Below are positions 1 through 64,000 of a DNA stretch of 64,000 nt, one piece after another. Source of the DNA: Thermoanaerobacter pseudethanolicus ATCC 33223 (GTDB lineage: Bacteria; Bacillota; Thermoanaerobacteria; Thermoanaerobacterales; Thermoanaerobacteraceae); the NCBI RefSeq assembly GCF_000019085.1, contig NC_010321.1:248001-312000 (forward strand). Reading direction: 5' to 3'. The notes beneath the pieces were generated by a model. It was not told the DNA's origin. It did not search any database and saw only the letters and a list, made by a program, of their open reading frames with translations. Position 1 is the stretch's first letter, and each line of letters starts with the position of its first letter. The translations under genes were made by a program, and so were the position numbers.

Positions 1-529
1 GTTCTAAAAGCTCTTTAAGTACTACTGTGACAAACCCATGGCGGCCTTTTGAGCCGTCGTCGGTGCAGATATACATCCTGTCACTTACAGCTTTTATCTC
101 TTCTTCCAAGATTAGCAATTCAGCTGTCCTAGCACCTATAATAGAAACTACTTCTACCCCCTGTTGATGAAGCATTTTGAGTTTAGGATAAAGTGGAGCA
201 ATACCAAGGCCTCCGCCTATTCCTAAAACTTTCTTGTGATTAGGAAACTCCACCGGCACACCTAAAGGCCCAACAAAGTCCTGGATATAGTCTCCAGCTT
301 CTAGAGTTCCTAATTCCCGTGTGGTTTTACCTACTTCTTGGAATACTATTGTGACAGTGCCATTTTCTGAATTGTAATCTGCAATGGTAAGAGGAATTCT
401 TTCTCCTCCTTCTTTTATCCTTAGCATAACGAATTGGCCTGGCCTTGCTTTTTTGGCTACTAGTGGTGCCTCTATTACAAACAACTTGATGGAAGGTGCC
501 AATTCTCTTTTTTCTAAAATTTTGAACAT
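1..529 (-). CDS. nfnA: NfnA-like FAD/NAD-binding oxidoreductase subunit (partial, C-terminus off window)
   Basis: The first 176 codons of a minus-strand gene are present; the rest lies beyond base 1. The protein begins MFKILEKRELAPSIKLFVIE and has the ferredoxin-reductase fold of dihydroorotate dehydrogenase electron-transfer subunits: an FAD-binding stretch near residue 48 (GERIPLTIADY) and the nucleotide-binding motif GIGGGLGIAP near residue 103. In Clostridia such proteins form the small subunit of NfnAB, the electron-bifurcating NADH-dependent ferredoxin:NADP+ oxidoreductase, or of related sulfide dehydrogenases. The ATG follows GGAGGATTATC, a strong ribosome site. NADPH made by Nfn would feed the NADP-linked alcohol dehydrogenase next door, which is inference. 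The large subunit gene would lie just outside the window, so NfnA and a stand-alone paralogue cannot be separated here. Confidence 0.75.
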   Translation of the reverse strand, partial: MFKILEKRELAPSIKLFVIEAPLVAKKARPGQFVMLRIKEGGERIPLTIADYNSENGTVTIVFQEVGKTTRELGTLEAGDYIQDFVGPLGVPVEFPNHKKVLGIGGGLGIAPLYPKLKMLHQQGVEVVSIIGARTAELLILEEEIKAVSDRMYICTDDGSKGRHGFVTVVLKELLE

Positions 530-627
530 GATAATCCTCCTTCTTCTTTTATTTAATAGTTGTTTATTTACTTCGATGATGTTATCAAGTGTTAATGGTG
601 TAAAAATGTTAAGAAAATAACTATTTT

Positions 628-645
628 TTGTTATTTTTTTACCAA
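628..645. promoter_or_regulatory. Rex-like redox box upstream of nfnA
   Basis: The 18-mer TTGTTATTTTTTTACCAA matches the Rex consensus TTGTTAANNNNTTAACAA at 12 of 14 defined positions. It lies about 100 bases upstream of the nfnA-like start. Similar boxes precede adhB and adhA. The region is AT-rich, so a chance match is possible. Confidence 0.4.
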
Positions 646-694
646 GAGTTTACTGGCCGATGTGTCATATAAAAAAACCAGTGTATTTAGCCTT

Positions 695-738
695 ATTAGC
701 ATAAAAATGGGGGACTAAGTCCCCATTTTTATGCTAAT
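695..738. terminator. Bidirectional hairpin at the adhB 3' end
   Basis: Perfect 18-base arms (695-712 and 721-738) enclose an 8-base loop. The outer part overlaps the adhB stop codon, and an A/T run inside each arm makes it plausible as a terminator in either direction. Confidence 0.7.
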
Positions 739-1787
739 ATTACAACAGGTTTGATTAGGTCTTTTGGTTTGTCTTTCATCAACATAAAGGCTTTTTCAAT
801 ATTGTCAAATCCCCGGAAAACGTGAGTGACGAGCTTAGAAGGATCGACACGCTTATAAAAAACAAGGTCAATCAGTCTTTCCATTCTTAGACGTCCACCG
901 GGGCATAGCCCGCCTTTTATAGTTTTATGAGCCATGCCGCAACCCCATTCAAGACGAGGAACAGGCAAAACCTCTCCTTCGCCAAAATAATTTACATTAG
1001 CGATGGTGCCACCAGGTTTAACAATCTTAACTGCTGTAGCCATAATGTCAGCATTTCCTCCAGCGATGATGGCAGCATCGACACCTTTGCCTTCAGTTAG
1101 ATTCATAATCTGACTTTCGATAGGACCATCTTTATAGTTTACAATATCAGTAGCTCCATAGTATTTTGCAGCATCTACACAAACTGGTCTACTGCCTACG
1201 GCAATAATTCTTCCGGCTCCACGCAATTTGGCACCAGCGACTGCCATAAGACCTACTGGGCCAATACCCAAAACTGCTACCGTCGCACCTAATTCTATAT
1301 CTGCCAGTTCAGCTCCGTGAAAACCAGTGGTCATCATATCGGGAATCATAACTGCAGCTTCCAATGGAATTTCTTTAGGCAGATGTGCTAAATTCATATC
1401 AGCATCATTCACATGAAAAAATTCACCAAAAACACCATCTTTTACATTCGAAAATTTCCAGCCTGCCAGCATTCCACCGGAGTGCTGGTGATATCCTCTT
1501 TGTACTTCAGAGGTCCGCCAATCAGGGGTAATAGCTGGCACAACAACGCGATCACCAGGTTTAAAATCTTTTACCTCACTACCTACTTCAACTACTTCAC
1601 CTACAGCTTCGTGACCGAGTATCATGTTATGTCTTTCGCCAATGGCGCCTTCAAAAACGGTATGAATGTCCGAAGTGCAAGGGGCCACAGCTAGAGGTCT
1701 TACAATAGCATCAAATGGGCCAGGAGCAGGCTTTTCCTTCTCAATCCAGCCAACTTTACCGATACTGAGCATTGCAAAACCTTTCAT
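729..1787 (-). CDS. adhB: NADP-dependent secondary alcohol dehydrogenase
   Basis: A 352-residue zinc-dependent medium-chain dehydrogenase that interconverts secondary alcohols and ketones (and acetaldehyde/ethanol) with NADP(H) in the cytoplasm. It agrees throughout with my memory of the T. brockii / T. ethanolicus enzyme. Catalytic zinc ligands are visible as C37, H59 and D150; the Rossmann motif GIGPVG is near 174-179; and the NADP 2'-phosphate pocket is the GSR at 198-200 with Y218. Two ATGs sit in tandem at 1790 and 1787 behind AGGAGG. I chose the second because the mature enzyme is known to begin MKGFAML. It is transcribed away from adhA from its own sigma-A type promoter. Both alcohol dehydrogenases take part in ethanol formation and redox balance. 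Confidence 0.97.
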   Translation of the reverse strand: MKGFAMLSIGKVGWIEKEKPAPGPFDAIVRPLAVAPCTSDIHTVFEGAIGERHNMILGHEAVGEVVEVGSEVKDFKPGDRVVVPAITPDWRTSEVQRGYHQHSGGMLAGWKFSNVKDGVFGEFFHVNDADMNLAHLPKEIPLEAAVMIPDMMTTGFHGAELADIELGATVAVLGIGPVGLMAVAGAKLRGAGRIIAVGSRPVCVDAAKYYGATDIVNYKDGPIESQIMNLTEGKGVDAAIIAGGNADIMATAVKIVKPGGTIANVNYFGEGEVLPVPRLEWGCGMAHKTIKGGLCPGGRLRMERLIDLVFYKRVDPSKLVTHVFRGFDNIEKAFMLMKDKPKDLIKPVVILA

Positions 1788-1849
1788 CATTAAAACACCT
1801 CCTAAAATACTGGGTAAGTCATTAATGTGAAAACTAGCTTACGCGATGA

Positions 1850-1867
1850 TTGTTAAATTTTTTGCAA
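1850..1867. promoter_or_regulatory. Rex-like redox box at the adhB transcription start
   Basis: TTGTTAAATTTTTTGCAA matches the Rex consensus TTGTTAANNNNTTAACAA at 12 of 14 positions, with a perfect left half. It lies directly downstream of the predicted adhB -10, where a bound repressor would block transcription when NADH is low. Confidence 0.45.
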
Positions 1868-1871
1868 TAAT

Positions 1872-1900
1872 ATAATAGCACATAGTTAAAAATTTATCAA
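1872..1900 (-). promoter_or_regulatory. adhB promoter
   Basis: Read on the minus strand: TTGATA, 17-base spacer, TATTAT. The 5' leader would be about 75 bases. An IS remnant begins 14 bases upstream of the -35. Confidence 0.7.
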
Positions 1901-1913
1901 TAATTTATTCGGA

Positions 1914-2020
1914 CATAGTTTAAAATTTCGTAGGGTTTTTTTAAGTAAAAAAGAACTAGAGAAATCTCTTGTGATAAAATAGCATTTGCAAAAAACAAGA
2001 TCACAGAAAGGGGTTGTCTA
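1914..2020 (+). mobile_element. ISLre2-type 5' end remnant
   Basis: This segment aligns, with scattered differences, to the reverse complement of about 59600-59709. The shared parts include CATAGTTTAAAATTTCGTAG at the outer end, a poly-T/A tract, TGTGATAAAATAG, and CACAGAAAGGGGTTGTCT. The 59.6 kb copy is attached to a decayed ISLre2 (UPF0236) transposase gene, which identifies both as the left end and leader of that family. Only about 107 bases survive here; similarity stops after 2020 and no transposase codons remain. Confidence 0.6.
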
Positions 2021-2183
2021 TTGTTCAAAATCTAGAAAGCATCATACACAATTTGCAGTATTTATTTGTCAAGCAAAAAATACTCCAAATTTCAGTTGAA
2101 ATTTTTTTATAAATTGCAATATTAAATGCAACACCTAATGAAAATCATGTAGATATAGGATTTGGAACAAATCATATATAACC

Positions 2184-3381
<1,198 letters not shown>

Positions 3382-3496
3382 CTATATCATACACGATTTT
3401 CACTATGGTTTCTATTCTTTTATCTGTTGCATTTAATTATACAACTAACCGTTGAAATTTTTTTCTTGGCTCTAAAAATAAATCAAAAGTTTAATA

Positions 3497-3525
3497 TTGA
3501 TTATTTTTTAACAAAATGCTATAAT
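3497..3525 (+). promoter_or_regulatory. adhA promoter overlapped by a Rex-like box
   Basis: TTGATT at 3497-3502, a 17-base spacer, then TATAAT at 3520-3525. The 18-mer TTGATTATTTTTTAACAA (3497-3514) matches the Rex consensus TTGTTAANNNNTTAACAA at 12 of 14 positions and covers the -35, a classic repressor position. The ribosome site AAGGAGGT is at 3546-3553. Confidence 0.6.
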
Positions 3526-3560
3526 TAGATTGATATAAATTTTACAAGGAGGTAATTGAA

Positions 3561-4772
3561 ATGTGGGAAACTAAAATAAATCCCACCAGGATTTTTGAAC
3601 TTCGGTGCAAGAATACAACTTATTTTGGAGTAGGTAGTATAAAGAAGATAGAAGACATTCTAGAAGTTCTAAAACATAAGGGTATCGATAATGTCATTTT
3701 TGTAACCGGAAAGAATTCATACAAAGTTAGTGGAGCTTGGGATGTGATAGAACCGGCTCTAAATACACTCGGCTTTAAATATTCACTTTATGACAAGGTC
3801 GGACCTAATCCTACTGTTGATATGGTCGATGAAGCGGCCAAATTCGGCCGGGAAACTGGGGCGAAGGCTGTTATTGGCATTGGTGGTGGAAGCCCTATAG
3901 ATACTGCAAAAAGTGTGGCTGTACTGTTAGAATATACTGATAAAAATGCAAGAGAACTTTATGAACTGAAATTCACGCCCGAAAAAGCTGCTCCTATTAT
4001 AGCTATAAATCTTACTCATGGTACTGGTACGGAAGTAGACCGATTTGCAGTAGCTACAATTCCAGAAAAAAATTATAAGCCTGCAATAGCTTATGAGTGC
4101 CTCTATCCTATGTATGCTATAGATGATCCTGCTCTCATGATAAAGCTTGATAAAAAACAGACAATAGCTGTTACTATAGATGCTTTAAATCACGTTACCG
4201 AAGCTGCCACTACTCTTGTGACATCACCTTACAGTATTCTATTGGCGAAAGAGGCAGTGAGGTTGATAGTTCGTTACCTCCCTGTTGCTGTAAATGACCC
4301 TGAAAACCTTGTGGCTAGATATTATTTGCTTTATGCTTCTGCTATAGCTGGTATTTCTTTTGACAATGGTCTCTTGCACCTTACTCATGCACTGGAGCAC
4401 CCACTAAGTGCAGGAAAACCTGAGATTGCCCACGGTCTTGGGCTTGGTGCTATACTGCCTGCAGTGGTAAAGACTATTTATCCTGCTGTTGCAGAGGTGT
4501 TAGCTGACATATACAGCCCTATCGTGCCTGGACTAAAAGGACTGCCTGCTGAAGCAGAATATGTAGCTAAAAAAGTCGAAGAATGGCTCTTCAATGTAGG
4601 ATGTACTCAAAAACTTTCAGACTTTGGATTTACAAAAGATGATGTTCCAACCCTAGTAAAGCTTGCTAAAACGACACCTTCTCTCGATGGATTACTTTCT
4701 ATTGCACCAGTGGAAGCCACTGAAACTGTTATTGCCAAGATTTATGAAGAATCTCTTAACCCAATCTCTTAA
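3561..4772 (+). CDS. adhA: Iron-containing primary alcohol dehydrogenase AdhA
   Basis: A 403-residue group III (Fe-ADH) dehydrogenase reducing aldehydes to primary alcohols, probably with NADPH as described for AdhA of T. ethanolicus. The nucleotide-binding signature GIGGGSPIDTAK is at about 106-117. Metal ligands by family alignment are D207 and H211 (in DALNHVTEA), H276 (LTHALEHP) and H291 (EIAHGLG). An ATG follows AAGGAGGT with a 7-base gap. The gene is monocistronic: its own promoter lies in front and a strong terminator follows. The divergent neighbour adhB is the usual partner in this genus. The IS30 element sits just upstream, but the promoter and Rex-like box are intact. Confidence 0.92.
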   Translation: MWETKINPTRIFELRCKNTTYFGVGSIKKIEDILEVLKHKGIDNVIFVTGKNSYKVSGAWDVIEPALNTLGFKYSLYDKVGPNPTVDMVDEAAKFGRETGAKAVIGIGGGSPIDTAKSVAVLLEYTDKNARELYELKFTPEKAAPIIAINLTHGTGTEVDRFAVATIPEKNYKPAIAYECLYPMYAIDDPALMIKLDKKQTIAVTIDALNHVTEAATTLVTSPYSILLAKEAVRLIVRYLPVAVNDPENLVARYYLLYASAIAGISFDNGLLHLTHALEHPLSAGKPEIAHGLGLGAILPAVVKTIYPAVAEVLADIYSPIVPGLKGLPAEAEYVAKKVEEWLFNVGCTQKLSDFGFTKDDVPTLVKLAKTTPSLDGLLSIAPVEATETVIAKIYEESLNPIS

Positions 4773-4826
4773 CCCATAGCCAAAGGCTATTCTGATACAA
4801 AGTGCCAAAAGGTTCAACAATTTAAA

Positions 4827-4864
4827 AAAACCCCACTTTTAGCCAATACAAAAAGTGGGGTTTT
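4827..4864. terminator. adhA terminator
   Basis: Perfect 14-base arms (4827-4840 and 4851-4864) around a 10-base loop, with A-rich and T-rich sides. Strong intrinsic terminator. Confidence 0.85.
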
Positions 4865-5043
4865 CATCTTTATGTATTTAATTATTGCAAAAAACACAAA
4901 AGTAAAGATTTTATAATTGGATATGAGGGTGTGTCAAAGGAGTAATGATTAAGGTTGCCGATAAATATTTCACTTCTGTGACGCGCCGGAGGTGGCGAGG
5001 ATTTAGAAGCTATAAAAAATAGTAAATGGGAGGAGGATTGATT
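4865..5043 (+). other. Junction between AT-rich DNA and the GC-rich hydrogenase unit; possible 25-codon ORF
   Basis: Base composition shifts near 4975 from AT-rich to GC-rich. A 25-codon frame (4945-5022, ATG behind AAAGGAG) straddles the shift and ends four bases before the next gene's ribosome site. It matches no family I know and may be the fused tail of a lost upstream gene. No convincing promoter is visible. Confidence 0.3.
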
Positions 5044-6771
5044 TTGGATGTAATCAGTGTATCTAAGGCAAACTGCAAAAATTGCTACCGGTGCGTTAGG
5101 CATTGTCCTGTCAAAGCTATAAAAGTAGTCGGCGGTCAGGCGGAAGTTGTGGATAGCTTATGTATATACTGTGGAAGGTGTGTCATCGAATGCCCCCAGA
5201 ATGCCAAGAAAATACGGAACGACCTACATGCAGTAAAAGAATTCATAAATGCCGGTGAAAAGGTTGTAGCCTCCATAGCTCCTTCTTACCCTGCTGTCTT
5301 TGACGTAACTTCTCCTCAGGAGATGTTTTCCATACTGAAGGCCCTAGGGTTTTATGGAGCTGAGGAAACAGCGGTGGGAGCTGAAATGGTATCTATGGAG
5401 TACCAGCATTTGATCAAAAAGGGGCAGAAGGGTCCCATTATAACCACGGCTTGCCCGGTTGTAAAAAATCTGGTAGAGAAATATTATCCAGGACTTATAA
5501 GGAATCTAGCTCCGGTGGTTTCCCCGATGGTTGCTCATGCAAGGTCATTGAAGCAAAGATATGGGTTGGACATTAAAGTTGTTTTTATAGGTCCCTGCAT
5601 TGCCAAAAAAGCTGAAGCCCTAGATAGAAGCGTTTTAGGGAACGTAGATGCAGTACTAACTTTTCAAGAATTGGCCGATTGGATAGATGAGAAAGCTTCC
5701 GCGGTAGCTGGAGTAGACTTTGGAGAGCGAGAAAATGTATTAGAACCTTTTATTGCTAGGAGTTATCCCTTGCCAGGGGGGCTTTTAAAGACTTCTTCAA
5801 TGGAGGATGACCTTTTGTCCCGAGAGGTCGTAGTCGTAGACGGCATGGAGGACTGCATGGAACTTTTAGATGCCCTGGAGCGCGGAAGCGTAAGCGGCCG
5901 GCTCTTTGAGATGATGGCGTGCAGGGGCGGCTGTATCAATGGGCCCTCGATGCCGTGTGACAGTTCCCTTTATGAAAGAAGGGAAAGGTTGCTTTCATTT
6001 ATAGAAAATAATCAACAGCAGCAGGGATATGAGGATATAAAGGCTTCTGCGGCGGGTATTGACCTCAGGAGGTCTTTCGAGCCGAAGGCCTTTAAAGCGC
6101 CTAGGCCAACCGAATCAGAGATAAGAGAAATACTGGCTTCAATAGGCAAAACGACTCCAGAAAAGGAACTGAACTGCGGGGCATGCGGATATCCTTCCTG
6201 CCGCAAAAAAGCCGAGGCCGTCTACCGGGGAATGGCGGAGCCGGACATGTGTATCCCCTACATGAGGTCCAGGGCCGAATCTCTGGCCAACCTGATCATA
6301 GACCACACCCCGAACGGCATCATTTTGGTAGACAGTAATTTGAATATAAAGGAAATAAACAGAGCGGCGGAAAAAATGTTCGGTGTTGAAAAGGAACAGG
6401 TCCAGGGGAAGCCCCTTTCCACCGTCATCGACGACAGGGATTTTGCCTGGGTACTGGCCAATAAAACTAACCTGCAGGATAAAAAGGTGAACTATCCCCG
6501 GAATTTTTTAACTACCCTCCAGACTATATGCTATATCGAGGAAGAGGACCTGGTACTGGCGATTATTCAGGATATTACCGAACAGGAAAAGCAGAGGATG
6601 GAACTGGAAAGGGTGAGAGAGGAGACCCTGGAGAAGGCCCAGGAAGTAATAAACAGGCAGATGTGCGTGGCCCAGGAAATAGCGGGACTACTTGGAGAGA
6701 CGACGGCGGAGAGCAAGATGCTGCTCCTTAAGCTTATAGAACTGGTTAAAGGCAGGGAAGAAGAAAAGTGA
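5044..6771 (+). CDS. Sensory [FeFe]-hydrogenase-like protein with PAS domain (HydS type)
   Basis: About 575 residues. Domains in order: two [4Fe-4S] ferredoxin motifs (C11/C14/C17/C21 and C40/C43/C46/C50), an H-cluster domain, a further CxxCx4C iron-sulfur motif near 380, a PAS domain (about 415-515) and a C-terminal coiled coil. H-cluster signatures are TTACP (C137), GPCIAKKAE (C185) and MMACRGGC (C293, C297), so all four cluster cysteines are kept. The proton-transfer cysteine of catalytic enzymes (TSCCP) is Ala136 here, as in the Thermotoga sensory enzyme HydS. This points to a low-activity H2 or redox sensor rather than a bulk hydrogenase. I start at TTG 5044, 7 bases after GGGAGGAGG; the upstream ATG at 5026 overlaps that site. 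GC content is clearly above that of the neighbours. The gene overlaps the phosphatase by 4 bases. Confidence 0.88.
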   Translation: MDVISVSKANCKNCYRCVRHCPVKAIKVVGGQAEVVDSLCIYCGRCVIECPQNAKKIRNDLHAVKEFINAGEKVVASIAPSYPAVFDVTSPQEMFSILKALGFYGAEETAVGAEMVSMEYQHLIKKGQKGPIITTACPVVKNLVEKYYPGLIRNLAPVVSPMVAHARSLKQRYGLDIKVVFIGPCIAKKAEALDRSVLGNVDAVLTFQELADWIDEKASAVAGVDFGERENVLEPFIARSYPLPGGLLKTSSMEDDLLSREVVVVDGMEDCMELLDALERGSVSGRLFEMMACRGGCINGPSMPCDSSLYERRERLLSFIENNQQQQGYEDIKASAAGIDLRRSFEPKAFKAPRPTESEIREILASIGKTTPEKELNCGACGYPSCRKKAEAVYRGMAEPDMCIPYMRSRAESLANLIIDHTPNGIILVDSNLNIKEINRAAEKMFGVEKEQVQGKPLSTVIDDRDFAWVLANKTNLQDKKVNYPRNFLTTLQTICYIEEEDLVLAIIQDITEQEKQRMELERVREETLEKAQEVINRQMCVAQEIAGLLGETTAESKMLLLKLIELVKGREEEK

Positions 6772-7946
6772 AGGTCTTTGCTGAAGTGTTCACCAAAAGC
6801 CTTACCAAAAAAGGAGAAGAGCTGTGCGGGGACAGCGTTGAGGTTATGCAATCCGAAGACGGCATAATTGCCGTAATGGCCGATGGCCTGGGGAGCGGGG
6901 TAAAGGCCAGTATACTTTCCACTCTTACCGTAAGGATTGCTTCTACCATGATAAAAAACAGAGCTTCCATAGAAGAAGTGGTCAGGACCCTGATTAATAC
7001 TCTCCCAGTGTGCCGCGTCCGGCAGCTTGCTTACTCCACTTTTTCCATTCTCGAGATTAACGATGACGGAGAGGGAAGGCTTTTTGAATTTGATAATCCA
7101 CCTGTGATCTACATCCGGGACGGAAGGGTTCTTAAGCTACCTTACAGGGAACTGAGGGTGGAAGAGAGGAGGATTCTGGAGTACCGGTTTGAAGCCTTTC
7201 CGGGGGATAAAATATTCCTGGTAAGCGACGGAGTCATTCACGCAGGGGTGGGAGGTGTCCTGAACCTGGGATGGCAGTGGCCTAATGTGGCCGAATACCT
7301 GCAGAGGCTTGACAGAAGTGGATGCTTCGTGTCGGAAATGGTGGACCAGCTGATCAAAACGTGTAGCCACCTTTATTCCGGTAATCCGGGGGACGATACC
7401 ACGGTCGTGGGAGTAGGTTTAAGAAAGTCGGAGCTGATCACGGTACTAGTTGGGCCCCCTGAAGATAGGTCAAAGGATACAGAAGTCGTGAAAAAACTTA
7501 TCGACAGCGAAGGCAAAAAGGTGGTCTGTGGAGGTACTACTGCAAATATTGTTTCTAGGGAAACTGGAAGGAAAGTAGTCACAAATATGGACTATGCCGA
7601 CCCGGCTATACCTCCCGTCGGTAGCATAGAGGGAATAGACCTCGTAACCGAAGGTTTGATAACTTTAAGCAGGTGTGTCGAGATACTGAGAAATTTTGTA
7701 AACACGTATTCCTTTTCTCCCCACTTCTTGGACGATATAAGGAAAAAGAAAGACGGAGCTTCAATGCTGGCAGACCTGCTTGTCAATCGCTCCACCCACA
7801 TCCGATTTCTGGTGGGGCGAGCGGTCAATCCCGCCCACCGGAATGCATACCTGCCGGAAGGCGTAAGCGACAAGCTCAAGATAGTAGAGGAACTGGCCCA
7901 AATCCTGAAAAAATGCGGCAAGAGGGTGTATATAGAGCTTTATTAG
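6768..7946 (+). CDS. SpoIIE/PP2C-family serine phosphatase, partner of HydS
   Basis: A 392-residue cytoplasmic protein. Residues 1 to about 215 form a PP2C-type (SpoIIE) phosphatase domain with metal-binding aspartates in MADGLGSG (about 43-50) and GDDTTVVG (about 207-214). The remaining 175 residues form a second domain I do not recognise; it has a glycine-rich stretch (KKVVCGGTTANIVSRETGRK) and a conserved-looking MDYADPAIPPVGSIEG segment. The GTG start lies in the sequence GTGA, overlapping the hydrogenase stop, so translation is probably coupled. Such pairs are known next to group C [FeFe]-hydrogenases and are taken to carry the H2/redox signal to a Ser/Thr phospho-target. The target here is unknown. 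Same high GC as its partner. Confidence 0.85.
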   Translation: MKVFAEVFTKSLTKKGEELCGDSVEVMQSEDGIIAVMADGLGSGVKASILSTLTVRIASTMIKNRASIEEVVRTLINTLPVCRVRQLAYSTFSILEINDDGEGRLFEFDNPPVIYIRDGRVLKLPYRELRVEERRILEYRFEAFPGDKIFLVSDGVIHAGVGGVLNLGWQWPNVAEYLQRLDRSGCFVSEMVDQLIKTCSHLYSGNPGDDTTVVGVGLRKSELITVLVGPPEDRSKDTEVVKKLIDSEGKKVVCGGTTANIVSRETGRKVVTNMDYADPAIPPVGSIEGIDLVTEGLITLSRCVEILRNFVNTYSFSPHFLDDIRKKKDGASMLADLLVNRSTHIRFLVGRAVNPAHRNAYLPEGVSDKLKIVEELAQILKKCGKRVYIELY

Positions 7947-8157
7947 ATGAAAAAGAGGCATTGGCTGCTCAAGCCGCTTTTTATATTTTTGCTGTTTTTG
8001 AGACATTTAAAAAGGATTTCACACATTTTAATTATACCAGACAGAAGGGAGGCAGCCTCTACTCTTTTTATTGTATTTTCTTCTTCAATGTTTTTGCAAT
8101 TATTCTCCAAGTGGTAAATATGTCTATACCTATTCAAGAAATTTTTTTGAAAAACTC

Positions 8158-8185
8158 TTGAAAAAAATTTTTATGGTGGTATAAT
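8158..8185 (+). promoter_or_regulatory. Promoter of the arginine operon
   Basis: TTGAAA at 8158-8163, 16-base spacer, TATAAT at 8180-8185. The first ARG-box-like repeat starts 14 bases downstream, over or just after the transcription start. The leader to argC is about 140 bases. Confidence 0.65.
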
Positions 8186-8198
8186 GTAAAATAAAAGT

Positions 8199-8277
8199 TG
8201 CATAATTATAAATTAAATATTGTATTTATACAGCAAAGAATATTTTTTTAACACTTTATGCATAAATATAAATTAAA
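8199..8277 (+). promoter_or_regulatory. Two ARG-box-like repeats (ArgR operator)
   Basis: Two 19-base copies, TGCATAATTATAAATTAAA (8199-8217) and TGCATAAATATAAATTAAA (8259-8277), differ at one base and are exactly 60 bases apart, about six helical turns. They resemble ArgR/AhrC operators (TGNATAWWWATNCA type). A further near-palindrome TGTATTTATACA lies at 8221-8232. ArgR repression in arginine excess is the expected regulation. The stretch 7947-8157 before it holds nothing I can assign. Confidence 0.6.
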
Positions 8278-8330
8278 ACGTATATATATTAATTGGCGAT
8301 AAAGGATGTAAACAAGGGAGGCAGTTTTAA

Positions 8331-9365
8331 ATGGTGAAGGTAGGAATATTTGGGGCAACGGGTTATACAGGGGTCGAACTTATAAGAATACTTTCAAAGC
8401 ATGAAAAAGTAGAGATAAAATATCTTTCTTCTCAAAGTTATAATACCAAAGCAATTTCGGATGTTTATTCATCCCTCATTGGTTTTTGCGACAAAGTGTT
8501 GGAAGAGGTAGACTTCCAAAAGGCAATGTCAGAGTGCGATGTCATATTTACGGCTTTGCCTTCAGGTCATGCTTCAAAAATCGCCAGAGAAGCTGTAAAA
8601 AAAGGAGTAAAGGTGATTGACTTAGGAGCTGACTTTAGATTTGACGATTATTCTGTCTATAAAGAATGGTATAGTGGAGATTATGAGGATTATGGAGATA
8701 TTAAAAGAGTATATGGTATCCCTGAAATTTATAGAGATGACATAAAAGAGGCTCAAGTTGTAGGAAATCCTGGATGTTATCCTACAAGTGTTATATTAGG
8801 GCTTATGCCTCTTTTGAAAAATGGCATAATAGAGGGGAATATAATTGTTGATTCAAAGTCAGGAGTATCAGGGGCAGGTCACAATCCCTCCTATAACAAT
8901 ATGTATGCAGAATGCAATGAAAACATAAAAGCGTATAATGTTGCAAAACACCGACATATTCCAGAGATGGAGCAAGAGCTTTCAAAAATTTTTGGTGAAA
9001 AAGTGTCAGTTGTGTTTACACCCCACCTTGCGCCAATGACAAGAGGAATTTTAAGTACTATGTATTGCAAACTAAAAAAAGATATGGATGTAAACACTGT
9101 TTATAATATTTATACTGATTTTTATAAAAATGAGTATTTTGTAAAAGTGCTAAAACCAGGCAATTACCCTGCAACAAAAAATGTGTATGGGTCGAATTTT
9201 TGTCACATAGGGTTTGAAGTTGATAAGCATACTAATACTTTAATAGTTATGTCTGCCATTGATAATCTCGTTAAAGGGGCCTCAGGCCAGGCAGTGCAAA
9301 ATATGAATATTATGTTTGGAATAGAGGAAAATACAGCACTTGATATTGTTCCAATATATCCATAG
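8331..9365 (+). CDS. argC: N-acetyl-gamma-glutamyl-phosphate reductase
   Basis: 344 residues, the usual length. It reduces N-acetylglutamyl phosphate to the semialdehyde with NADPH, the third step to ornithine. The N-terminal Rossmann motif [16 protein letters not shown] is at residues 5-20, and the active-site cysteine is in GNPGCYPTS (C148). A conserved histidine-rich segment, [10 protein letters not shown], follows. The ATG is preceded by AAGGGAGGC. First gene of an eight-gene operon with tight spacing; transcription probably starts at 8190 under ArgR control. Confidence 0.95.
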
Positions 9366-9411
9366 ATAAAAGATAAAAACAAAAATAAAAAAGGATGTGG
9401 AGGATTTGATA

Positions 9412-10632
9412 ATGGAAAAATTGGAGATTTTAGAAGGAAGCATTGAACTGCCGAAAGGCTTTTTAGCTTCGGGAATCTTTGCCGGGATTAAGAAAAGAAA
9501 AAAAGATGTCGCACTCATATATTCTGAAAAAGTGGCAAATGCATCAGCTGTATTTACAACGAATAAAGTTAAAGCGGCACCAGTCATTCTTGATATGGAA
9601 AGAATAAAAAAAGGAGTAGCACAGGCGATTGTTATAAACAGTGGCAATGCCAATGCCTGCACAGGAGAAAAAGGTTTTGAGGATGCGGTTAACATGGCAA
9701 AAAAAGTGTCACAACTTCTTAAAATAGATGAAGAAAATGTGCTGGTATGTTCGACAGGAGTGATTGGTGTACCTCTTCCTATGGAAAAAGTTTTAAAAGG
9801 GATTGAGGCTGCGGCAGAAAATCTTTCAACCGAGGGTGGGTACCAAGCGGCTGAAGCTATAATGACAACAGATACTTTTTTAAAAGGTGTGACAGCCAAG
9901 TTTGTAATAGAAGGTAAAATTGTTACAATGACAGGGTTTGCAAAAGGCTCAGGTATGATACATCCAAATATGGCCACAATGCTTTCTTTTGTACTTACAG
10001 ACGCGAATATAACTAAAACTGCATTAAACAAAGCTTTTAAAGAAACTGTAGACAAAACTTATAACATGATTTCTGTTGATGGAGATATGAGCACAAATGA
10101 TACAGCGATAATACTTGCAAATGGGGAAGCGCAAAACAAAACAATAGAAGAGGGGACTCATGAATTTGATATATTTTATAGAGCCTTAGAGCATGTGAAT
10201 AAAATTCTTGCAAAACTTATTGTGAAGGATGGGGAAGGAGCAACTAAGTTCATGGAAGTAAATATTGTAAATGCAAAAACTGAAAAAGATGCAAGATTAG
10301 CTGCAAAGTCTATTGTAAACTCAAATCTTGTAAAGACAGCTATATTCGGTGAAGATGCCAACTGGGGAAGGATTCTCGCGGCAGTGGGATATTCAGGAGC
10401 AGATTTTGACGCAAGTAGAGTTGACATATATTTAAAAAGCATGAAAGGAGAAATTAAAGTTTGTGAAAACGGAGGTTACATCTTTTTTGATGAGGCTTTA
10501 GCCAAAGAAATTTTAAAAGAAAAAGAGATTACTGTAACCGTAGATATGAAGGCCGGGGAATATAGCGGAACTGCATGGGGGTGCGACTTAAGCTATGACT
10601 ATGTAAAAATTAACGGGAGTTATAGAACATGA
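9412..10632 (+). CDS. argJ: Bifunctional glutamate N-acetyltransferase / amino-acid acetyltransferase
   Basis: A 406-residue ArgJ that transfers acetyl groups from N-acetylornithine to glutamate, closing the acetyl cycle; many bacterial versions also use acetyl-CoA. The self-cleavage site is visible in KGSGMIHPNMATMLSF: cleavage before the Thr of ATML gives alpha and beta chains, and that Thr is the nucleophile. The start at 9412 has GGAGG 8 bases upstream; an earlier GTG at 9397 has no ribosome site. No argA or argE is seen in the operon, which fits the recycling pathway. It overlaps argB by the four bases ATGA. Confidence 0.95.
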   Translation: MEKLEILEGSIELPKGFLASGIFAGIKKRKKDVALIYSEKVANASAVFTTNKVKAAPVILDMERIKKGVAQAIVINSGNANACTGEKGFEDAVNMAKKVSQLLKIDEENVLVCSTGVIGVPLPMEKVLKGIEAAAENLSTEGGYQAAEAIMTTDTFLKGVTAKFVIEGKIVTMTGFAKGSGMIHPNMATMLSFVLTDANITKTALNKAFKETVDKTYNMISVDGDMSTNDTAIILANGEAQNKTIEEGTHEFDIFYRALEHVNKILAKLIVKDGEGATKFMEVNIVNAKTEKDARLAAKSIVNSNLVKTAIFGEDANWGRILAAVGYSGADFDASRVDIYLKSMKGEIKVCENGGYIFFDEALAKEILKEKEITVTVDMKAGEYSGTAWGCDLSYDYVKINGSYRT

Positions 10633-11528
10633 TTAGAAGGCAAAAATATGGCGACGAAATCGCAAAAGCCCAGGTTTTAATAGAAGCACTCCCATACATT
10701 AAAAAGTTCTCCGGCAAGACAGTTGTAATAAAATACGGTGGAAGTGCAATGTTAGACTGCAATTTAAAAAGAATGGTGATGCAGGACATTGTATTGATGA
10801 AATTTGTAGGATTAAATCCTATAGTTGTACATGGCGGTGGACCAGAAATAAATAAGATGCTGGAGAGGCTAGGTATAGAATCAAAGTTTGTAAATGGCTT
10901 GAGGGTTACCGACGAGGCCACGATGGAGATTGTTGAAATGGTGCTGACAGGTCGTATCAACAAAGAAATTGTATCCTTGATCAATGAACTAGGGGGCCAG
11001 GCGATTGGCGTAAGCGGGAAAGATGGGAGACTTTTAAAGGCGGAAAAAGACACCTCAAACGGCGACATAGGATACGTAGGAAAAATTGTAGATGTAAACA
11101 TAGATGTAATAACAATGATGCTGGAAAAAGGATATATACCTGTTATTGCACCGACATCTTTCGGAGATGACGGCAAAACATACAATGTGAATGCAGATAC
11201 TGCCGCGGGGAAAATTGCAGAAGCATTAAAGGCTGAAAAGCTAATTTTACTTACAGATGTCGAAGGAATTCTATCAAATATAAACGATAAAAGCAGCCTA
11301 ATATCCCGAATGGACTTAGAGCATGCAAAAGAATTTATGAATTCGGGACGCATAAACGGTGGGATGATACCAAAACTTGAATGTTGCATAAAAGCTGTTG
11401 AAAATGGTGTAAAAAGAGCTCACATCATTGACGGAAGGCTTACACATTCACTACTTCTTGAAATTTTTACTGATGAAGGCATAGGTACTATGATAGGAAA
11501 GGAATGTTTTGACGATGATAACCTTTGA
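10629..11528 (+). CDS. argB: Acetylglutamate kinase
   Basis: 299 residues of the amino-acid kinase family; phosphorylates N-acetylglutamate with ATP, normally the feedback-inhibited step. The glycine-rich nucleotide loop KYGGSAM is near residue 34 and the substrate loop VHGGGPEI near 67. The long N-terminal helix before KTVVIKYGG (about residues 1-28) is the extension typical of hexameric, arginine-sensitive enzymes, so allosteric inhibition by arginine is likely (inference). The start codon overlaps the argJ stop; the 3' end overlaps argD. Confidence 0.94.
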   Translation: MIRRQKYGDEIAKAQVLIEALPYIKKFSGKTVVIKYGGSAMLDCNLKRMVMQDIVLMKFVGLNPIVVHGGGPEINKMLERLGIESKFVNGLRVTDEATMEIVEMVLTGRINKEIVSLINELGGQAIGVSGKDGRLLKAEKDTSNGDIGYVGKIVDVNIDVITMMLEKGYIPVIAPTSFGDDGKTYNVNADTAAGKIAEALKAEKLILLTDVEGILSNINDKSSLISRMDLEHAKEFMNSGRINGGMIPKLECCIKAVENGVKRAHIIDGRLTHSLLLEIFTDEGIGTMIGKECFDDDNL

Positions 11529-12699
11529 GGATAAGAAATATCTAATGAATACTTATAGCAGATACCCTATTACCTTGGTAGAGGGAAAAGGGACAAAAGT
11601 ATGGGATGACAAAGGAAATGTCTATCTGGATTTTATTGCAGGTATTGCAGTAAATTCACTGGGGCACTGTCATCCAGCATTAGTTAATGCTCTAAAGAAT
11701 CAATCTGAAAAACTTATACACTGTTCTAATCTTTATTGGAATGAGAATCAAATAGAACTTGCAAAGATAATTGCGGAAAATTCATTTGGAGGCAAAGTAT
11801 TTTTTGCAAATAGTGGCGCAGAAGCAAATGAAGGTGCTATAAAACTTGCTAGAAAATATGCATCATTAAAGCACGGTGATAAAAGGCATAAGGTTATATC
11901 TGCCAAAAATTCTTTTCATGGAAGAACTTTTGGGGCATTGACAGCGACAGGCCAAGAAAAGTATCACAAGGGTTTTGGACCACTTCTTTCTGGTTTTAAA
12001 TATGTACCTTTTAATGATATTGACGCTCTTTATGAAGCAATTGATGATGAAGTGTGTGCAATTATGCTGGAAGTAGTGCAAGGCGAAGGTGGTATCCATG
12101 AAGCTACACCGGAGTATATAAAGGCAGTAAGAGAAATATGTGACGAAAATGACATCCTCTTTATAATAGACGAAGTTCAGACAGGTATAGGAAGGACGGG
12201 AAAACTTTTTGGATATGAACATTACGGCATAACTCCTGACATTATGACTTTGGCAAAGGGATTGGGAGGAGGCTTCCCAATAGGAGCTATTGTCGCAAAA
12301 GAAGATAAATCAGTTTTTTCACCAGGAGACCATGCCTCCACATTTGGCGGAAATCCTTTAGCTTGTGCTGCAGGGATTGCGGTTATGAAAGAAATAACAA
12401 AGGAAGGTTTTCTAGATAGTGTGGCTCAAAAAGGTGAGTATTTCAAGGGAAAACTTGAAAGTTTAAAGGAGAAACACAGTGTCATAAAAGAGGTGAGAGG
12501 GAAAGGACTTATGATAGGCTGCGAAATGGATATGGAAGAGGCTTCGGATATTGTGACAAAGGCGATGGGAAAAGGCTTACTTATAAATTGTATCAGTCAC
12601 AATGTCTTAAGGTTTGTTCCTCCTCTTACTGTGACAGAAGAGGAAATAGATACTGCAATAATAATACTGGATGATGTATTTTGTGAAATGGGGTTTTAG
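11509..12699 (+). CDS. argD: Acetylornithine aminotransferase
   Basis: About 396 residues; a class III PLP-dependent aminotransferase that makes N-acetylornithine from the semialdehyde and glutamate. The PLP lysine lies in TLAKGLGGGFPIGA and the conserved IIDEVQTGIGRTG precedes it; the GEGG motif (VVQGEGGIHEA) is present. Two starts compete: TTG 11509, 6 bases after AGGAAAGG, and ATG 11515, 12 bases after it. I kept the TTG because of its spacing. The gene overlaps argB by 20 bases, so it is probably coupled to it. Confidence 0.93.
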   Translation: MTMITFEDKKYLMNTYSRYPITLVEGKGTKVWDDKGNVYLDFIAGIAVNSLGHCHPALVNALKNQSEKLIHCSNLYWNENQIELAKIIAENSFGGKVFFANSGAEANEGAIKLARKYASLKHGDKRHKVISAKNSFHGRTFGALTATGQEKYHKGFGPLLSGFKYVPFNDIDALYEAIDDEVCAIMLEVVQGEGGIHEATPEYIKAVREICDENDILFIIDEVQTGIGRTGKLFGYEHYGITPDIMTLAKGLGGGFPIGAIVAKEDKSVFSPGDHASTFGGNPLACAAGIAVMKEITKEGFLDSVAQKGEYFKGKLESLKEKHSVIKEVRGKGLMIGCEMDMEEASDIVTKAMGKGLLINCISHNVLRFVPPLTVTEEEIDTAIIILDDVFCEMGF

Positions 12700-12700
12700 T

Positions 12701-13771
12701 ATGAAAGGTTATTTAAAGCTTGAGGATGGAAGCATATTTGAAGGCAAGTTAATAAGCAAAAACAAAAAAGGATATGGAGAAGTTGTTTTTACTACAGGGA
12801 TGACAGGCTATCAAGAAGCTATAACGGATCCTTCCTATGCAGGCCAAATAGTTGTCATGACATATCCTTTAATAGGAAATTATGGTATTAACAAATACGA
12901 CTTTCAATCAGAAAAACCTCATATAAGGGGGTTTGTGATACGGGAATATTGTGATAAGCCTAGTAATTTCCAGAGTGAGAAGTCGCTTTTGAGCTATCTT
13001 GATGAGCACAACATACCGGTATTATCAGGTGTTGATACAAGAGCTTTGACAAAAAAACTTAGAGAAAATGGAACTATGAGAGGAATTATAACTTCTAACG
13101 CTGACGACAACATAGAATTTGACCAAACAAATCTTTTAGAAGAAGTTTCTACAAAAAGGTCATACCGTATAGCGGGCATTGGTCCAAAACTTGCCTTTAT
13201 TGACCTTGGCACAAAAAAGAGTATTTTAAAAATGCTAAATTCAGTTGGATTTGACATTTATGTGTTTCCTTACAATGCAAGTTATGATGATGTTATGCAA
13301 ATAAATCCCGATGCAATATTTCTTTCAAATGGACCGGGTGACCCTAAAGATGCAGTTTATGCAATAGAACTTACTAAACACTTTATAGGTATAAAACCTG
13401 TGTTGGGGATATGCCTAGGTCATCAGATAATAGCGCTCGCTCTTGGATGCAATACAGTAAAAATGAAATTCGGCCACAGAGGTGCAAATCAACCTGTTAA
13501 AGATTTGCTGACAAATAAAGACTATATAACTTCTCAAAACCACGGATACGCTGTTGAAGAGGAATCAATAGATAAAGACAAGATAACTGTTACCCATATA
13601 AACTTAAACGATGGAACAGTAGAAGGCATTATGCATAAGTTTCTGCCAGTTTTTTCTGTACAATATCATCCTGAGGCATGTCCTGGACCCCGTGATTCAA
13701 CAGATATTTTTGATAAATTCATGGATATAGTCATGGTTTACAAAAGGAGGTCTTATTTTGCCGAAGTATAA
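12701..13771 (+). CDS. carA: Carbamoyl-phosphate synthase small (glutaminase) subunit
   Basis: 356 residues. The N-terminal CPSase small-chain domain begins [15 protein letters not shown]. The C-terminal class I glutamine amidotransferase domain has the nucleophile in GICLGHQII and the catalytic His-Glu in YHPEACPGP. It supplies ammonia from glutamine to CarB. I place the start at ATG 12701, one base after the argD stop; the upstream in-frame ATG would lie inside argD. Position inside the arg operon, rather than with pyr genes, suggests this is the arginine-controlled carbamoyl phosphate synthase. Confidence 0.94.
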
Positions 13772-16700
13772 GGATATTAATAAGGTTCTGGTAATAGGCT
13801 CAGGCCCTATTATAATAGGGCAAGCCGCAGAGTTTGATTATTCAGGAACCCAAGCCTGCAAATCCTTAAAAGAAGAAGGCGTACAAGTTGTCCTGGTAAA
13901 CAACAATCCAGCTACCATAATGACTGACACTGATATAGCAGATATTGTTTATATTGAAAATCCTACTGTTTCTGTAGTTGAAAAAATAATAGCAAAAGAA
14001 AGGCCGGAGGGGATACTTGCCACATTAGGAGGACAGACAGGGCTCAACCTTGCTGTCAAACTCAAAGAAGAGGGTATTTTAGACAAATACAATGTAAAAC
14101 TTTTGGGAACTTCTTTTGAATCAATAAAAACTGCAGAAGATAGAGAGCTTTTTAAAAGAAAAATGCAGGAAATAGGGGAACCAGTCGCTGAAAGTGTCAC
14201 CGTCACAAATATAGAGGATGCACTTAAATTTGCTAAAAATTACGGTTATCCTTTGATAATAAGGCCTGCGTATACCCTCGGAGGTACAGGTGGTGGTATA
14301 GCCCACAATGACGAAGAACTTATTTCAATTGTAGATTTAGGCCTTAAAAAGAGCATGGTGGGAGAAGTACTTGTTGAAAAATCATTATATGGATGGAAAG
14401 AAATAGAGTTTGAAGTAATGAGGGATGCTGCTGATAATTGCATTACGATTTGCAGCATGGAAAATTTTGATCCTGTGGGTGTTCATACTGGAGACAGTAT
14501 AGTCGTAGCACCAACTCAAACTTTGTCAGACTATGAATATCAAATGTTAAGAAGTGCAAGCATTAAAATAATCAAGGCTTTAAAAATTGAGGGAGGATGT
14601 AATATCCAATTTGCTCTTGACCCTAAAAGCCACAAATACTATGTTATAGAAGTAAACCCAAGGGTTAGCCGTTCAAGCGCACTGGCATCAAAAGCGACAG
14701 GATATCCTATTGCAAAGATTGCTGCAAAAATTGCAATAGGGCTTAGGCTTGATGAAATAAAAAATCCTGTAACAGGTAAAACAACTGCATTTTTTGAACC
14801 TGCACTGGATTATGTTGTAACAAAAATACCGAGATGGCCTTTCGACAAATTTTATACTACTGATAGAAAAATAGGCACACAAATGAAGGCGACAGGGGAA
14901 GTAATGGCAATAGAAAGGTCTTTTGAAGCCTCCCTCTTGAAGGCCGTAAGGTCATTAGAGATAAAAGCTTATGGTCTTCGATTAAACAATGTAAAAGCGA
15001 TGAAAACAGAAGAAATATTAAAAGGAATATCAGTTCCTAATGATATGAGGCTGTTTTATATAGCAGAGGCTCTTCGCCGCGATATAGATATTGATTATAT
15101 AAACGAGGTTACAAAAATAGACAAATGGTTTTTAAACAAGCTTTTAAATATTGTAAATATGGAAAGAGAAGTAGAAAAAAGCGAATTAAGTGAAGGAATT
15201 CTTAAAAAAGCGAAGAGAATGGGATTTTCAGATAGAGAGATTGCAACGATAAAGGGAATTAAAGAAGAAGATGTGAGAATGTTGAGAAAACAACATGGCA
15301 TATATCCTTCCTATAAAATGGTAGATACCTGTGCAGCAGAGTTTGAGTCCGTCACACAATATATATATTCAACTTATGGTGAAGAAGATGAGGTTGAAAT
15401 CCATGATATGCCAAAAGTAATTGTAATAGGCTCTGGACCCATAAGAATTGGACAGGGAATTGAATTTGATTATTGTTCTGTTAAAGCATTGTGGGCTTTA
15501 AGAGAGGCCGGAATTAAATCTATCATAATAAACAACAATCCTGAAACTGTCAGCACAGACTTTGACACAGGAGACAGGTTGTACTTTGAGCCTATTACAT
15601 TGGAGGATGTTTTAAACATATATGAAAAAGAAAAACCACTTGGTGTAATGGTAATGTTTGGCGGCCAGACAGCAATAAATCTTACAGAAGGGTTAGTCAA
15701 AAACAGAGTAAAAATATTAGGCACATCGTATGAAAGCATTGACATAAGTGAAGACAGGGAAAAGTTCTCAAAACTTTTAAGAGAGTTAAACATCAATCAA
15801 CCTAAAGGCGATTATGCATTGACAGTAGAAGATGCAAAAGATATTGCGCTAAAACTTGGTTTTCCACTTCTTATAAGACCCTCCTATGTTATAGGCGGTC
15901 AGTCCATGGAAAAAGTTAACACACTTCAAGAGATTATTGACTATGTTTCAAATGCAACTCAAGTATCTCCCGGCAGGCCTATCTTAATAGATAAATATAT
16001 AGATGGACGAGAAGTAGAAGTTGACGCAGTGTCAGATGGTGAGTGTGTATTAATACCCGGAATAATGGAGCACATAGAAAGAGCTGGAGTGCATTCAGGA
16101 GATAGTTTTTCAATATATCCTGCAAGAAATTTGTCCGAACGGGAGATAAACACTATTATCGAATATACAGAGAGGATTTCAAAAGCTTTAAATGTAAAAG
16201 GACTTATAAATATTCAATTTGCTGTAAAAGAAGGTACTGTATACGTGTTAGAAGTAAATCCCAGAGCTTCACGTACTGTACCTATTATGAGCAAAGCAAC
16301 AGGTGTACCTATGGTGAAACTGGCAGTGGAAGTGGCCTTGGGCAAAAAGCTAAAAGAATTAGGATATAAAAGCGGTTTATGGCCGCAGACCCCATATACG
16401 GTTGTAAAAGCTCCTGTATTTTCTATGGAAAAATTGACAGATGCTGAGGTTTCATTAGGTCCTGAAATGAAATCAACGGGAGAAATAATGGGTATAGATT
16501 TAAGCTATGAAGGGGCTCTTTACAAAGCCTTAGAAGGAGCGGGTCTTAAAATACCTAAAAAAGGGAAAATACTTCTTTCGATAGCGGAAAGAGATTTTCA
16601 AGAAGTGCCCTCTTTGGTTGAAAAATTGCAGAGTTTAGGGTATGAGATATATGCCACATATAGGACAGGTAAATATTTGAGTTTGATGGGCATTCATGTA

Positions 16701-16976
16701 AATGTGATATCTCTTGATAATGCAATAAAATTACTGAAGGATGGATATTTTGATGCGGTAATAAATACACCGACAAAAGGCAAAAAACCTGATAATACAG
16801 GATTTAAACTGAGAAGGACAGCGGTAGAATACAGAATTCCTCTATTTACCTCTATGGATACTATAAAGGCGGCATTAAATGCTGTAGCAAAAGTAAATGT
16901 GAATGGTTTGTCTATTTTATCTATAAACGAATATGAAGAAATACAAAAAGATAATGTCAAAAATTTGGTTTTGTAA
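13758..16976 (+). CDS. carB: Carbamoyl-phosphate synthase large subunit
   Basis: 1072 residues, full length. Two homologous ATP-grasp halves are visible, each starting with a [19 protein letters not shown]-like block (residues about 9 and 555), followed by an allosteric MGS-like domain at the C-terminus (about 935-1072). It makes carbamoyl phosphate from bicarbonate, ammonia and two ATP. The TTG start at 13758 lies 7 bases after AAAGGAGG and overlaps carA by 14 bases. Stop and the next ribosome site overlap, so argG is closely linked. Confidence 0.96.
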
Positions 16977-16989
16977 GGAGTGTTTAAAA

Positions 16990-18222
16990 ATGTTAAAAGG
17001 TGAAAAAGTAGTACTTGCTTATTCAGGAGGGCTTGACACATCAGTAATCATACCGTGGCTTAAAGAAAACTATGAATGTGAGATAATAGCAGCTTGCATT
17101 AATGTAGGACAGGGGGAAGAGCTTAAATATATAAAAGATAAAGCTTTGGCAAGTGGTGCCAGCAAAGTGTATATTGAAGACGTAAAAGAAGAATTTGTTA
17201 AAGATTATATATTTCCTACTTTAAAGGCTGGTGCTGTTTACGAAGGGAAATACCTTTTAGGCACTTCTATGGCGAGGCCTTTAATTGCTAAAAAACTTGT
17301 GGAAATTGCCCATAAAGAGGGTGCAAAGGCAATAGCTCATGGTGCAACAGGAAAAGGCAATGACCAGGTGAGGTTTGAGGTATCAATACATGCTCTTGAC
17401 CCGTCAATAAAAATCATAGCCCCGTGGAGGATATGGGATTTAAAATCAAGGGAAGACGAAATAGACTATGCCAAAAAGAAAGGGATTCCGATTCCTGCAA
17501 CTTATGAAAAAATATACAGTGTCGATAATAATTTGTGGCATGTAAGCCATGAAGGTGGCGACCTTGAAGACCCGTGGAATGAGCCTAAAAGTGACCTTTA
17601 CGATATAATCACTCCACCTGACAAAGCCCCAGATAAGCCAGAATATGTGCTTATAGAATTTGAAAAGGGCATACCTGTGAAAGTAAACGGCAAAGCCTTA
17701 GAACCTGTCAAATTAATAGAAGAATTAAACGCAATTGCAGGAAGAAACGGCGTAGGAATAGCCGACCTTGTGGAAAATAGACTTGTAGGAATGAAGTCTC
17801 GCGGTGTTTATGAAACTCCTGCAGGGACACTGCTTTACGCTGCTCATAAAGAACTTGAATATCTTGTGCTTGATAAGGAAACAATGAGGTTTAAGGATTT
17901 GGTTTCGCAGAAATATGCAGACCTTGTTTACAACGGTTTGTGGTTTTCACCACTTAAAGCCGCGCTAGACGCTTTTGTGGAGGAAACGCAAAAAAATGTA
18001 ACGGGTGTTGTAAGGCTAAAGCTTTATAAAGGAAATGTCATAAACGCAGGAGTAAAATCCCCTTATTCTCTCTATAATCAGGAATTTGTTACTTTTGGCA
18101 AAGACGAAGTCTACAACCAAAAAGACGCAGAAGGATTTATAAACCTCTTTGGGCTTTCTTTAAAAATTAAGGCGTTGATGGAAATGGAGAGGAAGGATAT
18201 GGATGAAGCTGTGGGGAGGTAG
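16990..18222 (+). CDS. argG: Argininosuccinate synthase
   Basis: 410 residues. It condenses citrulline and aspartate with ATP. The N-terminal P-loop of the N-type ATP pyrophosphatase family reads [11 protein letters not shown] (about 9-19), and the citrulline-binding [13 protein letters not shown] segment follows near 118. The start at ATG 16990 is preceded by AAGGAG just after the carB stop; a longer in-frame reading from 16933 would lie within carB and lacks a site. No argF (ornithine carbamoyltransferase) lies between carB and argG, so citrulline must come from a gene elsewhere. Confidence 0.95.
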
Positions 18223-19528
18223 GTTTAAAAGCGAGACGGACAAACTAATGGAGGAGTTTAATTCCTCCATTTCTTTTGATATTAGGCTTTTAAAGCATGA
18301 CATATTAGGCTCAATTGCCCATGCAAAAGGACTTTATAAAGCTGGAGTGCTGACAGAAGATGAACTCAATTTAATAGAAAAAGGGTTAAAGGAAATTCTT
18401 GATGAAACCAATGTTGGAGAGATACCAAATGATGAAGATGTTCATTCTTATGTTGAAAGGCTTTTAACTGAGAAAATAGGCGATGTAGGGCGCAAACTTC
18501 ACACAGGAAGAAGTCGAAACGACCAAGTTGCGACAGATGAAAGGCTTTATTTAAGAGATGAGATAGACAAAATAAAAGAGGATTTAATAAAACTTATAGA
18601 TACCTTAAAAGAAATGGCTGAAACTTATAAAAAGGCGATTATGCCGGGATATACGCATCTGCAAAGGGCTCAGCCTGTGACTTTTGGACATCATCTTCTT
18701 GCCTATGTTGAAATGTTTAAAAGAGATTTATCAAGGCTTGAGGATATGTACAAGAGGGTCAATGTAATGCCTTTAGGTTCAGGTGCTCTTGCAGGTACTA
18801 CATTTGATATTGATAGAAAATATGTAGCCTCCCTTTTAGGGTTCGATGATATAACTTTAAATAGTATGGACGGTGTAAGCGATAGAGACTTTGTAATAGA
18901 ATTTTTAAGCTTTGCCTCTATTACGATGATGCATTTAAGTAGATTTTGTGAAGAATTGATTTTGTGGTCTACAAAAGAATTTGATTTTATTGAGATGGAC
19001 GATAGATTCTCAACAGGAAGCAGCATGATGCCACAAAAGAAAAACCCCGATGCAGCAGAATTAATAAGGGGTAAAACCGGCAGGGTTTACGGCGATTTGA
19101 TTACAATACTTACTGTGATGAAAGGACTCTCTCTTGCATATAACAAAGACATGCAGGAGGATAAAGAGGCTTTGTTTGATGGAATAGACACTTTAAAAAT
19201 GTCTTTGAAAGTATTTACTGAGATGATAAAGACGATTAAAGTAAAGACTGACAACATGGAAAAAGCCGCAAAATATGGTTATATGAATGCCACAGATTTT
19301 GCGGACTATCTCGTGTCAAAGGGTATCCCTTTCAGAACTGCCCATGAAATTGCAGGCAAAGTCGTTTTATACGCAATAGAGAGAAACTTAGCTATTGAAG
19401 ATTTGCCACTTAATGAACTTAAAAAATTCAGCGATGTGATAGATGAAGATGTATATGAGGCAATAGACCTTAAAAACACATTAAAAAAGAAAAAGACAAT
19501 AGGTGCGCCAACGTCAATCCAATCTTGA
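18203..19528 (+). CDS. argH: Argininosuccinate lyase
   Basis: 441 residues of the fumarase/aspartase superfamily; splits argininosuccinate into arginine and fumarate. It begins [13 protein letters not shown]. The superfamily signature [12 protein letters not shown] lies near 273, containing the catalytic-loop serine, and [13 protein letters not shown] is near 97. It is slightly shorter at the C-terminus than many homologues (about 455-460). The ATG at 18203 lies inside the argG end (20-base overlap) with GAGAGGAAGG upstream. Last gene of the operon; no clear terminator follows before the next promoter. Confidence 0.95.
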
Positions 19529-19548
19529 TTTTACGAATAGATCCATTC

Positions 19549-19577
19549 TTTACAAAAAGTATTTTTTATTATATAAT
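19549..19577 (+). promoter_or_regulatory. Promoter of the riboswitch-ATPase transcript
   Basis: TTTACA at 19549-19554, 17-base spacer, TATAAT at 19572-19577. The transcript would begin about 30 bases before the aptamer. Confidence 0.6.
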
Positions 19578-19613
19578 AAGTATTGAAAATAAAAAACTAG
19601 ATTATTCTTTACG

Positions 19614-19707
19614 TTAAAGGGGAGTAGCCGAAAGATAAAGCCATCATCACGGTAATCTATTGTGATTACCTGGCTTTATCCTCCAGGTTTATATTTCCGG
19701 AGGGCAA
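19614..19707 (+). ncRNA. yybP-ykoY (Mn2+-sensing) riboswitch aptamer
   Basis: The conserved 5' element AAAGGGGAGTAGC (from 19617), the paired middle region with CTGGCTTTATCCTCC, and the 3' GCAAGACC element give the yybP-ykoY consensus. These RNAs bind Mn2+ and commonly switch on manganese exporters. The aptamer is followed at once by a terminator and then by a P-type ATPase gene, a known target class. No covariance model could be run, but the key motifs are in the right order. Confidence 0.85.
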
Positions 19708-19708
19708 G

Positions 19709-19755
19709 ACCTTTGACTTGATTCCTTATGGGAATTGAGGTCAAAGGTTTTTTTA
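19709..19755 (+). terminator. Riboswitch expression-platform terminator
   Basis: ACCTTTGAC (19709-19717) pairs with GTCAAAGGT (19740-19748), extended by a weaker inner stem, followed by a T run. Its 5' arm overlaps the end of the aptamer, so Mn2+ binding would be expected to prevent termination. Confidence 0.8.
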
Positions 19756-19868
19756 TCTTCTTTTGTTGTAGGAGGTGAGGGTGGTTAAATTCATATAAAA
19801 AATTTGATTAATAAATAGAGGTTAAAATGAGGAAAAATAAATGTAGATACAATAAGGGAGGGTCGCTG

Positions 19869-22580
19869 TTGGAGAATAGAAAATGGTATACCTTACATGC
19901 AACGGATATTGCCGAATTACTTAGCACTCATTTGTCAAAGGGACTTTCATCCGAAGTCGCCCGACAAAGGCTTGAGGAACAAGGATACAACGAGCTTGTA
20001 AGCAAAAGAGGGTTGACTTTTTTTGAAATGTTTTTGAGTCAATTCAAGGATTTCCTAGTAATTATACTTATCATTGCTAGCCTGGTATCTATGCTGGTGG
20101 GCGAAGTAATCGATTCGGCTGTAATTATAATGATAGTTATTCTAAATGCGATACTAGGTGTAATACAGGAATATAGGGCGAATAAAGCCCTAGATGCTTT
20201 AAAGAAGATGGCAGCTCCTGAGGCGCGGGTTATAAGAGACGGCACGGTCCAGGTTATCCCCGCTCGCGAACTGGTCCCAGGGGACATAGTTTTGCTCGAA
20301 GCCGGAAACTACGTGCCAGCAGATTTGAGATTGGTGGAAAGTGTAAATCTAAAAATCGACGAATCAGCGCTTACCGGGGAATCGGTTCCTGTTGAAAAAA
20401 ACGCCGATATAGTGTTCAACGAAGAGATGCCACTTGGAGACAGGGCTAATTCTGCTTTTATGGGCACTGTCGTTACTTACGGCAGGGGCAAAGGCATAGT
20501 GGTATCAACGGGCATGAAGACTGAAATAGGTATGATAGCCGAAATGCTCGAGTCTTACCAGGATGAAGTCACGCCTCTCCAGAAAAAATTGGAACAAACG
20601 GGGAAAGCACTTGGAATCGCCAGCCTCGTTATATCCGGCATTGTCTTTTTACTGGGGCTTTTAAGAGGCATCCAATTTTTAGAGATGTTCATGACTGCTG
20701 TCAGCCTTGCGGTAGCGGCTATACCTGAAGGCCTTCCTGCAATAGTAACAATAGTCCTGGCCCTCGGCATGCAGCGCATGGTAAAGCGTAATGCACTCGT
20801 AAAAAAACTACACGCTGTGGAGACCCTTGGAAGTACTACAGTTATATGTTCCGATAAAACGGGTACCCTCACCCAGAACCAGATGACTGCAACAAAAATT
20901 TTTACGAATGGCCAATTTTTTTCTATTAGCGGTGAAGGTTACAGGCCTTACGGAGAATTTTACATTGACAGCTCCAAAATCGATCCGAAATCCGATACAT
21001 GTCTGGAACTGCTCTTAAAAATTGGAGCTCTTTGTAACGATTCCAGGTTGGAGGGAAGCGGTACCGAACACGAAGATCAAAAATCCTGGAGAATTCTCGG
21101 TGATCCCACCGAGGGAGCTCTTGTAGTTGCTGCTGCTAAAGCCGGAATATTCGTTGAAGACCTAGAGAAAACACAGCCCCGCCTTAACGAAATTCCCTTT
21201 GATTCTGATAGAAAGCTTATGACGACAATTCATCCTTTTGACGGAAAATATATAGCATATACAAAAGGGGCACCGGATGTCCTCTTAAGTCTTTCAAGTT
21301 ATATTTACAAAAATGGCCAGGAGGTACCTTTAACACAGGAGGATATAGAAGCTATAATTGCGGCCAATAAAGCCATGGCGTCTCAGGCTCTCAGGGTGCT
21401 TGCTCTGGCTTACAAGCCTTTGAATGATTTGCCAGAGGAACCGAAGGCGGAAGATATTGAAAAAGATTTTGTATTCGTCGGTTTGATAGGTATGATTGAT
21501 CCTCCGCGACCTGAAGCCATAGAGGCAATAAAGACATGTAAGCAGGCAGGTATATGGCCTGTAATGATTACCGGCGATCACAGAGACACCGCGGTAGCCA
21601 TAGCGAAGGATCTAGGCCTAATTGAGAGCGAGGCAGGTGTACTGACAGGTGCCGAACTGGACTCCATGAGCGACGACGAGATGTTCCAGAAGTCCAGGGA
21701 GGTATCGGTTTACGCCAGAGTATCACCAATCCATAAACTTAGAATAGTAGAAGCCATAAAAAATAACGGCCACATCGTGGCAATGACAGGAGACGGTGTT
21801 AACGACGCACCGGCCTTAAAGAAAGCTGATATAGGTGTGGCTATGGGTATTACCGGCACTGATGTCGCCAAGGAAACCGCTGATATGATTCTGGTCGACG
21901 ACAATTTTGCCAGCATAGTTTCTGCAGTGGAGGAAGGCAGGGTTATTTACTCCAACATACGTAAATTCATATTTTTCCTACTCTCGTGCAACATCGCGGA
22001 GATACTCATTATATTTGTCTCCATGCTGGCGGGATTGCCTATACCGCTGAAACCCGTTCAGCTTTTGTGGATAAACGTGCTCACAGACGCATTCCCGGCT
22101 CTGGCTCTGGGTATGGAAAAGAAGGAGCCGGATATAATGCAACAGCCGCCCAGGAGACCGGAAGAACCTATAATAGACACCCGCATGAGGTGGCAAATTG
22201 CGATACAGAGCATTTTTATGACCGTTTCTATAATCGGAGTATTCGTTTTTGCTTTGAAATATACCGACAGTATCGAAAAGGCAAGGACTTTTGCTTTTGC
22301 TACGCTAATTTTCAGCGAACTCTTGCGGGCTTTCTCTGCCCGTTCTGAGACCCATTCAGTATTTAAAATTGGATTTTTTACCAACCATTTTATGCTCTGG
22401 GGCACATTTATCTCGCTAATCCTGCTGCTGGCTGTAATCTATGTGCCATTCTTGAGAACTATCTTTGACACGACGTACCTATCATTCTACGAAATGGATA
22501 TCGTCATAATATTCGGTTTGATACCCTTCGCCGCTGCGGAGATAAGCAAAATATTCTTGTCTTCCAGAGGTCATCGGTAA
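19869..22580 (+). CDS. P2-type cation-transporting ATPase (Ca2+/Mn2+)
   Basis: About 903 residues in the membrane. N-terminal cation-ATPase domain, actuator motif TGES (169-172), M4 motif PEGLPA, phosphorylation site DKTGT with Asp329, KGAPD in the nucleotide domain, hinge TGDGVNDAP (about 640-648), and C-terminal helices including NVLTDAFPALALG, the SERCA/PMR1-like ion site in M6. The family moves Ca2+ or Mn2+ out of the cytoplasm. The Mn2+ riboswitch upstream favours manganese (inference). I place the start at TTG 19869, 7 bases after AGGGAGGG; the ATG at 19827 has a weaker site and adds 14 atypical residues. GC content is above the local average. An efficient terminator follows. Confidence 0.93.
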   Translation: MENRKWYTLHATDIAELLSTHLSKGLSSEVARQRLEEQGYNELVSKRGLTFFEMFLSQFKDFLVIILIIASLVSMLVGEVIDSAVIIMIVILNAILGVIQEYRANKALDALKKMAAPEARVIRDGTVQVIPARELVPGDIVLLEAGNYVPADLRLVESVNLKIDESALTGESVPVEKNADIVFNEEMPLGDRANSAFMGTVVTYGRGKGIVVSTGMKTEIGMIAEMLESYQDEVTPLQKKLEQTGKALGIASLVISGIVFLLGLLRGIQFLEMFMTAVSLAVAAIPEGLPAIVTIVLALGMQRMVKRNALVKKLHAVETLGSTTVICSDKTGTLTQNQMTATKIFTNGQFFSISGEGYRPYGEFYIDSSKIDPKSDTCLELLLKIGALCNDSRLEGSGTEHEDQKSWRILGDPTEGALVVAAAKAGIFVEDLEKTQPRLNEIPFDSDRKLMTTIHPFDGKYIAYTKGAPDVLLSLSSYIYKNGQEVPLTQEDIEAIIAANKAMASQALRVLALAYKPLNDLPEEPKAEDIEKDFVFVGLIGMIDPPRPEAIEAIKTCKQAGIWPVMITGDHRDTAVAIAKDLGLIESEAGVLTGAELDSMSDDEMFQKSREVSVYARVSPIHKLRIVEAIKNNGHIVAMTGDGVNDAPALKKADIGVAMGITGTDVAKETADMILVDDNFASIVSAVEEGRVIYSNIRKFIFFLLSCNIAEILIIFVSMLAGLPIPLKPVQLLWINVLTDAFPALALGMEKKEPDIMQQPPRRPEEPIIDTRMRWQIAIQSIFMTVSIIGVFVFALKYTDSIEKARTFAFATLIFSELLRAFSARSETHSVFKIGFFTNHFMLWGTFISLILLLAVIYVPFLRTIFDTTYLSFYEMDIVIIFGLIPFAAAEISKIFLSSRGHR

Positions 22581-22602
22581 GACAATTTTAAAATAGATAC
22601 TC

Positions 22603-22636
22603 AGGAGCACGGAAAATGCCCCGTGCTCCTTTATTA
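22603..22636. terminator. ATPase terminator
   Basis: Perfect arms AGGAGCACGG (22603-22612) and CCGTGCTCCT (22621-22630), 8-base loop, followed by TTATT. Also usable by the convergent PIN remnant. Confidence 0.8.
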
Positions 22637-22900
22637 ATACTCTTTTAATCTTTCATCAACTTGTGCAATTAAAGAGAAAACGTCATCATCATGTAACAAA
22701 TATAAATTATTTTCAATGGCTGTTTCTGCTATAAGCAAATCTATAGTGCTGCGAATAGTGATTCCCTTTTTCCTACACTTGAAATACATTTTTGCAGCAT
22801 CTTCATAGGATTTGATACCATATTTTAGGTCATAGAATTTTTGAGTACTTAAATATTCTTTAATTAAATTAAACTCATTTTCAGTCTTTGCTCCTTGCAA
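22634..22900 (-). pseudogene. Truncated PIN-domain (VapC-like) toxin remnant
   Basis: About 88 codons match the C-terminal two thirds of a PIN-domain RNase: LLIAETAIENNLYLLHDDD carries the later acidic residues of the active site. The N-terminal third with the first catalytic Asp is missing and an in-frame TAA lies two codons upstream of the TTG taken as start. No VapB-type antitoxin gene is visible beside it. It is best read as a dead toxin fragment. The 230 bases between it and gpmA hold only AT-rich sequence. Confidence 0.6.
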
Positions 22901-23131
22901 TAATTATGCTGAAATTTTTATGCGTGTTAAGCACAAAATACTTATTATTTTGTAAAAGATTATGTAAGTAGATATTATTTTTAAAGAAAGATTAGTGAAT
23001 ACATATAAATATTAAATAATAATGATTATTAATACTGTTGTAATTGCTTGATAATTGAGATATAATTAAGAAAACAGGATAGAGTGGGAAAAGACAGAAA
23101 ATGTTTGTAAATATGAAAGGTGGGGATATGT

Positions 23132-23887
23132 ATGCATAAAGTTGTTTTGCTAAGACATGGAGAAAGCCTGTGGAATATGGAAAACAGATTTACTGGCTGG
23201 ACGGATGTTGATTTATCTCCAAAGGGCATTGAAGAAGCTCGGGAAAGCGGCAAGACTTTAAAGGCAGAAGGGTACACTTTTGACTGTGCTTTTACTTCTG
23301 TTTTAAAAAGAGCTATAAGAACTTTGTGGATTGTTCTTGACGAATTAGACAGGATGTGGATACCGGTTTATAAATCATGGAGGCTCAATGAAAGGCATTA
23401 TGGAGCACTGCAAGGGCTTAATAAAGCTGAGACCGCCAAGAAATACGGAGAAGAGCAGGTAAAAATATGGAGAAGATCTGTTGATGTAAGGCCTCCCGCC
23501 TTAGAAAAAGATGACCCGAGATATCCCGGTTTTGACCCCAGATATGCTGACCTTTCTGAGGAAGAAATCCCCCTTACTGAAAATTTGATTGATACAATTA
23601 ACAGAGTTATTCCATATTGGGAGTCCACAATTGCACCGACTATAAAATCAGGTAAAAAAGTGCTAATAGTTGCTCATGGAAATAGTTTGAGAGGGCTTGT
23701 AAAATACCTTGACAATCTTTCTAAGCAGGAGATAATGGAGTTAAATATTCCTACAGGAATTCCGTTAGTTTATGAGCTTGACGATGATTTAAAACCTATA
23801 AGGCATTATTATCTTGCCGATGAAGAGAAAGTAAAAGAGAAGAAAGAATTAGTAGAAAACCAAGGAAAGATTCAAGGGAATTCTTAA
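23132..23887 (+). CDS. gpmA: 2,3-bisphosphoglycerate-dependent phosphoglycerate mutase
   Basis: 251 residues. Interconverts 3- and 2-phosphoglycerate in glycolysis through a phosphohistidine. The catalytic RHGES motif (about 8-12) follows MHKVVLL, and the second His lies in [14 protein letters not shown] (about 180). The family-specific segment [16 protein letters not shown] is present. I start at ATG 23132, 6 bases after AAAGGTGGGG; the GTG at 23120 overlaps that site. Single gene, with a lysine- and glutamate-rich tail. Confidence 0.94.
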
Positions 23888-23978
23888 AATATTATCTTGT
23901 CTTATTTTTACTTGTTTTTTGGCTTCTAAAAGTGTACAATAGAAATATAAGGAATATAGAATGAGAGGTGTATTTTGT

Positions 23979-24500
23979 ATGTTGAGTAACAGGATGTTAG
24001 AAGGATTAAATAAACAGTTGAATTACGAAATTTATTCTGCATATCTATATGTTGCAATGGAAAATTATTTTCAAGAGAAAAACCTAGAGGGTTTTGCTAA
24101 TTTCTTCAAGGTTCAGACACAAGAAGAACTTGCACATGCGAGAATTTTTTACGAGTACATATATCGCATGGGCGGGAAAGTTACTCTTTATCCTATAGAA
24201 AAACCAGAGGAAAATTTTGAAAGTATTTTAGAACTTTTTAAAAAGGCTTTGAGCCATGAAAAGACTGTAACTGAAAGGATTCATAAGCTTGTTGATATAG
24301 CAATTGAGGAGAAGGATCATGCCACCAATGCATTTTTGCAGTGGTTTGTCAACGAGCAGGTAGAAGAAGAAGAGAGCTTCCAGAGGCTTGTTGACAAGTT
24401 AGAGCTTATAGGAGATAACATACAGCCTATATTCATACTGGATGCTGAATTGGCTCAAAGGATATTTGTATTACCTGCTCCACTTGCACAAGGACAATAA
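23979..24500 (+). CDS. ftnA: Bacterial non-heme ferritin
   Basis: 173 residues, the normal ferritin length. It stores iron as ferric mineral in a 24-mer shell. Ferroxidase ligands are recognisable in the four-helix bundle: Glu in NYEIYSAYLY, the EELAHA pair in helix B, and EEEES/Q-rich helix D. The ATG at 23979 follows GAGAGGTG with a suitable gap; an earlier ATG at 23961 overlaps the site. It ends in an intrinsic terminator. It lies directly upstream of the proposed electron-transfer locus, which fits a link to iron metabolism. Confidence 0.93.
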   Translation: MLSNRMLEGLNKQLNYEIYSAYLYVAMENYFQEKNLEGFANFFKVQTQEELAHARIFYEYIYRMGGKVTLYPIEKPEENFESILELFKKALSHEKTVTERIHKLVDIAIEEKDHATNAFLQWFVNEQVEEEESFQRLVDKLELIGDNIQPIFILDAELAQRIFVLPAPLAQGQ

Positions 24501-24588
24501 AAAATGGCTTGCTGTTTGTTTAAATTTAGGCATTGTTTAAAGCAAAGACCTTGCTTATTAAATAATTGTAGAAATCGCGTAAATACGG

Positions 24589-24632
24589 TATGGGGGTATA
24601 CTTTTTAATAAGGTATATCCCCATAATTTTTT
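24589..24632 (+). terminator. Ferritin terminator
   Basis: A 13-bp stem (24589-24601 with 24613-24625, one G-T pair) followed by ATTTTTT. Confidence 0.75.
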
Positions 24633-24746
24633 AAAGGGATATTAAGATAATGTTTTCGTTGTCAAACTATAGACAGACTACAATTAATATAGTAAAATAT
24701 ATGTAAAGAATGTTGTTATAATTATATCAAATAAGAGGTGTTTTTT

Positions 24747-26532
24747 ATGAGTGATCATAAAAGAATTATCATCATTGGGGCCGGGTATGGGGGCGTACAT
24801 GCCGCTAAATTACTACACAAAAAATTTAAAAATGACAGCAATATAGAAATAATTCTTATTGACAAAAAACCTTATCATACATTGTTAACAGATTTACATG
24901 AAGTAGCTGGCTCCAGAATAGAACCCGACAGTGTTCGTGTGTATTTACACAAGATTTTTGCAAATAAAAAAGTAGAAGTCATAATAGATGAAGTAGAAAA
25001 GATTGATTATGAAAAGCAAAGCGTAATTGGAAAAGATGGGGAGTATAACTATGATTATTTGATTTTAGGAATTGGAAGTGAGCCATGTGATTTTGGTATA
25101 CCCGGTGTATTTGAGTATGGGTTTACGGTAGGAACGTTAGAAGCTGCTATTAAGACAAGGGAACATATTGAGGAGATGTTTAGAAAAGCGAGTGTTGAAA
25201 GTAATGCAGAAAAGAAAAATGCTTACCTTTGTGGTAGCTGGCGCAGGGTTTACGGGAATTGAAACTGCAGGCGAATTGATGGAATGGACAAAAAGTTTAT
25301 GCGATAAATATCATTTAGATCACAATGATGTTAAAATTATGGTGATAGAAGCGTTGAATACCATACTTCCTAATTTAAATGCAAAATTAGCTAATAAAGC
25401 TGCTAAATTTTTGGCCAAAAAAGGTGTAGAAGTTTTAACAAATGCTCCTATAGTAGAAGTAGCAAAAGATTATATAGTTTTAAAAGATGGCAGAAAAATT
25501 GAAACAAAAACTCTTATATGGACGTGTGGAGTTCAGGGTAACAAATGTGTTGAGAATTTTGGTTTAGAGTTAGGTAGAAGATCTAGAGTTCAGACGAATG
25601 AGTACATGCAGGCAGTAGGCAAAGAAAACATTTATGTAATAGGAGATTTAGCTTATTATGAGTTAGATGGTAAACCTATTCCACAAATAGTAGAGACTGC
25701 CTTGCAGTCTGCCGAAACTGTAGTACACAATATAGTAGCTGATATAAAAGGAGGAGAAAAACAACCTTTTAAACCGAAATATCATGGTTTTATGGTTTCT
25801 ATAGGAAGTAGGTATGCAGTGGCAGAACTTATGGGTGTATCTTTGACAGGTTTTTTAGCTATGGCTATGAAACACCTTGTAAATATGCATTATCTTTTTG
25901 GTGTAGCAGGTTTTAATGCGGTGTTATCATACATTTATCACGAGTTCTTTGAAATTAAAAACAATCGTTCAATATTAGGAGGACATATTGCTGCACATAT
26001 CCCCATATTTTGGCTGGTTCTTTTAAGGATATATGTAGGTGCATTGTGGCTTATAGAAGGTATAAACAAAATACAGCAAGGATGGCTTGACCCTACAAAA
26101 ATATTTATTATAACTACCTCTGATGTATCTGGTGCTACTGCTAAAGCTGGTGAAGCTGCTACTGCAGCACAAACTTTGCAACCTTTGTTAAAAGAACCTC
26201 CTGCTTTTTACAAATGGTTTATGGATACTTTTGTGGCGCCACATGCCTTTTTGTTCCAAGCGATGGTAGTACTAGCGGAAGTAGCAATAGGCTTGGCTTT
26301 AATAGCAGGTTTGTTTACTGTTTTAGCATCAGCTGGTTCTATATTCTTAGCACTTAATTTTATATTATCTGCGATGGCAGATAAGTCTATATTATGGTAT
26401 ATATTTGCAGCTATAGCTTTAATGGGAGGGGCAGGAAGAGCTTTTGGACTGGATTATTACGTGATACCTTGGATAAAGAATTGGTGGAAAAAGACCTCTT
26501 TTGCACGAAAAACGTATCTTTATATCAGTTGA
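24747..26532 (+). pseudogene. ndh2: Type II NADH dehydrogenase with DoxX-like domain (Ndh2), frameshifted
   Basis: A continuous Ndh2-like protein of about 594 residues is obtained only if one A is removed from the five-A run at 25215-25219. As given, the first frame stops at 25262, and the second frame carries on with KMLTFVVAGAGFTGIETAGE. The N-terminal FAD motif is GAGYGGVHAA, the NADH-binding motif is GAGFTGIE, and the flavin end motif is VYVIGDLA. After residue 400 comes a membrane part with several helices resembling DoxX. In Listeria, Ndh2 with an extra C-terminal membrane domain passes electrons from NADH to demethylmenaquinone for extracellular electron transfer. ATG 24747 has AAGAGGTG upstream. 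Sequencing error and true mutation cannot be told apart here. Confidence 0.82.
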
Positions 26533-26556
26533 TGGGATGGAAGAGGGTTATTTAGT

Positions 26557-26937
26557 GTGAAAAAAGGTGATATCTTAATTATGCTTTTTGTAGTTGTTTT
26601 AGCTATTGGGTTGTTGGTATTTTATAAAATATCAACAACCCAACATTATCACCACAAATATGCGGTAATAATGGTAGACGGAAAGATATATAAAGAGATA
26701 TCATTGGAGGATGTAAATTATCGAGAAGAGATACCTATAGTTACAAAGTATGGAAAAAATGTATTGTTGGTTAAAAATGGTGGGATACAGGTTATTTATG
26801 CTGAATGTCCAGACAAAATTTGTATAAAAGAAGGGTTTATTGATAAACCGGGGCAAAGTATAGTATGTTTGCCATTTAGAATGGTTGTAGAGATACGAGG
26901 TGTTAAAAATGCCGAAGTCGACCAAGTTGTCTATTGA
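26557..26937 (+). CDS. eetA: NusG domain II protein, EetA-like
   Basis: 126 residues: one N-terminal membrane helix (about 7-25), then an extracytoplasmic NusG-II (COG5341) domain with the paired-cysteine signature CPDKICIKEG and CLPFRMVVEI. EetA of the Listeria/Lactiplantibacillus flavin-based electron transfer locus is, as I recall, of this family; its exact role is not known but it is thought to link quinol oxidation to the extracellular flavoprotein. GTG start at 26557 behind AGAGGG. It overlaps eetB by 29 bases and lies 24 bases after ndh2, so these genes form one operon. Confidence 0.75.
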   Translation: MKKGDILIMLFVVVLAIGLLVFYKISTTQHYHHKYAVIMVDGKIYKEISLEDVNYREEIPIVTKYGKNVLLVKNGGIQVIYAECPDKICIKEGFIDKPGQSIVCLPFRMVVEIRGVKNAEVDQVVY

Positions 26938-27463
26938 GTCTACAACTATGTCGAAGACTCATAGAATGGTTTTTCTCGCAATACTTGCTACTAATTCTCT
27001 AATCTTATATATTATAGAAGGAATGCTACCTGTTCCTTTTGTTGCTCCCGGTGCTAAATTAGGACTTGCTAACATAATCACGGTCATATCTTTGTATTTG
27101 TTTGGATTCTTTGATACGTTTATTGTGCTATTTGTGAGAATATTGTTAGCAACTCTTTTTGCTTCTTTACCTTCTACTTTTTTTTATAGCATAGGAGGGG
27201 GAGTATTAAGCCTTTTTGCTATGTATTTTGCCAAGAGTATAGGTAAAGAAAACATAAGTGAAGTTGGTGTAAGTGTTATAGGTGCTGTATTTCACAACAT
27301 TGGGCAAATGTTGGTAGCCTCTCTTGTAGTGCAAAATATTAATATAATGGTGTATTTACCTATTTTGATGATAGCTGGAATAGGAACTGGCGTTTTTGTG
27401 GGACTTACTGCGAAATTTGTTTTAAAACATTGGAGAAAATTAAAAAATTTAAATTTACATTGA
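26909..27463 (+). CDS. eetB: Gx transporter family membrane protein, EetB-like
   Basis: 184 residues from ATG 26909 (GAGGTG upstream). A hydrophobic protein with five or six predicted helices containing PGAKLGLANIITV and GGGVLSLFAMYF, the hallmarks of the family called heptaprenyl diphosphate synthase component I / Gx transporter. In Listeria-type EET loci, EetB lies next to EetA and is needed for electron export by an unknown mechanism. Its first 29 bases lie within eetA. A start at ATG 26948 is also possible. Confidence 0.75.
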   Translation: MPKSTKLSIESTTMSKTHRMVFLAILATNSLILYIIEGMLPVPFVAPGAKLGLANIITVISLYLFGFFDTFIVLFVRILLATLFASLPSTFFYSIGGGVLSLFAMYFAKSIGKENISEVGVSVIGAVFHNIGQMLVASLVVQNINIMVYLPILMIAGIGTGVFVGLTAKFVLKHWRKLKNLNLH

Positions 27464-27476
27464 TCAAGGTGGTTAG

Positions 27477-28444
27477 ATGGATAAATTTTGGGATAAAAAT
27501 TTAGAGATAAAAAGTGAGCTTACTGAAGTTATAAAAATAATGGAAAAGCGTATTAAAAACTCTAACAAATCAATCAGGAATATATTGTTAGATATGATCT
27601 ACAATAGTGGTAAAATGCTCAGACCCGCTTTTGTAATTTTAGCCGGGAAATTCGGAGAATACGATAGAGAGAAAATATTGCCTTTAGCAGCTGCTATAGA
27701 AATGCTCCACATGGCGACTTTGGTACATGATGATATAATTGATAATGCTTTGATAAGGCGAAGCAAGCCCACTATCCAAGCAGAATATGGAAAAGATTAT
27801 GCTGTATTTATAGGAGATTTCCTTTTTTCTGAGAGTTTTTTGTTGTTATCAGATAATATTACTGTTAGTAATCTAAAAAAGTGTCAAAAGTGGTCTCAAA
27901 GATATGCAAAGGTGAAATTGGACAATTTGAGAGTCGTCACAATATCTACATTACGATAAATGATTATTTGAGGCGAATAGCTGCGAAAACTGCTGCTCTT
28001 TTTGCTTTAAGCTTTTATGTTGGGGCTTATGAAAGCAAGTGTGACGAAAGCTTGGCTAAAGCATTGGGAAGTATAGGCTACAATATTGGCATGGCTTTTC
28101 AAATTATAGACGATATTTTAGATTATACTGGTCAAGAGGCTGTAGTTGGGAAACCTCTGGGCAATGATATAAGAGAAGGGGTTTTTACTCTGCCTTTAAT
28201 CTATTCGCTGGATAAGAATAAAGATAAAAAAATATTAGAATTACTTAAAAAAGAAAGTTATTCTGATGATGACATCCAACAAATAATTGAATTTGTTCAG
28301 CAAAATGGCGGGATAGATAAGTCAAAAATGCTGGCACAAAAATATACTAAAAAGGCTTTTGATAAAATATCTATGTTGAAAGACTCTCCATCTAAACAAG
28401 TTTTAATTGAAGTTACTGGTAAACTTTTATATAGAAATTATTAA
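27477..28444 (+). pseudogene. Polyprenyl diphosphate synthase (DmkB/HepT-like), frameshifted
   Basis: A trans-polyprenyl synthase of about 322 residues split over two frames. Adding one A to the six-A run at 27875-27880 restores NLKKVSKVVSKICKGEIGQF and joins both halves. Both aspartate-rich motifs are present, DDIID (first half, about residue 85) and DDILD (second half). The enzyme makes the isoprenoid side chain of (demethyl)menaquinone; in EET loci the corresponding gene is dmkB. The first frame stops at 27959, so as sequenced the product lacks the second motif. The prenyltransferase DmkA that normally accompanies it is not in this window. Confidence 0.8.
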
Positions 28445-28494
28445 TTAAAATAATTAAAAAGAGATGTAAAGTCTTTTTTGGAGGAGATCATTAT

Positions 28495-29532
28495 ATGAAA
28501 AAATCTATGACTTTTTTTGCAGCTTTTTTTCTAATATTCACTGTTGCCAGTATATTTTCTGGGTGTTCAAATAAAAATTCACAGCCTATATCTGATACAC
28601 AATTTGCTTTAGATACTTATTGTACAATAAGCATATACGATAATGTGCCGAAAAAGGTTTTAGATGAGGGATTTAAAGCTATAAAAGATGTAGAAGACAA
28701 GATGAGTGTTACCATCAAAAACAGTGAAGTGAATCAAATTAATGAGAATGCAGGTATTAGACCTGTTAAGGTTTCACCTGACACCTTTTATGTGATAAAA
28801 AAAGCGGTACATTTTTCTGATGTTGAAAAGGGGTATTTTGATATTACAGTAGGACCTATAGTAAAACTTTGGAATATAGGAACTGATAAAGCTAAAGTAC
28901 CTTCCCCTGAAGAAATAAAAGCTAAACTCCCTCTTGTAAATTATAAGGATATAATATTGGACGAAAAGAATATGACTATTATGCTGAAAAATAAAGGTAT
29001 GAGTATAGATTTAGGAGGTATTGCAAAAGGATATGCGGCAGATAAAGTAGCACAAGTTTTAAAGAAAGAGGGTGTAAAACATGCCATAATTAATTTAGGA
29101 GGTGATGTTCTTACAATAGGAACAAAACCTGATGGTGGTAACTGGCGTATAGGTATTCAAACTCCTTTTAAACCAAGAGGTGAATATTTGGGCATAGTAG
29201 AGGTTTCCAATAAAGCTGTTGTTACTTCTGGAGTTTATGAAAGGTATTTTAAAAAAGATGGAAAATTATATCATCACATACTAAATCCTTTTACAGGTTA
29301 TCCTGTAGATAATCACTTATACAGTGTGACAATAATAACTGATACTTCTATAGATGGTGATGCTCTTTCAAAAATTTTTGTAATTGGCTTAGAAGAAGGT
29401 TTGAAGTTGGCAGAAAGTTTACCTGGAGTGCAAGCTATATTTGTTACAGACGATAAAAAAGTATATATAACCTCTGGTCTAAAAGGCAACTTTAAAGTTA
29501 CTGATCCTGAATATACTTTAATGACTAAATAA
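28495..29532 (+). CDS. apbE: FAD:protein FMN transferase (ApbE/FmnB-like lipoprotein)
   Basis: 345 residues. The N-terminal signal with lipobox-like IFSGC (about 20-24) predicts a lipoprotein on the outer face. ApbE motifs follow: LDTYCTISIY, VDLGGIAKGYAAD written here as IDLGGIAKGYAAD, NLGGDVLTIG, and the Mg-binding threonine region VTIITDTSIDGDALSK. The enzyme moves FMN from FAD onto a Thr or Ser in the motif DxxTGAT of partner proteins. The obvious partner is the FMN-binding lipoprotein at 30912, now separated from it by a transposase gene. In Listeria the equivalent FmnB flavinylates PplA. ATG after GGAGGAGATC. Confidence 0.92.
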   Translation: MKKSMTFFAAFFLIFTVASIFSGCSNKNSQPISDTQFALDTYCTISIYDNVPKKVLDEGFKAIKDVEDKMSVTIKNSEVNQINENAGIRPVKVSPDTFYVIKKAVHFSDVEKGYFDITVGPIVKLWNIGTDKAKVPSPEEIKAKLPLVNYKDIILDEKNMTIMLKNKGMSIDLGGIAKGYAADKVAQVLKKEGVKHAIINLGGDVLTIGTKPDGGNWRIGIQTPFKPRGEYLGIVEVSNKAVVTSGVYERYFKKDGKLYHHILNPFTGYPVDNHLYSVTIITDTSIDGDALSKIFVIGLEEGLKLAESLPGVQAIFVTDDKKVYITSGLKGNFKVTDPEYTLMTK

Positions 29533-29755
29533 TTTCGGCTTTGTAAAGTAAATATGAAAAAATAGCATAGGATTTCTCATGATAGCTTCAAAATTTGTCC
29601 AAAATATAGCGAAACGAGGTAAAAAATCAATAAAAAGAATGAGGAAAACCGAAATCCAATTTATAGCAAAAGCAAAAAAGGCATAGGGAAGCATACCCTT
29701 GCTATTTCCAAGGGTAACCATTTACTAGTTTATTGATTAAGAAGAGAAGACTGCT
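29533..29755. other. Intergenic region probably containing the IS left boundary
   Basis: No gene is supported here. A weak hairpin built on CCCTTG/CAAGGG occurs near 29695-29716. The outer end of the neighbouring insertion sequence should fall in this stretch, but I found no inverted repeat matching the other side. Confidence 0.3.
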
Positions 29756-30787
29756 TCAAGCAACTAACAAATACTTTTTCTTTTCTTTTGGAGTAAGATT
29801 TAAACCAGCCACCTGAGCCGGTGTCCAACCATTGAGAGAAGAATGAGGCCTTACAAAATTGTAAAAAAACACAAACATACTGATTAAATTATTAGCTGAT
29901 TCAAAAGAAGCAAAACCCTGTTTAGCCTTATACCAGGCCTTAAACTGATGGTGGAAAGATTCTATCAAATTATTAGAGATGTCATTCTTAAAGCTTTCAA
30001 CCCTAATATGTTTAACACTGTAACCAAATAAAGACTTAACAGGTACTTTATAAGCACTGTAGCGATCACTCACAATAGCAGAAGGAGTTCCTAAATTTCT
30101 AACAGAATTAAGCAAAGCAAAAGCTTGCCTAGAGTCTCTATAAGGAGTGAGGTGAAAACCCAGAATAAAACGAGTTTCAGAATCTATAACAAACCAGATA
30201 TAATATTTTTCACCAGCGATTTTAACTACAGTTTCATCTACATGCCATTCATCAGAATTAAAATTCAACATAGGAATAAGTTCTAGAGAAATATTGTGAA
30301 ACAAAGGAGCAAACTTTCTACACCAATTACTGATAGTAGTATGAGAGACCTCAACATTAAAGGTAGTTTTTAAAATTAAAGAAATATTTCTAAATGAATT
30401 TTTACCAAGAAAAAACATAGACAAAGCAGAGAGAATGATATGTAGAGGATAGCGCATGCGTTTAAAGTTAGTTTTGCCAACGAGCTTAGACATAGAAGTA
30501 GAGGGGATAGCAGTAGGTTTTGGGACAAAAAACGAATGATTACACTTTTTATCGCAACAACGGTAATTAGAGTAATACTCATAATCATGATGAAGGAAAG
30601 AAGCTTTACCACAAACAGGGCAGCGAGGATATTTAGGAGTTTTTTTAGAAGAAGGTTTATCAGGAGCAAATTGATGGTGGCATTTACGGCAAAGATACTT
30701 TTGATAACCATCTTTAGTTTTGCCATATTTGTAGAACAGACTAGTATTATTGCATTTTGGACACTTTAATGGTACAATGTTTTGCAT
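29756..30787 (-). CDS. IS6/IS240-like DDE transposase with zinc-ribbon N-terminus
   Basis: 343 residues. Two zinc-ribbon-like motifs open the protein (CPKCNNT...CRKCHHQF and CPVCGKA...CDKKC), then a DDE domain with D in HVDETVVK, D in VSDRYSAY and E in LIESFHHQFK, the spacing of IS6-like enzymes. The start at 30787 follows AAAGGATG. The frame is open, so it may be functional. It is inserted, in the opposite direction, between the flavin transferase gene and the FMN-binding lipoprotein gene and will separate their transcription. Family placement is from motifs only. Confidence 0.8.
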   Translation of the reverse strand: MQNIVPLKCPKCNNTSLFYKYGKTKDGYQKYLCRKCHHQFAPDKPSSKKTPKYPRCPVCGKASFLHHDYEYYSNYRCCDKKCNHSFFVPKPTAIPSTSMSKLVGKTNFKRMRYPLHIILSALSMFFLGKNSFRNISLILKTTFNVEVSHTTISNWCRKFAPLFHNISLELIPMLNFNSDEWHVDETVVKIAGEKYYIWFVIDSETRFILGFHLTPYRDSRQAFALLNSVRNLGTPSAIVSDRYSAYKVPVKSLFGYSVKHIRVESFKNDISNNLIESFHHQFKAWYKAKQGFASFESANNLISMFVFFYNFVRPHSSLNGWTPAQVAGLNLTPKEKKKYLLVA

Positions 30788-30861
30788 GAGGACTTCATCC
30801 TTTCTGGGAGGTATTTTGTTTTTCCTGCAAAACATTGTACCAGAAAGGATTGAAGTCCTCA
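30771..30861. repeat. Crossed (A-B-A'-B') inverted repeats at the transposase start
   Basis: A, 30771-30786, is the exact complement of A', 30826-30841 (16 bases). B, 30787-30805, is the complement of B', 30842-30861, apart from one extra base. The order A-B-loop-A'-B' means the two stems cannot nest. Part A is also the beginning of the transposase gene, so the structure covers its start codon and ribosome site. Confidence 0.85.
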
Positions 30862-30911
30862 ACTTTCATTTAAGTTTACAAAACGCACATTTGAGGAGAG
30901 GTGTAAATTTT

Positions 30912-31328
30912 ATGAAAAGAGTTTTAGCTCTTGTGCTGGTGGGGTTGTTTGCACTGGTTGTTATGAGTGGCTGTTCTTCAAAAACAGCAAGTGGTGGTTA
31001 CAAAGATGGTACTTATAAGGCGGAACAACCTGATTTTGACGATCATGGTTGGAAAGGACAAATAGAAGTGACTGTAAAGGATGGCAAGATAGCCTCTGTA
31101 ACTTATAATGAAGTTAACAAAGATGGTCAATTAAAGAGAGATGACCAACAATATGCTGAAAACATGAAGGCAAAAGTTAATATCACGCCTAAAGAAGCAT
31201 ATGAAAAGTTGGAACAGCAACTAGTAGAAAAGCAAGATCCTGCTAAAGTAGATGCAGTTACAGGAGCTACACACACATCAGAAACTTTCAAAGAGTTAGC
31301 TACAGAGGCTTTGAAAAACGCAAAATAA
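30912..31328 (+). CDS. FMN-binding domain lipoprotein (PplA-like, one domain)
   Basis: 138 residues. Signal peptide and lipobox LVVMSGC predict cleavage before C20 and anchoring to the membrane exterior. The rest is one FMN-binding domain ending in DAVTGATHTS, which fits the ApbE flavinylation motif; the Thr of TGAT would carry FMN through a phosphoester bond. PplA of Listeria has two such domains and is the extracellular electron carrier; this protein would be a smaller version. ATG 30912 has GAGGAGAGGTG before it. The last shared terminator with the convergent dfx gene follows. Confidence 0.88.
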   Translation: MKRVLALVLVGLFALVVMSGCSSKTASGGYKDGTYKAEQPDFDDHGWKGQIEVTVKDGKIASVTYNEVNKDGQLKRDDQQYAENMKAKVNITPKEAYEKLEQQLVEKQDPAKVDAVTGATHTSETFKELATEALKNAK

Positions 31329-31364
31329 TTTAATGGAGAGATAGAAAAGAGTATAAGTTAGATA

Positions 31365-31397
31365 GTAAAAATAAGGGCTTTTTGCCCTTATTTTTAC
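31365..31397. terminator. Bidirectional terminator between FMN lipoprotein and dfx
   Basis: Perfect 14-base arms (31365-31378 and 31384-31397) around TTTTT; serves both convergent genes and includes the dfx stop codon. Confidence 0.85.
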
Positions 31398-31771
31398 TCA
31401 GATTTCCATAGACCGTGCAAATTGCAGTAGGACCATGCTTTTAAGTTTTTAGCGTCTGTTACAAAAACCGCTTCTGGTTTTTCACCTGGTTTTAATACTT
31501 TTCTCATATATACACCATCAGCTAAGAGAGAAATCCATTCAATCCAATGCTTTTCCTCCATTGGATGTGGTATGCTACCTACCTTAACCGTTACAATATT
31601 GCCATTTCTTTCAATAACTGGTGTGTGCTTTTCTGTACCTGCATCTCCTGTTTTTTCTTGCATTTTAACCATTGGCTCGCCACAGCATACCAATGTCCCT
31701 TGGCCAGCATGAAGCACTTCTACAATATTTCCACACTTTTCGCATTTATAAACTCCATATAAGTCAGCCAT
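31394..31771 (-). CDS. dfx: Desulfoferrodoxin (superoxide reductase)
   Basis: 125 residues, the full two-iron form. The N-terminal desulforedoxin centre has C10, C13, C29 and C30. The C-terminal superoxide reductase centre has its histidine ligands in EKHTPVIE and [11 protein letters not shown] and the Cys-His pair in YCNLHGLW. It reduces superoxide to peroxide without making oxygen, a standard defence of anaerobes. ATG 31771 follows AAAGGAGGAATC. Single gene, convergent with the electron-transfer locus. Confidence 0.95.
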
Positions 31772-31970
31772 TTTGATTCCTCCTTTAAATTATGTAAAAC
31801 TGTGCAACTAGAATTAATTTGCCTTGGATAATACATCTTAATGGAAATATATTATCCTTTATATTTATAATACATTAAAATTTTTTGGATTTCAAGAGGG
31901 AAAAGAAATTTTTTAGTAAATAACAATATCGGAAAAGTGAAAAAATGCATTTGTTAATTTTTATGAAAGT

Positions 31971-32183
31971 ATGATAATATATGTACTTACAAAACCTCTT
32001 AACATGGTGAAAAAGGCGACTCAGGAGATGGCAAGAGGCAATTTTAAAGTTCATAAGCAACAAGGATTGGGACTTGCCATAGCAAAAAAAATAATTGAAG
32101 AACATGGTGGAAGTATAACCGTTGAAAGCGAAGTAAACAAGGGTGCTGCTTTTACTGTAAGTTTGACTATTAAATATCGATAA
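31971..32183 (+). pseudogene. Histidine kinase remnant with internal deletion
   Basis: The 70-codon frame joins two parts of a sensor kinase that are normally about 200 residues apart: a membrane-proximal HAMP piece ([20 protein letters not shown]) and the last part of the HATPase domain ([17 protein letters not shown], then [15 protein letters not shown]). The phosphoacceptor His and the N and G1 boxes are gone. No response regulator gene lies next to it and there is no good ribosome site. It is a deletion relic. The rest of 31772-32255 is AT-rich without other genes. Confidence 0.7.
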
Positions 32184-32255
32184 ATTGTTGACAATCTGAC
32201 GTTTCTGTATTATTGATTATATTGATGATTTATATATAAAGTGGAGGCAATTTTT

Positions 32256-33674
32256 ATGAAATATAGAATTGAGCATGATTTGCTAGGGCAAAAAGAGGTT
32301 CCAGTTGATGCTTATTATGGCATACATACATTAAGAGCTTATGAAAATTTTAATATATCAGGACAAAAAATTCATAGAGAACTTATTATATCGCTTGCGA
32401 TGGTCAAAAAGGCTGCAGCAATTGCAAATATGAAAGCTGGTTTGCTTGATGAAAAAAGAGCGAAGGCAATAATTTTAGCTTGTGATGAGATAATATCAGG
32501 TAAATACCATGATCAATTTATTGTTGATGCCCTCCAGGGAGGTGCAGGTACTTCTTCTAATATGAATGCTAACGAAGTTATTGCAAATAGGGCAATAGAA
32601 CTACTGGGGGGTAGTAAAGGGGACTATTCTATTGTACACCCACTGGAACATGTAAACTTGAGTCAATCTACAAATGATGTTTTCCCGACAGCGGTGAGAA
32701 TTGCAGCAATACGTCTTTTAAAGCCTTTGAGTGAAGATTTAGCTGAGCTTCAAAGTGTGCTTCAAGAAAAAGAAGAAGAGTTTTCTGATGTATGTAAAAT
32801 GGGACGAACCGAGTTACAGGATGCTCTTCCTGTTATGCTTGGTCAGGAATTTGGTGCATATGCACAAGCAGTTGCAAGGGACAGATGGAGGATATATAAA
32901 GTTGAAGAAAGGTTGAGACAGGTAAACATTGGCGGTACTGCTGTTGGGACAGGAGTAAATGCCGAGCTAAAGTATATATTCTCAGTTATAGAAATATTAA
33001 GAGAAATAACAGGACTAGGACTTGCAAGAGCGGAATATATGATGGATCCTACTCAGAACAATGATGTTTTTGTTGAGGTATCTGGGCTTTTAAAAGCGGC
33101 AGCCGTTAACCTTATAAAAATTTCGAATGATATAAGGCTTATGTCGTCAGGACCTAAATGTGGGCTTATGGAAATTAATATACCAGAGGTACAGTCAGGT
33201 TCTTCGATTATGCCTGGAAAAGTGAATCCTGTTATACCTGAGGCTGTAAAGCAGGCAGCGTTTCAAGTTATAGCATGTGACCATGCAATAACTTTGTGTG
33301 CCCAAGCAGGTGAATTTGAGCTTAATTTCACATTACCTCAAATTGCATATAATCTTTTTATGCAGATAGGTCTATTAAGAAATGCTATACGAATATTTAT
33401 AGATAAATGCATTAAGGGAATAACTGCGAATAAAGATTACTTAAAAGAAACTATTGAAAAAAGTTATTCGTATGCAACAGCGCTAGTTCCTTACATTGGG
33501 TATGAAAAGGCAACGGAAATTGCAAAAATGGCTAAAGAAAAAGGAAAAACGATAAGGGAAGTTGTGTTAGAGGCTGGACTCTTTACAGAGGAAGAACTTG
33601 ATATAATATTTAACCCTTATGAAATGACAAAACCAGGAATACCAGGGAAAAGAAGATTGAAAGGAGAAAAATAA
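32256..33674 (+). CDS. aspA: Aspartate ammonia-lyase
   Basis: 472 residues of the fumarase/aspartase superfamily. It reversibly releases ammonia from aspartate to give fumarate. Signature SGSSIMPGKVNPVIPE lies near 314-329, with the catalytic serine on this loop; GRTELQDALPVMLGQEF and GGAGTSSNMNANEV are also aspartase-type. ATG 32256 behind GTGGAGGC. It lies only 2 bases before hydF; the combination aspA-hydF is common in clostridia, probably because both are expressed during fermentative growth. Fumarase is the alternative reading, but the length and motifs favour aspartase. Confidence 0.88.
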   Translation: MKYRIEHDLLGQKEVPVDAYYGIHTLRAYENFNISGQKIHRELIISLAMVKKAAAIANMKAGLLDEKRAKAIILACDEIISGKYHDQFIVDALQGGAGTSSNMNANEVIANRAIELLGGSKGDYSIVHPLEHVNLSQSTNDVFPTAVRIAAIRLLKPLSEDLAELQSVLQEKEEEFSDVCKMGRTELQDALPVMLGQEFGAYAQAVARDRWRIYKVEERLRQVNIGGTAVGTGVNAELKYIFSVIEILREITGLGLARAEYMMDPTQNNDVFVEVSGLLKAAAVNLIKISNDIRLMSSGPKCGLMEINIPEVQSGSSIMPGKVNPVIPEAVKQAAFQVIACDHAITLCAQAGEFELNFTLPQIAYNLFMQIGLLRNAIRIFIDKCIKGITANKDYLKETIEKSYSYATALVPYIGYEKATEIAKMAKEKGKTIREVVLEAGLFTEEELDIIFNPYEMTKPGIPGKRRLKGEK

Positions 33675-33676
33675 TT

Positions 33677-34903
33677 ATGAACACGACACCTATTTCTTCC
33701 AGGCTCCACATAGCTATTTTTGGCAGGAGAAATGCAGGTAAATCAAGCCTTATAAATGCTCTTACAAACCAGGAAGTAGCCCTTGTATCTGATGTTGCAG
33801 GTACTACTACTGATCCTGTGTCGAAGGCAATGGAAATACTTCCAATAGGACCAGTTGTAATCATCGATACTGCTGGACTTGATGATACGGGAGAGTTAGG
33901 GGAACTTAGGGTAAAAAAAACCTATGAAGTTTTAAACAGAACAGACCTTGCAATTCTTGTCATAGATGGCACTATAGGGCTTTCAGAGTTCGAAGAAAAT
34001 GTCTTGAAAATCATTAGAGATAAAAATATTCCAGTTGTAGGGGTAATAAATAAAAAAGATTTGTCACAATATTCTGAGGAAGATAAGAGAAAATGGGAAG
34101 AAAAATTAAAACTAGAGCTTATTGAAGTTTCTGCTTTAAAAAAACATGGAATTGAAGCCCTAAAAATGATGTTAATAAAGAAAGCACCATATGACGACAG
34201 GGAACTTTCGATTGTAGGTGATCTAATAAAACCGGGAGACTTTGTAGTTCTTGTTATTCCTATAGATAAAGCTGCTCCAAAAGGAAGACTTATACTTCCG
34301 CAGCAACAGACAATAAGAGATATTCTTGACAATGATGCGATGGCTATTGTTACAAAAGAGCATGAGCTAAAAGAGACACTTCAAAATCTAGGGAAAAAGC
34401 CATCATTGGTTATTACAGATTCTCAGGCTTTTTTGAAAGTTAGCGCTGATACGCCCAAAGATATACCGCTTACATCTTTTTCTATTCTTTTTGCACGATA
34501 TAAAGGTGATTTGGAGGAACTTGTAAGAGGTGTAAAAGCAATAAAAAAACTAAAACCTGGTGATAAAGTCCTCATTGCTGAAGGATGTACACATCACAGG
34601 CAGTCTGATGATATAGGAAAAGTAAAAATACCCAGATGGATACGCCAGATTGTTGGAGGAGACATACAATTTGACTGGTCAAGTGGCATAACTTTTCCAG
34701 ACAATCTCGAAGAATATAGCTTGATTGTACATTGTGGAGCATGTATGTTGAACAGAAGGGAAATGATGTATAGAATTTCATATGCAAAAAGCAAAAACAT
34801 TCCAATAGTAAACTATGGGGTATTAATAGCTTATGTTCAAGGTTTAATGCCGAGAGCTATAGAAATGTTTCCACTGGCAAAAATGATTTATGAAGAAGAA
34901 TAG
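33677..34903 (+). CDS. hydF: [FeFe]-hydrogenase H-cluster maturation GTPase HydF
   Basis: 408 residues. The N-terminal small-GTPase domain has G1 GRRNAGKSS (about 13-21), G3 DTAGLDDTG and G4 NKKD; the C-terminal half carries the iron-sulfur ligands in CTHHRQSDD and HCGACMLNR, the CxHx(n)CxxC pattern. HydF is the scaffold on which HydE and HydG build the two-iron subcluster before it goes into the hydrogenase apoprotein. Its presence shows the cell makes active [FeFe]-hydrogenases. GAAAGGAG precedes the ATG. Convergent with an MFS gene through a shared hairpin. Confidence 0.95.
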   Translation: MNTTPISSRLHIAIFGRRNAGKSSLINALTNQEVALVSDVAGTTTDPVSKAMEILPIGPVVIIDTAGLDDTGELGELRVKKTYEVLNRTDLAILVIDGTIGLSEFEENVLKIIRDKNIPVVGVINKKDLSQYSEEDKRKWEEKLKLELIEVSALKKHGIEALKMMLIKKAPYDDRELSIVGDLIKPGDFVVLVIPIDKAAPKGRLILPQQQTIRDILDNDAMAIVTKEHELKETLQNLGKKPSLVITDSQAFLKVSADTPKDIPLTSFSILFARYKGDLEELVRGVKAIKKLKPGDKVLIAEGCTHHRQSDDIGKVKIPRWIRQIVGGDIQFDWSSGITFPDNLEEYSLIVHCGACMLNRREMMYRISYAKSKNIPIVNYGVLIAYVQGLMPRAIEMFPLAKMIYEEE

Positions 34904-34904
34904 A

Positions 34905-34936
34905 ATGGGACAATTATACCTTTGTCCCATAAACTT
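34905..34936. terminator. Terminator between hydF and the MFS gene
   Basis: Nine-base arms ATGGGACAA (34905-34913) and TTGTCCCAT (34922-34930), followed by a T run on the plus strand. Confidence 0.6.
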
Positions 34937-36152
34937 TTTTATATTGAAACACTAAAACATAAAGTGTATACGATAGTGCGATTATTCCACTTACTATAAA
35001 AGTTATATGGGGGCCAAATTTTTGAGATAGTGTGCCAGCATATAGTGAGCCTATAGGAGTTACTCCACCAAAAACCAAAGAATAAACACTCATCACTCTC
35101 CCTCTGAATTCATCTGCTGCATTAATTTGTATTGTGGTGTTGGCAGAAGAGTTGAAGGTTATCATAAACCAGCCTGATAAAGCTAAAAGTAAAGCTGTTA
35201 ATAAATAACTACTTTGTATACCTATAAGTATTTGAAAAATACCAAGTCCAATGCCACCGCCAAACAAATAGACAGGCTTTACTCCTCTTCTACTTACCGA
35301 AGCTAGTGTCAATGCTCCTATCAGGGCTCCCGTTCCCATTGCTGACATTAGTAAGCCATAATCTGTCGCTTCTCTGTGGAGAACATCTTTGGTAAAAACA
35401 GGTACTAATACGTTGAAGTTCATAGAGAAAGTGCTTAAAATAGCAATCATGAGTATTGTAGTGAATATAACAGGGGTATTTTTGATGTATCTCAATCCGT
35501 CCCTTAAGTCATCAAAGATTTTTGTTTTGCCGTCATTAGCTTTTGGTGTTATACCTTCTACTGTAATTAATATAAGCCCTATTATCACAGCAATAAAGCT
35601 TGCAGAATTCAAATAAAAACATATGGAATATCCTAATTTGCCAATTAATATTCCTGCGATTCCTGGACCTATTATCCTTGCTGCGTTAAACACTGCTGAG
35701 TTTAAAGCAATGGCATTCATTAAATCTTTTTTTCCTACTAAATCAATGATAAAAGATTGTCTTGCTGGCATGTCTATCGTGTTTAAAAAACCATTAACCA
35801 AAGCTAAAGCTAATATTTCCCAATAATTTATTATCTTTAGGGCAGTCAAAGTTGCTAGGATAAAGGCGGAAATTGCAAAACTTATTTGAGTAAATAAAAT
35901 CAATTTTCTCTTTGGAAATCTATCTATTATGACTCCTGCAAACAAAGAAAAAAGCATTACAGGCAAAAACTGAACAGCACTTACCAGCCCTAATAAGAAA
36001 GAAGAATTTGTTAGTTCAAGGACTAACCAACCCTGGCCTATGTTTTGCATCCACGTGCCTATAAGGGAAATCATCTGTCCAAACCAGAAGAGCCTAAAAT
36101 TTCTGTGTTTAAGAGCAGGAAAAGAATATTCTAATTTTTCCACTGTATTCAT
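34914..36152 (-). CDS. MFS transporter (EntS/MFS_3-like efflux type)
   Basis: 412 residues with about 12 predicted membrane helices. The N-terminus FPALKHRNFRLFWFGQMISLIGTW and the loop GVIIDRFPKRKLI (motif A) place it in the MFS_3 group, whose known members export siderophores or macrolides. Substrate unknown. It lies 18 bases after the HTH/TPR regulator and is likely co-transcribed with it, so the regulator may control this exporter. No drug or metal specificity can be read from the sequence. Confidence 0.82.
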   Translation of the reverse strand: MNTVEKLEYSFPALKHRNFRLFWFGQMISLIGTWMQNIGQGWLVLELTNSSFLLGLVSAVQFLPVMLFSLFAGVIIDRFPKRKLILFTQISFAISAFILATLTALKIINYWEILALALVNGFLNTIDMPARQSFIIDLVGKKDLMNAIALNSAVFNAARIIGPGIAGILIGKLGYSICFYLNSASFIAVIIGLILITVEGITPKANDGKTKIFDDLRDGLRYIKNTPVIFTTILMIAILSTFSMNFNVLVPVFTKDVLHREATDYGLLMSAMGTGALIGALTLASVSRRGVKPVYLFGGGIGLGIFQILIGIQSSYLLTALLLALSGWFMITFNSSANTTIQINAADEFRGRVMSVYSLVFGGVTPIGSLYAGTLSQKFGPHITFIVSGIIALSYTLYVLVFQYKKVYGTKV

Positions 36153-36170
36153 TTATTTTTCTCCTTGCTA

Positions 36171-37478
36171 TTAATTTTCATATAACAGCTCTATTGATTG
36201 ATTAAAATATTTTTTAGCTTCTTCTGGATTATTTAGGGCAATATACAGATTTCCCAATCCTTTATAGGCTTCGGACAAGTCCTTTTTAAGGCCAAGGGTT
36301 TTGAGTATTTCTACAGATTTTAAAAGTTCTTTTTCACTTAATTCGAACTGGCCTTGTTTTAAATGTAAATTTCCTAATATCGTATAAATTCTACCCATTT
36401 CTTCTTCTCCTAGTTTTGTTACGATTTCTAAAGATTGATTTAAATATTCTAATGCTTTGGGATAATCTTCTTTTAAATAGTAAATTCTTCCGATTTCTGT
36501 GAGATTGTATGCCATTCCTCTTTCATTTCCTAAATCTTTATACAGCGAATAGCTCTTTACAAAATATTTTTCTGCAATATCATACTTTTTTAAATCGGTA
36601 TATACAAAACCTAAATAATTGTATTCATTAGCAATATCTTCTTTTAAATTTAGGGTTTTACTTATCAGAATAGCACGCCTTATATATTTTAAAGCATCCT
36701 TATATTGTTTAAGCTCGTGATTTACAAGTCCTAGTCCATTATTTGACAAAGCAATAAAATCTACTGCTTTAATTTGAGTAGAATATTCAAGGCATTTCAT
36801 ATAATAATCTCTTGCTTTAATAAATTCTCCCATTTTACTGTATAAATTTGCTATACTATAAAGTATGCGGGATTTCAATTGTGTGTGTTTTAAAGAGTAT
36901 TTTTCAAAACCATCTAAAGCTTTTAAATAATTTTCCAATGATGATTGAAATTTTTGCAGATTGCCCAAACACAATCCTTTCATGTAATGCATTTCTACTA
37001 TAATTTCATTCAATGAGCTTTTTTCAAAATATGGAGATATTTTATCTAAAATTTCAAGAACTTTTGTATAGTCTTTGATAGCAAAATAAGATTTGGCTAG
37101 GTAAAAATTTATCAAATTTGTTGAATACTCATCTATTGCATTGTCTAAAATATCGATGTATAATTTAATAGCTTCCTCATAATTTTTGTTATCAAAAGCT
37201 TTTTGAGCAGTTAAGAACTTTTCTAAAATATTTTTGTATTTTGCAAGTTCCTTTTTTAATTCTTCTTTTTCTACATAGTCTTCATCTAAAAAGTACACAA
37301 CCGGCTTATTTAATTTTTGAGCGATAAAATTTAAAGCTTTTAAGGAAGGACTTATTTTACCTTTTTCTATAAGGCTTATATAGCCTTTGGAAAATTCGTC
37401 TCCTGATAAATCTCCTTGTTTTAAGAATTGCCTTTTTCTTTCTTCTCTAATTCTTTTGCCCAATTCCACCATATCCAT
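36171..37478 (-). CDS. XRE-type HTH regulator with tetratricopeptide repeats
   Basis: 435 residues. An N-terminal Xre helix-turn-helix (about 5-60; MDMVELGKRIREERKRQFLK start) is followed by roughly eight TPR-like repeats (about 100-435) with the usual W/L/G/Y/A/P pattern, for example NEYNYLGFVYTDLKKYDIAEKYF in part. The architecture is that of peptide-responsive RNPP/Rap-like regulators, where TPRs bind a small signal peptide; I see no signal-peptide gene nearby. Likely a regulator of the downstream exporter gene. Divergent from mazG over a 150-base AT-rich gap. Confidence 0.8.
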   Translation of the reverse strand: MDMVELGKRIREERKRQFLKQGDLSGDEFSKGYISLIEKGKISPSLKALNFIAQKLNKPVVYFLDEDYVEKEELKKELAKYKNILEKFLTAQKAFDNKNYEEAIKLYIDILDNAIDEYSTNLINFYLAKSYFAIKDYTKVLEILDKISPYFEKSSLNEIIVEMHYMKGLCLGNLQKFQSSLENYLKALDGFEKYSLKHTQLKSRILYSIANLYSKMGEFIKARDYYMKCLEYSTQIKAVDFIALSNNGLGLVNHELKQYKDALKYIRRAILISKTLNLKEDIANEYNYLGFVYTDLKKYDIAEKYFVKSYSLYKDLGNERGMAYNLTEIGRIYYLKEDYPKALEYLNQSLEIVTKLGEEEMGRIYTILGNLHLKQGQFELSEKELLKSVEILKTLGLKKDLSEAYKGLGNLYIALNNPEEAKKYFNQSIELLYEN

Positions 37479-37630
37479 GTACTACCACTCCTTAATGTGC
37501 GTACTAAAATATATTATAATTTAATTTAGCAGATTTTTCAACGGCTAAGTATAAGATAAATTTAATTATATAAAAATCCAAATAAGTGATATAATATTAT
37601 TTGTACATTTTAGCTTTTGGGGTGGTTACT

Positions 37631-39118
37631 GTGAATAAACTATTTATAGTAGGCTTAGGGCCGGGTTCGGCAGATTCCATTACACTGGGTACGATAGAGA
37701 AAATGAAAAATGCTGATAAGGTTTTTTTGCGGACAGAAAAGCATCCGGTAGTTCCTTATCTTAAAACGCAGGGAATTATTTTTGACACTTTTGACAAGAT
37801 GTACGAAAAAAGTACTACTTTTGAAGAAGTTTATGAAAATATTGCGCGGGAAATAATAGATATAGCAAAAAAATATCGAAAGGTTGTGTATGCTGTTCCA
37901 GGACATCCTTATGTAGCGGAAAAATCTGTGGAATACATATTAAACTTTTGTAACGATTGTGCCGATATATCAATAGAGGTTATACCAGCTATTTCTTTTA
38001 TTGATGCCATTATAGGCGAATTGAAAATTGACCCTATATATGGCCTCAAAATAATTGATGGTTTGTCTTTGGATGTTCAAAAGCCTGATAAGAGATGTGG
38101 CAATATTGTTGTGCAGGTGTATGATAGATTTATAGCTTCAGAAGTGAAGTTAAAACTGGCAGAAGTGTATGGAGACAGTTATCCTGTGACTGTTATAAAA
38201 AATGCGGGGATTCCAGGGAAACAAGTAATAGAGACAATACCCCTTTATATGATTGACAGGCTCGATTGGATTGATTATCTTACTTCTTTATACATACCTC
38301 CTGTACAAACACTCTTTCAAGAAAAGTATGACATATATGACCTTTTAGAGATAATGAGAATTTTAAGAAGTGAAAAGGGATGTCCATGGGATAAAGAGCA
38401 GACTCATCAAAGCCTTGAAAAATATTTGGTGGAAGAGAGTTATGAGTTAGTTGATGCGATTGAAAAAGAATCTGAGGATAAGATGGTAGAAGAGTTAGGA
38501 GATGTGCTTTTACAAGTTGTATTCCATTCACAAATTGCAAAGGAGAGGGGAACATTCAATTTTGGCGATGTAGTAGATGGCATATGCAAAAAGATGATTT
38601 GGAGGCATCCTCACGTTTTTGGGACAGAAGAATTAAAAACTTCTAAAGCCGTATTAGAAAAATGGGATGAGTTGAAAAAAGAGGAGAAAGATTTAAATTC
38701 TTATACGGAAGTTTTAAAAGATGTGCCAAGGTATATGCCTGCTCTTATGCGAAGCTATAAGATTCAAGAAAAAGCTGCAAAGGTGGGTTTTGATTGGGAG
38801 AGGGTTGAGGATGCACTTTCTAAAGTCTATGAGGAATTAGAAGAATTAAAGGAGGTGTATAAAGGGAAAGATAAAGAAAAGATTATTGAGGAAGTTGGAG
38901 ATTTAATTTTTGCAGTGGTAAATGTAGCTAGATTTTTAGATGTAGAACCAGAAAGCGCAACTCACAACACAGTGGAAAAATTTATAAAGCGATTTGAATA
39001 CATTGAAAAAACTGCGGCAAAGAATGGACAAAAATTGGATGAAATGACTTTAAGTGACATGGATAAGCTGTGGAATGAAGCAAAGATGAATAATTTTAAT
39101 AAAAAAAATGAAAAATAA
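37631..39118 (+). CDS. mazG: Nucleoside triphosphate pyrophosphohydrolase MazG with methylase-like domain (YabN)
   Basis: 495 residues. The N-terminal part (about 1-220) has the tetrapyrrole (corrin/porphyrin) methylase fold with GLGPGSADSITLGT; the C-terminal half holds two MazG units with EExxE and ExxD metal motifs, seen in EKYLVEESYELVDAIEK and EELGDVLLQVVFHSQ. The fused form is YabN of Bacillus. It hydrolyses NTPs to NMP and pyrophosphate, probably cleaning the nucleotide pool. I start at GTG 37631, after TTGGGGTGG. It opens the conserved spore/cell-division neighbourhood yabN-yabR. Confidence 0.92.
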   Translation: MNKLFIVGLGPGSADSITLGTIEKMKNADKVFLRTEKHPVVPYLKTQGIIFDTFDKMYEKSTTFEEVYENIAREIIDIAKKYRKVVYAVPGHPYVAEKSVEYILNFCNDCADISIEVIPAISFIDAIIGELKIDPIYGLKIIDGLSLDVQKPDKRCGNIVVQVYDRFIASEVKLKLAEVYGDSYPVTVIKNAGIPGKQVIETIPLYMIDRLDWIDYLTSLYIPPVQTLFQEKYDIYDLLEIMRILRSEKGCPWDKEQTHQSLEKYLVEESYELVDAIEKESEDKMVEELGDVLLQVVFHSQIAKERGTFNFGDVVDGICKKMIWRHPHVFGTEELKTSKAVLEKWDELKKEEKDLNSYTEVLKDVPRYMPALMRSYKIQEKAAKVGFDWERVEDALSKVYEELEELKEVYKGKDKEKIIEEVGDLIFAVVNVARFLDVEPESATHNTVEKFIKRFEYIEKTAAKNGQKLDEMTLSDMDKLWNEAKMNNFNKKNEK

Positions 39119-39195
39119 GCGTAAATTAGCAGGATTTTTCGATTTTGTGAAGAATAAATAAGAGTAAAACATATTTAAACTAAGGAGGTATTGTT

Positions 39196-39471
39196 GTGAA
39201 TAAGGCAGATCTTGTTGCGAAAATTGCAGAAAAAAGTGAGTTAACAAAAAAGGATGCTGAAAAGGCATTAAATGCTTTCATTGAAGCAGTAGAAGAAGCA
39301 TTGAAGAATGGTGACAAAGTTCAATTAGTAGGGTTTGGCACATTTGAAGTAAGAGAAAGAGCTGAAAGAAAAGGTAGAAATCCTCAGACAAAAGAAGAAA
39401 TAACTATTCCTGCTTCAAAAGCTCCTATTTTCAAAGCAGGAAAAGCGTTAAAGGATTTAGTAAATTCTTAA
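39196..39471 (+). CDS. hup: HU family DNA-binding protein
   Basis: 91 residues, the standard HU length. It bends and packs DNA as a dimer. The HU signature [20 protein letters not shown] lies at about 46-65. GTG start at 39196, 5-6 bases after AAGGAGG. Followed at once by an intrinsic terminator. In Bacillus and clostridia, hbs-type genes often sit in this neighbourhood beside mazG and the S4 protein gene. Confidence 0.96.
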
Positions 39472-39501
39472 GAAAATCAGGTCTTTATGACCTGATTTTC
39501 T
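39471..39501 (+). terminator. hup terminator
   Basis: Perfect 13-base arms (39471-39483 and 39489-39501), loop TTTAT; the T-rich right arm is followed by TACTTTTGT. Confidence 0.8.
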
Positions 39502-39525
39502 TACTTTTGTCTGGAGGTAAGAAGT

Positions 39526-39771
39526 ATGAGAGTCGACAAGTTTTTGAAAGTTTCAAGGCTTATCAAAAGGCGTACGATTGCAAAAGAGGCCTGTGACAAG
39601 GGATTAGTTTTTATAAATGGCAAGCAAGCAAAAGCTAGTGACGAAGTAAAAGAACATGATATAATAGAGATAAACTTTGGAAATAAAATTGTCAAAGTAG
39701 AGGTTTTAGATGTAAAAGAACATGCTTTAAAAGACGAGGCTTACAAAATGTATAAATTGATAGAAGAATGA
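39526..39771 (+). CDS. rqcP: S4 RNA-binding protein RqcP (YabO)
   Basis: 81 residues made almost entirely of an S4 domain: MRVDKFLKVSRLIKRRTIAK with the loop KGLVFINGKQAK. RqcP works with RqcH on the 60S-equivalent 50S subunit to add alanine tails to stalled nascent chains (ribosome-associated quality control). Gene order mazG-hup-rqcP is widely kept in Firmicutes and supports the call over other small S4 proteins. ATG behind CTGGAGGTAAG. Confidence 0.9.
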   Translation: MRVDKFLKVSRLIKRRTIAKEACDKGLVFINGKQAKASDEVKEHDIIEINFGNKIVKVEVLDVKEHALKDEAYKMYKLIEE

Positions 39772-39826
39772 ATGATTTGTGAAAATCCCTCAAATACTAT
39801 AAACAAAAGTATAGGAGGGATTTTAA

Positions 39827-40807
39827 TTGTATAGGAACATACTGAAATTAATTGCGGTGTTAGTAGCTTTGTTATTTGCCATGACTTCCTGCAAGCCGCC
39901 TACAAAAAAACCAGAACCTATTAGGAAGCCACGAATGGAACTACCTAAAATACCCGCAAAAATAAATGTGGGTGAAAACAAAGAACCTGTTCTTAAAGTT
40001 TATGTTGTGCAAACAGGTAAAATTGAAAATATGCCTTTGGAGAAATATGTTGAAGGTACAGTGGCGGGAGAGATAAAAAATTATTGGCCAATTGAGGCTT
40101 TAAAAGCCCAGGCGATTTTAGCTAGGACATATGTTTTAAATTTTGTAAGTACTAAAAAGTCAAAATATCCTGGAGCCGACATATCAACAGATTTTGAGGA
40201 GGCTCAGGCTTGGAACCCTTCAAATATAAATTCTAAAATAAAAGAAGCCGTAAAAGATACGCGAGGTGTAGTTGCTGTATATGACGGAAAATTTATAAAT
40301 GCATGGTTTCACTCTCATGCAGCAGGACAAACTGCTTTGGCTAAGGAAGGCCTTAATTACAAAGAGCCAGAACCTCCTTATATTGTGAGTGTAAAGTCAA
40401 ATGAAAGTCCTAGTGCACCGGCTAATGTAAAGCATTGGACAGCTATTTTTACCAAAAGTGAAGTGATTGATGCATTAAAAAAAATGGGGCTGGGCATAAA
40501 CGATTTTAAAACTGTGAAAATAGGTACAAAAGGGGCTTCAGGAAGAACTGTAAACTTTCTTTTTGACAAAACGCCTGTAAATGCTCCCGATTTTAGAATG
40601 GCAATTGGAAGTGAAAGGCTAAAGTCCACTATGATAGATGAAGTTTCTTACGATGGAAGTAAATTGGTGATAAAAGGGAGAGGGTTTGGGCATGGTGTAG
40701 GAATGTCTCAATGGGGAGCATATCAGATGGCTAAAGAGGGGAAAAAGGCAAAAGATATACTAAACTATTATTTTAAAGGCATAAATATAGTAAAAATTTG
40801 GGATTAA
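39827..40807 (+). CDS. SpoIID/LytB-domain lipoprotein
   Basis: 326 residues. The N-terminal signal with lipobox AMTSC (about 18-22) predicts a lipoprotein, followed by a proline-rich linker and a SpoIID/LytB domain (about 55-325) with MPLEKYVEGTVAGEI, ALKAQAILARTYVL and the C-terminal GFGHGVGMSQWGAYQMA. SpoIID proteins are lytic transglycosylases acting on denuded glycan during engulfment. The position next to yabP suggests sporulation or envelope turnover. TTG start at 39827 behind ATAGGAGGG. It is not the canonical spoIID, which lies with the spoIIQ region elsewhere in related genomes. Confidence 0.87.
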   Translation: MYRNILKLIAVLVALLFAMTSCKPPTKKPEPIRKPRMELPKIPAKINVGENKEPVLKVYVVQTGKIENMPLEKYVEGTVAGEIKNYWPIEALKAQAILARTYVLNFVSTKKSKYPGADISTDFEEAQAWNPSNINSKIKEAVKDTRGVVAVYDGKFINAWFHSHAAGQTALAKEGLNYKEPEPPYIVSVKSNESPSAPANVKHWTAIFTKSEVIDALKKMGLGINDFKTVKIGTKGASGRTVNFLFDKTPVNAPDFRMAIGSERLKSTMIDEVSYDGSKLVIKGRGFGHGVGMSQWGAYQMAKEGKKAKDILNYYFKGINIVKIWD

Positions 40808-40834
40808 AATCCTCCGGAAGGAGGATTTTTTTTT
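40806..40834 (+). terminator. Terminator after the SpoIID-like gene
   Basis: Arms AAAATCCTCC (40806-40815) and GGAGGATTTT (40820-40829), GGAA loop, then TTTTTG. The left arm overlaps the stop codon. Confidence 0.85.
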
Positions 40835-40907
40835 GTTCTAAAAAAAGTACAAGATTCATAGATAATAATAGTCTATTAAAAAGAAGGGAGGTTTAAAGAG
40901 GGTTAAA

Positions 40908-41204
40908 ATGGAAGATAAAAGGAACTTTTCAAGAACTGGGAAACCTCATAATATTACAATTGAAAATAGAGAAAGAATCAGTATTTCTGGGGTAACGAAT
41001 GTTGTAAGCTTTGACGAAGAAACAGTAATATTAGAGACGGATTTAGGAGTTTTGACGATAAGAGGTCAGGGGCTTCACATTAATAAATTGAACCTTGATG
41101 ATGGACAAGTGTCAATTGATGGTGAAGTAATAAATCTAAATTACAGTGACAAAAGTGGTCTTATAGGAAAATCAGGGGGGTTTATAAGTAGAATGTTTCG
41201 ATAA
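40908..41204 (+). CDS. yabP: Sporulation protein YabP
   Basis: 98 residues. The family is recognised from HNITIENRERISISGVTNVV (residues 14-33) and ETDLGVLTIRGQGLHINKLN. In Bacillus YabP is made in the mother cell under sigma-E and, together with YabQ, is needed for cortex and spore coat formation. ATG behind AAGGGAGG with an intervening AAAGAGGGTTAAA, so spacing is long. Here a hypothetical protein, a phosphatase and a pyrophosphatase gene separate yabP from yabQ, unlike the adjacent arrangement in Bacillus. Confidence 0.9.
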   Translation: MEDKRNFSRTGKPHNITIENRERISISGVTNVVSFDEETVILETDLGVLTIRGQGLHINKLNLDDGQVSIDGEVINLNYSDKSGLIGKSGGFISRMFR

Positions 41205-41228
41205 GTCGCATGTTGCGGCTTATTTTGT
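41201..41228 (+). terminator. yabP terminator
   Basis: ATAAGTCGCA (41201-41210) pairs with TGCGGCTTAT (41214-41223, one G-T pair), followed by TTTGTTTT. Confidence 0.75.
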
Positions 41229-41312
41229 TTTATGTACTCGATTTTAAAAAGTTTAATTGCTATAATAAATTTGGATATTTTTGCGCAAAGGAAGTAGAGA
41301 GGTGTGAAACAA

Positions 41313-41972
41313 ATGAGTGAGGAGAGAAAAAATTGGTTTAAAAACATGACTACAAAAGAAAAAGTAGAATATATATGGGACTATTATAAAGTTTATATTA
41401 TCGTAAGTATATTAGTAATCTATTTGTTGGTTTCTTTTACAAGTAGTATTATTAATAGAAAGGATTACGTATTAAATATCGCTTTAATTGGCAAATATAT
41501 GGATTTTGATAGACAAAGTGAATTTTCTAAAAAAGTCACTAAAGAATTAATTGGCGATCCTTCTGGAAAAAAACAAGCTTCTATTGATTTTTATAGGTTT
41601 GTAAAGGGTCCGAATGGTAATTTTACTCTTGACCCTGCCTCAACTCAAAAATTAATGGCTAGAATGGGGGCTCAAGATATAGATGTCATTGTTTTAGATA
41701 AAAATAATTTTGATATATTGGCAAGACAAGGAGCTTTTTTGCGATTAGATAAGGTAAAAGAGTTAAATTTATCAGGGTTAAATGTAGCAAAAGTAGAGAA
41801 ACCCTCTGGTGAGTTAAAACCAGGTGTTTACGGAATATATGTTGGATGGAATAATGAATATTTAAAAAATCTGGGATATGACTATAATGATAAAATTATT
41901 GCAATTATGGCGAATGGACAACGCAAAGATTTGGCTATAAAATTTGTAAAATGGCTTTTGGATGTAAAATAA
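41313..41972 (+). CDS. Membrane-anchored hypothetical protein
   Basis: 219 residues from ATG 41313 (GAGAGG upstream; a GTG at 41304 overlaps the site). A basic N-terminal segment (KNMTTKEKVEYIWDYYKVY) precedes one membrane helix at about 33-50, then an extracytoplasmic domain of about 165 residues with a late GVYGIYVGWNNEYLKNLG stretch, which recalls the end of extracellular solute-binding proteins. I do not recognise the family with certainty. Short sequence before the helix and position among spore genes suggest a small envelope protein. No partner transport genes lie beside it. Confidence 0.65.
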   Translation: MSEERKNWFKNMTTKEKVEYIWDYYKVYIIVSILVIYLLVSFTSSIINRKDYVLNIALIGKYMDFDRQSEFSKKVTKELIGDPSGKKQASIDFYRFVKGPNGNFTLDPASTQKLMARMGAQDIDVIVLDKNNFDILARQGAFLRLDKVKELNLSGLNVAKVEKPSGELKPGVYGIYVGWNNEYLKNLGYDYNDKIIAIMANGQRKDLAIKFVKWLLDVK

Positions 41973-41987
41973 AGGAGGAGAGATCAA

Positions 41988-42626
41988 TTGAAAAAAATGA
42001 AAAAAGTCTTTTTAGTAGATTTTGATGGTACTGTTACTAAAGTGGATACTGTTGATTTGATGGTGAAAAAGTTTGCAAAAGATGGATGGCAGTATTATGA
42101 GGAACTATGGGAAAAAGGGGAAATGTCTACTGAGGAATGCGCAATTGAAACATTAAAACTTATGGAAGTAGATGAGAAAAAGCTTTTAGATTTGCTTTAC
42201 ACAATTGAAATAGATGATTATTTTATGGAGTTTTTAAATTTTTGCAGAACAAAAGATTATGAAGTTGTAATAGTGAGCGATGGATATGACTTTAATATAA
42301 AAGCTATTATGGACAAATATGGTTTTAATATAAAATTTTACAGTAACAAACTTTGGTTTGAGGATGGAATAATAAAAGTGGATTTTCCACATAAAAGCAA
42401 GGATTGTGATAAATGCGGCATGTGTAAACTGGAAGTATTGAATAGATACAAAATTAGGGGATATTATGTAGTTTATATAGGTGATGGATATTCAGACTTT
42501 TGCGTCTCTCAACATGCAGATAAAGTCTTTGCAAAAGGAGTTTTGGAAAAATACTGTAAAGAAAATGAGATTCCATGCACTCCTTTTAGAAATTTTGGCG
42601 ATATTATAGAAAAGTTAAAGCGATAA
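41988..42626 (+). CDS. HAD-family phosphatase, MtnX-like
   Basis: 212 residues of HAD subfamily IB. Motif I is VDFDGTVT (about 10-17), motif II VIVSDGYD, and motif IV IGDGYSDFC. An inserted DCDKCGMCK cysteine cluster near 141-149 is typical of MtnX-like enzymes, which dephosphorylate 2-hydroxy-3-keto-5-methylthiopentenyl-1-phosphate in methionine salvage. No other mtn gene is nearby, so the true substrate could differ. TTG start at 41988 after AAAGGAGGAG. Convergent with the pyrophosphatase gene through a perfect 15-bp hairpin. Confidence 0.8.
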   Translation: MKKMKKVFLVDFDGTVTKVDTVDLMVKKFAKDGWQYYEELWEKGEMSTEECAIETLKLMEVDEKKLLDLLYTIEIDDYFMEFLNFCRTKDYEVVIVSDGYDFNIKAIMDKYGFNIKFYSNKLWFEDGIIKVDFPHKSKDCDKCGMCKLEVLNRYKIRGYYVVYIGDGYSDFCVSQHADKVFAKGVLEKYCKENEIPCTPFRNFGDIIEKLKR

Positions 42627-42653
42627 ACTTCAGTGGGTGTTTATCGCTTTAAC
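42614..42653. terminator. Bidirectional terminator, MtnX-like / pyrophosphatase
   Basis: Perfect 15-base arms (42614-42628 and 42639-42653) around a 10-base loop, overlapping both 3' ends. Confidence 0.85.
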
Positions 42654-44249
42654 AAGGGGTGGTAATACTTGTTTTTTTCTAGATATGACATAAGGCAAAT
42701 AAAAGCTGTTGTTTTTTATTTCAACGTTAAAAGCCCTTTGTAACAGCTCTTTGTTGTTTCCTACAAAAAGTATTTCAGATCCCTCATTTATTATGTCTGT
42801 CAACATAAGCAATAAAATGTCGTAGTCTTTGTCTTTTTTCACTTTTTCCATAAAGCTTATAAGCTGTTGTTTTAATTCTCCTGCATCTGTAAGAGTGTTT
42901 ACCTGTCCTATGCCGATTTTATAATTATTTATTGTAAATTCTTTAAAATCTGTATAAAATATTTCTTCAACAGTTTTCCCTTCTAAAGAGGTACCTGCTT
43001 TGAACATTTCAGTTCCAAACTCATTTATGTCTATGTTGGCAATTTCTGCAAGTTTCTTAGCTGCTCTTACGTCTTCTGGTGTGCAAGTAGGAGATTTAAA
43101 TACAAGAGTATCTGATAAAATAGCAGCGCACATTATTCCCGCTATTTTTGGTTCTGGAATTAGCCCTTTTTCTTCAAAAAGTCGATTTATAATTGTAGCA
43201 GTAGAGCCTACTGGATGGTTTCTAAATAGTATTGGTTGCTCTGTTTCTATCGTCCCAATCCTGTGATGGTCAATTATTTCTAATATTCTTGCTTGTTCTA
43301 TTCCTTCAACTGCTTGCGAAAATTCATTGTGATCTACCATTATGACGTTTTTTCTTTCGTAGTCTAAAATATGTCGCCTTGCAAGTAGTCCTACAACTTT
43401 TCCTTCTTCATCGACAACTGGAAAGTTGCGGTATCTATATTTTAACATTACTTCTTTTACATCATCAATATAATCGCTGACTCTAAATGTTAATAGGTCT
43501 TCTTTTTTTATTACATATGATAATGGTATACTTTGGTTTAATAATTTAACAGTGTCAAAAGTATCTGGTACAACTTTTATAATTGTTACTTTGTATTGTT
43601 TAGCTAGTTCAAGAATTTTTTCTGAAATTCCGTTATTGCCAGTAATTATGAGAGCTTTTATTCCTTGTTGAATTGCAGCTTGCTGTATATCATCTCTGTC
43701 TCCAACGATTAAGATATCTCCTTTCTTTATTCTTTTTAATACATTTTCTTTAGACATTGCAGCTACTAAAATGTCTCCTTCAAGATAATCTACATATCTT
43801 AAAATTTCTTCTCCTTTCAAAGTAGCTAATATATTGTCAATAGGAATTTTATATTTAGATAATTCATGAGAAGAGGAAAGATATGCCTTTGCCAAATCTC
43901 CTACTGTTGCAATTCCTATTAATTTGTTTTCATTATCTACTACTGCTATTGTTCTAATGTTTTTTTCCATCATAGCGTTCCATGCTTCAAACATGGAGGT
44001 GTTTTCTTTAAAAACAAGAGGTTTATCAAATTTAATGTCTTGTACTTGAGTATATACATTTTCAATAAAAATAGGCTCTTCTACTCCAAAATAGTCTAAT
44101 ACAAATTTTGTCTCTCGGTTTATAGGACCTAATCTAACAGGTATAGCATTTATACCTTCAGATATGCGCTTTAGATAGGCATAAGCAATAGCTGAGCAAA
44201 TAGAATCGGTATCTGGATTTCTATGTCCGGAAACATATACTGTTGTCAT
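42630..44249 (-). CDS. Manganese-dependent inorganic pyrophosphatase with CBS and DRTGG domains
   Basis: 539 residues. The DHH phosphatase fold is split by a regulatory insert: N-terminal GHRNPDTDSICSAIAYAYL (about 8-26), CBS domain 1 (about 70-130), a DRTGG domain (about 135-245), CBS 2 (about 250-310), then the catalytic IIDHHRIGT motif and the DHHA2 domain. Such CBS-PPases hydrolyse pyrophosphate and are inhibited or activated by adenine nucleotides and diadenosine polyphosphates bound at the CBS pair. In clostridia it provides energy-responsive control of pyrophosphate. ATG 44249 behind GGGGCGATGC, a moderate site. Confidence 0.92.
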   Translation of the reverse strand: MTTVYVSGHRNPDTDSICSAIAYAYLKRISEGINAIPVRLGPINRETKFVLDYFGVEEPIFIENVYTQVQDIKFDKPLVFKENTSMFEAWNAMMEKNIRTIAVVDNENKLIGIATVGDLAKAYLSSSHELSKYKIPIDNILATLKGEEILRYVDYLEGDILVAAMSKENVLKRIKKGDILIVGDRDDIQQAAIQQGIKALIITGNNGISEKILELAKQYKVTIIKVVPDTFDTVKLLNQSIPLSYVIKKEDLLTFRVSDYIDDVKEVMLKYRYRNFPVVDEEGKVVGLLARRHILDYERKNVIMVDHNEFSQAVEGIEQARILEIIDHHRIGTIETEQPILFRNHPVGSTATIINRLFEEKGLIPEPKIAGIMCAAILSDTLVFKSPTCTPEDVRAAKKLAEIANIDINEFGTEMFKAGTSLEGKTVEEIFYTDFKEFTINNYKIGIGQVNTLTDAGELKQQLISFMEKVKKDKDYDILLLMLTDIINEGSEILFVGNNKELLQRAFNVEIKNNSFYLPYVISRKKQVLPPLVKAINTH

Positions 44250-44326
44250 GATGCATCGCCCCTATTTTAGTTTCATTCTTATTGCAATGGATAAATATAA
44301 TATAACAAGAAAAGGAGGGTATGTAA

Positions 44327-44803
44327 ATGGTAATAACAATACAAAATCAAGTTTATGCATTTTTAGTAACAGTATATGGTGGTTTTGTGCTGGGATTTAT
44401 ATACGATATTTTTAAAGTAACAAGGCGAGTTTTTAGGCTTAAAAAAACTTTTTCTAATATTGCCGATATTATATTTTGGCTTTTTGGGACAATTACTATG
44501 CTTTATTTTATGTATATAAGCAATTACGTTGAAATCAGGTTTTATAGTTTTTTAGGATTTGCAATTGGAGTTATTCTTTATTATGTGTTACTAAGTTATT
44601 TCATCACCCAAGCTTTAATTGGAATTTATGAATTTACAATAAAGTTTTTAAAAAAGATGGCAGAGATTATTATATACCCTGTTAAAATAGTAGTCAATTT
44701 TTTTATTGTTCCTTATAGGTTTACAAGAAAAATTTTAACTTTGCCTGGTGCTTTTCTAAAAAATAATTTAACCCATTTTAAGATTTTTAAGAGGAAAAAA
44801 TAA
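44327..44803 (+). CDS. yabQ: Spore cortex biosynthesis protein YabQ
   Basis: 158 residues with about four membrane helices: an N-terminal VYAFLVTVYGGFVLGFIYDIF in part, two central helices, and a basic C-terminal tail. The early GGFVLGFIYDIFKVTRR stretch is typical of YabQ. In Bacillus it is a mother-cell membrane protein essential for cortex formation. Start ATG behind AAAGGAGGG. It heads the conserved yabQ-divIC-yabR string. Expression by sigma-E is expected from the family, not shown here. Confidence 0.87.
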   Translation: MVITIQNQVYAFLVTVYGGFVLGFIYDIFKVTRRVFRLKKTFSNIADIIFWLFGTITMLYFMYISNYVEIRFYSFLGFAIGVILYYVLLSYFITQALIGIYEFTIKFLKKMAEIIIYPVKIVVNFFIVPYRFTRKILTLPGAFLKNNLTHFKIFKRKK

Positions 44804-44871
44804 AGGATTTTTTAAAGAAATGTCGAATAAAAATAATAGATTAATCCGCATTGTGAAAGTAGGTGTTTTGA

Positions 44872-45159
44872 GTGAAAAAACTAAAGAAGATATTGTTTTT
44901 TGCCTTTATTGCATATGTTGCCTTTACTTTTTTTCAGCAGCAAGTAGCATTAGAGAAACTTAATAATAGGTATAGGGATTTGAAAAATAAAGAAGCTGCA
45001 GTAATAAAAGAGAATAAGTATTTAAATGAATTACTTCACCAGATGAATAGTGAAAGTTTTATTGAAAATGAGGCAAGGCAAAAATTGGGGTTGGTTAAAA
45101 AAGGAGAAATAATTTATGTAGATATTTCAAAAACTAAGACACAAGAGACAAAAAAGTGA
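44872..45159 (+). CDS. divIC: Septum formation initiator (DivIC/FtsB-like)
   Basis: 95 residues: a short basic cytoplasmic end, one membrane helix (about 6-22), then a coiled coil (about 23-65) and EARQKLGLVKKGEIIYVD, the DivIC/FtsB ending. It forms a complex with FtsL/DivIB in the divisome. GTG start at 44872 behind GTAGGTGTTTTGA. Position between yabQ and yabR is the conserved Firmicute arrangement. Confidence 0.9.
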   Translation: MKKLKKILFFAFIAYVAFTFFQQQVALEKLNNRYRDLKNKEAAVIKENKYLNELLHQMNSESFIENEARQKLGLVKKGEIIYVDISKTKTQETKK

Positions 45160-45246
45160 TTTCGAAAAATTTATCTTGAAATATTTTGTATTTTAATATA
45201 TAATGAACTCATTAATAAAATTTTTAGAGGGAGGATCTTTATTTAT

Positions 45247-45669
45247 ATGCCATTTGAGGTTGGAGATGTTGTTGAGGGCACTGTGTTAAACATCACAGAT
45301 TTTGGAGCATTTATTCAGCTACCAGAGGGAAAAACTGGGTTGGTGCATATTTCGGAAGTTGCTAATACCTATGTAAAAGACATTAGGGAGCATTTGAAGG
45401 AGCATGATAAAGTAAAAGTAAAAATATTGTCCATGGATGCTAATGGAAGAATAAGTTTGTCAATCAAAAAGGCTTTGCCTAAAAATAATAAAGAAAGAGA
45501 TCCAAAGGATTTTGTATGGCAGAGCAATAGGAATTATAATACTAATAGTTCTTTTGAAGAGAGATTGCTTAAGTTTTTAAAGGATTCAGACGAAAGACAG
45601 CAACAGCTGCGAAAGAATTTTGATTCCAAGAGAAGAAATACTGGCTATAGAAAAAGCAATGGATATTAA
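45247..45669 (+). CDS. yabR: S1 RNA-binding domain protein (YabR)
   Basis: 140 residues. An N-terminal S1 domain (about 1-72; VGDVVEGTVLNITDFGAFI, then GKTGLVHISEV and GRISLSIKKA) followed by a polar tail rich in Asn, Arg and Lys. General-stress GSP13 and YabR proteins of this type associate with ribosomes. Start ATG 45247; GGGAGGATC lies upstream at 45230-45238. It closes the yabQ-divIC-yabR unit and is followed by a terminator hairpin. Confidence 0.88.
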   Translation: MPFEVGDVVEGTVLNITDFGAFIQLPEGKTGLVHISEVANTYVKDIREHLKEHDKVKVKILSMDANGRISLSIKKALPKNNKERDPKDFVWQSNRNYNTNSSFEERLLKFLKDSDERQQQLRKNFDSKRRNTGYRKSNGY

Positions 45670-45695
45670 CTTCGGGTTATGCCCGAAGATTTTTC
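45670..45695 (+). terminator. yabR terminator
   Basis: CTTCGGG (45670-45676) pairs with CCCGAAG (45682-45688) and is followed by ATTTTTC. Confidence 0.75.
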
Positions 45696-45748
45696 ATAAG
45701 CGAAGGAGAAATTTTACAGGTTTTTACCTGTGATAGTTGGGGGTTATT

Positions 45749-46654
45749 ATGAGAATTTGTGCGATTGATATAGGGACAAATTCAATACGCCAACTTATAT
45801 GTGACATAGATAATGAAAATATAAACAAGATACAAAAAGACGTTGAAATAACTCGATCAGGGGAAGGAATATCTAAAACGGGGAAGTTAAATAATAATGC
45901 GATACAGAGAAGCATTGAAGTGATTGAACGCTTTGTGAAATTGGCCCAAGAAAAAGGCGCAGAAGTTATATATGCTTTTGCAACATCTGCGATGAGGGAT
46001 GCTAAAAATAAAGATGCTTTTTTTGAGCAAATTGGAAAACTTGGGCTAGAGGTAGAAATCATAGATGGAGAAACAGAGAGCTTGTTTGGATATATGGGAG
46101 CGGTGATGGGGGTTAATAAGGAAAATGCACTGGTGTTAGATATAGGAGGAGGAAGTACTGAATTAGCATATAAAGGTAGAGAATTTGTAAAAGAAAGTTT
46201 CGATATTGGGGCTGTGAGGCTTACTGAAAAATTTATTAAAAATGACCCTCCTACAGCTGAGGAATATGATGAAATCAGGTTGCATATAATAGATACAATG
46301 GTAAATTCCATTAATAAGTACAAAGAAGTTGAAAATGTCATCGGCATAGGGGGAACGATAACAACTCTTGCTGCTGTTTCTCAGCAATTGGAAATTTATT
46401 CTCAAGAAAAAGTTCATGGCTATCAGCTAAAAAAAGAAGAAATTAAGAGGATTTTAGATAAATTTATGTCTGTTACATTGGAAGAGCGGAAAAAATTTTT
46501 TGGATTGCAACCACAAAGGGCTGATATAATAATTGCGGGAACTGCTATATTACTGACCATATTAGAAATGCTGAGTTTCAAAGAAATAACCGTTAGTGAG
46601 TGGGATAATTTAGAAGGAGCAGTCCTATATAAATTTCGGGAATTTAAGTTATGA
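45749..46654 (+). CDS. ppx: Ppx/GppA family phosphatase
   Basis: 301 residues with the ASKHA fold: IDIGTNSIRQLICDI at the N-terminus, GLEVEIIDGETESLFGYMG in parts, and the phosphate loop LDIGGGSTELAYK near 133-145. Family members split inorganic polyphosphate (Ppx) or pppGpp (GppA). At about 300 residues, lacking the C-terminal HD domain, it resembles the short Ppx forms. ATG 45749 follows TTGGGGG; an upstream TTG at 45737 overlaps it. Single gene before the tRNA cluster. Confidence 0.88.
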   Translation: MRICAIDIGTNSIRQLICDIDNENINKIQKDVEITRSGEGISKTGKLNNNAIQRSIEVIERFVKLAQEKGAEVIYAFATSAMRDAKNKDAFFEQIGKLGLEVEIIDGETESLFGYMGAVMGVNKENALVLDIGGGSTELAYKGREFVKESFDIGAVRLTEKFIKNDPPTAEEYDEIRLHIIDTMVNSINKYKEVENVIGIGGTITTLAAVSQQLEIYSQEKVHGYQLKKEEIKRILDKFMSVTLEERKKFFGLQPQRADIIIAGTAILLTILEMLSFKEITVSEWDNLEGAVLYKFREFKL

Positions 46655-46751
46655 AAATGGAATTTTCATTTGAAGTTGCAAAAGTGGATAAAAAAACTAT
46701 TGACTTAGAGATATAGATATAATATAATAAATACTGTCTCAAGGAGATGAA

Positions 46752-46841
46752 GCCGGAGTGGCGGAACTGGCAGACGCACAGGACTTAAAATCCTGCGGGC
46801 CCTAAAAGCCCGTACCGGTTCGAGTCCGGTCTCCGGCACCA
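46752..46841 (+). tRNA. tRNA-Leu (UAA)
   Basis: A 90-base class II tRNA with long variable arm; acceptor stem GCCGGAG/CTCCGGC, anticodon TAA within CTTAAAA, TTCGAGTCC T-loop, and encoded CCA at the 3' end. Confidence 0.97.
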
Positions 46842-46845
46842 ATGT

Positions 46846-46922
<77 letters not shown>

Positions 46923-46929
46923 AAAATAT

Positions 46930-47006
46930 GGCGGCGTAGCTCAGTTGGCCAGAGCATGCGGTTCATACCCGCAGTGTCGGTGGTTCAAATCCACTCGCCG
47001 CTACCA
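46930..47006 (+). tRNA. Elongator tRNA-Met (CAU)
   Basis: 77 bases; acceptor GGCGGCG with CGCCGCT, anticodon CAT in TTCATAC, CCA encoded. It lacks initiator features. A CAU-reading tRNA-Ile2 cannot be fully excluded by eye, but it looks like clostridial tRNA-Met. Confidence 0.93.
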
Positions 47007-47078
47007 ATTTCTTCCATAAAAACTATTGTTTTTTATATCCTATCAAAGTAATGTGTGGATATTTTTTTAATTAAAAAT

Positions 47079-47109
47079 ACTTGATTCAGTGAAAAAAGTA
47101 TGTTATTAT
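47079..47109 (+). promoter_or_regulatory. ROK gene promoter with overlapping operator
   Basis: TTGATT (47081-47086), 17-base spacer, TATTAT (47104-47109). The palindrome ACTT-NN-TTCA-N-TGAA-NN-AAGT at 47079-47099 covers the -35 and spacer. The same palindrome recurs at 48381, so it is the likely ROK operator, giving autorepression. Confidence 0.6.
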
Positions 47110-47127
47110 ATATACAGGTGATGGCAA

Positions 47128-48354
47128 ATGAAACTAAGGATAGGAAACAAGGAACTTATAAAAGATATTAATCGCTCTTTAGTAATAAATGAAATAAGAA
47201 TGAACGGACCTATTAGCCGTACTGATATTTCAAAAAATCTTAATTTAGGATTATCTACTGTTACAAACATTGTTGAAGAATTAGAAAACCAAAATCTCGT
47301 TCATGAAGTAGGAGAGGCTGATTCTACAGGTGGAAGAAAACCTATTCTTTTGGAATTTAATTATAATTACGGATATATTATAGGCATTAAAATTGAGGAG
47401 AATAACTTGATATTTGCTTTGACAAATCTTAAAAGTGAGATTATTGAAAAGAGAGTTGTACCATTTAAAAAAGGGACAAATAGTAATACGGTATTAAACA
47501 TGGTGGTTGAAAACATAGAAAAATTAATTACAAAGATTCCTTATAACAAAAATTTGATGGGTATAGGAGTCGCAGTTTCTGGTTTAGTTGATCAACAAAA
47601 AGGAAAACTTATATATTCTGGTATGTTAAATTGGAGCAATGTTGAAATTGGTAATATTTTAGAAAATAAATTTAACGTTCCTGTATACATTGATAATGAC
47701 GTGAATGCCTATACATTAGCTGAATTGTGGTATGGACATGGAAGAGAATTAAATAATTTTATAGTGGTAACTTATGGTTCTGGTATTGGTTCAGGAATAG
47801 TAATTAATAAAAAATTGTATACTGGTGATTTTGGCGGTGCTGGAGAAATAGGACATATGGTGTTGGTTGCTGAAGGCAGAAAATGTGAATGCGGACAAAG
47901 GGGTTGCTTGGAAGCATATGCTTCAGAAGATTTCATAGTAGATTATATTAGAGATAATATAAAAATGTATAGTGAAAGTAAAATAGATTTAACAGAAGAT
48001 TTATCTATTGAAAAAGTCTATGAATATGCAAAAGAAGGAGATATGCTTGCGATTGATGTATTAAGGTTGTCTGCAAAATATTTGGGGTATGGTTTATTAA
48101 GCGTGATAAATCTATTAAATCCATCAACAATAATTCTTGCAGGAGAAGGAATGATTGCTAAAGATATTATTTTACCTGTTATAAATGATATTGTAAAAAA
48201 TAATTTTTTCAAAATGCATGAAAAAAAAGTACAGATAAAAGTATCTGAACTTGGAGATGAAGGATGGGTGATTGGTGCTTCAACATTAGCGATTAGCAAA
48301 CTTTTTGAAATACCTTTGTATGAAGGGCAAGATAATGCATTAACAGTATTTTAA
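47128..48354 (+). CDS. ROK family transcriptional repressor
   Basis: 408 residues. An N-terminal winged helix-turn-helix (about 15-70, with GPISRTDISKNLNLGLSTVT) is followed by a ROK sugar-kinase-like domain with the zinc motif CECGQRGCLEAY and the preceding GHMVL histidine. Family members (XylR, NagC, Mlc) bind sugars or sugar phosphates and leave their operators. Here the regulated system should be the following transporter and glucan hydrolase genes, since one palindrome precedes both the ROK gene and that operon. The inducer is probably an isomalto-oligosaccharide or glucose (inference). ATG behind CAGGTGATGGCAA. Confidence 0.9.
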   Translation: MKLRIGNKELIKDINRSLVINEIRMNGPISRTDISKNLNLGLSTVTNIVEELENQNLVHEVGEADSTGGRKPILLEFNYNYGYIIGIKIEENNLIFALTNLKSEIIEKRVVPFKKGTNSNTVLNMVVENIEKLITKIPYNKNLMGIGVAVSGLVDQQKGKLIYSGMLNWSNVEIGNILENKFNVPVYIDNDVNAYTLAELWYGHGRELNNFIVVTYGSGIGSGIVINKKLYTGDFGGAGEIGHMVLVAEGRKCECGQRGCLEAYASEDFIVDYIRDNIKMYSESKIDLTEDLSIEKVYEYAKEGDMLAIDVLRLSAKYLGYGLLSVINLLNPSTIILAGEGMIAKDIILPVINDIVKNNFFKMHEKKVQIKVSELGDEGWVIGASTLAISKLFEIPLYEGQDNALTVF

Positions 48355-48380
48355 GTGAGTTTAATTAATTTATTTTTAAT

Positions 48381-48401
48381 ACTTCATTCACTGAAAAAAG
48401 T
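48381..48401 (+). promoter_or_regulatory. Predicted ROK operator before the sugar transport operon
   Basis: ACTTCATTCACTGAA plus AAAAGT forms ACTT-NN-TTCA-N-TGAA-NN-AAGT, the same palindrome as at 47079-47099, including the AA spacer on the right. It sits about 80 bases before the substrate-binding protein start. A clear -10/-35 pair could not be settled here. Confidence 0.6.
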
Positions 48402-48478
48402 TGAAGGGAGGGGTAAAGGGAACAAATTAAATAAATATTTGACTTATAGATTTGATTAATAAAAGGGGGAAATTTAGA

Positions 48479-49768
48479 ATGAGTAAAAAGATGATAAGTG
48501 TTTTAGTAGCAGCTATTTTGGTTTTGACATTTGTACTGCCAGGGTGTGGTTCAAACAGTAGTACGAAGCAATCTACTGATAATACCTCTGCAAACGATAC
48601 ACAAAAAGTAGAACCTGTTACAATTGAATTTTGGCATACTTTCAGTGATACGGAAGATAAAATTTTAAATGAGCAAATTATCCCTGATTTTGAGCAGAAA
48701 TATCCCAATATTAAAGTAAAAGCTACACGAATGCCTTACGATGGATTAAAACAACAAGTAATATCAGCAGTTGCAGGTAATGCAACTCCAGATGTAATGA
48801 GGATGGATATAATTTGGGTACCAGAATTTGCGAAATTGGGTGCACTACAACCGGTGGATAACCTTGAGGGTTTTGATGCTATAAAAGAAAAAGCATTTAA
48901 AGGACCTATGGAAACTAACTATTTCAATGGTCATTATTATGGAATTCCTCAAGATACAAATACTAAGATAGCAATATATAATAAAACGTTATTACAACAA
49001 GCAGGATTAACAGAACCGCCAAAGACTTTTGATGAACTTGTTGCAGCTGCGGAAAAAATAAAGGGAAAAGATAGATGGGGTATAGCAATCAGTGGAACAG
49101 GACCTTGGGGAATTGCTCCTTATTTCCTTTCATTAGGTGGTAAAGTTACTGACGACAAATATACAAAAGCTACAGGATATTTGAATAGCCCTGAAAGTGT
49201 AGCTGCGTTGCAGAAATTACTAGATTTATATAATAAAAAATTAATTGGACCTTGCATTTTAGGAGGACAGCCAGACACGTGGGGTGGTATGAAAGGTAAT
49301 AATTATCTCATGATTGACGATGGCCCATGGTTTTACAGCATACAAGGAGATGCTGCAAAGCAATCTACAGTACCTGCTTTATTTCCGCAAGGACCTGGAG
49401 GAAGCATATCAGTTGTAGGCGGTGAAGACCTTGTTTTATTTAAAACTACTAAACATCCTAAAGAGGCATGGATATTTATGAAATATATGTTTTCTGAAAC
49501 ACCTCAGAAGTTGCTGGCAAAACAAGCAGGGCTTATACCAACAAATATGGATGTAGCTAATTCACCTGAGGTAAGTGGTGAGCCGATTATTAGCCTTTAT
49601 GTTGAACAATTAAAAACTGCATGGCCAAGGACACCAAGTCCAAATTGGGGTAAGATAGACGAAACTTTAGGTCAAGCCTTTGAGAAAGTATTTAGAGGTA
49701 AAGCAACACCTCAACAGGCATTGGATGAAGCTGCAAAACAAATAGATGAATTTTTGCAAAATAATTAA
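48479..49768 (+). CDS. Sugar ABC transporter substrate-binding lipoprotein (CUT1)
   Basis: 429 residues from ATG 48479, 8 bases after AAAAGGGGGA. Signal peptide and lipobox VLPGC (about 20-24), then family 1 solute-binding fold: ITIEFWHTFSDTE-like beginning, APDVMRMDIIWVPEFAKLG and a C-terminal EVFRGKATPQQALDEAAKQI-like ending (read here with small variations). It binds oligosaccharides outside the cell. The downstream dextranase and glucosidase genes point to isomalto-oligosaccharides from dextran (inference). A strong hairpin separates it from the permease genes, as is common where the binding protein is made in excess. Confidence 0.9.
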   Translation: MSKKMISVLVAAILVLTFVLPGCGSNSSTKQSTDNTSANDTQKVEPVTIEFWHTFSDTEDKILNEQIIPDFEQKYPNIKVKATRMPYDGLKQQVISAVAGNATPDVMRMDIIWVPEFAKLGALQPVDNLEGFDAIKEKAFKGPMETNYFNGHYYGIPQDTNTKIAIYNKTLLQQAGLTEPPKTFDELVAAAEKIKGKDRWGIAISGTGPWGIAPYFLSLGGKVTDDKYTKATGYLNSPESVAALQKLLDLYNKKLIGPCILGGQPDTWGGMKGNNYLMIDDGPWFYSIQGDAAKQSTVPALFPQGPGGSISVVGGEDLVLFKTTKHPKEAWIFMKYMFSETPQKLLAKQAGLIPTNMDVANSPEVSGEPIISLYVEQLKTAWPRTPSPNWGKIDETLGQAFEKVFRGKATPQQALDEAAKQIDEFLQNN

Positions 49769-49774
49769 AATTAG

Positions 49775-49820
49775 TTTTGTAAGAAGGATTAGGAGTGTAC
49801 TCTTAATCCTTCTTACAAAA
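49775..49820 (+). terminator. Intra-operon hairpin after the binding-protein gene
   Basis: Perfect arms of 22 bases (49775-49796 and 49799-49820) with a very short loop. It can end part of the transcripts or protect the upstream mRNA, so the binding protein outnumbers the permeases. Confidence 0.75.
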
Positions 49821-49834
49821 AGGAGTTGGATTCA

Positions 49835-50782
49835 ATGTTATCACAGCCTATATTAGAAAATAAAAGTAAAAATAACAAAAAGAATAGCCATTTTAAGCAA
49901 AAATTTAAAGAATGGTTTGAGGTTTTGCCTTTTATAGGATTAGGGTTAGTTTTATTATCTGTATTTGTTGTTTATCCACAAATAAAAAATATTTATATGG
50001 CTTTTACAAATTACAATATAATGCCAGGGCAACCCAGTGAGTTTGTAGGGTTTGCAAATTTTATGAGAGCGTTTCACAGTGAAAAATTTTGGTTAGCTTT
50101 TAGAAATACGGTTTTATATGGAGTTGTTACAGTACCTGGTCAAATGGCGATAGGGCTTATTGTTGCAGTTTTAATTAACAATGTAATCAAAGGGAAAAAT
50201 TTATATAAAGTTATGATATATATACCTGTAATTACTTCCTGGATAGTTGTTTCATTAATTTTTAAATATTTATTTACAGATGGTAAAGAAGGTCTAATTA
50301 ATTATGCATTGTTGAAGCTACATTTAATTTCTAATCCTATTTCCTGGCTTCAGAATACATGGACAGCTAACTTTGTAATCTGGGTTCTTGGCATATGGAA
50401 GGGTATAGGATGGGTAATGGTTATATACTTGGCAGCACTTCAAGGTATACCAAATGAGCTGTACGAAGCTGCTGAAGTAGACGGGGCTAACCCTGTTCAA
50501 ACGTTTTTTAAGATTATTATACCGTTAATAAAACCTACCACTTTTTTTATATTGATAAATCTAATTATAGGTGCATTTGGAGTATTTATACAAGTTATGA
50601 TGATAACAAATGGTGCTCCACTTGGTACAACGGATGTGCTTTTGAATTATATGTATAATAGGGCGTTTTCAGATTTTGAATTCGGATATGCATCTGCAAT
50701 TAGTGTAATAATTGGTATAGTAATTATGGCTATAACTTTGTTACTAAAAAGACTCTTGAAGTATGATGAGTTTAATTATTAA
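49835..50782 (+). CDS. Sugar ABC transporter permease (MalF-like)
   Basis: 315 residues, about six membrane helices. The EAA loop that contacts the ATPase reads YEAAEVDGANPVQTFFKIIIP. A hydrophilic N-terminal 30 residues precede the first helix. Start at ATG 49835, about 10 bases after AAGGAG. Works with the next permease as a heterodimer. No ATPase gene (MsmK/UgpC type) is in this cluster, so a shared ATPase encoded elsewhere must energise the importer, as is known for CUT1 systems in Firmicutes. Confidence 0.9.
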   Translation: MLSQPILENKSKNNKKNSHFKQKFKEWFEVLPFIGLGLVLLSVFVVYPQIKNIYMAFTNYNIMPGQPSEFVGFANFMRAFHSEKFWLAFRNTVLYGVVTVPGQMAIGLIVAVLINNVIKGKNLYKVMIYIPVITSWIVVSLIFKYLFTDGKEGLINYALLKLHLISNPISWLQNTWTANFVIWVLGIWKGIGWVMVIYLAALQGIPNELYEAAEVDGANPVQTFFKIIIPLIKPTTFFILINLIIGAFGVFIQVMMITNGAPLGTTDVLLNYMYNRAFSDFEFGYASAISVIIGIVIMAITLLLKRLLKYDEFNY

Positions 50783-50797
50783 AAAGGGGCAATATTT

Positions 50798-51631
50798 ATG
50801 GTTAAAAGCAAATTTGGTCAATTTATTATTCATATTTTGCTATTGATTTGTTCTGCTGCCATGGTTATTCCTTTTATGTACATGGTAGCTACAGCTTTGA
50901 CACAAGATACGTATGTTATGCCATATCCTCCTATTTTGATACCAAAATCTTTATACTTAGGCAATTTTATAGAGGCGTGGAATGCTAACAATTTCGAAAG
51001 ATACTTTTTAAATAGCTTATTTCTCGCAATAACGAATACAATATTGTCTCTCTTTATTTCTACCTTATCAGCATATGGGTTTGCAAGGTTCAATTTTCCT
51101 GGCAAAAATTTAATTTTTAATATCTATCTTTTTACAATGATGGTACCAGGAGTTTTAAACATTGTAGCACAATATACGGTTATTAATGGAATGCATCTTG
51201 TTGACACATATACAGGACTTTTACTCCTATATGTAGGAGGAGGAATTGCAGGAAATACATTTTTTTTGAAGGGCTTTTTTGAACAGATACCAAGAGAATT
51301 GGAAGAGTCAATTATTATTGATGGAGGTTCTAGGTGGACTATATACAGACACATAATACTGCCACTTTCAAAACCTGCATTAGCAACTTTTGCAATTTTT
51401 GCTTTTTCAGGTACATGGGATGAGTTTTTCACTGCATTGACACTAATAAAGACCCCAATAAAAAGAACATTGCCCATTGCGATAAGAATGTTTCAGGGAC
51501 AGTTTGCAACAAAATGGGGACTTGTATTTGCAGCATCATTGATAGCTGTTATACCAATAATTTTAATATTTATCATATTCCAAAAGTATTTTATAAGGGG
51601 AGGTATCCAAGAAGGAGCTTTGAAAGGTTGA
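50798..51631 (+). CDS. Sugar ABC transporter permease (MalG-like)
   Basis: 277 residues with six predicted helices; the EAA-type loop ELEESIIIDGGSRWTIYRHI is in the third cytoplasmic loop, and the ending RGGIQEGALKG is typical of MalG-like subunits. It lies 15 bases after the MalF-like gene, with AAAAAGGGGC before the ATG. Together with the binding protein it forms a CUT1 importer. Confidence 0.92.
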   Translation: MVKSKFGQFIIHILLLICSAAMVIPFMYMVATALTQDTYVMPYPPILIPKSLYLGNFIEAWNANNFERYFLNSLFLAITNTILSLFISTLSAYGFARFNFPGKNLIFNIYLFTMMVPGVLNIVAQYTVINGMHLVDTYTGLLLLYVGGGIAGNTFFLKGFFEQIPRELEESIIIDGGSRWTIYRHIILPLSKPALATFAIFAFSGTWDEFFTALTLIKTPIKRTLPIAIRMFQGQFATKWGLVFAASLIAVIPIILIFIIFQKYFIRGGIQEGALKG

Positions 51632-51670
51632 GCATAATAGAGTTTCATAAATATGGGAGAGGATTAAAAA

Positions 51671-53503
51671 TTGAGTAAAAAGATTATTGCGTTAATATTA
51701 ATAATATCAACTGCTATATTTGGAGCACTCTACATGTATAGAAATATTTTTAGTTTTAAAGATGACAATAATATAGTAGCTTTAACAAAAGGCAAACTAA
51801 TAAGCGATGTATATACAGATAAAGCAAGATATTATCCAAGTGATAAAGTAACCGTAAAGATAGAATTGAATAATGAACTACAAGAAGATTTTCGTGGAAC
51901 GATTTATATTTTTTATAAACATCTTGAGAGTATTGTGGGGAAAGCAAAAATACAAGTAAATATAAAAAGTGGTCAGAAAAAACAATTGAATATATTTTGG
52001 GAAGCTCCGAAAGATGATTTTAAAGGATATTTAGTGGAAGTCTATGCCGTAAAAGGAAATAAAGCAATAGATAACAAGAATACTGCTGTGGATGTTTCTT
52101 CTGATTGGTCAAAATTCCCAAGATACGGATATATAGCTAATTTTCCGGAACAGAGCAAAGAAAAGTCTGCCCTTATTATTGAAGACCTTAATAAATATCA
52201 TTTAAACGGATTATTGTTTTATGACTGGCAATACAAACATAACAAGCCGTTAGCCGGGACAGTTGAAAACCCAGATCCAAAATGGAAAGACATAGCAAAC
52301 AGGGATATCTATGGCCAGACAGTTAAGGACTACATTGAACTTGCTCACTCTAAAAACATAATGGTTGCAAATTATAATCTTATGTATGGAGGATATTTCG
52401 ATTATGTAAAAGACGGGGCGAAACCAGAGTGGGGTCTTTATAAAGATCCCAATCATGAAGAACAAGATAACCATCCACTTCCACATACATGGGCGACAGA
52501 TAGATTGTACCTTTTTAATCCTGCAAATAAAGACTGGCAAAACTACATTTTTAATGCTGAAAAAGATGCTTTTAGGGTTTATAACTTTGATGTATGGCAT
52601 GTAGATACATTAGGGCCAAGAGGTATGGTTTATGACTACAACGGAAATCCAGTAGAACTATCTTTTACGTATGCAGATTTTCTAAACAATGCGAAAAATG
52701 CATTAGGGAAAAGAATAGTATGCAATACTGTAAATGAATATGGTCTTATTAATGTTGCGTCTGGTGCTGACGTAGACTTTTTATATGTGGAAATTTGGCC
52801 GCCGGCAAGAGCTCATTATAACTTTTTAAAACAAACTGTCGATAATGGATATAATTATTCTGATGGCAAGAAAGCTACTGTTGTAGCTGCGTATATGAAT
52901 TATGGCATTGCAGATAGAAGTGCTGAATTTAATAAACATAGTGTAAGACTTACTGATGCTGCAATATTTGCTGCTGGTGGCGACCATATTGAGCTTGGTG
53001 ATACGGGAATGCTTTCAAAAGAGTATTTTCCGTCAGCAAATTTAAAAATGTCGGAATCACTTGTAAAAGCTATGAGAAATTACTATGACTTTTTAACAGC
53101 ATATGAAAATCTGTTAAGAGATGGGCTTAAAGAATCAGATAACAAAATAGAGATACCTGGAATTGAGATAAGTAACAATGGTTCAGCACGAACAGTATGG
53201 ACATATGCGAAACAAAAAGATGGGTATGATGTTATACACATGATAAATTTACTTGGTATTGAGGTTTCGAACTGGAGAGATGATCTAGGGAATTATAGCG
53301 CGCCACCTATAATAAAAGATTTTAAGGTGAAGTATTACTTAGAGAATGATAATATTAAAAATGTTTATCTTGCTTCACCAGATATTAATGATGGTAAGGT
53401 TATGAAACTTCAATTTAAAAAGAAGGAAGATAGTAAAGGTAAATATCTGGAAATATCTGTTCCTGAACTGCAATACTGGGACATGATATTTATTAAAAAA
53501 TAA
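51671..53503 (+). CDS. GH66 dextranase, membrane-anchored
   Basis: 610 residues. A single N-terminal hydrophobic helix (about 4-22) without lipobox suggests export and anchoring. A beta-sandwich domain (about 40-145) is followed by the GH66 barrel. Nucleophile Asp312 is in WHVDTLGP and acid/base Glu374 in YVEIWPP. These numbers equal, as I recall them, the catalytic residues of the dextranase TpDex of T. pseudethanolicus, so this is very probably its orthologue. It cuts alpha-1,6 bonds in dextran to isomalto-oligosaccharides. Cycloisomalto-oligosaccharide synthase is the alternative, but the long CBM35 insert of those enzymes is absent. TTG start at 51671 after GGGAGAGGAT. Confidence 0.9.
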   Translation: MSKKIIALILIISTAIFGALYMYRNIFSFKDDNNIVALTKGKLISDVYTDKARYYPSDKVTVKIELNNELQEDFRGTIYIFYKHLESIVGKAKIQVNIKSGQKKQLNIFWEAPKDDFKGYLVEVYAVKGNKAIDNKNTAVDVSSDWSKFPRYGYIANFPEQSKEKSALIIEDLNKYHLNGLLFYDWQYKHNKPLAGTVENPDPKWKDIANRDIYGQTVKDYIELAHSKNIMVANYNLMYGGYFDYVKDGAKPEWGLYKDPNHEEQDNHPLPHTWATDRLYLFNPANKDWQNYIFNAEKDAFRVYNFDVWHVDTLGPRGMVYDYNGNPVELSFTYADFLNNAKNALGKRIVCNTVNEYGLINVASGADVDFLYVEIWPPARAHYNFLKQTVDNGYNYSDGKKATVVAAYMNYGIADRSAEFNKHSVRLTDAAIFAAGGDHIELGDTGMLSKEYFPSANLKMSESLVKAMRNYYDFLTAYENLLRDGLKESDNKIEIPGIEISNNGSARTVWTYAKQKDGYDVIHMINLLGIEVSNWRDDLGNYSAPPIIKDFKVKYYLENDNIKNVYLASPDINDGKVMKLQFKKKEDSKGKYLEISVPELQYWDMIFIKK

Positions 53504-53520
53504 TTTTTGGAGGAATTGAA

Positions 53521-54612
53521 ATGGAGAATTTGGTAGAAAAGAGTATTAAAATTATTAAAAATAATCAATCAGAATATGGTTCATTTGTAGCATCACCTTC
53601 ATTCCCAACATATCATTTCAGTTGGTTGAGAGATGGCAGTTTCATTGCGTATTCTATGGATTTAATGGGTCAGTATGCTGAAGCAGAGAAATTTTATCGT
53701 TGGGTAAATGAAGTGATAATAAGATATAGTTATAAAGTGGATAAAATTATAGAGAAAATAAAAAATGGCAATAAACTTGAACCGAATGACTTTCTTTATG
53801 CGCGATATACGCTGGAAGGTTATGAAGAGAAAGATAGTGGATGGGGTAATTTTCAACTTGATGGATATGGCACATGGCTTTGGGGATTATCAGAACATAT
53901 AAAAATTACAGGTAAGACGGAACTCATAAATGATTTTTTCAAAAGCATAGATATTACAATTAAATACATTGATAATTTATGGTATTATCCTAATTTTGAT
54001 GTATGGGAAGAAAATAGTGATAAAATACATACCTCTACGCTAGCATGCCTTTATGGGGGACTTAATTCTATAAACAAGTATTTAAATGATGATAAAGTTA
54101 AAGAATTAGCGAATAAAATAAAGACCTATATTTTGACAAACTGTGTTGTTGAAAATAGTTTTGTAAAATACGTAGGAAGCAATAGTGTTGACAGTAGTTT
54201 GATATGGCTGGCAATACCTTTTGAAGTAGTTGATGTAAATGATGAGATATTTCTAAATACAATTAAAAGAATAGAAAAAGAACTTTTACACAATGGGGGA
54301 ATGCACCGCTATAGAAAAGATACTTATTATGGTGGCGGCCAATGGATATTGTTATCTGCATGGATGGGGCTTTACTATTGCAAATCAGGTGATTATAAAA
54401 AAGCGGAAGAAGTAAAAAAATGGATAGAAGAGCAAGCGGATGAAAATGGATATCTGCCAGAACAGGTACCTTATCATTTAAATAATGAAGTTTATTATCC
54501 CTATTGGGTTAATAAGTGGGGTAATATTGCAAAGCCATTATTGTGGTCACACGCTATGTATTTAGTACTTGACTATGAACTTAAAAAGGCAGGTGTACAA
54601 CTTGAGGATTAA
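53521..54612 (+). CDS. GH15-like glucosidase, cytoplasmic
   Basis: 363 residues without signal peptide. An (alpha/alpha)6 barrel of glucoamylase/glucodextranase type: SWLRDGSFIAYSMDLMGQ, FQLDGYGTWLWGLSEHI, VWEENSDKIHTSTLACLYGG with the acid Glu in WEEN, and GYLPEQVPYHL with the base Glu. Such enzymes release glucose from the non-reducing ends of alpha-1,4 or alpha-1,6 oligosaccharides. With a dextranase on each side, isomalto-oligosaccharides are the likely substrate (inference). At about 360 residues it lacks the N-terminal beta-sandwich domain of larger bacterial members. GGAGGAATTGAA precedes the ATG. Confidence 0.85.
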   Translation: MENLVEKSIKIIKNNQSEYGSFVASPSFPTYHFSWLRDGSFIAYSMDLMGQYAEAEKFYRWVNEVIIRYSYKVDKIIEKIKNGNKLEPNDFLYARYTLEGYEEKDSGWGNFQLDGYGTWLWGLSEHIKITGKTELINDFFKSIDITIKYIDNLWYYPNFDVWEENSDKIHTSTLACLYGGLNSINKYLNDDKVKELANKIKTYILTNCVVENSFVKYVGSNSVDSSLIWLAIPFEVVDVNDEIFLNTIKRIEKELLHNGGMHRYRKDTYYGGGQWILLSAWMGLYYCKSGDYKKAEEVKKWIEEQADENGYLPEQVPYHLNNEVYYPYWVNKWGNIAKPLLWSHAMYLVLDYELKKAGVQLED

Positions 54613-56302
54613 AGATGTGTATCCGTCAAAATCACAATATAGGCCTGGTGAAAAAGTTGAAATTATTGCAACATTTGAGGTAACGGATGATTTAGGTAAC
54701 TATACTGTATCGTGTACTGTTTTAAATTTTTATGACATACTTTATAAAACAGAAAAAGAATTAAAATTGCATGACGAAAAAGTTGTTTTTGAGTTTAATA
54801 TAGAAAAAAACGAAAAAGAAATGATGGGCTTTGGGGTTGAAGTGGATTTGTACAGGAATAATGAAAAGATTAACAGTTTATCAACATCGTTTGATATTAC
54901 CGAGTCATGGAAATTAGCACCGAGATACGGTTTTCTATCGGATTTTTTTGATAGAGATAAAAACGATGATAAAGATTTAGTACAGTTGAACAAATATCAT
55001 ATAAATGTAGTACAGTTTTATGACTGGATGTATAGACATCATGAACTGTTACCCCCGACTAATAGTTTTGCTGATCCTCTTGGTAGGAATTTGTCAATTG
55101 ATGTGGTAAAACAGAAAATTGATTATGCTCACAAATTTGGTATGATGGCTATTGCTTATGGTGCTGTTTATGGCTGTGAAAAGGAATTTTATGAGGAGCA
55201 TAAAGTTTGGGCACTGTATAAAAATGATGGAACTGTTTTTGATCTTATAAATTTGATTTACATTATGGATATATCAAAGAAATGTGGATGGCATGATCAC
55301 ATAATATCTGAATTTTTAAAGGCCATTAAATTTGGATTTGATGGTATACACATGGACCAGTACGGTTTCCCCAAAGAGGCATTGAGTGTTACTGACCAGG
55401 TTAAAAAAATAAGAAAGCTAAGGGACGAATTTACTGTTTTAATAAATGATACAAGGGAGTATATTGAGAAAAACGGATATAAACCTGCCTTAATTTTTAA
55501 TGCTGTAAATAACTGGCCTATTGATACAGTAGCAAGTGCAAAACAAGACGTTGTATATATAGAAGTATGGCCTCCAAATGATACGTATCAGGATTTATAT
55601 AATTTAATTACAAATGCGAAAAAATATGCTCCTGATAAGCAGGTTATTCTTGCAGCATATATGGAGCCTTTTTCAAAGAGGTCAAATATACCGATAGAAT
55701 ATGCAGAAAATGCTACAATTATGGTGATGGCTACAATATTTGCAAGCGGTGGTTTTCACCTTTTGCTTGGTGAATTAAACGGCATATTAACAGAGGCCTA
55801 TTACCCTAATTATACAACAATAGACAGTGAAAGATTTATTAGAGAGTTAAGAGACTATTATGATTTTATTGTAAGATATGAAGAATTCTTATATGATTTT
55901 AACATTGTTGATAATACCATGACATATACTGGAGGAATAAATACTGAGTATGTTTTTAAAGGTACAAAGTTTTCACCAAAAGCTGAAAAGAATAGTGTAT
56001 GGACTCTGGTAAAGGAAAAAGAGGGATATAAAATAATACATCTTGTCAACTTTACTGGAGTACAAAGCATGAAATGGAATGAGGGCAAGGAGATAAGGCC
56101 CAAAATTATAAATAATATTGAAGCTACTGTACTTGTAGCAGAAAGTGTAAAAGGTGTATATTTAGCATCACCAGACATTGATTCTGGTAAACCGAAGAAA
56201 CTGGATTATGAATATGTACCTCATGAACATGGGAAAGCTATTAGATTTGTTATACCAGAATTAAGAGTTTGGGATATGGTTTATATAGTTTGTGAGAGTT
56301 AA
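54602..56302 (+). CDS. Second GH66 enzyme, no signal peptide
   Basis: About 566 residues. It matches the upstream dextranase across its length: beta-sandwich start (KDVYPSKSQYRPGEKVEI), barrel with nucleophile Asp in IHMDQYGFP (D252) and acid/base Glu in VYIEVWPPND (E321), and the same C-terminal ending WDMVYIV. It differs by lacking any signal or membrane helix, so it should act in the cytoplasm on imported oligosaccharides. Whether it is a dextranase, an isomalto-oligosaccharide hydrolase or a cyclodextran-cleaving enzyme cannot be read off. I favour TTG 54602, 8 bases after AAAGGCAGG, overlapping the GH15 gene by 11 bases; GTG 54593 is possible. Confidence 0.85.
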   Translation: MRIKDVYPSKSQYRPGEKVEIIATFEVTDDLGNYTVSCTVLNFYDILYKTEKELKLHDEKVVFEFNIEKNEKEMMGFGVEVDLYRNNEKINSLSTSFDITESWKLAPRYGFLSDFFDRDKNDDKDLVQLNKYHINVVQFYDWMYRHHELLPPTNSFADPLGRNLSIDVVKQKIDYAHKFGMMAIAYGAVYGCEKEFYEEHKVWALYKNDGTVFDLINLIYIMDISKKCGWHDHIISEFLKAIKFGFDGIHMDQYGFPKEALSVTDQVKKIRKLRDEFTVLINDTREYIEKNGYKPALIFNAVNNWPIDTVASAKQDVVYIEVWPPNDTYQDLYNLITNAKKYAPDKQVILAAYMEPFSKRSNIPIEYAENATIMVMATIFASGGFHLLLGELNGILTEAYYPNYTTIDSERFIRELRDYYDFIVRYEEFLYDFNIVDNTMTYTGGINTEYVFKGTKFSPKAEKNSVWTLVKEKEGYKIIHLVNFTGVQSMKWNEGKEIRPKIINNIEATVLVAESVKGVYLASPDIDSGKPKKLDYEYVPHEHGKAIRFVIPELRVWDMVYIVCES

Positions 56303-56638
56303 ACTAATGTAATATTGTTTAATAATGGATAAATATGATATATTGAGCTATTTACCACCTTTATAGTTAGTTTTTTAGCTTTAATTACTTTAGTTTTAAC
56401 TGCAGGGTAGGGAAAGGTTCAATCCATTTTTACACAATTATATAAAGTTAACTAATAAATAGTAAATCATATTTAGCTATTATGTTTAAAAAATAGGAAT
56501 ATATAGAATATTTTAGGATCAAAATTATGTAGCTATTAGTACATCTTAAAGTTGGACGCTAAACTAGAAGCTGGGTTTGCACCTAAATTTATGTCTATAT
56601 AAAGTATTTCATGGAGAATTGGTGTTAGTATATTATTG
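56303..56638. other. AT-rich intergenic DNA, nothing recognised
   Basis: No open frame with a ribosome site and no clear hairpin. It separates the dextran operon from the IS cluster. Confidence 0.5.
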
Positions 56639-56697
56639 TAGACACTTTAACTCGAACAGGATAAAATAAAAATATAAAGAGAGGAAGTGTCTACAAA

Positions 56698-56973
56698 ATG
56701 CCAAGAGGACAAAGAAAATATAATGATGAATTCAAGAATACTATAGTAGAGTTGTATAACCATGGTAAAAGTCTATCAGAGCTTTCAAGCGAATATGGCA
56801 TCTCAAAATCCACAATATCAGGTTGGTTAAAAAAAGCAAAACCAATAAATATAGACAACAAAGGCACAACAATTACAGTAGAAGAATATCAGGCTATGTT
56901 AAAGAAGATGGCAAGACTTGAAGAGGAGAATGAAATATTAAAAAAAGCCATGGCCATATTCGAAAAGGAGTAA
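56698..56973 (+). CDS. IS3 family OrfA (helix-turn-helix)
   Basis: 91 residues. The N-terminal HTH RKYNDEFKNTIVELYNHGKS, then SELSSEYGISKSTISGWLKK, is followed by a leucine-zipper-like coil MLKKMARLEEENEILKKAM. This is the OrfA that supplies DNA binding and is normally fused to OrfB by -1 frameshifting. The frame is intact, with AGAGAGGAAG upstream, but its OrfB partner is broken, so no active transposase can be made from this copy. Confidence 0.9.
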   Translation: MPRGQRKYNDEFKNTIVELYNHGKSLSELSSEYGISKSTISGWLKKAKPINIDNKGTTITVEEYQAMLKKMARLEEENEILKKAMAIFEKE

Positions 56974-57026
56974 GCTCTATATTTGAGTTTATTGAGGAAA
57001 ATAAAAAATATTATGATGTTAAATAA

Positions 57027-57536
57027 ATGTGTGAAGTTTTAAAGGTTTTAAGGAGCTCCTATATAACGCATATTTACACTGTCAAGGACAAATGGTGTTA
57101 CCTTGCCACAGTAATAGATCTTTATACCAAGAAAGTCATTGGCTATGCGTTTTCTAAAACGATGGATACAGAGCTTGCTATTCGTGCTGTAGAAAATGCC
57201 TATAATGCTCAAAAGCCACAGGGAAAGCTTATACTCCATAGTGATTTAGGTTCACAGTATACAAGCACCAAATTTCAAGAATATATATTATCCAAAGGTA
57301 ACATAAAACACTCATTTAGTCACAAAGGATGCCCTTATGATAATGCATGTATAGAATCTTTTCATGCTTCTTTAAAAAAGGAAGAAGTAAATTTAGCTAC
57401 TTACTATGATTTTGATACTGCCAGACTTGCTATATTCGAGTATATTGAATCCTGGTATAATAGAAAGAGACTACATAGTAGTATAGGGTATATGACTCCG
57501 CAACAATTTGAGGTTTTGATTAAAAAGTCAGCATAA
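57027..57536 (+). pseudogene. IS3 family OrfB, internally deleted
   Basis: The preceding bases encode FEFIEENKKYYDVK and a stop, and then MCEVLKVLRSSY runs straight into THIYTVKDKWCYLATVIDLYT. About 100 residues are lost at this joint, including the first catalytic Asp of the DDE triad. The later Asp (HSDLGSQY) and Glu (CIESFHASLKKE) remain. Inactive. Confidence 0.85.
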
Positions 57537-57558
57537 AAATTTCGAGTTTTTGTGTCTA

Positions 57559-57862
57559 CTATATTGACATAAATCCACATAAATCCAATTCCGCCAAGCA
57601 AGTTTTACAAAGAAATTTTACGAAACAATGCGAGCCGAGGAGTTTTAGTCGTTTAAGTCCAAATAAATAGGGGCCAGTACATTCTTCTCCTACATATGTT
57701 TTGTAATAGAGGGAGTGAAAAATATTTTGTGTATTTAGATTAATTTTATCCTCTTTCTCAGCAAGAATCAGTTAACATTTTTTATTTGATCAATCTTTAG
57801 TATAACCTTTTTTCTACATCTTATGCATGAAAGTGAATAATTTTGGTTAAAATATTTAATTA
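57559..57862. other. Non-coding debris between IS3 and IS256
   Basis: Contains a short tandem ACATAAATCC ACATAAATCC near 57568-57587 and a GC-richer patch around 57620-57650 that stands out from its surroundings. No gene supported. Confidence 0.35.
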
Positions 57863-57876
57863 GGGATACTGTAAGC

Positions 57877-57950
57877 TTTTCTCTAGAACCTTTGAAGACC
57901 CAGGGATTCAAAGGTTCTAGAGAAAAAATTTTTTCGGGCTTCGCCCCCTA
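57877..57950. terminator. IS256 end hairpins
   Basis: Perfect 20-base arms (57877-57896 and 57907-57926) with a 10-base loop, then a T run and a second small hairpin CGGGCTTCGCCCC at 57935-57947. They probably insulate the transposase gene from outside transcription. Confidence 0.75.
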
Positions 57951-59165
57951 TAAGTATTTTTCAAGTCTTCCAGGATACATTATGATTAATTGATTTAATA
58001 CTATATCCCAGTTTTTATACCTCACTGTCCATTTCTTTAATACATTCATTGTTACTAAGTATAGCATTTTTTCTAATGCTTCATCAGATGGAAATATTGT
58101 TTTTGATTTTGTAACTTTCCTTAACTGCCTGTGGAATCCTTCAATTATGTTTGTTGTATACATTATTTTCCTTACTTCTTCAGGGAATTTGTAAAATGGA
58201 CTTAATACATCCCAGTTATTCTCCCAACTCTTTATGGCATAAGGATATAGATTCTGCCATTTGTTTTTTAATTTCTCAAATTCATCCCTTGCTATTTCTT
58301 CATTAGCTGATTGATATACTGCTTTAAAATCTTTACTGAATTCTTTAAGGTGTTTATATGACACATATTTGAAGCAGTTCCTTAATTGATGTATTATACA
58401 TCTTTGTATCTCTGATTTTGGAAATGCTGCTTGTATTGCTTCTTTTATCCCTGTTAATCCATCTACAGAAAATACTATAACATCTTCTACTCCTCTGTTC
58501 TTTAGCTCATTTAATACTCCAAGCCAGAATCTTGAACTCTCATTTTCTCCAATCCAAATCCCTAATACATCTTTTATGCCTTCTATCGTTACCCCTAATA
58601 CTACATAAGCTGCTCTATTGATAATATGACCGTCTGTTCTTACTTTGTAATGGATGGCATCCATAAATATGAAAGTGTATATCTTTTCTAATGGCCTTGA
58701 TTGCCATTCTTTTATTTCTGGTACTATTCTTTCGGTTATTTTGCTTACCATTTCTGCAGATAGTTCTATTCCATACAGGTCTTTTATCTGGTCATGAATA
58801 TCTCTTGTTGACATTCCTCTTGCATATAGAGCTATTACTTTTTCTTCAATTCCTGATATGTCTCTTTTGTATTTTGGAACTATTTTAGGTTCAAATTCTC
58901 CTTGTCTGTCTCTTGGAATATCAATTTCCATCTCACCAAATTGAGTTTTTACCGTCTTTTGAGTATAGCCATTTCTTGAATTTTGAGTATCTTTGTCTTT
59001 TTTGTCATATCTTTCGTAGCCAAGTTCTGTTGAAAGTTCTGCTTCAAGCATTTCTTGAATAGTATCTTTAAAAAGGTTTTTTAATGATGTATAAAGGTCT
59101 GGAATAGATTGAATATTGTTTTCACTAATGAAATTTCTTAATTGTTCTTTTGTCAATAGTGACAT
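57948..59165 (-). CDS. IS256 family transposase
   Basis: 405 residues, the usual mutator-type (IS256) length. DDE residues fit MDAIHYKVRT (first Asp), FSVDGLTGIKEA (second Asp), and TTNIIEGFHRQLRK (Glu); the conserved CIIHQLRNCFKYV lies between. It starts at ATG 59165 after AAGGAGG. No interruption is seen, so the element may be active. Confidence 0.95.
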   Translation of the reverse strand: MSLLTKEQLRNFISENNIQSIPDLYTSLKNLFKDTIQEMLEAELSTELGYERYDKKDKDTQNSRNGYTQKTVKTQFGEMEIDIPRDRQGEFEPKIVPKYKRDISGIEEKVIALYARGMSTRDIHDQIKDLYGIELSAEMVSKITERIVPEIKEWQSRPLEKIYTFIFMDAIHYKVRTDGHIINRAAYVVLGVTIEGIKDVLGIWIGENESSRFWLGVLNELKNRGVEDVIVFSVDGLTGIKEAIQAAFPKSEIQRCIIHQLRNCFKYVSYKHLKEFSKDFKAVYQSANEEIARDEFEKLKNKWQNLYPYAIKSWENNWDVLSPFYKFPEEVRKIMYTTNIIEGFHRQLRKVTKSKTIFPSDEALEKMLYLVTMNVLKKWTVRYKNWDIVLNQLIIMYPGRLEKYL

Positions 59166-59257
59166 TTTTAAAACCTCCTTCTTGGTTTTGTATATATTCT
59201 AATTCTTACCAAGAAAGAGGTTTTTAATCAGTTTACACAAAATTTTTTACAGTCTCG

Positions 59258-59709
59258 TAATAGACGTTCTTTAGTTTATTCCTACCATTTTTTGTTTCTC
59301 TTCCTTCATGTATGTATACAAGCCTTGGCATTTCTTTTTTTCCATCTTGTAAAGCTACATGGTCTTCATCCGCTTCTATGTATAATACTCCTTTTTGTCC
59401 TCTTTTATTATCTTGTCTAATTCCTCTATAAATAGCACAGCTACCTTCGCTCCTAATTCATCTGACTTTTTCTTGATTTCCGGAATAATCTCAGTTAAAT
59501 CCATCCCTTCTTCTAACTCTTTTTAAATATTTTCATCATATCATTACTGAAATCCAATGAAATTGTAGTATAATATTATTTAGATTATTGTTCACAAGAG
59601 ACAACTCCTTTCTGTGATTTTGTGTTTGCAAATTCTATTTTATCACAGGGGTTGTCTCTTGTTTATTTTTTTACTTAAAAAATCCTACGATAATTTTACA
59701 CTATGATGT
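59258..59709 (-). pseudogene. Decayed ISLre2 (UPF0236) transposase and left end, cut by IS256
   Basis: On the minus strand, parts of an ISLre2 transposase can be read in different frames: MMKIFKK, then ELEEGMDLTEIIPEIKKKSD, then, after a deletion, [20 protein letters not shown] and [26 protein letters not shown] is the family hallmark. The outer 110 bases (about 59600-59709) hold the promoter-like leader and the terminal repeat CATAGTGTAAAATTATCGTA, matching the remnant at 1914-2020. IS256 lies against its broken inner side. Confidence 0.75.
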
Positions 59710-59736
59710 AACAACAATAATATTAAATTATTTGGT

Positions 59737-60021
59737 TTATTTTTTTAACATTTTTACTATTTCTGTATATTCGTCTAAAGTGATTTCACCGCGAACGTAT
59801 CTTAACTTGGCAATTTCTAATGCTTCATTATTAGGATCTGTATCGTGTTTCTTAAAAAAGTTAACATTTCTAATCTGTTTTACTAGCAAGTAAATTACTA
59901 CACCTATTAAAATTAAGAACAATATATTGGTAAGTCCACCACCGAACCAAGTTCCATAACCACAAGGATAATATCCTCCAAACCAACGACCTAAACCACC
60001 CATCATATATCCTCCAAACAT
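59737..60021 (-). CDS. SHOCT-domain membrane protein
   Basis: 94 residues. A Gly/Trp/Tyr-rich N-terminus (MFGGYMMGGLGRWFGGYYPC) precedes one membrane helix (about 31-49) and a C-terminal SHOCT motif ALEIAKLRYVRGEITLDEYT. SHOCT is a short oligomerisation motif found at the ends of many small membrane proteins; function unknown. GAGGAGGAG lies before the ATG. Second gene of a two-gene unit on this strand. Confidence 0.82.
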   Translation of the reverse strand: MFGGYMMGGLGRWFGGYYPCGYGTWFGGGLTNILFLILIGVVIYLLVKQIRNVNFFKKHDTDPNNEALEIAKLRYVRGEITLDEYTEIVKMLKK

Positions 60022-60052
60022 TATTTTCTCCTCCTCTCTAAATATTTAAATT

Positions 60053-60244
60053 TTACAAAATACTTTTTAATTTGTTATATTCTTCTTCTTCTGTAATTTC
60101 ACCTTTAGCCAAGCGTATATCGAGTATTCTTTTTGCTTCGTTTGTTTGGTAATTTTTGTTTTCATGTAAATTATTAATCATTCTTTGCAGGTTACCTGTT
60201 TTGTACAAATAAAAGCCAATTGCCAAGATTAATATAAGACCCAT
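60053..60244 (-). CDS. Small SHOCT-domain membrane protein
   Basis: 63 residues from ATG 60244 (AAAGGAG 9 bases upstream; a TTG at 60253 touches that site). One N-terminal membrane helix (MGLILILAIGFYLYKTG) and a SHOCT ending EAKRILDIRLAKGEITEEEEYNKLK. First gene of the unit and directly behind the 11-bp repeat promoter at 60298-60329. Probably co-expressed with the next SHOCT gene. Confidence 0.8.
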   Translation of the reverse strand: MGLILILAIGFYLYKTGNLQRMINNLHENKNYQTNEAKRILDIRLAKGEITEEEEYNKLKSIL

Positions 60245-60297
60245 ACTTTTCAACTCCTTTCTATTTATCGAAAAATTGTTAACTTGCTTTCACCTTT

Positions 60298-60329
60298 ATT
60301 TTAAAACTTACTTTTGAAGAAAATATGAA
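60298..60329 (-). promoter_or_regulatory. SHOCT unit promoter with 11-bp direct repeats
   Basis: Read on the minus strand: TTCATAT (60329-60323), four bases, TTCAAAA (60318-60312), eight bases, TAAAAT (60303-60298). The repeat spacing (11) and the 8-base gap to the -10 are the same as at 62554-62585. Confidence 0.6.
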
Positions 60330-60400
60330 GAGAAAAAAGATATAAACTGTTGGTAAATACAGCTTAATTAGAATGATTTCTAAAAATAGATGGTTAGATT

Positions 60401-60478
60401 TTCATAAGCCGTGATGTATAATATATGAAGAAAGAAATTTATCAAGCTATTTTCATACATTATTCATAATTTTACAAT
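60401..60478 (+). promoter_or_regulatory. Two-component operon promoter region
   Basis: TTCATAA (60401-60407), nine bases, TATAAT (60417-60422). A second direct-repeat pair, TTCATAC (60452-60458) and TTCATAA (60463-60469), again 11 bases apart, lies closer to the gene with TACAAT at 60473-60478. Suggests autoregulation. Confidence 0.5.
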
Positions 60479-60502
60479 AAAATGATAAAGGATGGTTGAA
60501 AA

Positions 60503-61198
60503 ATGGGTAAAAAGATATTTGTTGTTGATGACGAAATAAAAATACTGGAAGTTGTAAAGTCATATCTTGAACATGAGGGATTTAGCGTTATTACCGAAAC
60601 CAATGGCAATAACGTTTTAAATACATTCAAAAAAGAAAAACCGGATCTTGTTATACTTGATCTTATGTTGCCAGGTATTTCAGGAGAGGAACTGTGCAAG
60701 AGGATACGGCAGTTTTCCAATGTTCCGATATTGATGCTTACAGCAAAAGTTCAAGAAAGTGATAAAATTAATGGATTTTCTATAGGTGCTGATGACTATC
60801 TTACAAAACCATTCAGCCCACGTGAATTGGTTATGAGAGTAAAGGCAATATTAAGGAGGACAAGTGATGATGTACCTCTTGCTGAAGTAATGTCTTTTAA
60901 TAATGATGACCTTGTGGTCGATTTTAAAGCACACACGGTGAAGAAAAAAGGAGTAGTTGTAAATCTCACTCCAAACGAATTTAAAATTTTAAAGTTTTTA
61001 ATTCGCAATCCTAACAGAGTCTTTACAAGAGAAGAATTAATTGAAAAAGTTATGGGATTTGACTATGAAGGCTATGACAGGACGATTGATGCACATATTA
61101 AAAATTTAAGACAAAAAATTGAAGACGATACGAAAAATCCAGTGTATATTAAAACGGTGTATGGTGTTGGATATAAATTTGGTGATGGAAATGTTTAG
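60503..61198 (+). CDS. OmpR/PhoB-family response regulator
   Basis: 231 residues. Receiver domain (about 1-118) with acidic DDE at 9-11, phosphoacceptor Asp53 in LVILDLMLPG, Thr in MLTAK and Lys in YLTKPFSPREL; then a C-terminal winged helix (about 130-228) with LTPNEFKILKFLI and the recognition region YDRTIDAHIKNLRQKIEDD. This class binds tandem half-sites spaced by 11 bp, which are present upstream of this gene and of the SHOCT genes on both sides. The 3' end overlaps the kinase gene. Confidence 0.95.
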   Translation: MGKKIFVVDDEIKILEVVKSYLEHEGFSVITETNGNNVLNTFKKEKPDLVILDLMLPGISGEELCKRIRQFSNVPILMLTAKVQESDKINGFSIGADDYLTKPFSPRELVMRVKAILRRTSDDVPLAEVMSFNNDDLVVDFKAHTVKKKGVVVNLTPNEFKILKFLIRNPNRVFTREELIEKVMGFDYEGYDRTIDAHIKNLRQKIEDDTKNPVYIKTVYGVGYKFGDGNV

Positions 61199-62546
61199 AA
61201 ATAATTTAAGAACAAGGACGGCTATTGTATTTATTTCAATAGCTCTTATATCGATTGTTATTGTAAGTATTACAACAAACATCTTAATAATAAATAGCTT
61301 TGGAAATTATGTTACAAAGTCAACAGATAAAGAATTTAGCAATATAGCTAACACTCTTGCTGCAGTGTATAAATCTGAGGGGGGGTGGAAAAGTACAACA
61401 GGGCGTGAAATTGGTCATGCAGCTATGATGGAAGGATATGGATTAAGACTTAGAGATAAAGATGGCAAGATTATATGGGATTTTTCTTCAATGTCATATA
61501 TGATGAATATGATGGGAAAATGGAATAAGAAAAATATTTCTGAAAAAACTCTTCCCATCATTGTAGATGAAAAAACAGTGGGATATGTGGATATAATTTA
61601 TTATGGGCCGATAATGATGAGTGACTTGGATTTTAAGTTTTTATATGACATTAGTAGATATAATGTTATAGCAACGGTGATAGCTATTTTTATAGCATTG
61701 ATTATAAGTATTTATGTGTCAAATTATATTACAAGACCGTTAATTAATATTACGGAAGTTGCTAAAAAGCTTGAAAAAGGTGATTTTACTGCAAAGGTTT
61801 ATGATATACCTAAAGAAGAAGAGCTATTTAAGCTCACAGCTGCAATAAACCACCTTGGAGAATCTTTAAAATATCAAGAAATACTAAGAAAACAAATGAC
61901 CTCTGACATTGCACATGAGCTTAGAACACCATTGACAACATTGCACAGTCATATTGAAGCAATGCTTGATGGGGTTTGGGAGCCTACGTATGAAAGACTG
62001 AAGAGTTTAAATGAAGAGGTCTTAAGACTTATAAATATTGTAAAAGACCTTGAAACATTGAATAAATTTGAATCTGACATGTTAAAGCTTAATAAAATCA
62101 AATTTGACGCAAGCGAATTAGTAAAGAGCATTTTAACAAATTTTGAAGCATCTTTTGCTGAAAAAGAACAAGAAGTTGTAAAGAACATCGAAGATAACAT
62201 TATGTTGTTTGGCGATAAGGACAGGATAGCACAGGTCTTTGTTAACCTAATATCAAATTCAAATAAATATACTCCTGTAGGTGGCAAAATAAAAATAGAC
62301 TTTTATAAAGATGGCGATTATGCAGTATTTATTGTAGAAGATAATGGAATGGGTATATCAAAAGATGATATTCCTTTTATTTTTGAAAGGTTTTACAGAG
62401 GAGAAAAATCAAGAAATCGTGAAACAGGTGGAAGTGGAATAGGGCTTTCGATTGCAAAAGCCATAGTACTAGCCCATGGAGGCAAAATAAACGTTGAAAG
62501 CGAGATAAATAAAGGGAGTAAGTTTATTGTTAAAATTCCCCTATAA
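61191..62546 (+). CDS. Sensor histidine kinase
   Basis: 451 residues. Two membrane helices (about 10-35 and 155-178) frame an extracytoplasmic sensor region of about 120 residues rich in Met and Gly (MSYMMNMMGKWN), then HAMP (about 180-232), HisKA with the phosphoacceptor in SDIAHELRTPLTTL, and HATPase with N box NLISNSNKYT, G1 VEDNGMGIS, F box FERFYRGEKS and G2 GSGIGLSIAKAI. The ATG at 61191 overlaps the regulator's end; 61185 is possible. Signal unknown; the SHOCT proteins next door hint at an envelope signal (inference). Confidence 0.93.
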   Translation: MFRNNLRTRTAIVFISIALISIVIVSITTNILIINSFGNYVTKSTDKEFSNIANTLAAVYKSEGGWKSTTGREIGHAAMMEGYGLRLRDKDGKIIWDFSSMSYMMNMMGKWNKKNISEKTLPIIVDEKTVGYVDIIYYGPIMMSDLDFKFLYDISRYNVIATVIAIFIALIISIYVSNYITRPLINITEVAKKLEKGDFTAKVYDIPKEEELFKLTAAINHLGESLKYQEILRKQMTSDIAHELRTPLTTLHSHIEAMLDGVWEPTYERLKSLNEEVLRLINIVKDLETLNKFESDMLKLNKIKFDASELVKSILTNFEASFAEKEQEVVKNIEDNIMLFGDKDRIAQVFVNLISNSNKYTPVGGKIKIDFYKDGDYAVFIVEDNGMGISKDDIPFIFERFYRGEKSRNRETGGSGIGLSIAKAIVLAHGGKINVESEINKGSKFIVKIPL

Positions 62547-62553
62547 AAACTGG

Positions 62554-62585
62554 TTCATAAGTTTTTCATAATGGCGGTGTATAAT
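62554..62585 (+). promoter_or_regulatory. Promoter of downstream SHOCT gene with 11-bp direct repeats
   Basis: TTCATAA (62554-62560), four bases, TTCATAA (62565-62571), eight bases, TATAAT (62580-62585). No good -35; the repeats take its place, as in PhoB-activated promoters. Confidence 0.65.
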
Positions 62586-62620
62586 TATTTTTGAAAGGAA
62601 GAAGGGATGGTGAAAACATT

Positions 62621-62869
62621 ATGATGAGAATGATGTATGGCTGGGGCTGGGGATATGGAATAGGTGGATTTATTTGGAGCATTGTCTGGATGGCAATAGA
62701 GATAGGTTTAATAGTTGCTGCAATATATCTTATTATATCATTATTTCGAGGCACAAAAAATAGAAACAAAGAGAGGGATGCGATAGAAATTTTAAAAGAA
62801 AGATATGCAAGAGGGGAAATAAGCGAAGAAGAATATCTTGAACGAAAAAAACGACTTGAAGAAAAATGA
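62621..62869 (+). CDS. SHOCT-domain membrane protein
   Basis: 82 residues from ATG 62621 behind GAAGGGATGG. N-terminus MMRMMYGWGWGYGIGGFIW is rich in Met, Trp and Gly, like the SHOCT protein at 59737; one membrane helix follows (about 22-45) and then a SHOCT motif, AIEILKERYARGEISEEEYL. It has its own promoter directly after the kinase gene. Function unknown. Confidence 0.82.
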   Translation: MMRMMYGWGWGYGIGGFIWSIVWMAIEIGLIVAAIYLIISLFRGTKNRNKERDAIEILKERYARGEISEEEYLERKKRLEEK

Positions 62870-62938
62870 TTATATCATTGCATGCAGGCATCTTTAAATT
62901 GATTTGTATTATATATTAATAGGGAAAGGGTCTTCTAT

Positions 62939-63240
62939 ATGAATCTGCAAATAGTGAGAGACCACTTTGGATTGGTAACAATTGCGATAATTGTAATATC
63001 AGTAATACCTGCATTGTAAGCTTTGTAAATGCGGAGACTTTTCTGTTATGTCTAAAGTCTGAAACGTTGAATACTTATCAATGGTTTTCTTTAGTTATTT
63101 TTATCTTGGTTTAAATGTTGTGCATTCTGTTTCTGCACTAGTTTTTGCAGGCATTACTTTTGAACTTACTTCAATTGATGGAGCGTGGCATTTCATTAAA
63201 AACTATTCACCGAAAATGTCATTGTTATCGTAATAATTAA
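62939..63240 (+). pseudogene. Membrane-protein gene debris
   Basis: A 26-codon frame (62939-63019) ending in DHFGLVTIAIIVISVIPAL resembles the C-terminal end of DedA/VTT membrane proteins. A second frame, 63081-63233 (50 codons, hydrophobic, no ribosome site), is not recognised. The stretch reads as leftovers of one or two deleted genes. 63241-63360 shows nothing further. Confidence 0.35.
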
Positions 63241-63364
63241 CCCAAAAATAGAATTTATTACCATAAGACAGCTTTAACAATAGGAAAGTAGTTTACATTA
63301 GTAGTATACAAATACAATTATTCCCTGTAAAATAACAAAAAAAGACAATACCACTTTATGGCTT

Positions 63365-63520
63365 ACAATGCAGCTTCCCTCACTGTTAGTGTTCTTGCAT
63401 TTGTTTTTTTGAATGATGATTAATTTTTGTAATTCCCTCTTTGCCATATTATTTCTCCCCTTTTCATACTGACATTATCGCAGAATACTTTTAATATGGC
63501 AATATCACAGAATAATAACA
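63365..63520 (-). mobile_element. ISNCY-like transposase N-terminus and end remnant
   Basis: On the minus strand from 63447: MAKRELQKLIIIQK, then after a frameshift ARTLTVREAAL and a stop. This is the beginning of ISNCY (IS1202-type) transposases. Upstream, repeated motifs TTATCGCAGAATA and ATATCACAGAATA (63476-63514) look like that element's end. The rest of the element is missing. Confidence 0.5.
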
Positions 63521-63538
63521 TTCATCAGATTTCTGATA

Positions 63539-63595
63539 TTGACATGAGGGAAAAATAATTATATACTAATATATGAACAATTATTCATATGTTCA
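63539..63595 (+). promoter_or_regulatory. Promoter and operator of the ArsR-type repressor
   Basis: TTGACA (63539-63544), 17-base spacer, TATACT (63562-63567). TGAACA-N10-TGTTCA (63574-63595), containing TGAACAATTATTCA, lies at the transcription start, in the usual place for SmtB/CadC operators. Confidence 0.7.
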
Positions 63596-63613
63596 AGTAT
63601 TGAGGTGCTTTTT

Positions 63614-63979
63614 ATGAAGGAGAAAGGAAATAAAGCAGAGGCTTGTGAAGTTACTATAATACATGAAGATATTGTAAACAAAGTAAAAGAAATTATGCCC
63701 GAAGAAACAAAATTATATGACCTTGCAGAATTATTCAAAGTATTTGGGGATACTACAAGGATAAAAATACTCTGTGCGTTATTTGAATCAGAGATGTGTG
63801 TTTGTGACATTGCGGCACTTCTTGGCATGAGCCAGTCTGCTGTTTCCCACCAACTTCGAGTATTAAAGCAAAATAAATTAGTGAAATTTAAAAAAGAAGG
63901 AAAAGTAGTGTATTATTCTTTAGCGGATGACCATGTAAAGAAAATATTTGAGCAGGGATTTAATCATATTAATGAGTGA
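63614..63979 (+). CDS. ArsR/SmtB-family metal-responsive repressor (CadC-like)
   Basis: 121 residues from ATG 63614 (GAGGTGC upstream). A winged HTH: LAELFKVFGDTTRIKILCAL, then ESEMCVCDIAALLGMSQSAVSHQLRVL, where the CVCD box in the alpha-3 position is the metal site of ArsR/CadC repressors. An N-terminal Cys in EACEVTIIHED matches the CadC pattern. Such proteins leave DNA when Cd, Pb or Zn binds. A further start codon, ATG 63998, preceded by GAGGGTGAG, opens the next gene at the window edge, probably the resistance gene it controls (inference). Confidence 0.88.
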   Translation: MKEKGNKAEACEVTIIHEDIVNKVKEIMPEETKLYDLAELFKVFGDTTRIKILCALFESEMCVCDIAALLGMSQSAVSHQLRVLKQNKLVKFKKEGKVVYYSLADDHVKKIFEQGFNHINE

Positions 63980-64000
63980 ATGAATAGAGGGTGAGTAATG

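Follow-up and report, generated by a model that had tools for sequence, protein, structure and literature searches.

The GC-rich gene pair hfsBC, located next to alcohol dehydrogenase genes in Thermoanaerobacter pseudethanolicus ATCC 33223, is quite probably one half of the clostridial HfsABC(D) H2-sensing system, laterally acquired, in which the sensory hydrogenase HfsB would control the phosphatase HfsC. The window, that is the whole stretch of DNA analysed here, comprises 64,000 nucleotides (G000:C1:248001-312000) of a genome that forms one contig of 2,362,816 bases. The influence of H2 pressure on the choice between H2 and ethanol in fermentation is a long-standing problem, and few genes, hfsB among them, shift the H2/ethanol balance in several species when deleted. 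The locus described here is a stripped natural system of sensor and phosphatase only; it has passed from one thermophile lineage to a distant one, where it adjoins ethanol genes, and is therefore a simple test bed.

The kind of system is already known from HfsABCD and HydS. The genome contains three Fe_hyd_lg_C genes only, hydA, hfsB and a group D gene, and from this set of three [FeFe] hydrogenases together with the gene order, hfsB of the window is probably Teth39_0221. This gene has been reported as an M2f sensory hydrogenase (PMC3561251) and as PAS-sensory (PMC3608648), with the alcohol dehydrogenase Teth39_0220 adjoining it in the same order as in the window. Among the open-access papers searched, none was found to describe the transfer, the truncated hfsA, the orphan condition of the pair or the motif specific to the sensor, all presented below; the papers on T. 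mathranii and Teth39_0221 (PMC5707799, PMC3561251, PMC3608648) describe no transfer, no hfsA remnant and no phosphatase partner in T. pseudethanolicus.

Table 1. Features of the hfsBC locus (positions in the window unless the genome is named).
Feature	Position	Strand	Basis or remark
nfnA	start ~529	- (strand of adhB)	nfnB next, beyond the window
adhB, Zn-dependent secondary alcohol dehydrogenase	729..1790	-	ORF; ancestral left neighbour of insertion site
Insert relative to adhB-argC spacing of congeners G001, G005 and G008	1903..8137		blastn
IS30-type transposase	2302..3381	-	ORF
adhA, Fe-ADH-type primary alcohol dehydrogenase	3561..4772	+	ORF; GC3 0.27, native-like
Putative intrinsic terminator of adhA, CCCCAC...GTGGGG then T	4826..4864	+	direct sequence reading; loop exceeds length limit of terminator scan
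hfsA remnant, last third, frame lost	4949..5041	+	alignment with intact hfsA; left edge of GC-rich DNA
hfsB, predicted sensory [FeFe] hydrogenase, group C/M2f, 575 aa	5044..6771 (TTG to stop)	+	ORF, domains, tree
HfsB 4Fe-4S	5044-5208	+	domain match
HfsB H-domain	5257-5946	+	domain match
HfsB FeS, Cx2Cx4Cx16C	6169-6258	+	domain match
HfsB PAS	6292-6576	+	domain match
HfsB C-terminal motif, proposed HfsC contact	6658..6717	+	near-invariant in HfsB
hfsC, predicted SpoIIE/PPM phosphatase	6768..7946 (GTG to stop)	+	ORF, domains
HfsC phosphatase domain	~6768-7415	+	PF07228
HfsC C-terminal domain, ~170 residues, without known family	~7431-7943	+	domain search
argC, ancestral right neighbour of insertion site	8331..9365	+	ORF, congener comparison
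RsbW-like kinase of hyd locus, beside group D hydrogenase	genome 1,497,970-1,498,443		HATPase_c_2

The limits given for the gene pair in the first-pass annotation were confirmed, and the translational coupling it claimed is consistent with the start codon of hfsC overlapping the hfsB stop by 4 bases. HfsB and HfsC are adjacent and on the same strand in 74 pairs, a few loci being counted twice, and the 4-base overlap is the commonest arrangement. A GGAGGAGG site is found just before the start codon of hfsB, and since the likely adhA terminator lies upstream (Table 1), hfsB probably has its own promoter.

Pfam matches in HfsB comprise Fe_hyd_lg_C (2e-58), the FeS domain PF04060, two N-terminal 4Fe-4S motifs and, as first noted, a PAS domain (2e-10), and the AlphaFold2 models of HfsB and HfsC are confident (mean pLDDT 87). 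All four H-cluster cysteines were said to be kept, and this holds for C137, C185, C293 and C297 here and in 81/81 members of the family; the Cx2Cx4Cx16C cysteines C378, C381, C386 and C403 are likewise invariant in the family alignment. The reported Ala in place of the proton-transfer cysteine is also present, as Ala136 directly before C137, and with Ala, Tyr and Ala at the CpI positions C299, E279 and S319 the proton-transfer residues of group A are lost. The use of this Ala as evidence for a sensor could not be upheld. The family is mixed at the C299 position (Cys in 49/81, Ala in 20, Ser in 11 and Thr in 1), and since 49 of the 81 relatives keep Cys, Ala is a variable trait and not a family hallmark. 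Stronger arguments for a sensor come from the PAS domain, from the position in the tree and from the loss of the rest of the proton path.

The phylogeny of the H-cluster domain that the first-pass annotation had suggested as a check was run and places HfsB with group C sensors and not with catalytic group A. HfsB forms a separate clade (SH-aLRT 99) whose neighbours are other group C sensors; in these the core seen in HfsB is joined to a chemotaxis domain, a histidine kinase or a sigma-54 activator. Groups A (SH-aLRT 100), D (100) and B (82) are all apart from the HfsB clade. By domains and tree, HfsB is a PAS-type sensory [FeFe] hydrogenase of group C/M2f. The identification of the gene with the group D protein TamHydS of T. 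mathranii was rejected, as HfsB has a PAS domain and falls outside group D. TamHydS is also putatively sensory, has the C-terminal FeS motif of HfsB and likewise an interrupted proton path (PMC8163306), but it lacks a PAS domain and belongs to another tree group and another locus; its counterpart in this genome, 439 aa long, is encoded in the hyd locus at ~1,497 kb. HydS of Thermotoga maritima, like HfsB, is of group C and has a PAS domain and the Cx2Cx4Cx16C cluster (PMC10055695; PMC8163306). TmHydS has also lost the proton path and has Gly in place of M353, as do HfsB here and 74/81 members of its family, whereas the M497 position is Ser in TmHydS and Met in HfsB here (PMC8163306).

Alternatively, the main role of HfsB could be slow hydrogenase catalysis, as a valve for electrons or H2 that the phosphatase only modulates, and the pair would then be metabolic and not a sensor. 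The retention of all H-cluster ligands, the Cys kept at the C299 position by most homologues and the interconversion of H+ and H2 by the group D protein TamHydS (PMC8163306) are in keeping with this explanation. The catalytic activity of TamHydS, together with the unchanged redox state of its C-terminal cluster with H2, also counts against the sensor model (PMC13104023). We nevertheless regard a metabolic role as quite unlikely: the remaining CpI proton path is gone in nearly all HfsB members, the PAS domain, the phosphatase partner and the transcription or chemotaxis outputs fused to relatives speak for signalling, and deletion of hfsB raised, and did not lower, the hydrogenase activity of T. 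saccharolyticum (PMC5707799).

The C-terminus of HfsB bears the near-invariant motif QM..AQEIA.LLGETTAE.K. It was not found in groups A, B and D, nor in those sensors that have their output domain fused to them. We propose this sensor-specific motif as the contact with HfsC; it predicts the site where the two proteins would touch.

The SpoIIE phosphatase recognized earlier in HfsC corresponds to a PF07228 match (1e-19). The acidic metal-site residues of the PPM fold (D22, D39, D154, D209 and D210) are invariant in 59 HfsC relatives, and the nearest folds are SpoIIE, RsbX and RsbU in a Foldseek list dominated by the phosphatase half. Judged from these similarities HfsC is a SpoIIE/PPM phosphatase, with predicted Ser/Thr activity. 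It shares the PPM fold and the acidic metal-site residues with SpoIIE/RsbU-type phosphatases, but hfsC has no STAS or kinase neighbour, and the C-terminal domain is its own, with no significant Pfam or PDB sequence match.

Neither a STAS antagonist nor an RsbW-type kinase, the genes of a partner switch, was found at the hfsBC locus. In the whole genome the only SpoIIE-type phosphatases are HfsC and SpoIIE, the sole STAS protein found is SpoIIAA, and just two proteins pass the HATPase_c_2 cut-off, namely SpoIIAB and, in the hyd locus, the RsbW-like kinase (Table 1). One could speculate from the small number of candidates that HfsC acts on SpoIIAA and thereby couples the H2/redox state to the sporulation factor sigma-F. 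This is very improbable: the SpoIIAA step has a dedicated phosphatase in SpoIIE, and the homologue HydS occurs in Ruminococcus albus, which is not known to sporulate. The published phenotypes, furthermore, are fermentative (PMC5707799). Alternatively, HfsC could oppose the kinase of the hyd locus by acting on its DRTGG neighbour, both sensory hydrogenases feeding one partner switch. The kinase gene overlaps the DRTGG gene, and one locus (L090) unites the kinase, the group D hydrogenase, hydCBA and hfsABC. That the DRTGG protein is the substrate is conjecture, and we consider this wiring, a special case of the main model, unlikely. The idea that HfsC and the kinase are obligately linked was rejected, since many genomes have the group D hydrogenase without HfsB.

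The gain of hfsBC by an ancestor of Thermoanaerobacter from a Thermosediminibacteraceae-like donor is strongly supported, and the lateral transfer first suggested from base composition is now carried by discordant identities, a nested tree and an AU test. The best match of HfsB outside the genus is in Thermosediminibacter litoriperuensis (83% identity), followed by other members of that family (78, 68, 67, 67 and 67%), as opposed to 45-48% in the sister genus, taken here as Thermoanaerobacterium from its hfsABCD operon. For the control gene carB the relation is reversed, with 61% to Thermosediminibacter and 76-77% to the sister genus. In the tree, Thermoanaerobacter HfsB nests among Thermosediminibacteraceae with a support of 100, and monophyly with the sister genus was rejected (137 log units worse, AU p = 4.9e-7).

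The GC-richness reported for both genes is evident at third codon positions, where hfsB (GC3 0.51, z = 5.0) and hfsC (0.54, z = 5.7) are the two highest in the window against a background of 0.266 +/- 0.049 in the 44 other window ORFs of at least 150 aa. Among relatives the hfsB/hfsC GC3 values are 0.67/0.56 in Thermosediminibacter, 0.60/0.56 in T. wiegelii copy 2 and 0.41/0.35 at locus L048, a gradient that would fit amelioration. The compositional shift placed near 4975 is real, but its exact position was off, as the acquired DNA is recognizable from ~4937-4949, within the truncated hfsA. The right end of the insert lies at ~8138. The ~360-base adhB-argC intergenic stretch of three congeners (G001, G005 and G008) matches window 1730-1902 and 8138-8360 by blastn, and in these and a fourth (G006) nfnB-nfnA-adhB adjoins argC, without adhA or hfs; an IS30 element occupies the adhB-argC site of G006. 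The order nfnB-nfnA-adhB is found in locus L126 as well. The insert contains the IS30-type transposase, adhA, the hfsA remnant, hfsB, hfsC and a tail, and the IS30 element is a later insertion, since none lies between adhB and adhA in L048 or in T. thermocopriae (L052). A foreign origin of adhA, adhB and nfnAB themselves is unsupported, their GC3 being native or slightly raised (0.24-0.39).

Since hfsBC homologues are widespread in Clostridia and present also in the sister genus, one could invoke vertical inheritance, with the GC difference due to codon-use selection and with losses in other lineages. Such a history is hardly credible in view of the HfsB/carB discordance, the nesting in Thermosediminibacteraceae (AU rejection under the model used), the four congeners with the site without insert and the ordinary GC3 of the sister-genus hfs genes (0.24-0.26). 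The last two observations also answer in the negative the question, raised with the first-pass annotation, of whether the GC shift is ancestral to all relatives.

In loci of the family, hfsA encodes a thioredoxin-like [2Fe-2S] protein (PF01257) and is usually found upstream of hfsB, and hfsD (group B) or hydABC often lies downstream of hfsBC; a member of the donor-like family (G069) has the order hydC-hydB-hydA-hfsA-hfsB-hfsC. No intact hfsA is present upstream of hfsB at the present locus, only the remnant at ~4949-5041, which aligns with the last third of the 84-aa hfsA; the complete gene is found in copy 2 of T. wiegelii (L050) and in Thermosediminibacter (L049). The gene has been called poorly alignable (PMC11837493). 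The group B hydrogenase hfsD was absent from the genome in the Fe_hyd_lg_C search. The HfsABCD systems of T. saccharolyticum and T. thermosaccharolyticum likewise have a PAS-type HfsB followed by the phosphatase HfsC (PMC5707799, PMC11837493), with HfsB and HfsC ~45-48% identical to the window proteins; the pair here differs in having only an hfsA remnant and no hfsD, and in being acquired independently and placed beside adhA, adhB and nfnAB. HydS of R. albus has been cited as a sensory hydrogenase of the PAS type that has a gene for Ser/Thr signalling and the hfsD-like hydrogenase gene hydA2 next to it (PMC5707799, PMC11837493), whereas the genome of the window has no HfsD-like enzyme.

The adhA-hfsBC block has three locations within the genus. 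One adjoins argC, a second is an IS-rich region in T. wiegelii (94% identity over 4.7 kb), and the third is that in the record of Caldanaerobacter subterraneus DSM 13054, with 98% identity over 4.5 kb. The dN/dS ratios of hfsB (0.12-0.16) and hfsC (0.13-0.22) show purifying selection and are similar to those of argC and adhA, and we conclude from this likeness that the truncated pair is maintained. In T. thermocopriae, hfsA carries an internal deletion. A true hfs pseudogene is not claimed there (G007/L052), as neighbouring genes in this draft are broken too, which makes sequencing errors likely.

It is likely, from the features of the two proteins, that HfsB reads the H2 or redox state and controls HfsC through the PAS domain and the C-terminal motif. 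The H-cluster may respond to H2 or to the ferredoxin pool, and its state could pass to the PAS domain and the C-terminal helix, which would dock on co-translated HfsC and set its Ser/Thr phosphatase activity; HfsC would in turn dephosphorylate a regulator of fermentation genes. In T. saccharolyticum, deletion of hfsA or hfsB raised ethanol ~1.8-fold and increased adhE expression, deletion of hfsC or hfsD directed flux to lactate and raised neither ethanol nor adhE expression, and deletion of the whole hfs operon gave no substantial ethanol rise (PMC5707799). The simplest reading of this epistasis is that HfsB restrains HfsC, which would dephosphorylate a regulator. Deletion of hfsB also raised ethanol in C. 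thermocellum, two more Thermoanaerobacterium species and T. mathranii, which belongs to the genus studied here and likewise has hfsB without hfsA, and fermentation was shifted by hfsB deletions in five species, T. mathranii among them (PMC5707799). It must be noted that hfsA deletion also lowered the expression of downstream genes and that hfsD alone was enough for high ethanol in T. thermosaccharolyticum (PMC11837493). Since hfsD is absent here, the targets in this genome may not be those published (hfsD, adhE expression).

The likely beneficiary of such control would be the NADPH/ferredoxin-linked ethanol pathway of the adjoining adhA, adhB and nfnAB. As a tentative and rather unlikely extension, the orphan HfsBC, rewired by the loss of hfsA and lacking hfsD, might bias its host to ethanol through the nfn/adh or hyd genes. 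If true, it would parallel in nature the engineered loss of hfsA by which ethanol yield was raised in Thermoanaerobacterium, and could be one cause of the reported high-ethanol, low-H2 habit of T. pseudethanolicus. The suggestive setting beside Rex-like controlled alcohol dehydrogenases is weakly borne out: near-matches to the Rex operator with 2 mismatches lie 5' of adhA and adhB, a hint at most, but the site scan found none 5' of hfsB. Another family of the same order (G021) has hfsBC without hfsA beside nfnAB, a Zn-ADH and an Fe-ADH in the same layout, its alcohol dehydrogenases being merely 31-35% identical to those of the window, and the recurrence of this layout, a single case, speaks for hfsBC being functionally tied to the formation of alcohol from NADPH and ferredoxin.

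Synonymous divergence between the window and L048, a related locus carrying adhA-hfsBC, is uneven from adhA to argC, with values of 0.10 for adhA, 0.37 for hfsB, 0.69 for hfsC and 0.21 for argC. This unevenness points to repeated recombination of the block within the genus. In the second hfs copy of T. wiegelii (L050), hfsB carries a frameshift near residue 34 and its product has Thr at the position of the proton-transfer cysteine C299, while the HfsC protein is identical to that of copy 1. Taken together, these features suggest that hfsB is decaying in this copy and that hfsC has recently been gene-converted.

Elsewhere in the window, the P-type cation ATPase gene has a GC3 of 0.46 against a window mean of 0.27, and since this is the third-highest value in the window it may represent a second acquired gene. 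The NADH dehydrogenase-like gene is read in two overlapping frames, apparently as the result of a frameshift.

Coordinates of the features discussed
Feature	Window	Genome	Locus	Description
P-type cation ATPase gene	19827-22580			917 aa
NADH dehydrogenase-like gene	24738-25262 + 25168-26532			split in two overlapping frames
hyd locus		1,490-1,499 kb	L034:4457-12744	
T. wiegelii second hfs copy			L050:7744-10887	intact hfsA

Rex-box-like sites with two mismatches each are located at 628, 1850, 1883 and 3497, clustered around adhB and adhA; when up to three mismatches were allowed, the whole window held 32 sites compared to 18.9 expected. In distantly related genomes (L042, L044, L045 and L124), hfsABC has a Rex gene only a few kilobases away.

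In the hyd locus, a DRTGG-domain gene is overlapped by an RsbW-like HATPase gene, and the TamHydS-type hydrogenase gene adjoins them. The overlapping arrangement resembles a kinase-antagonist pair, but lacks a STAS protein.
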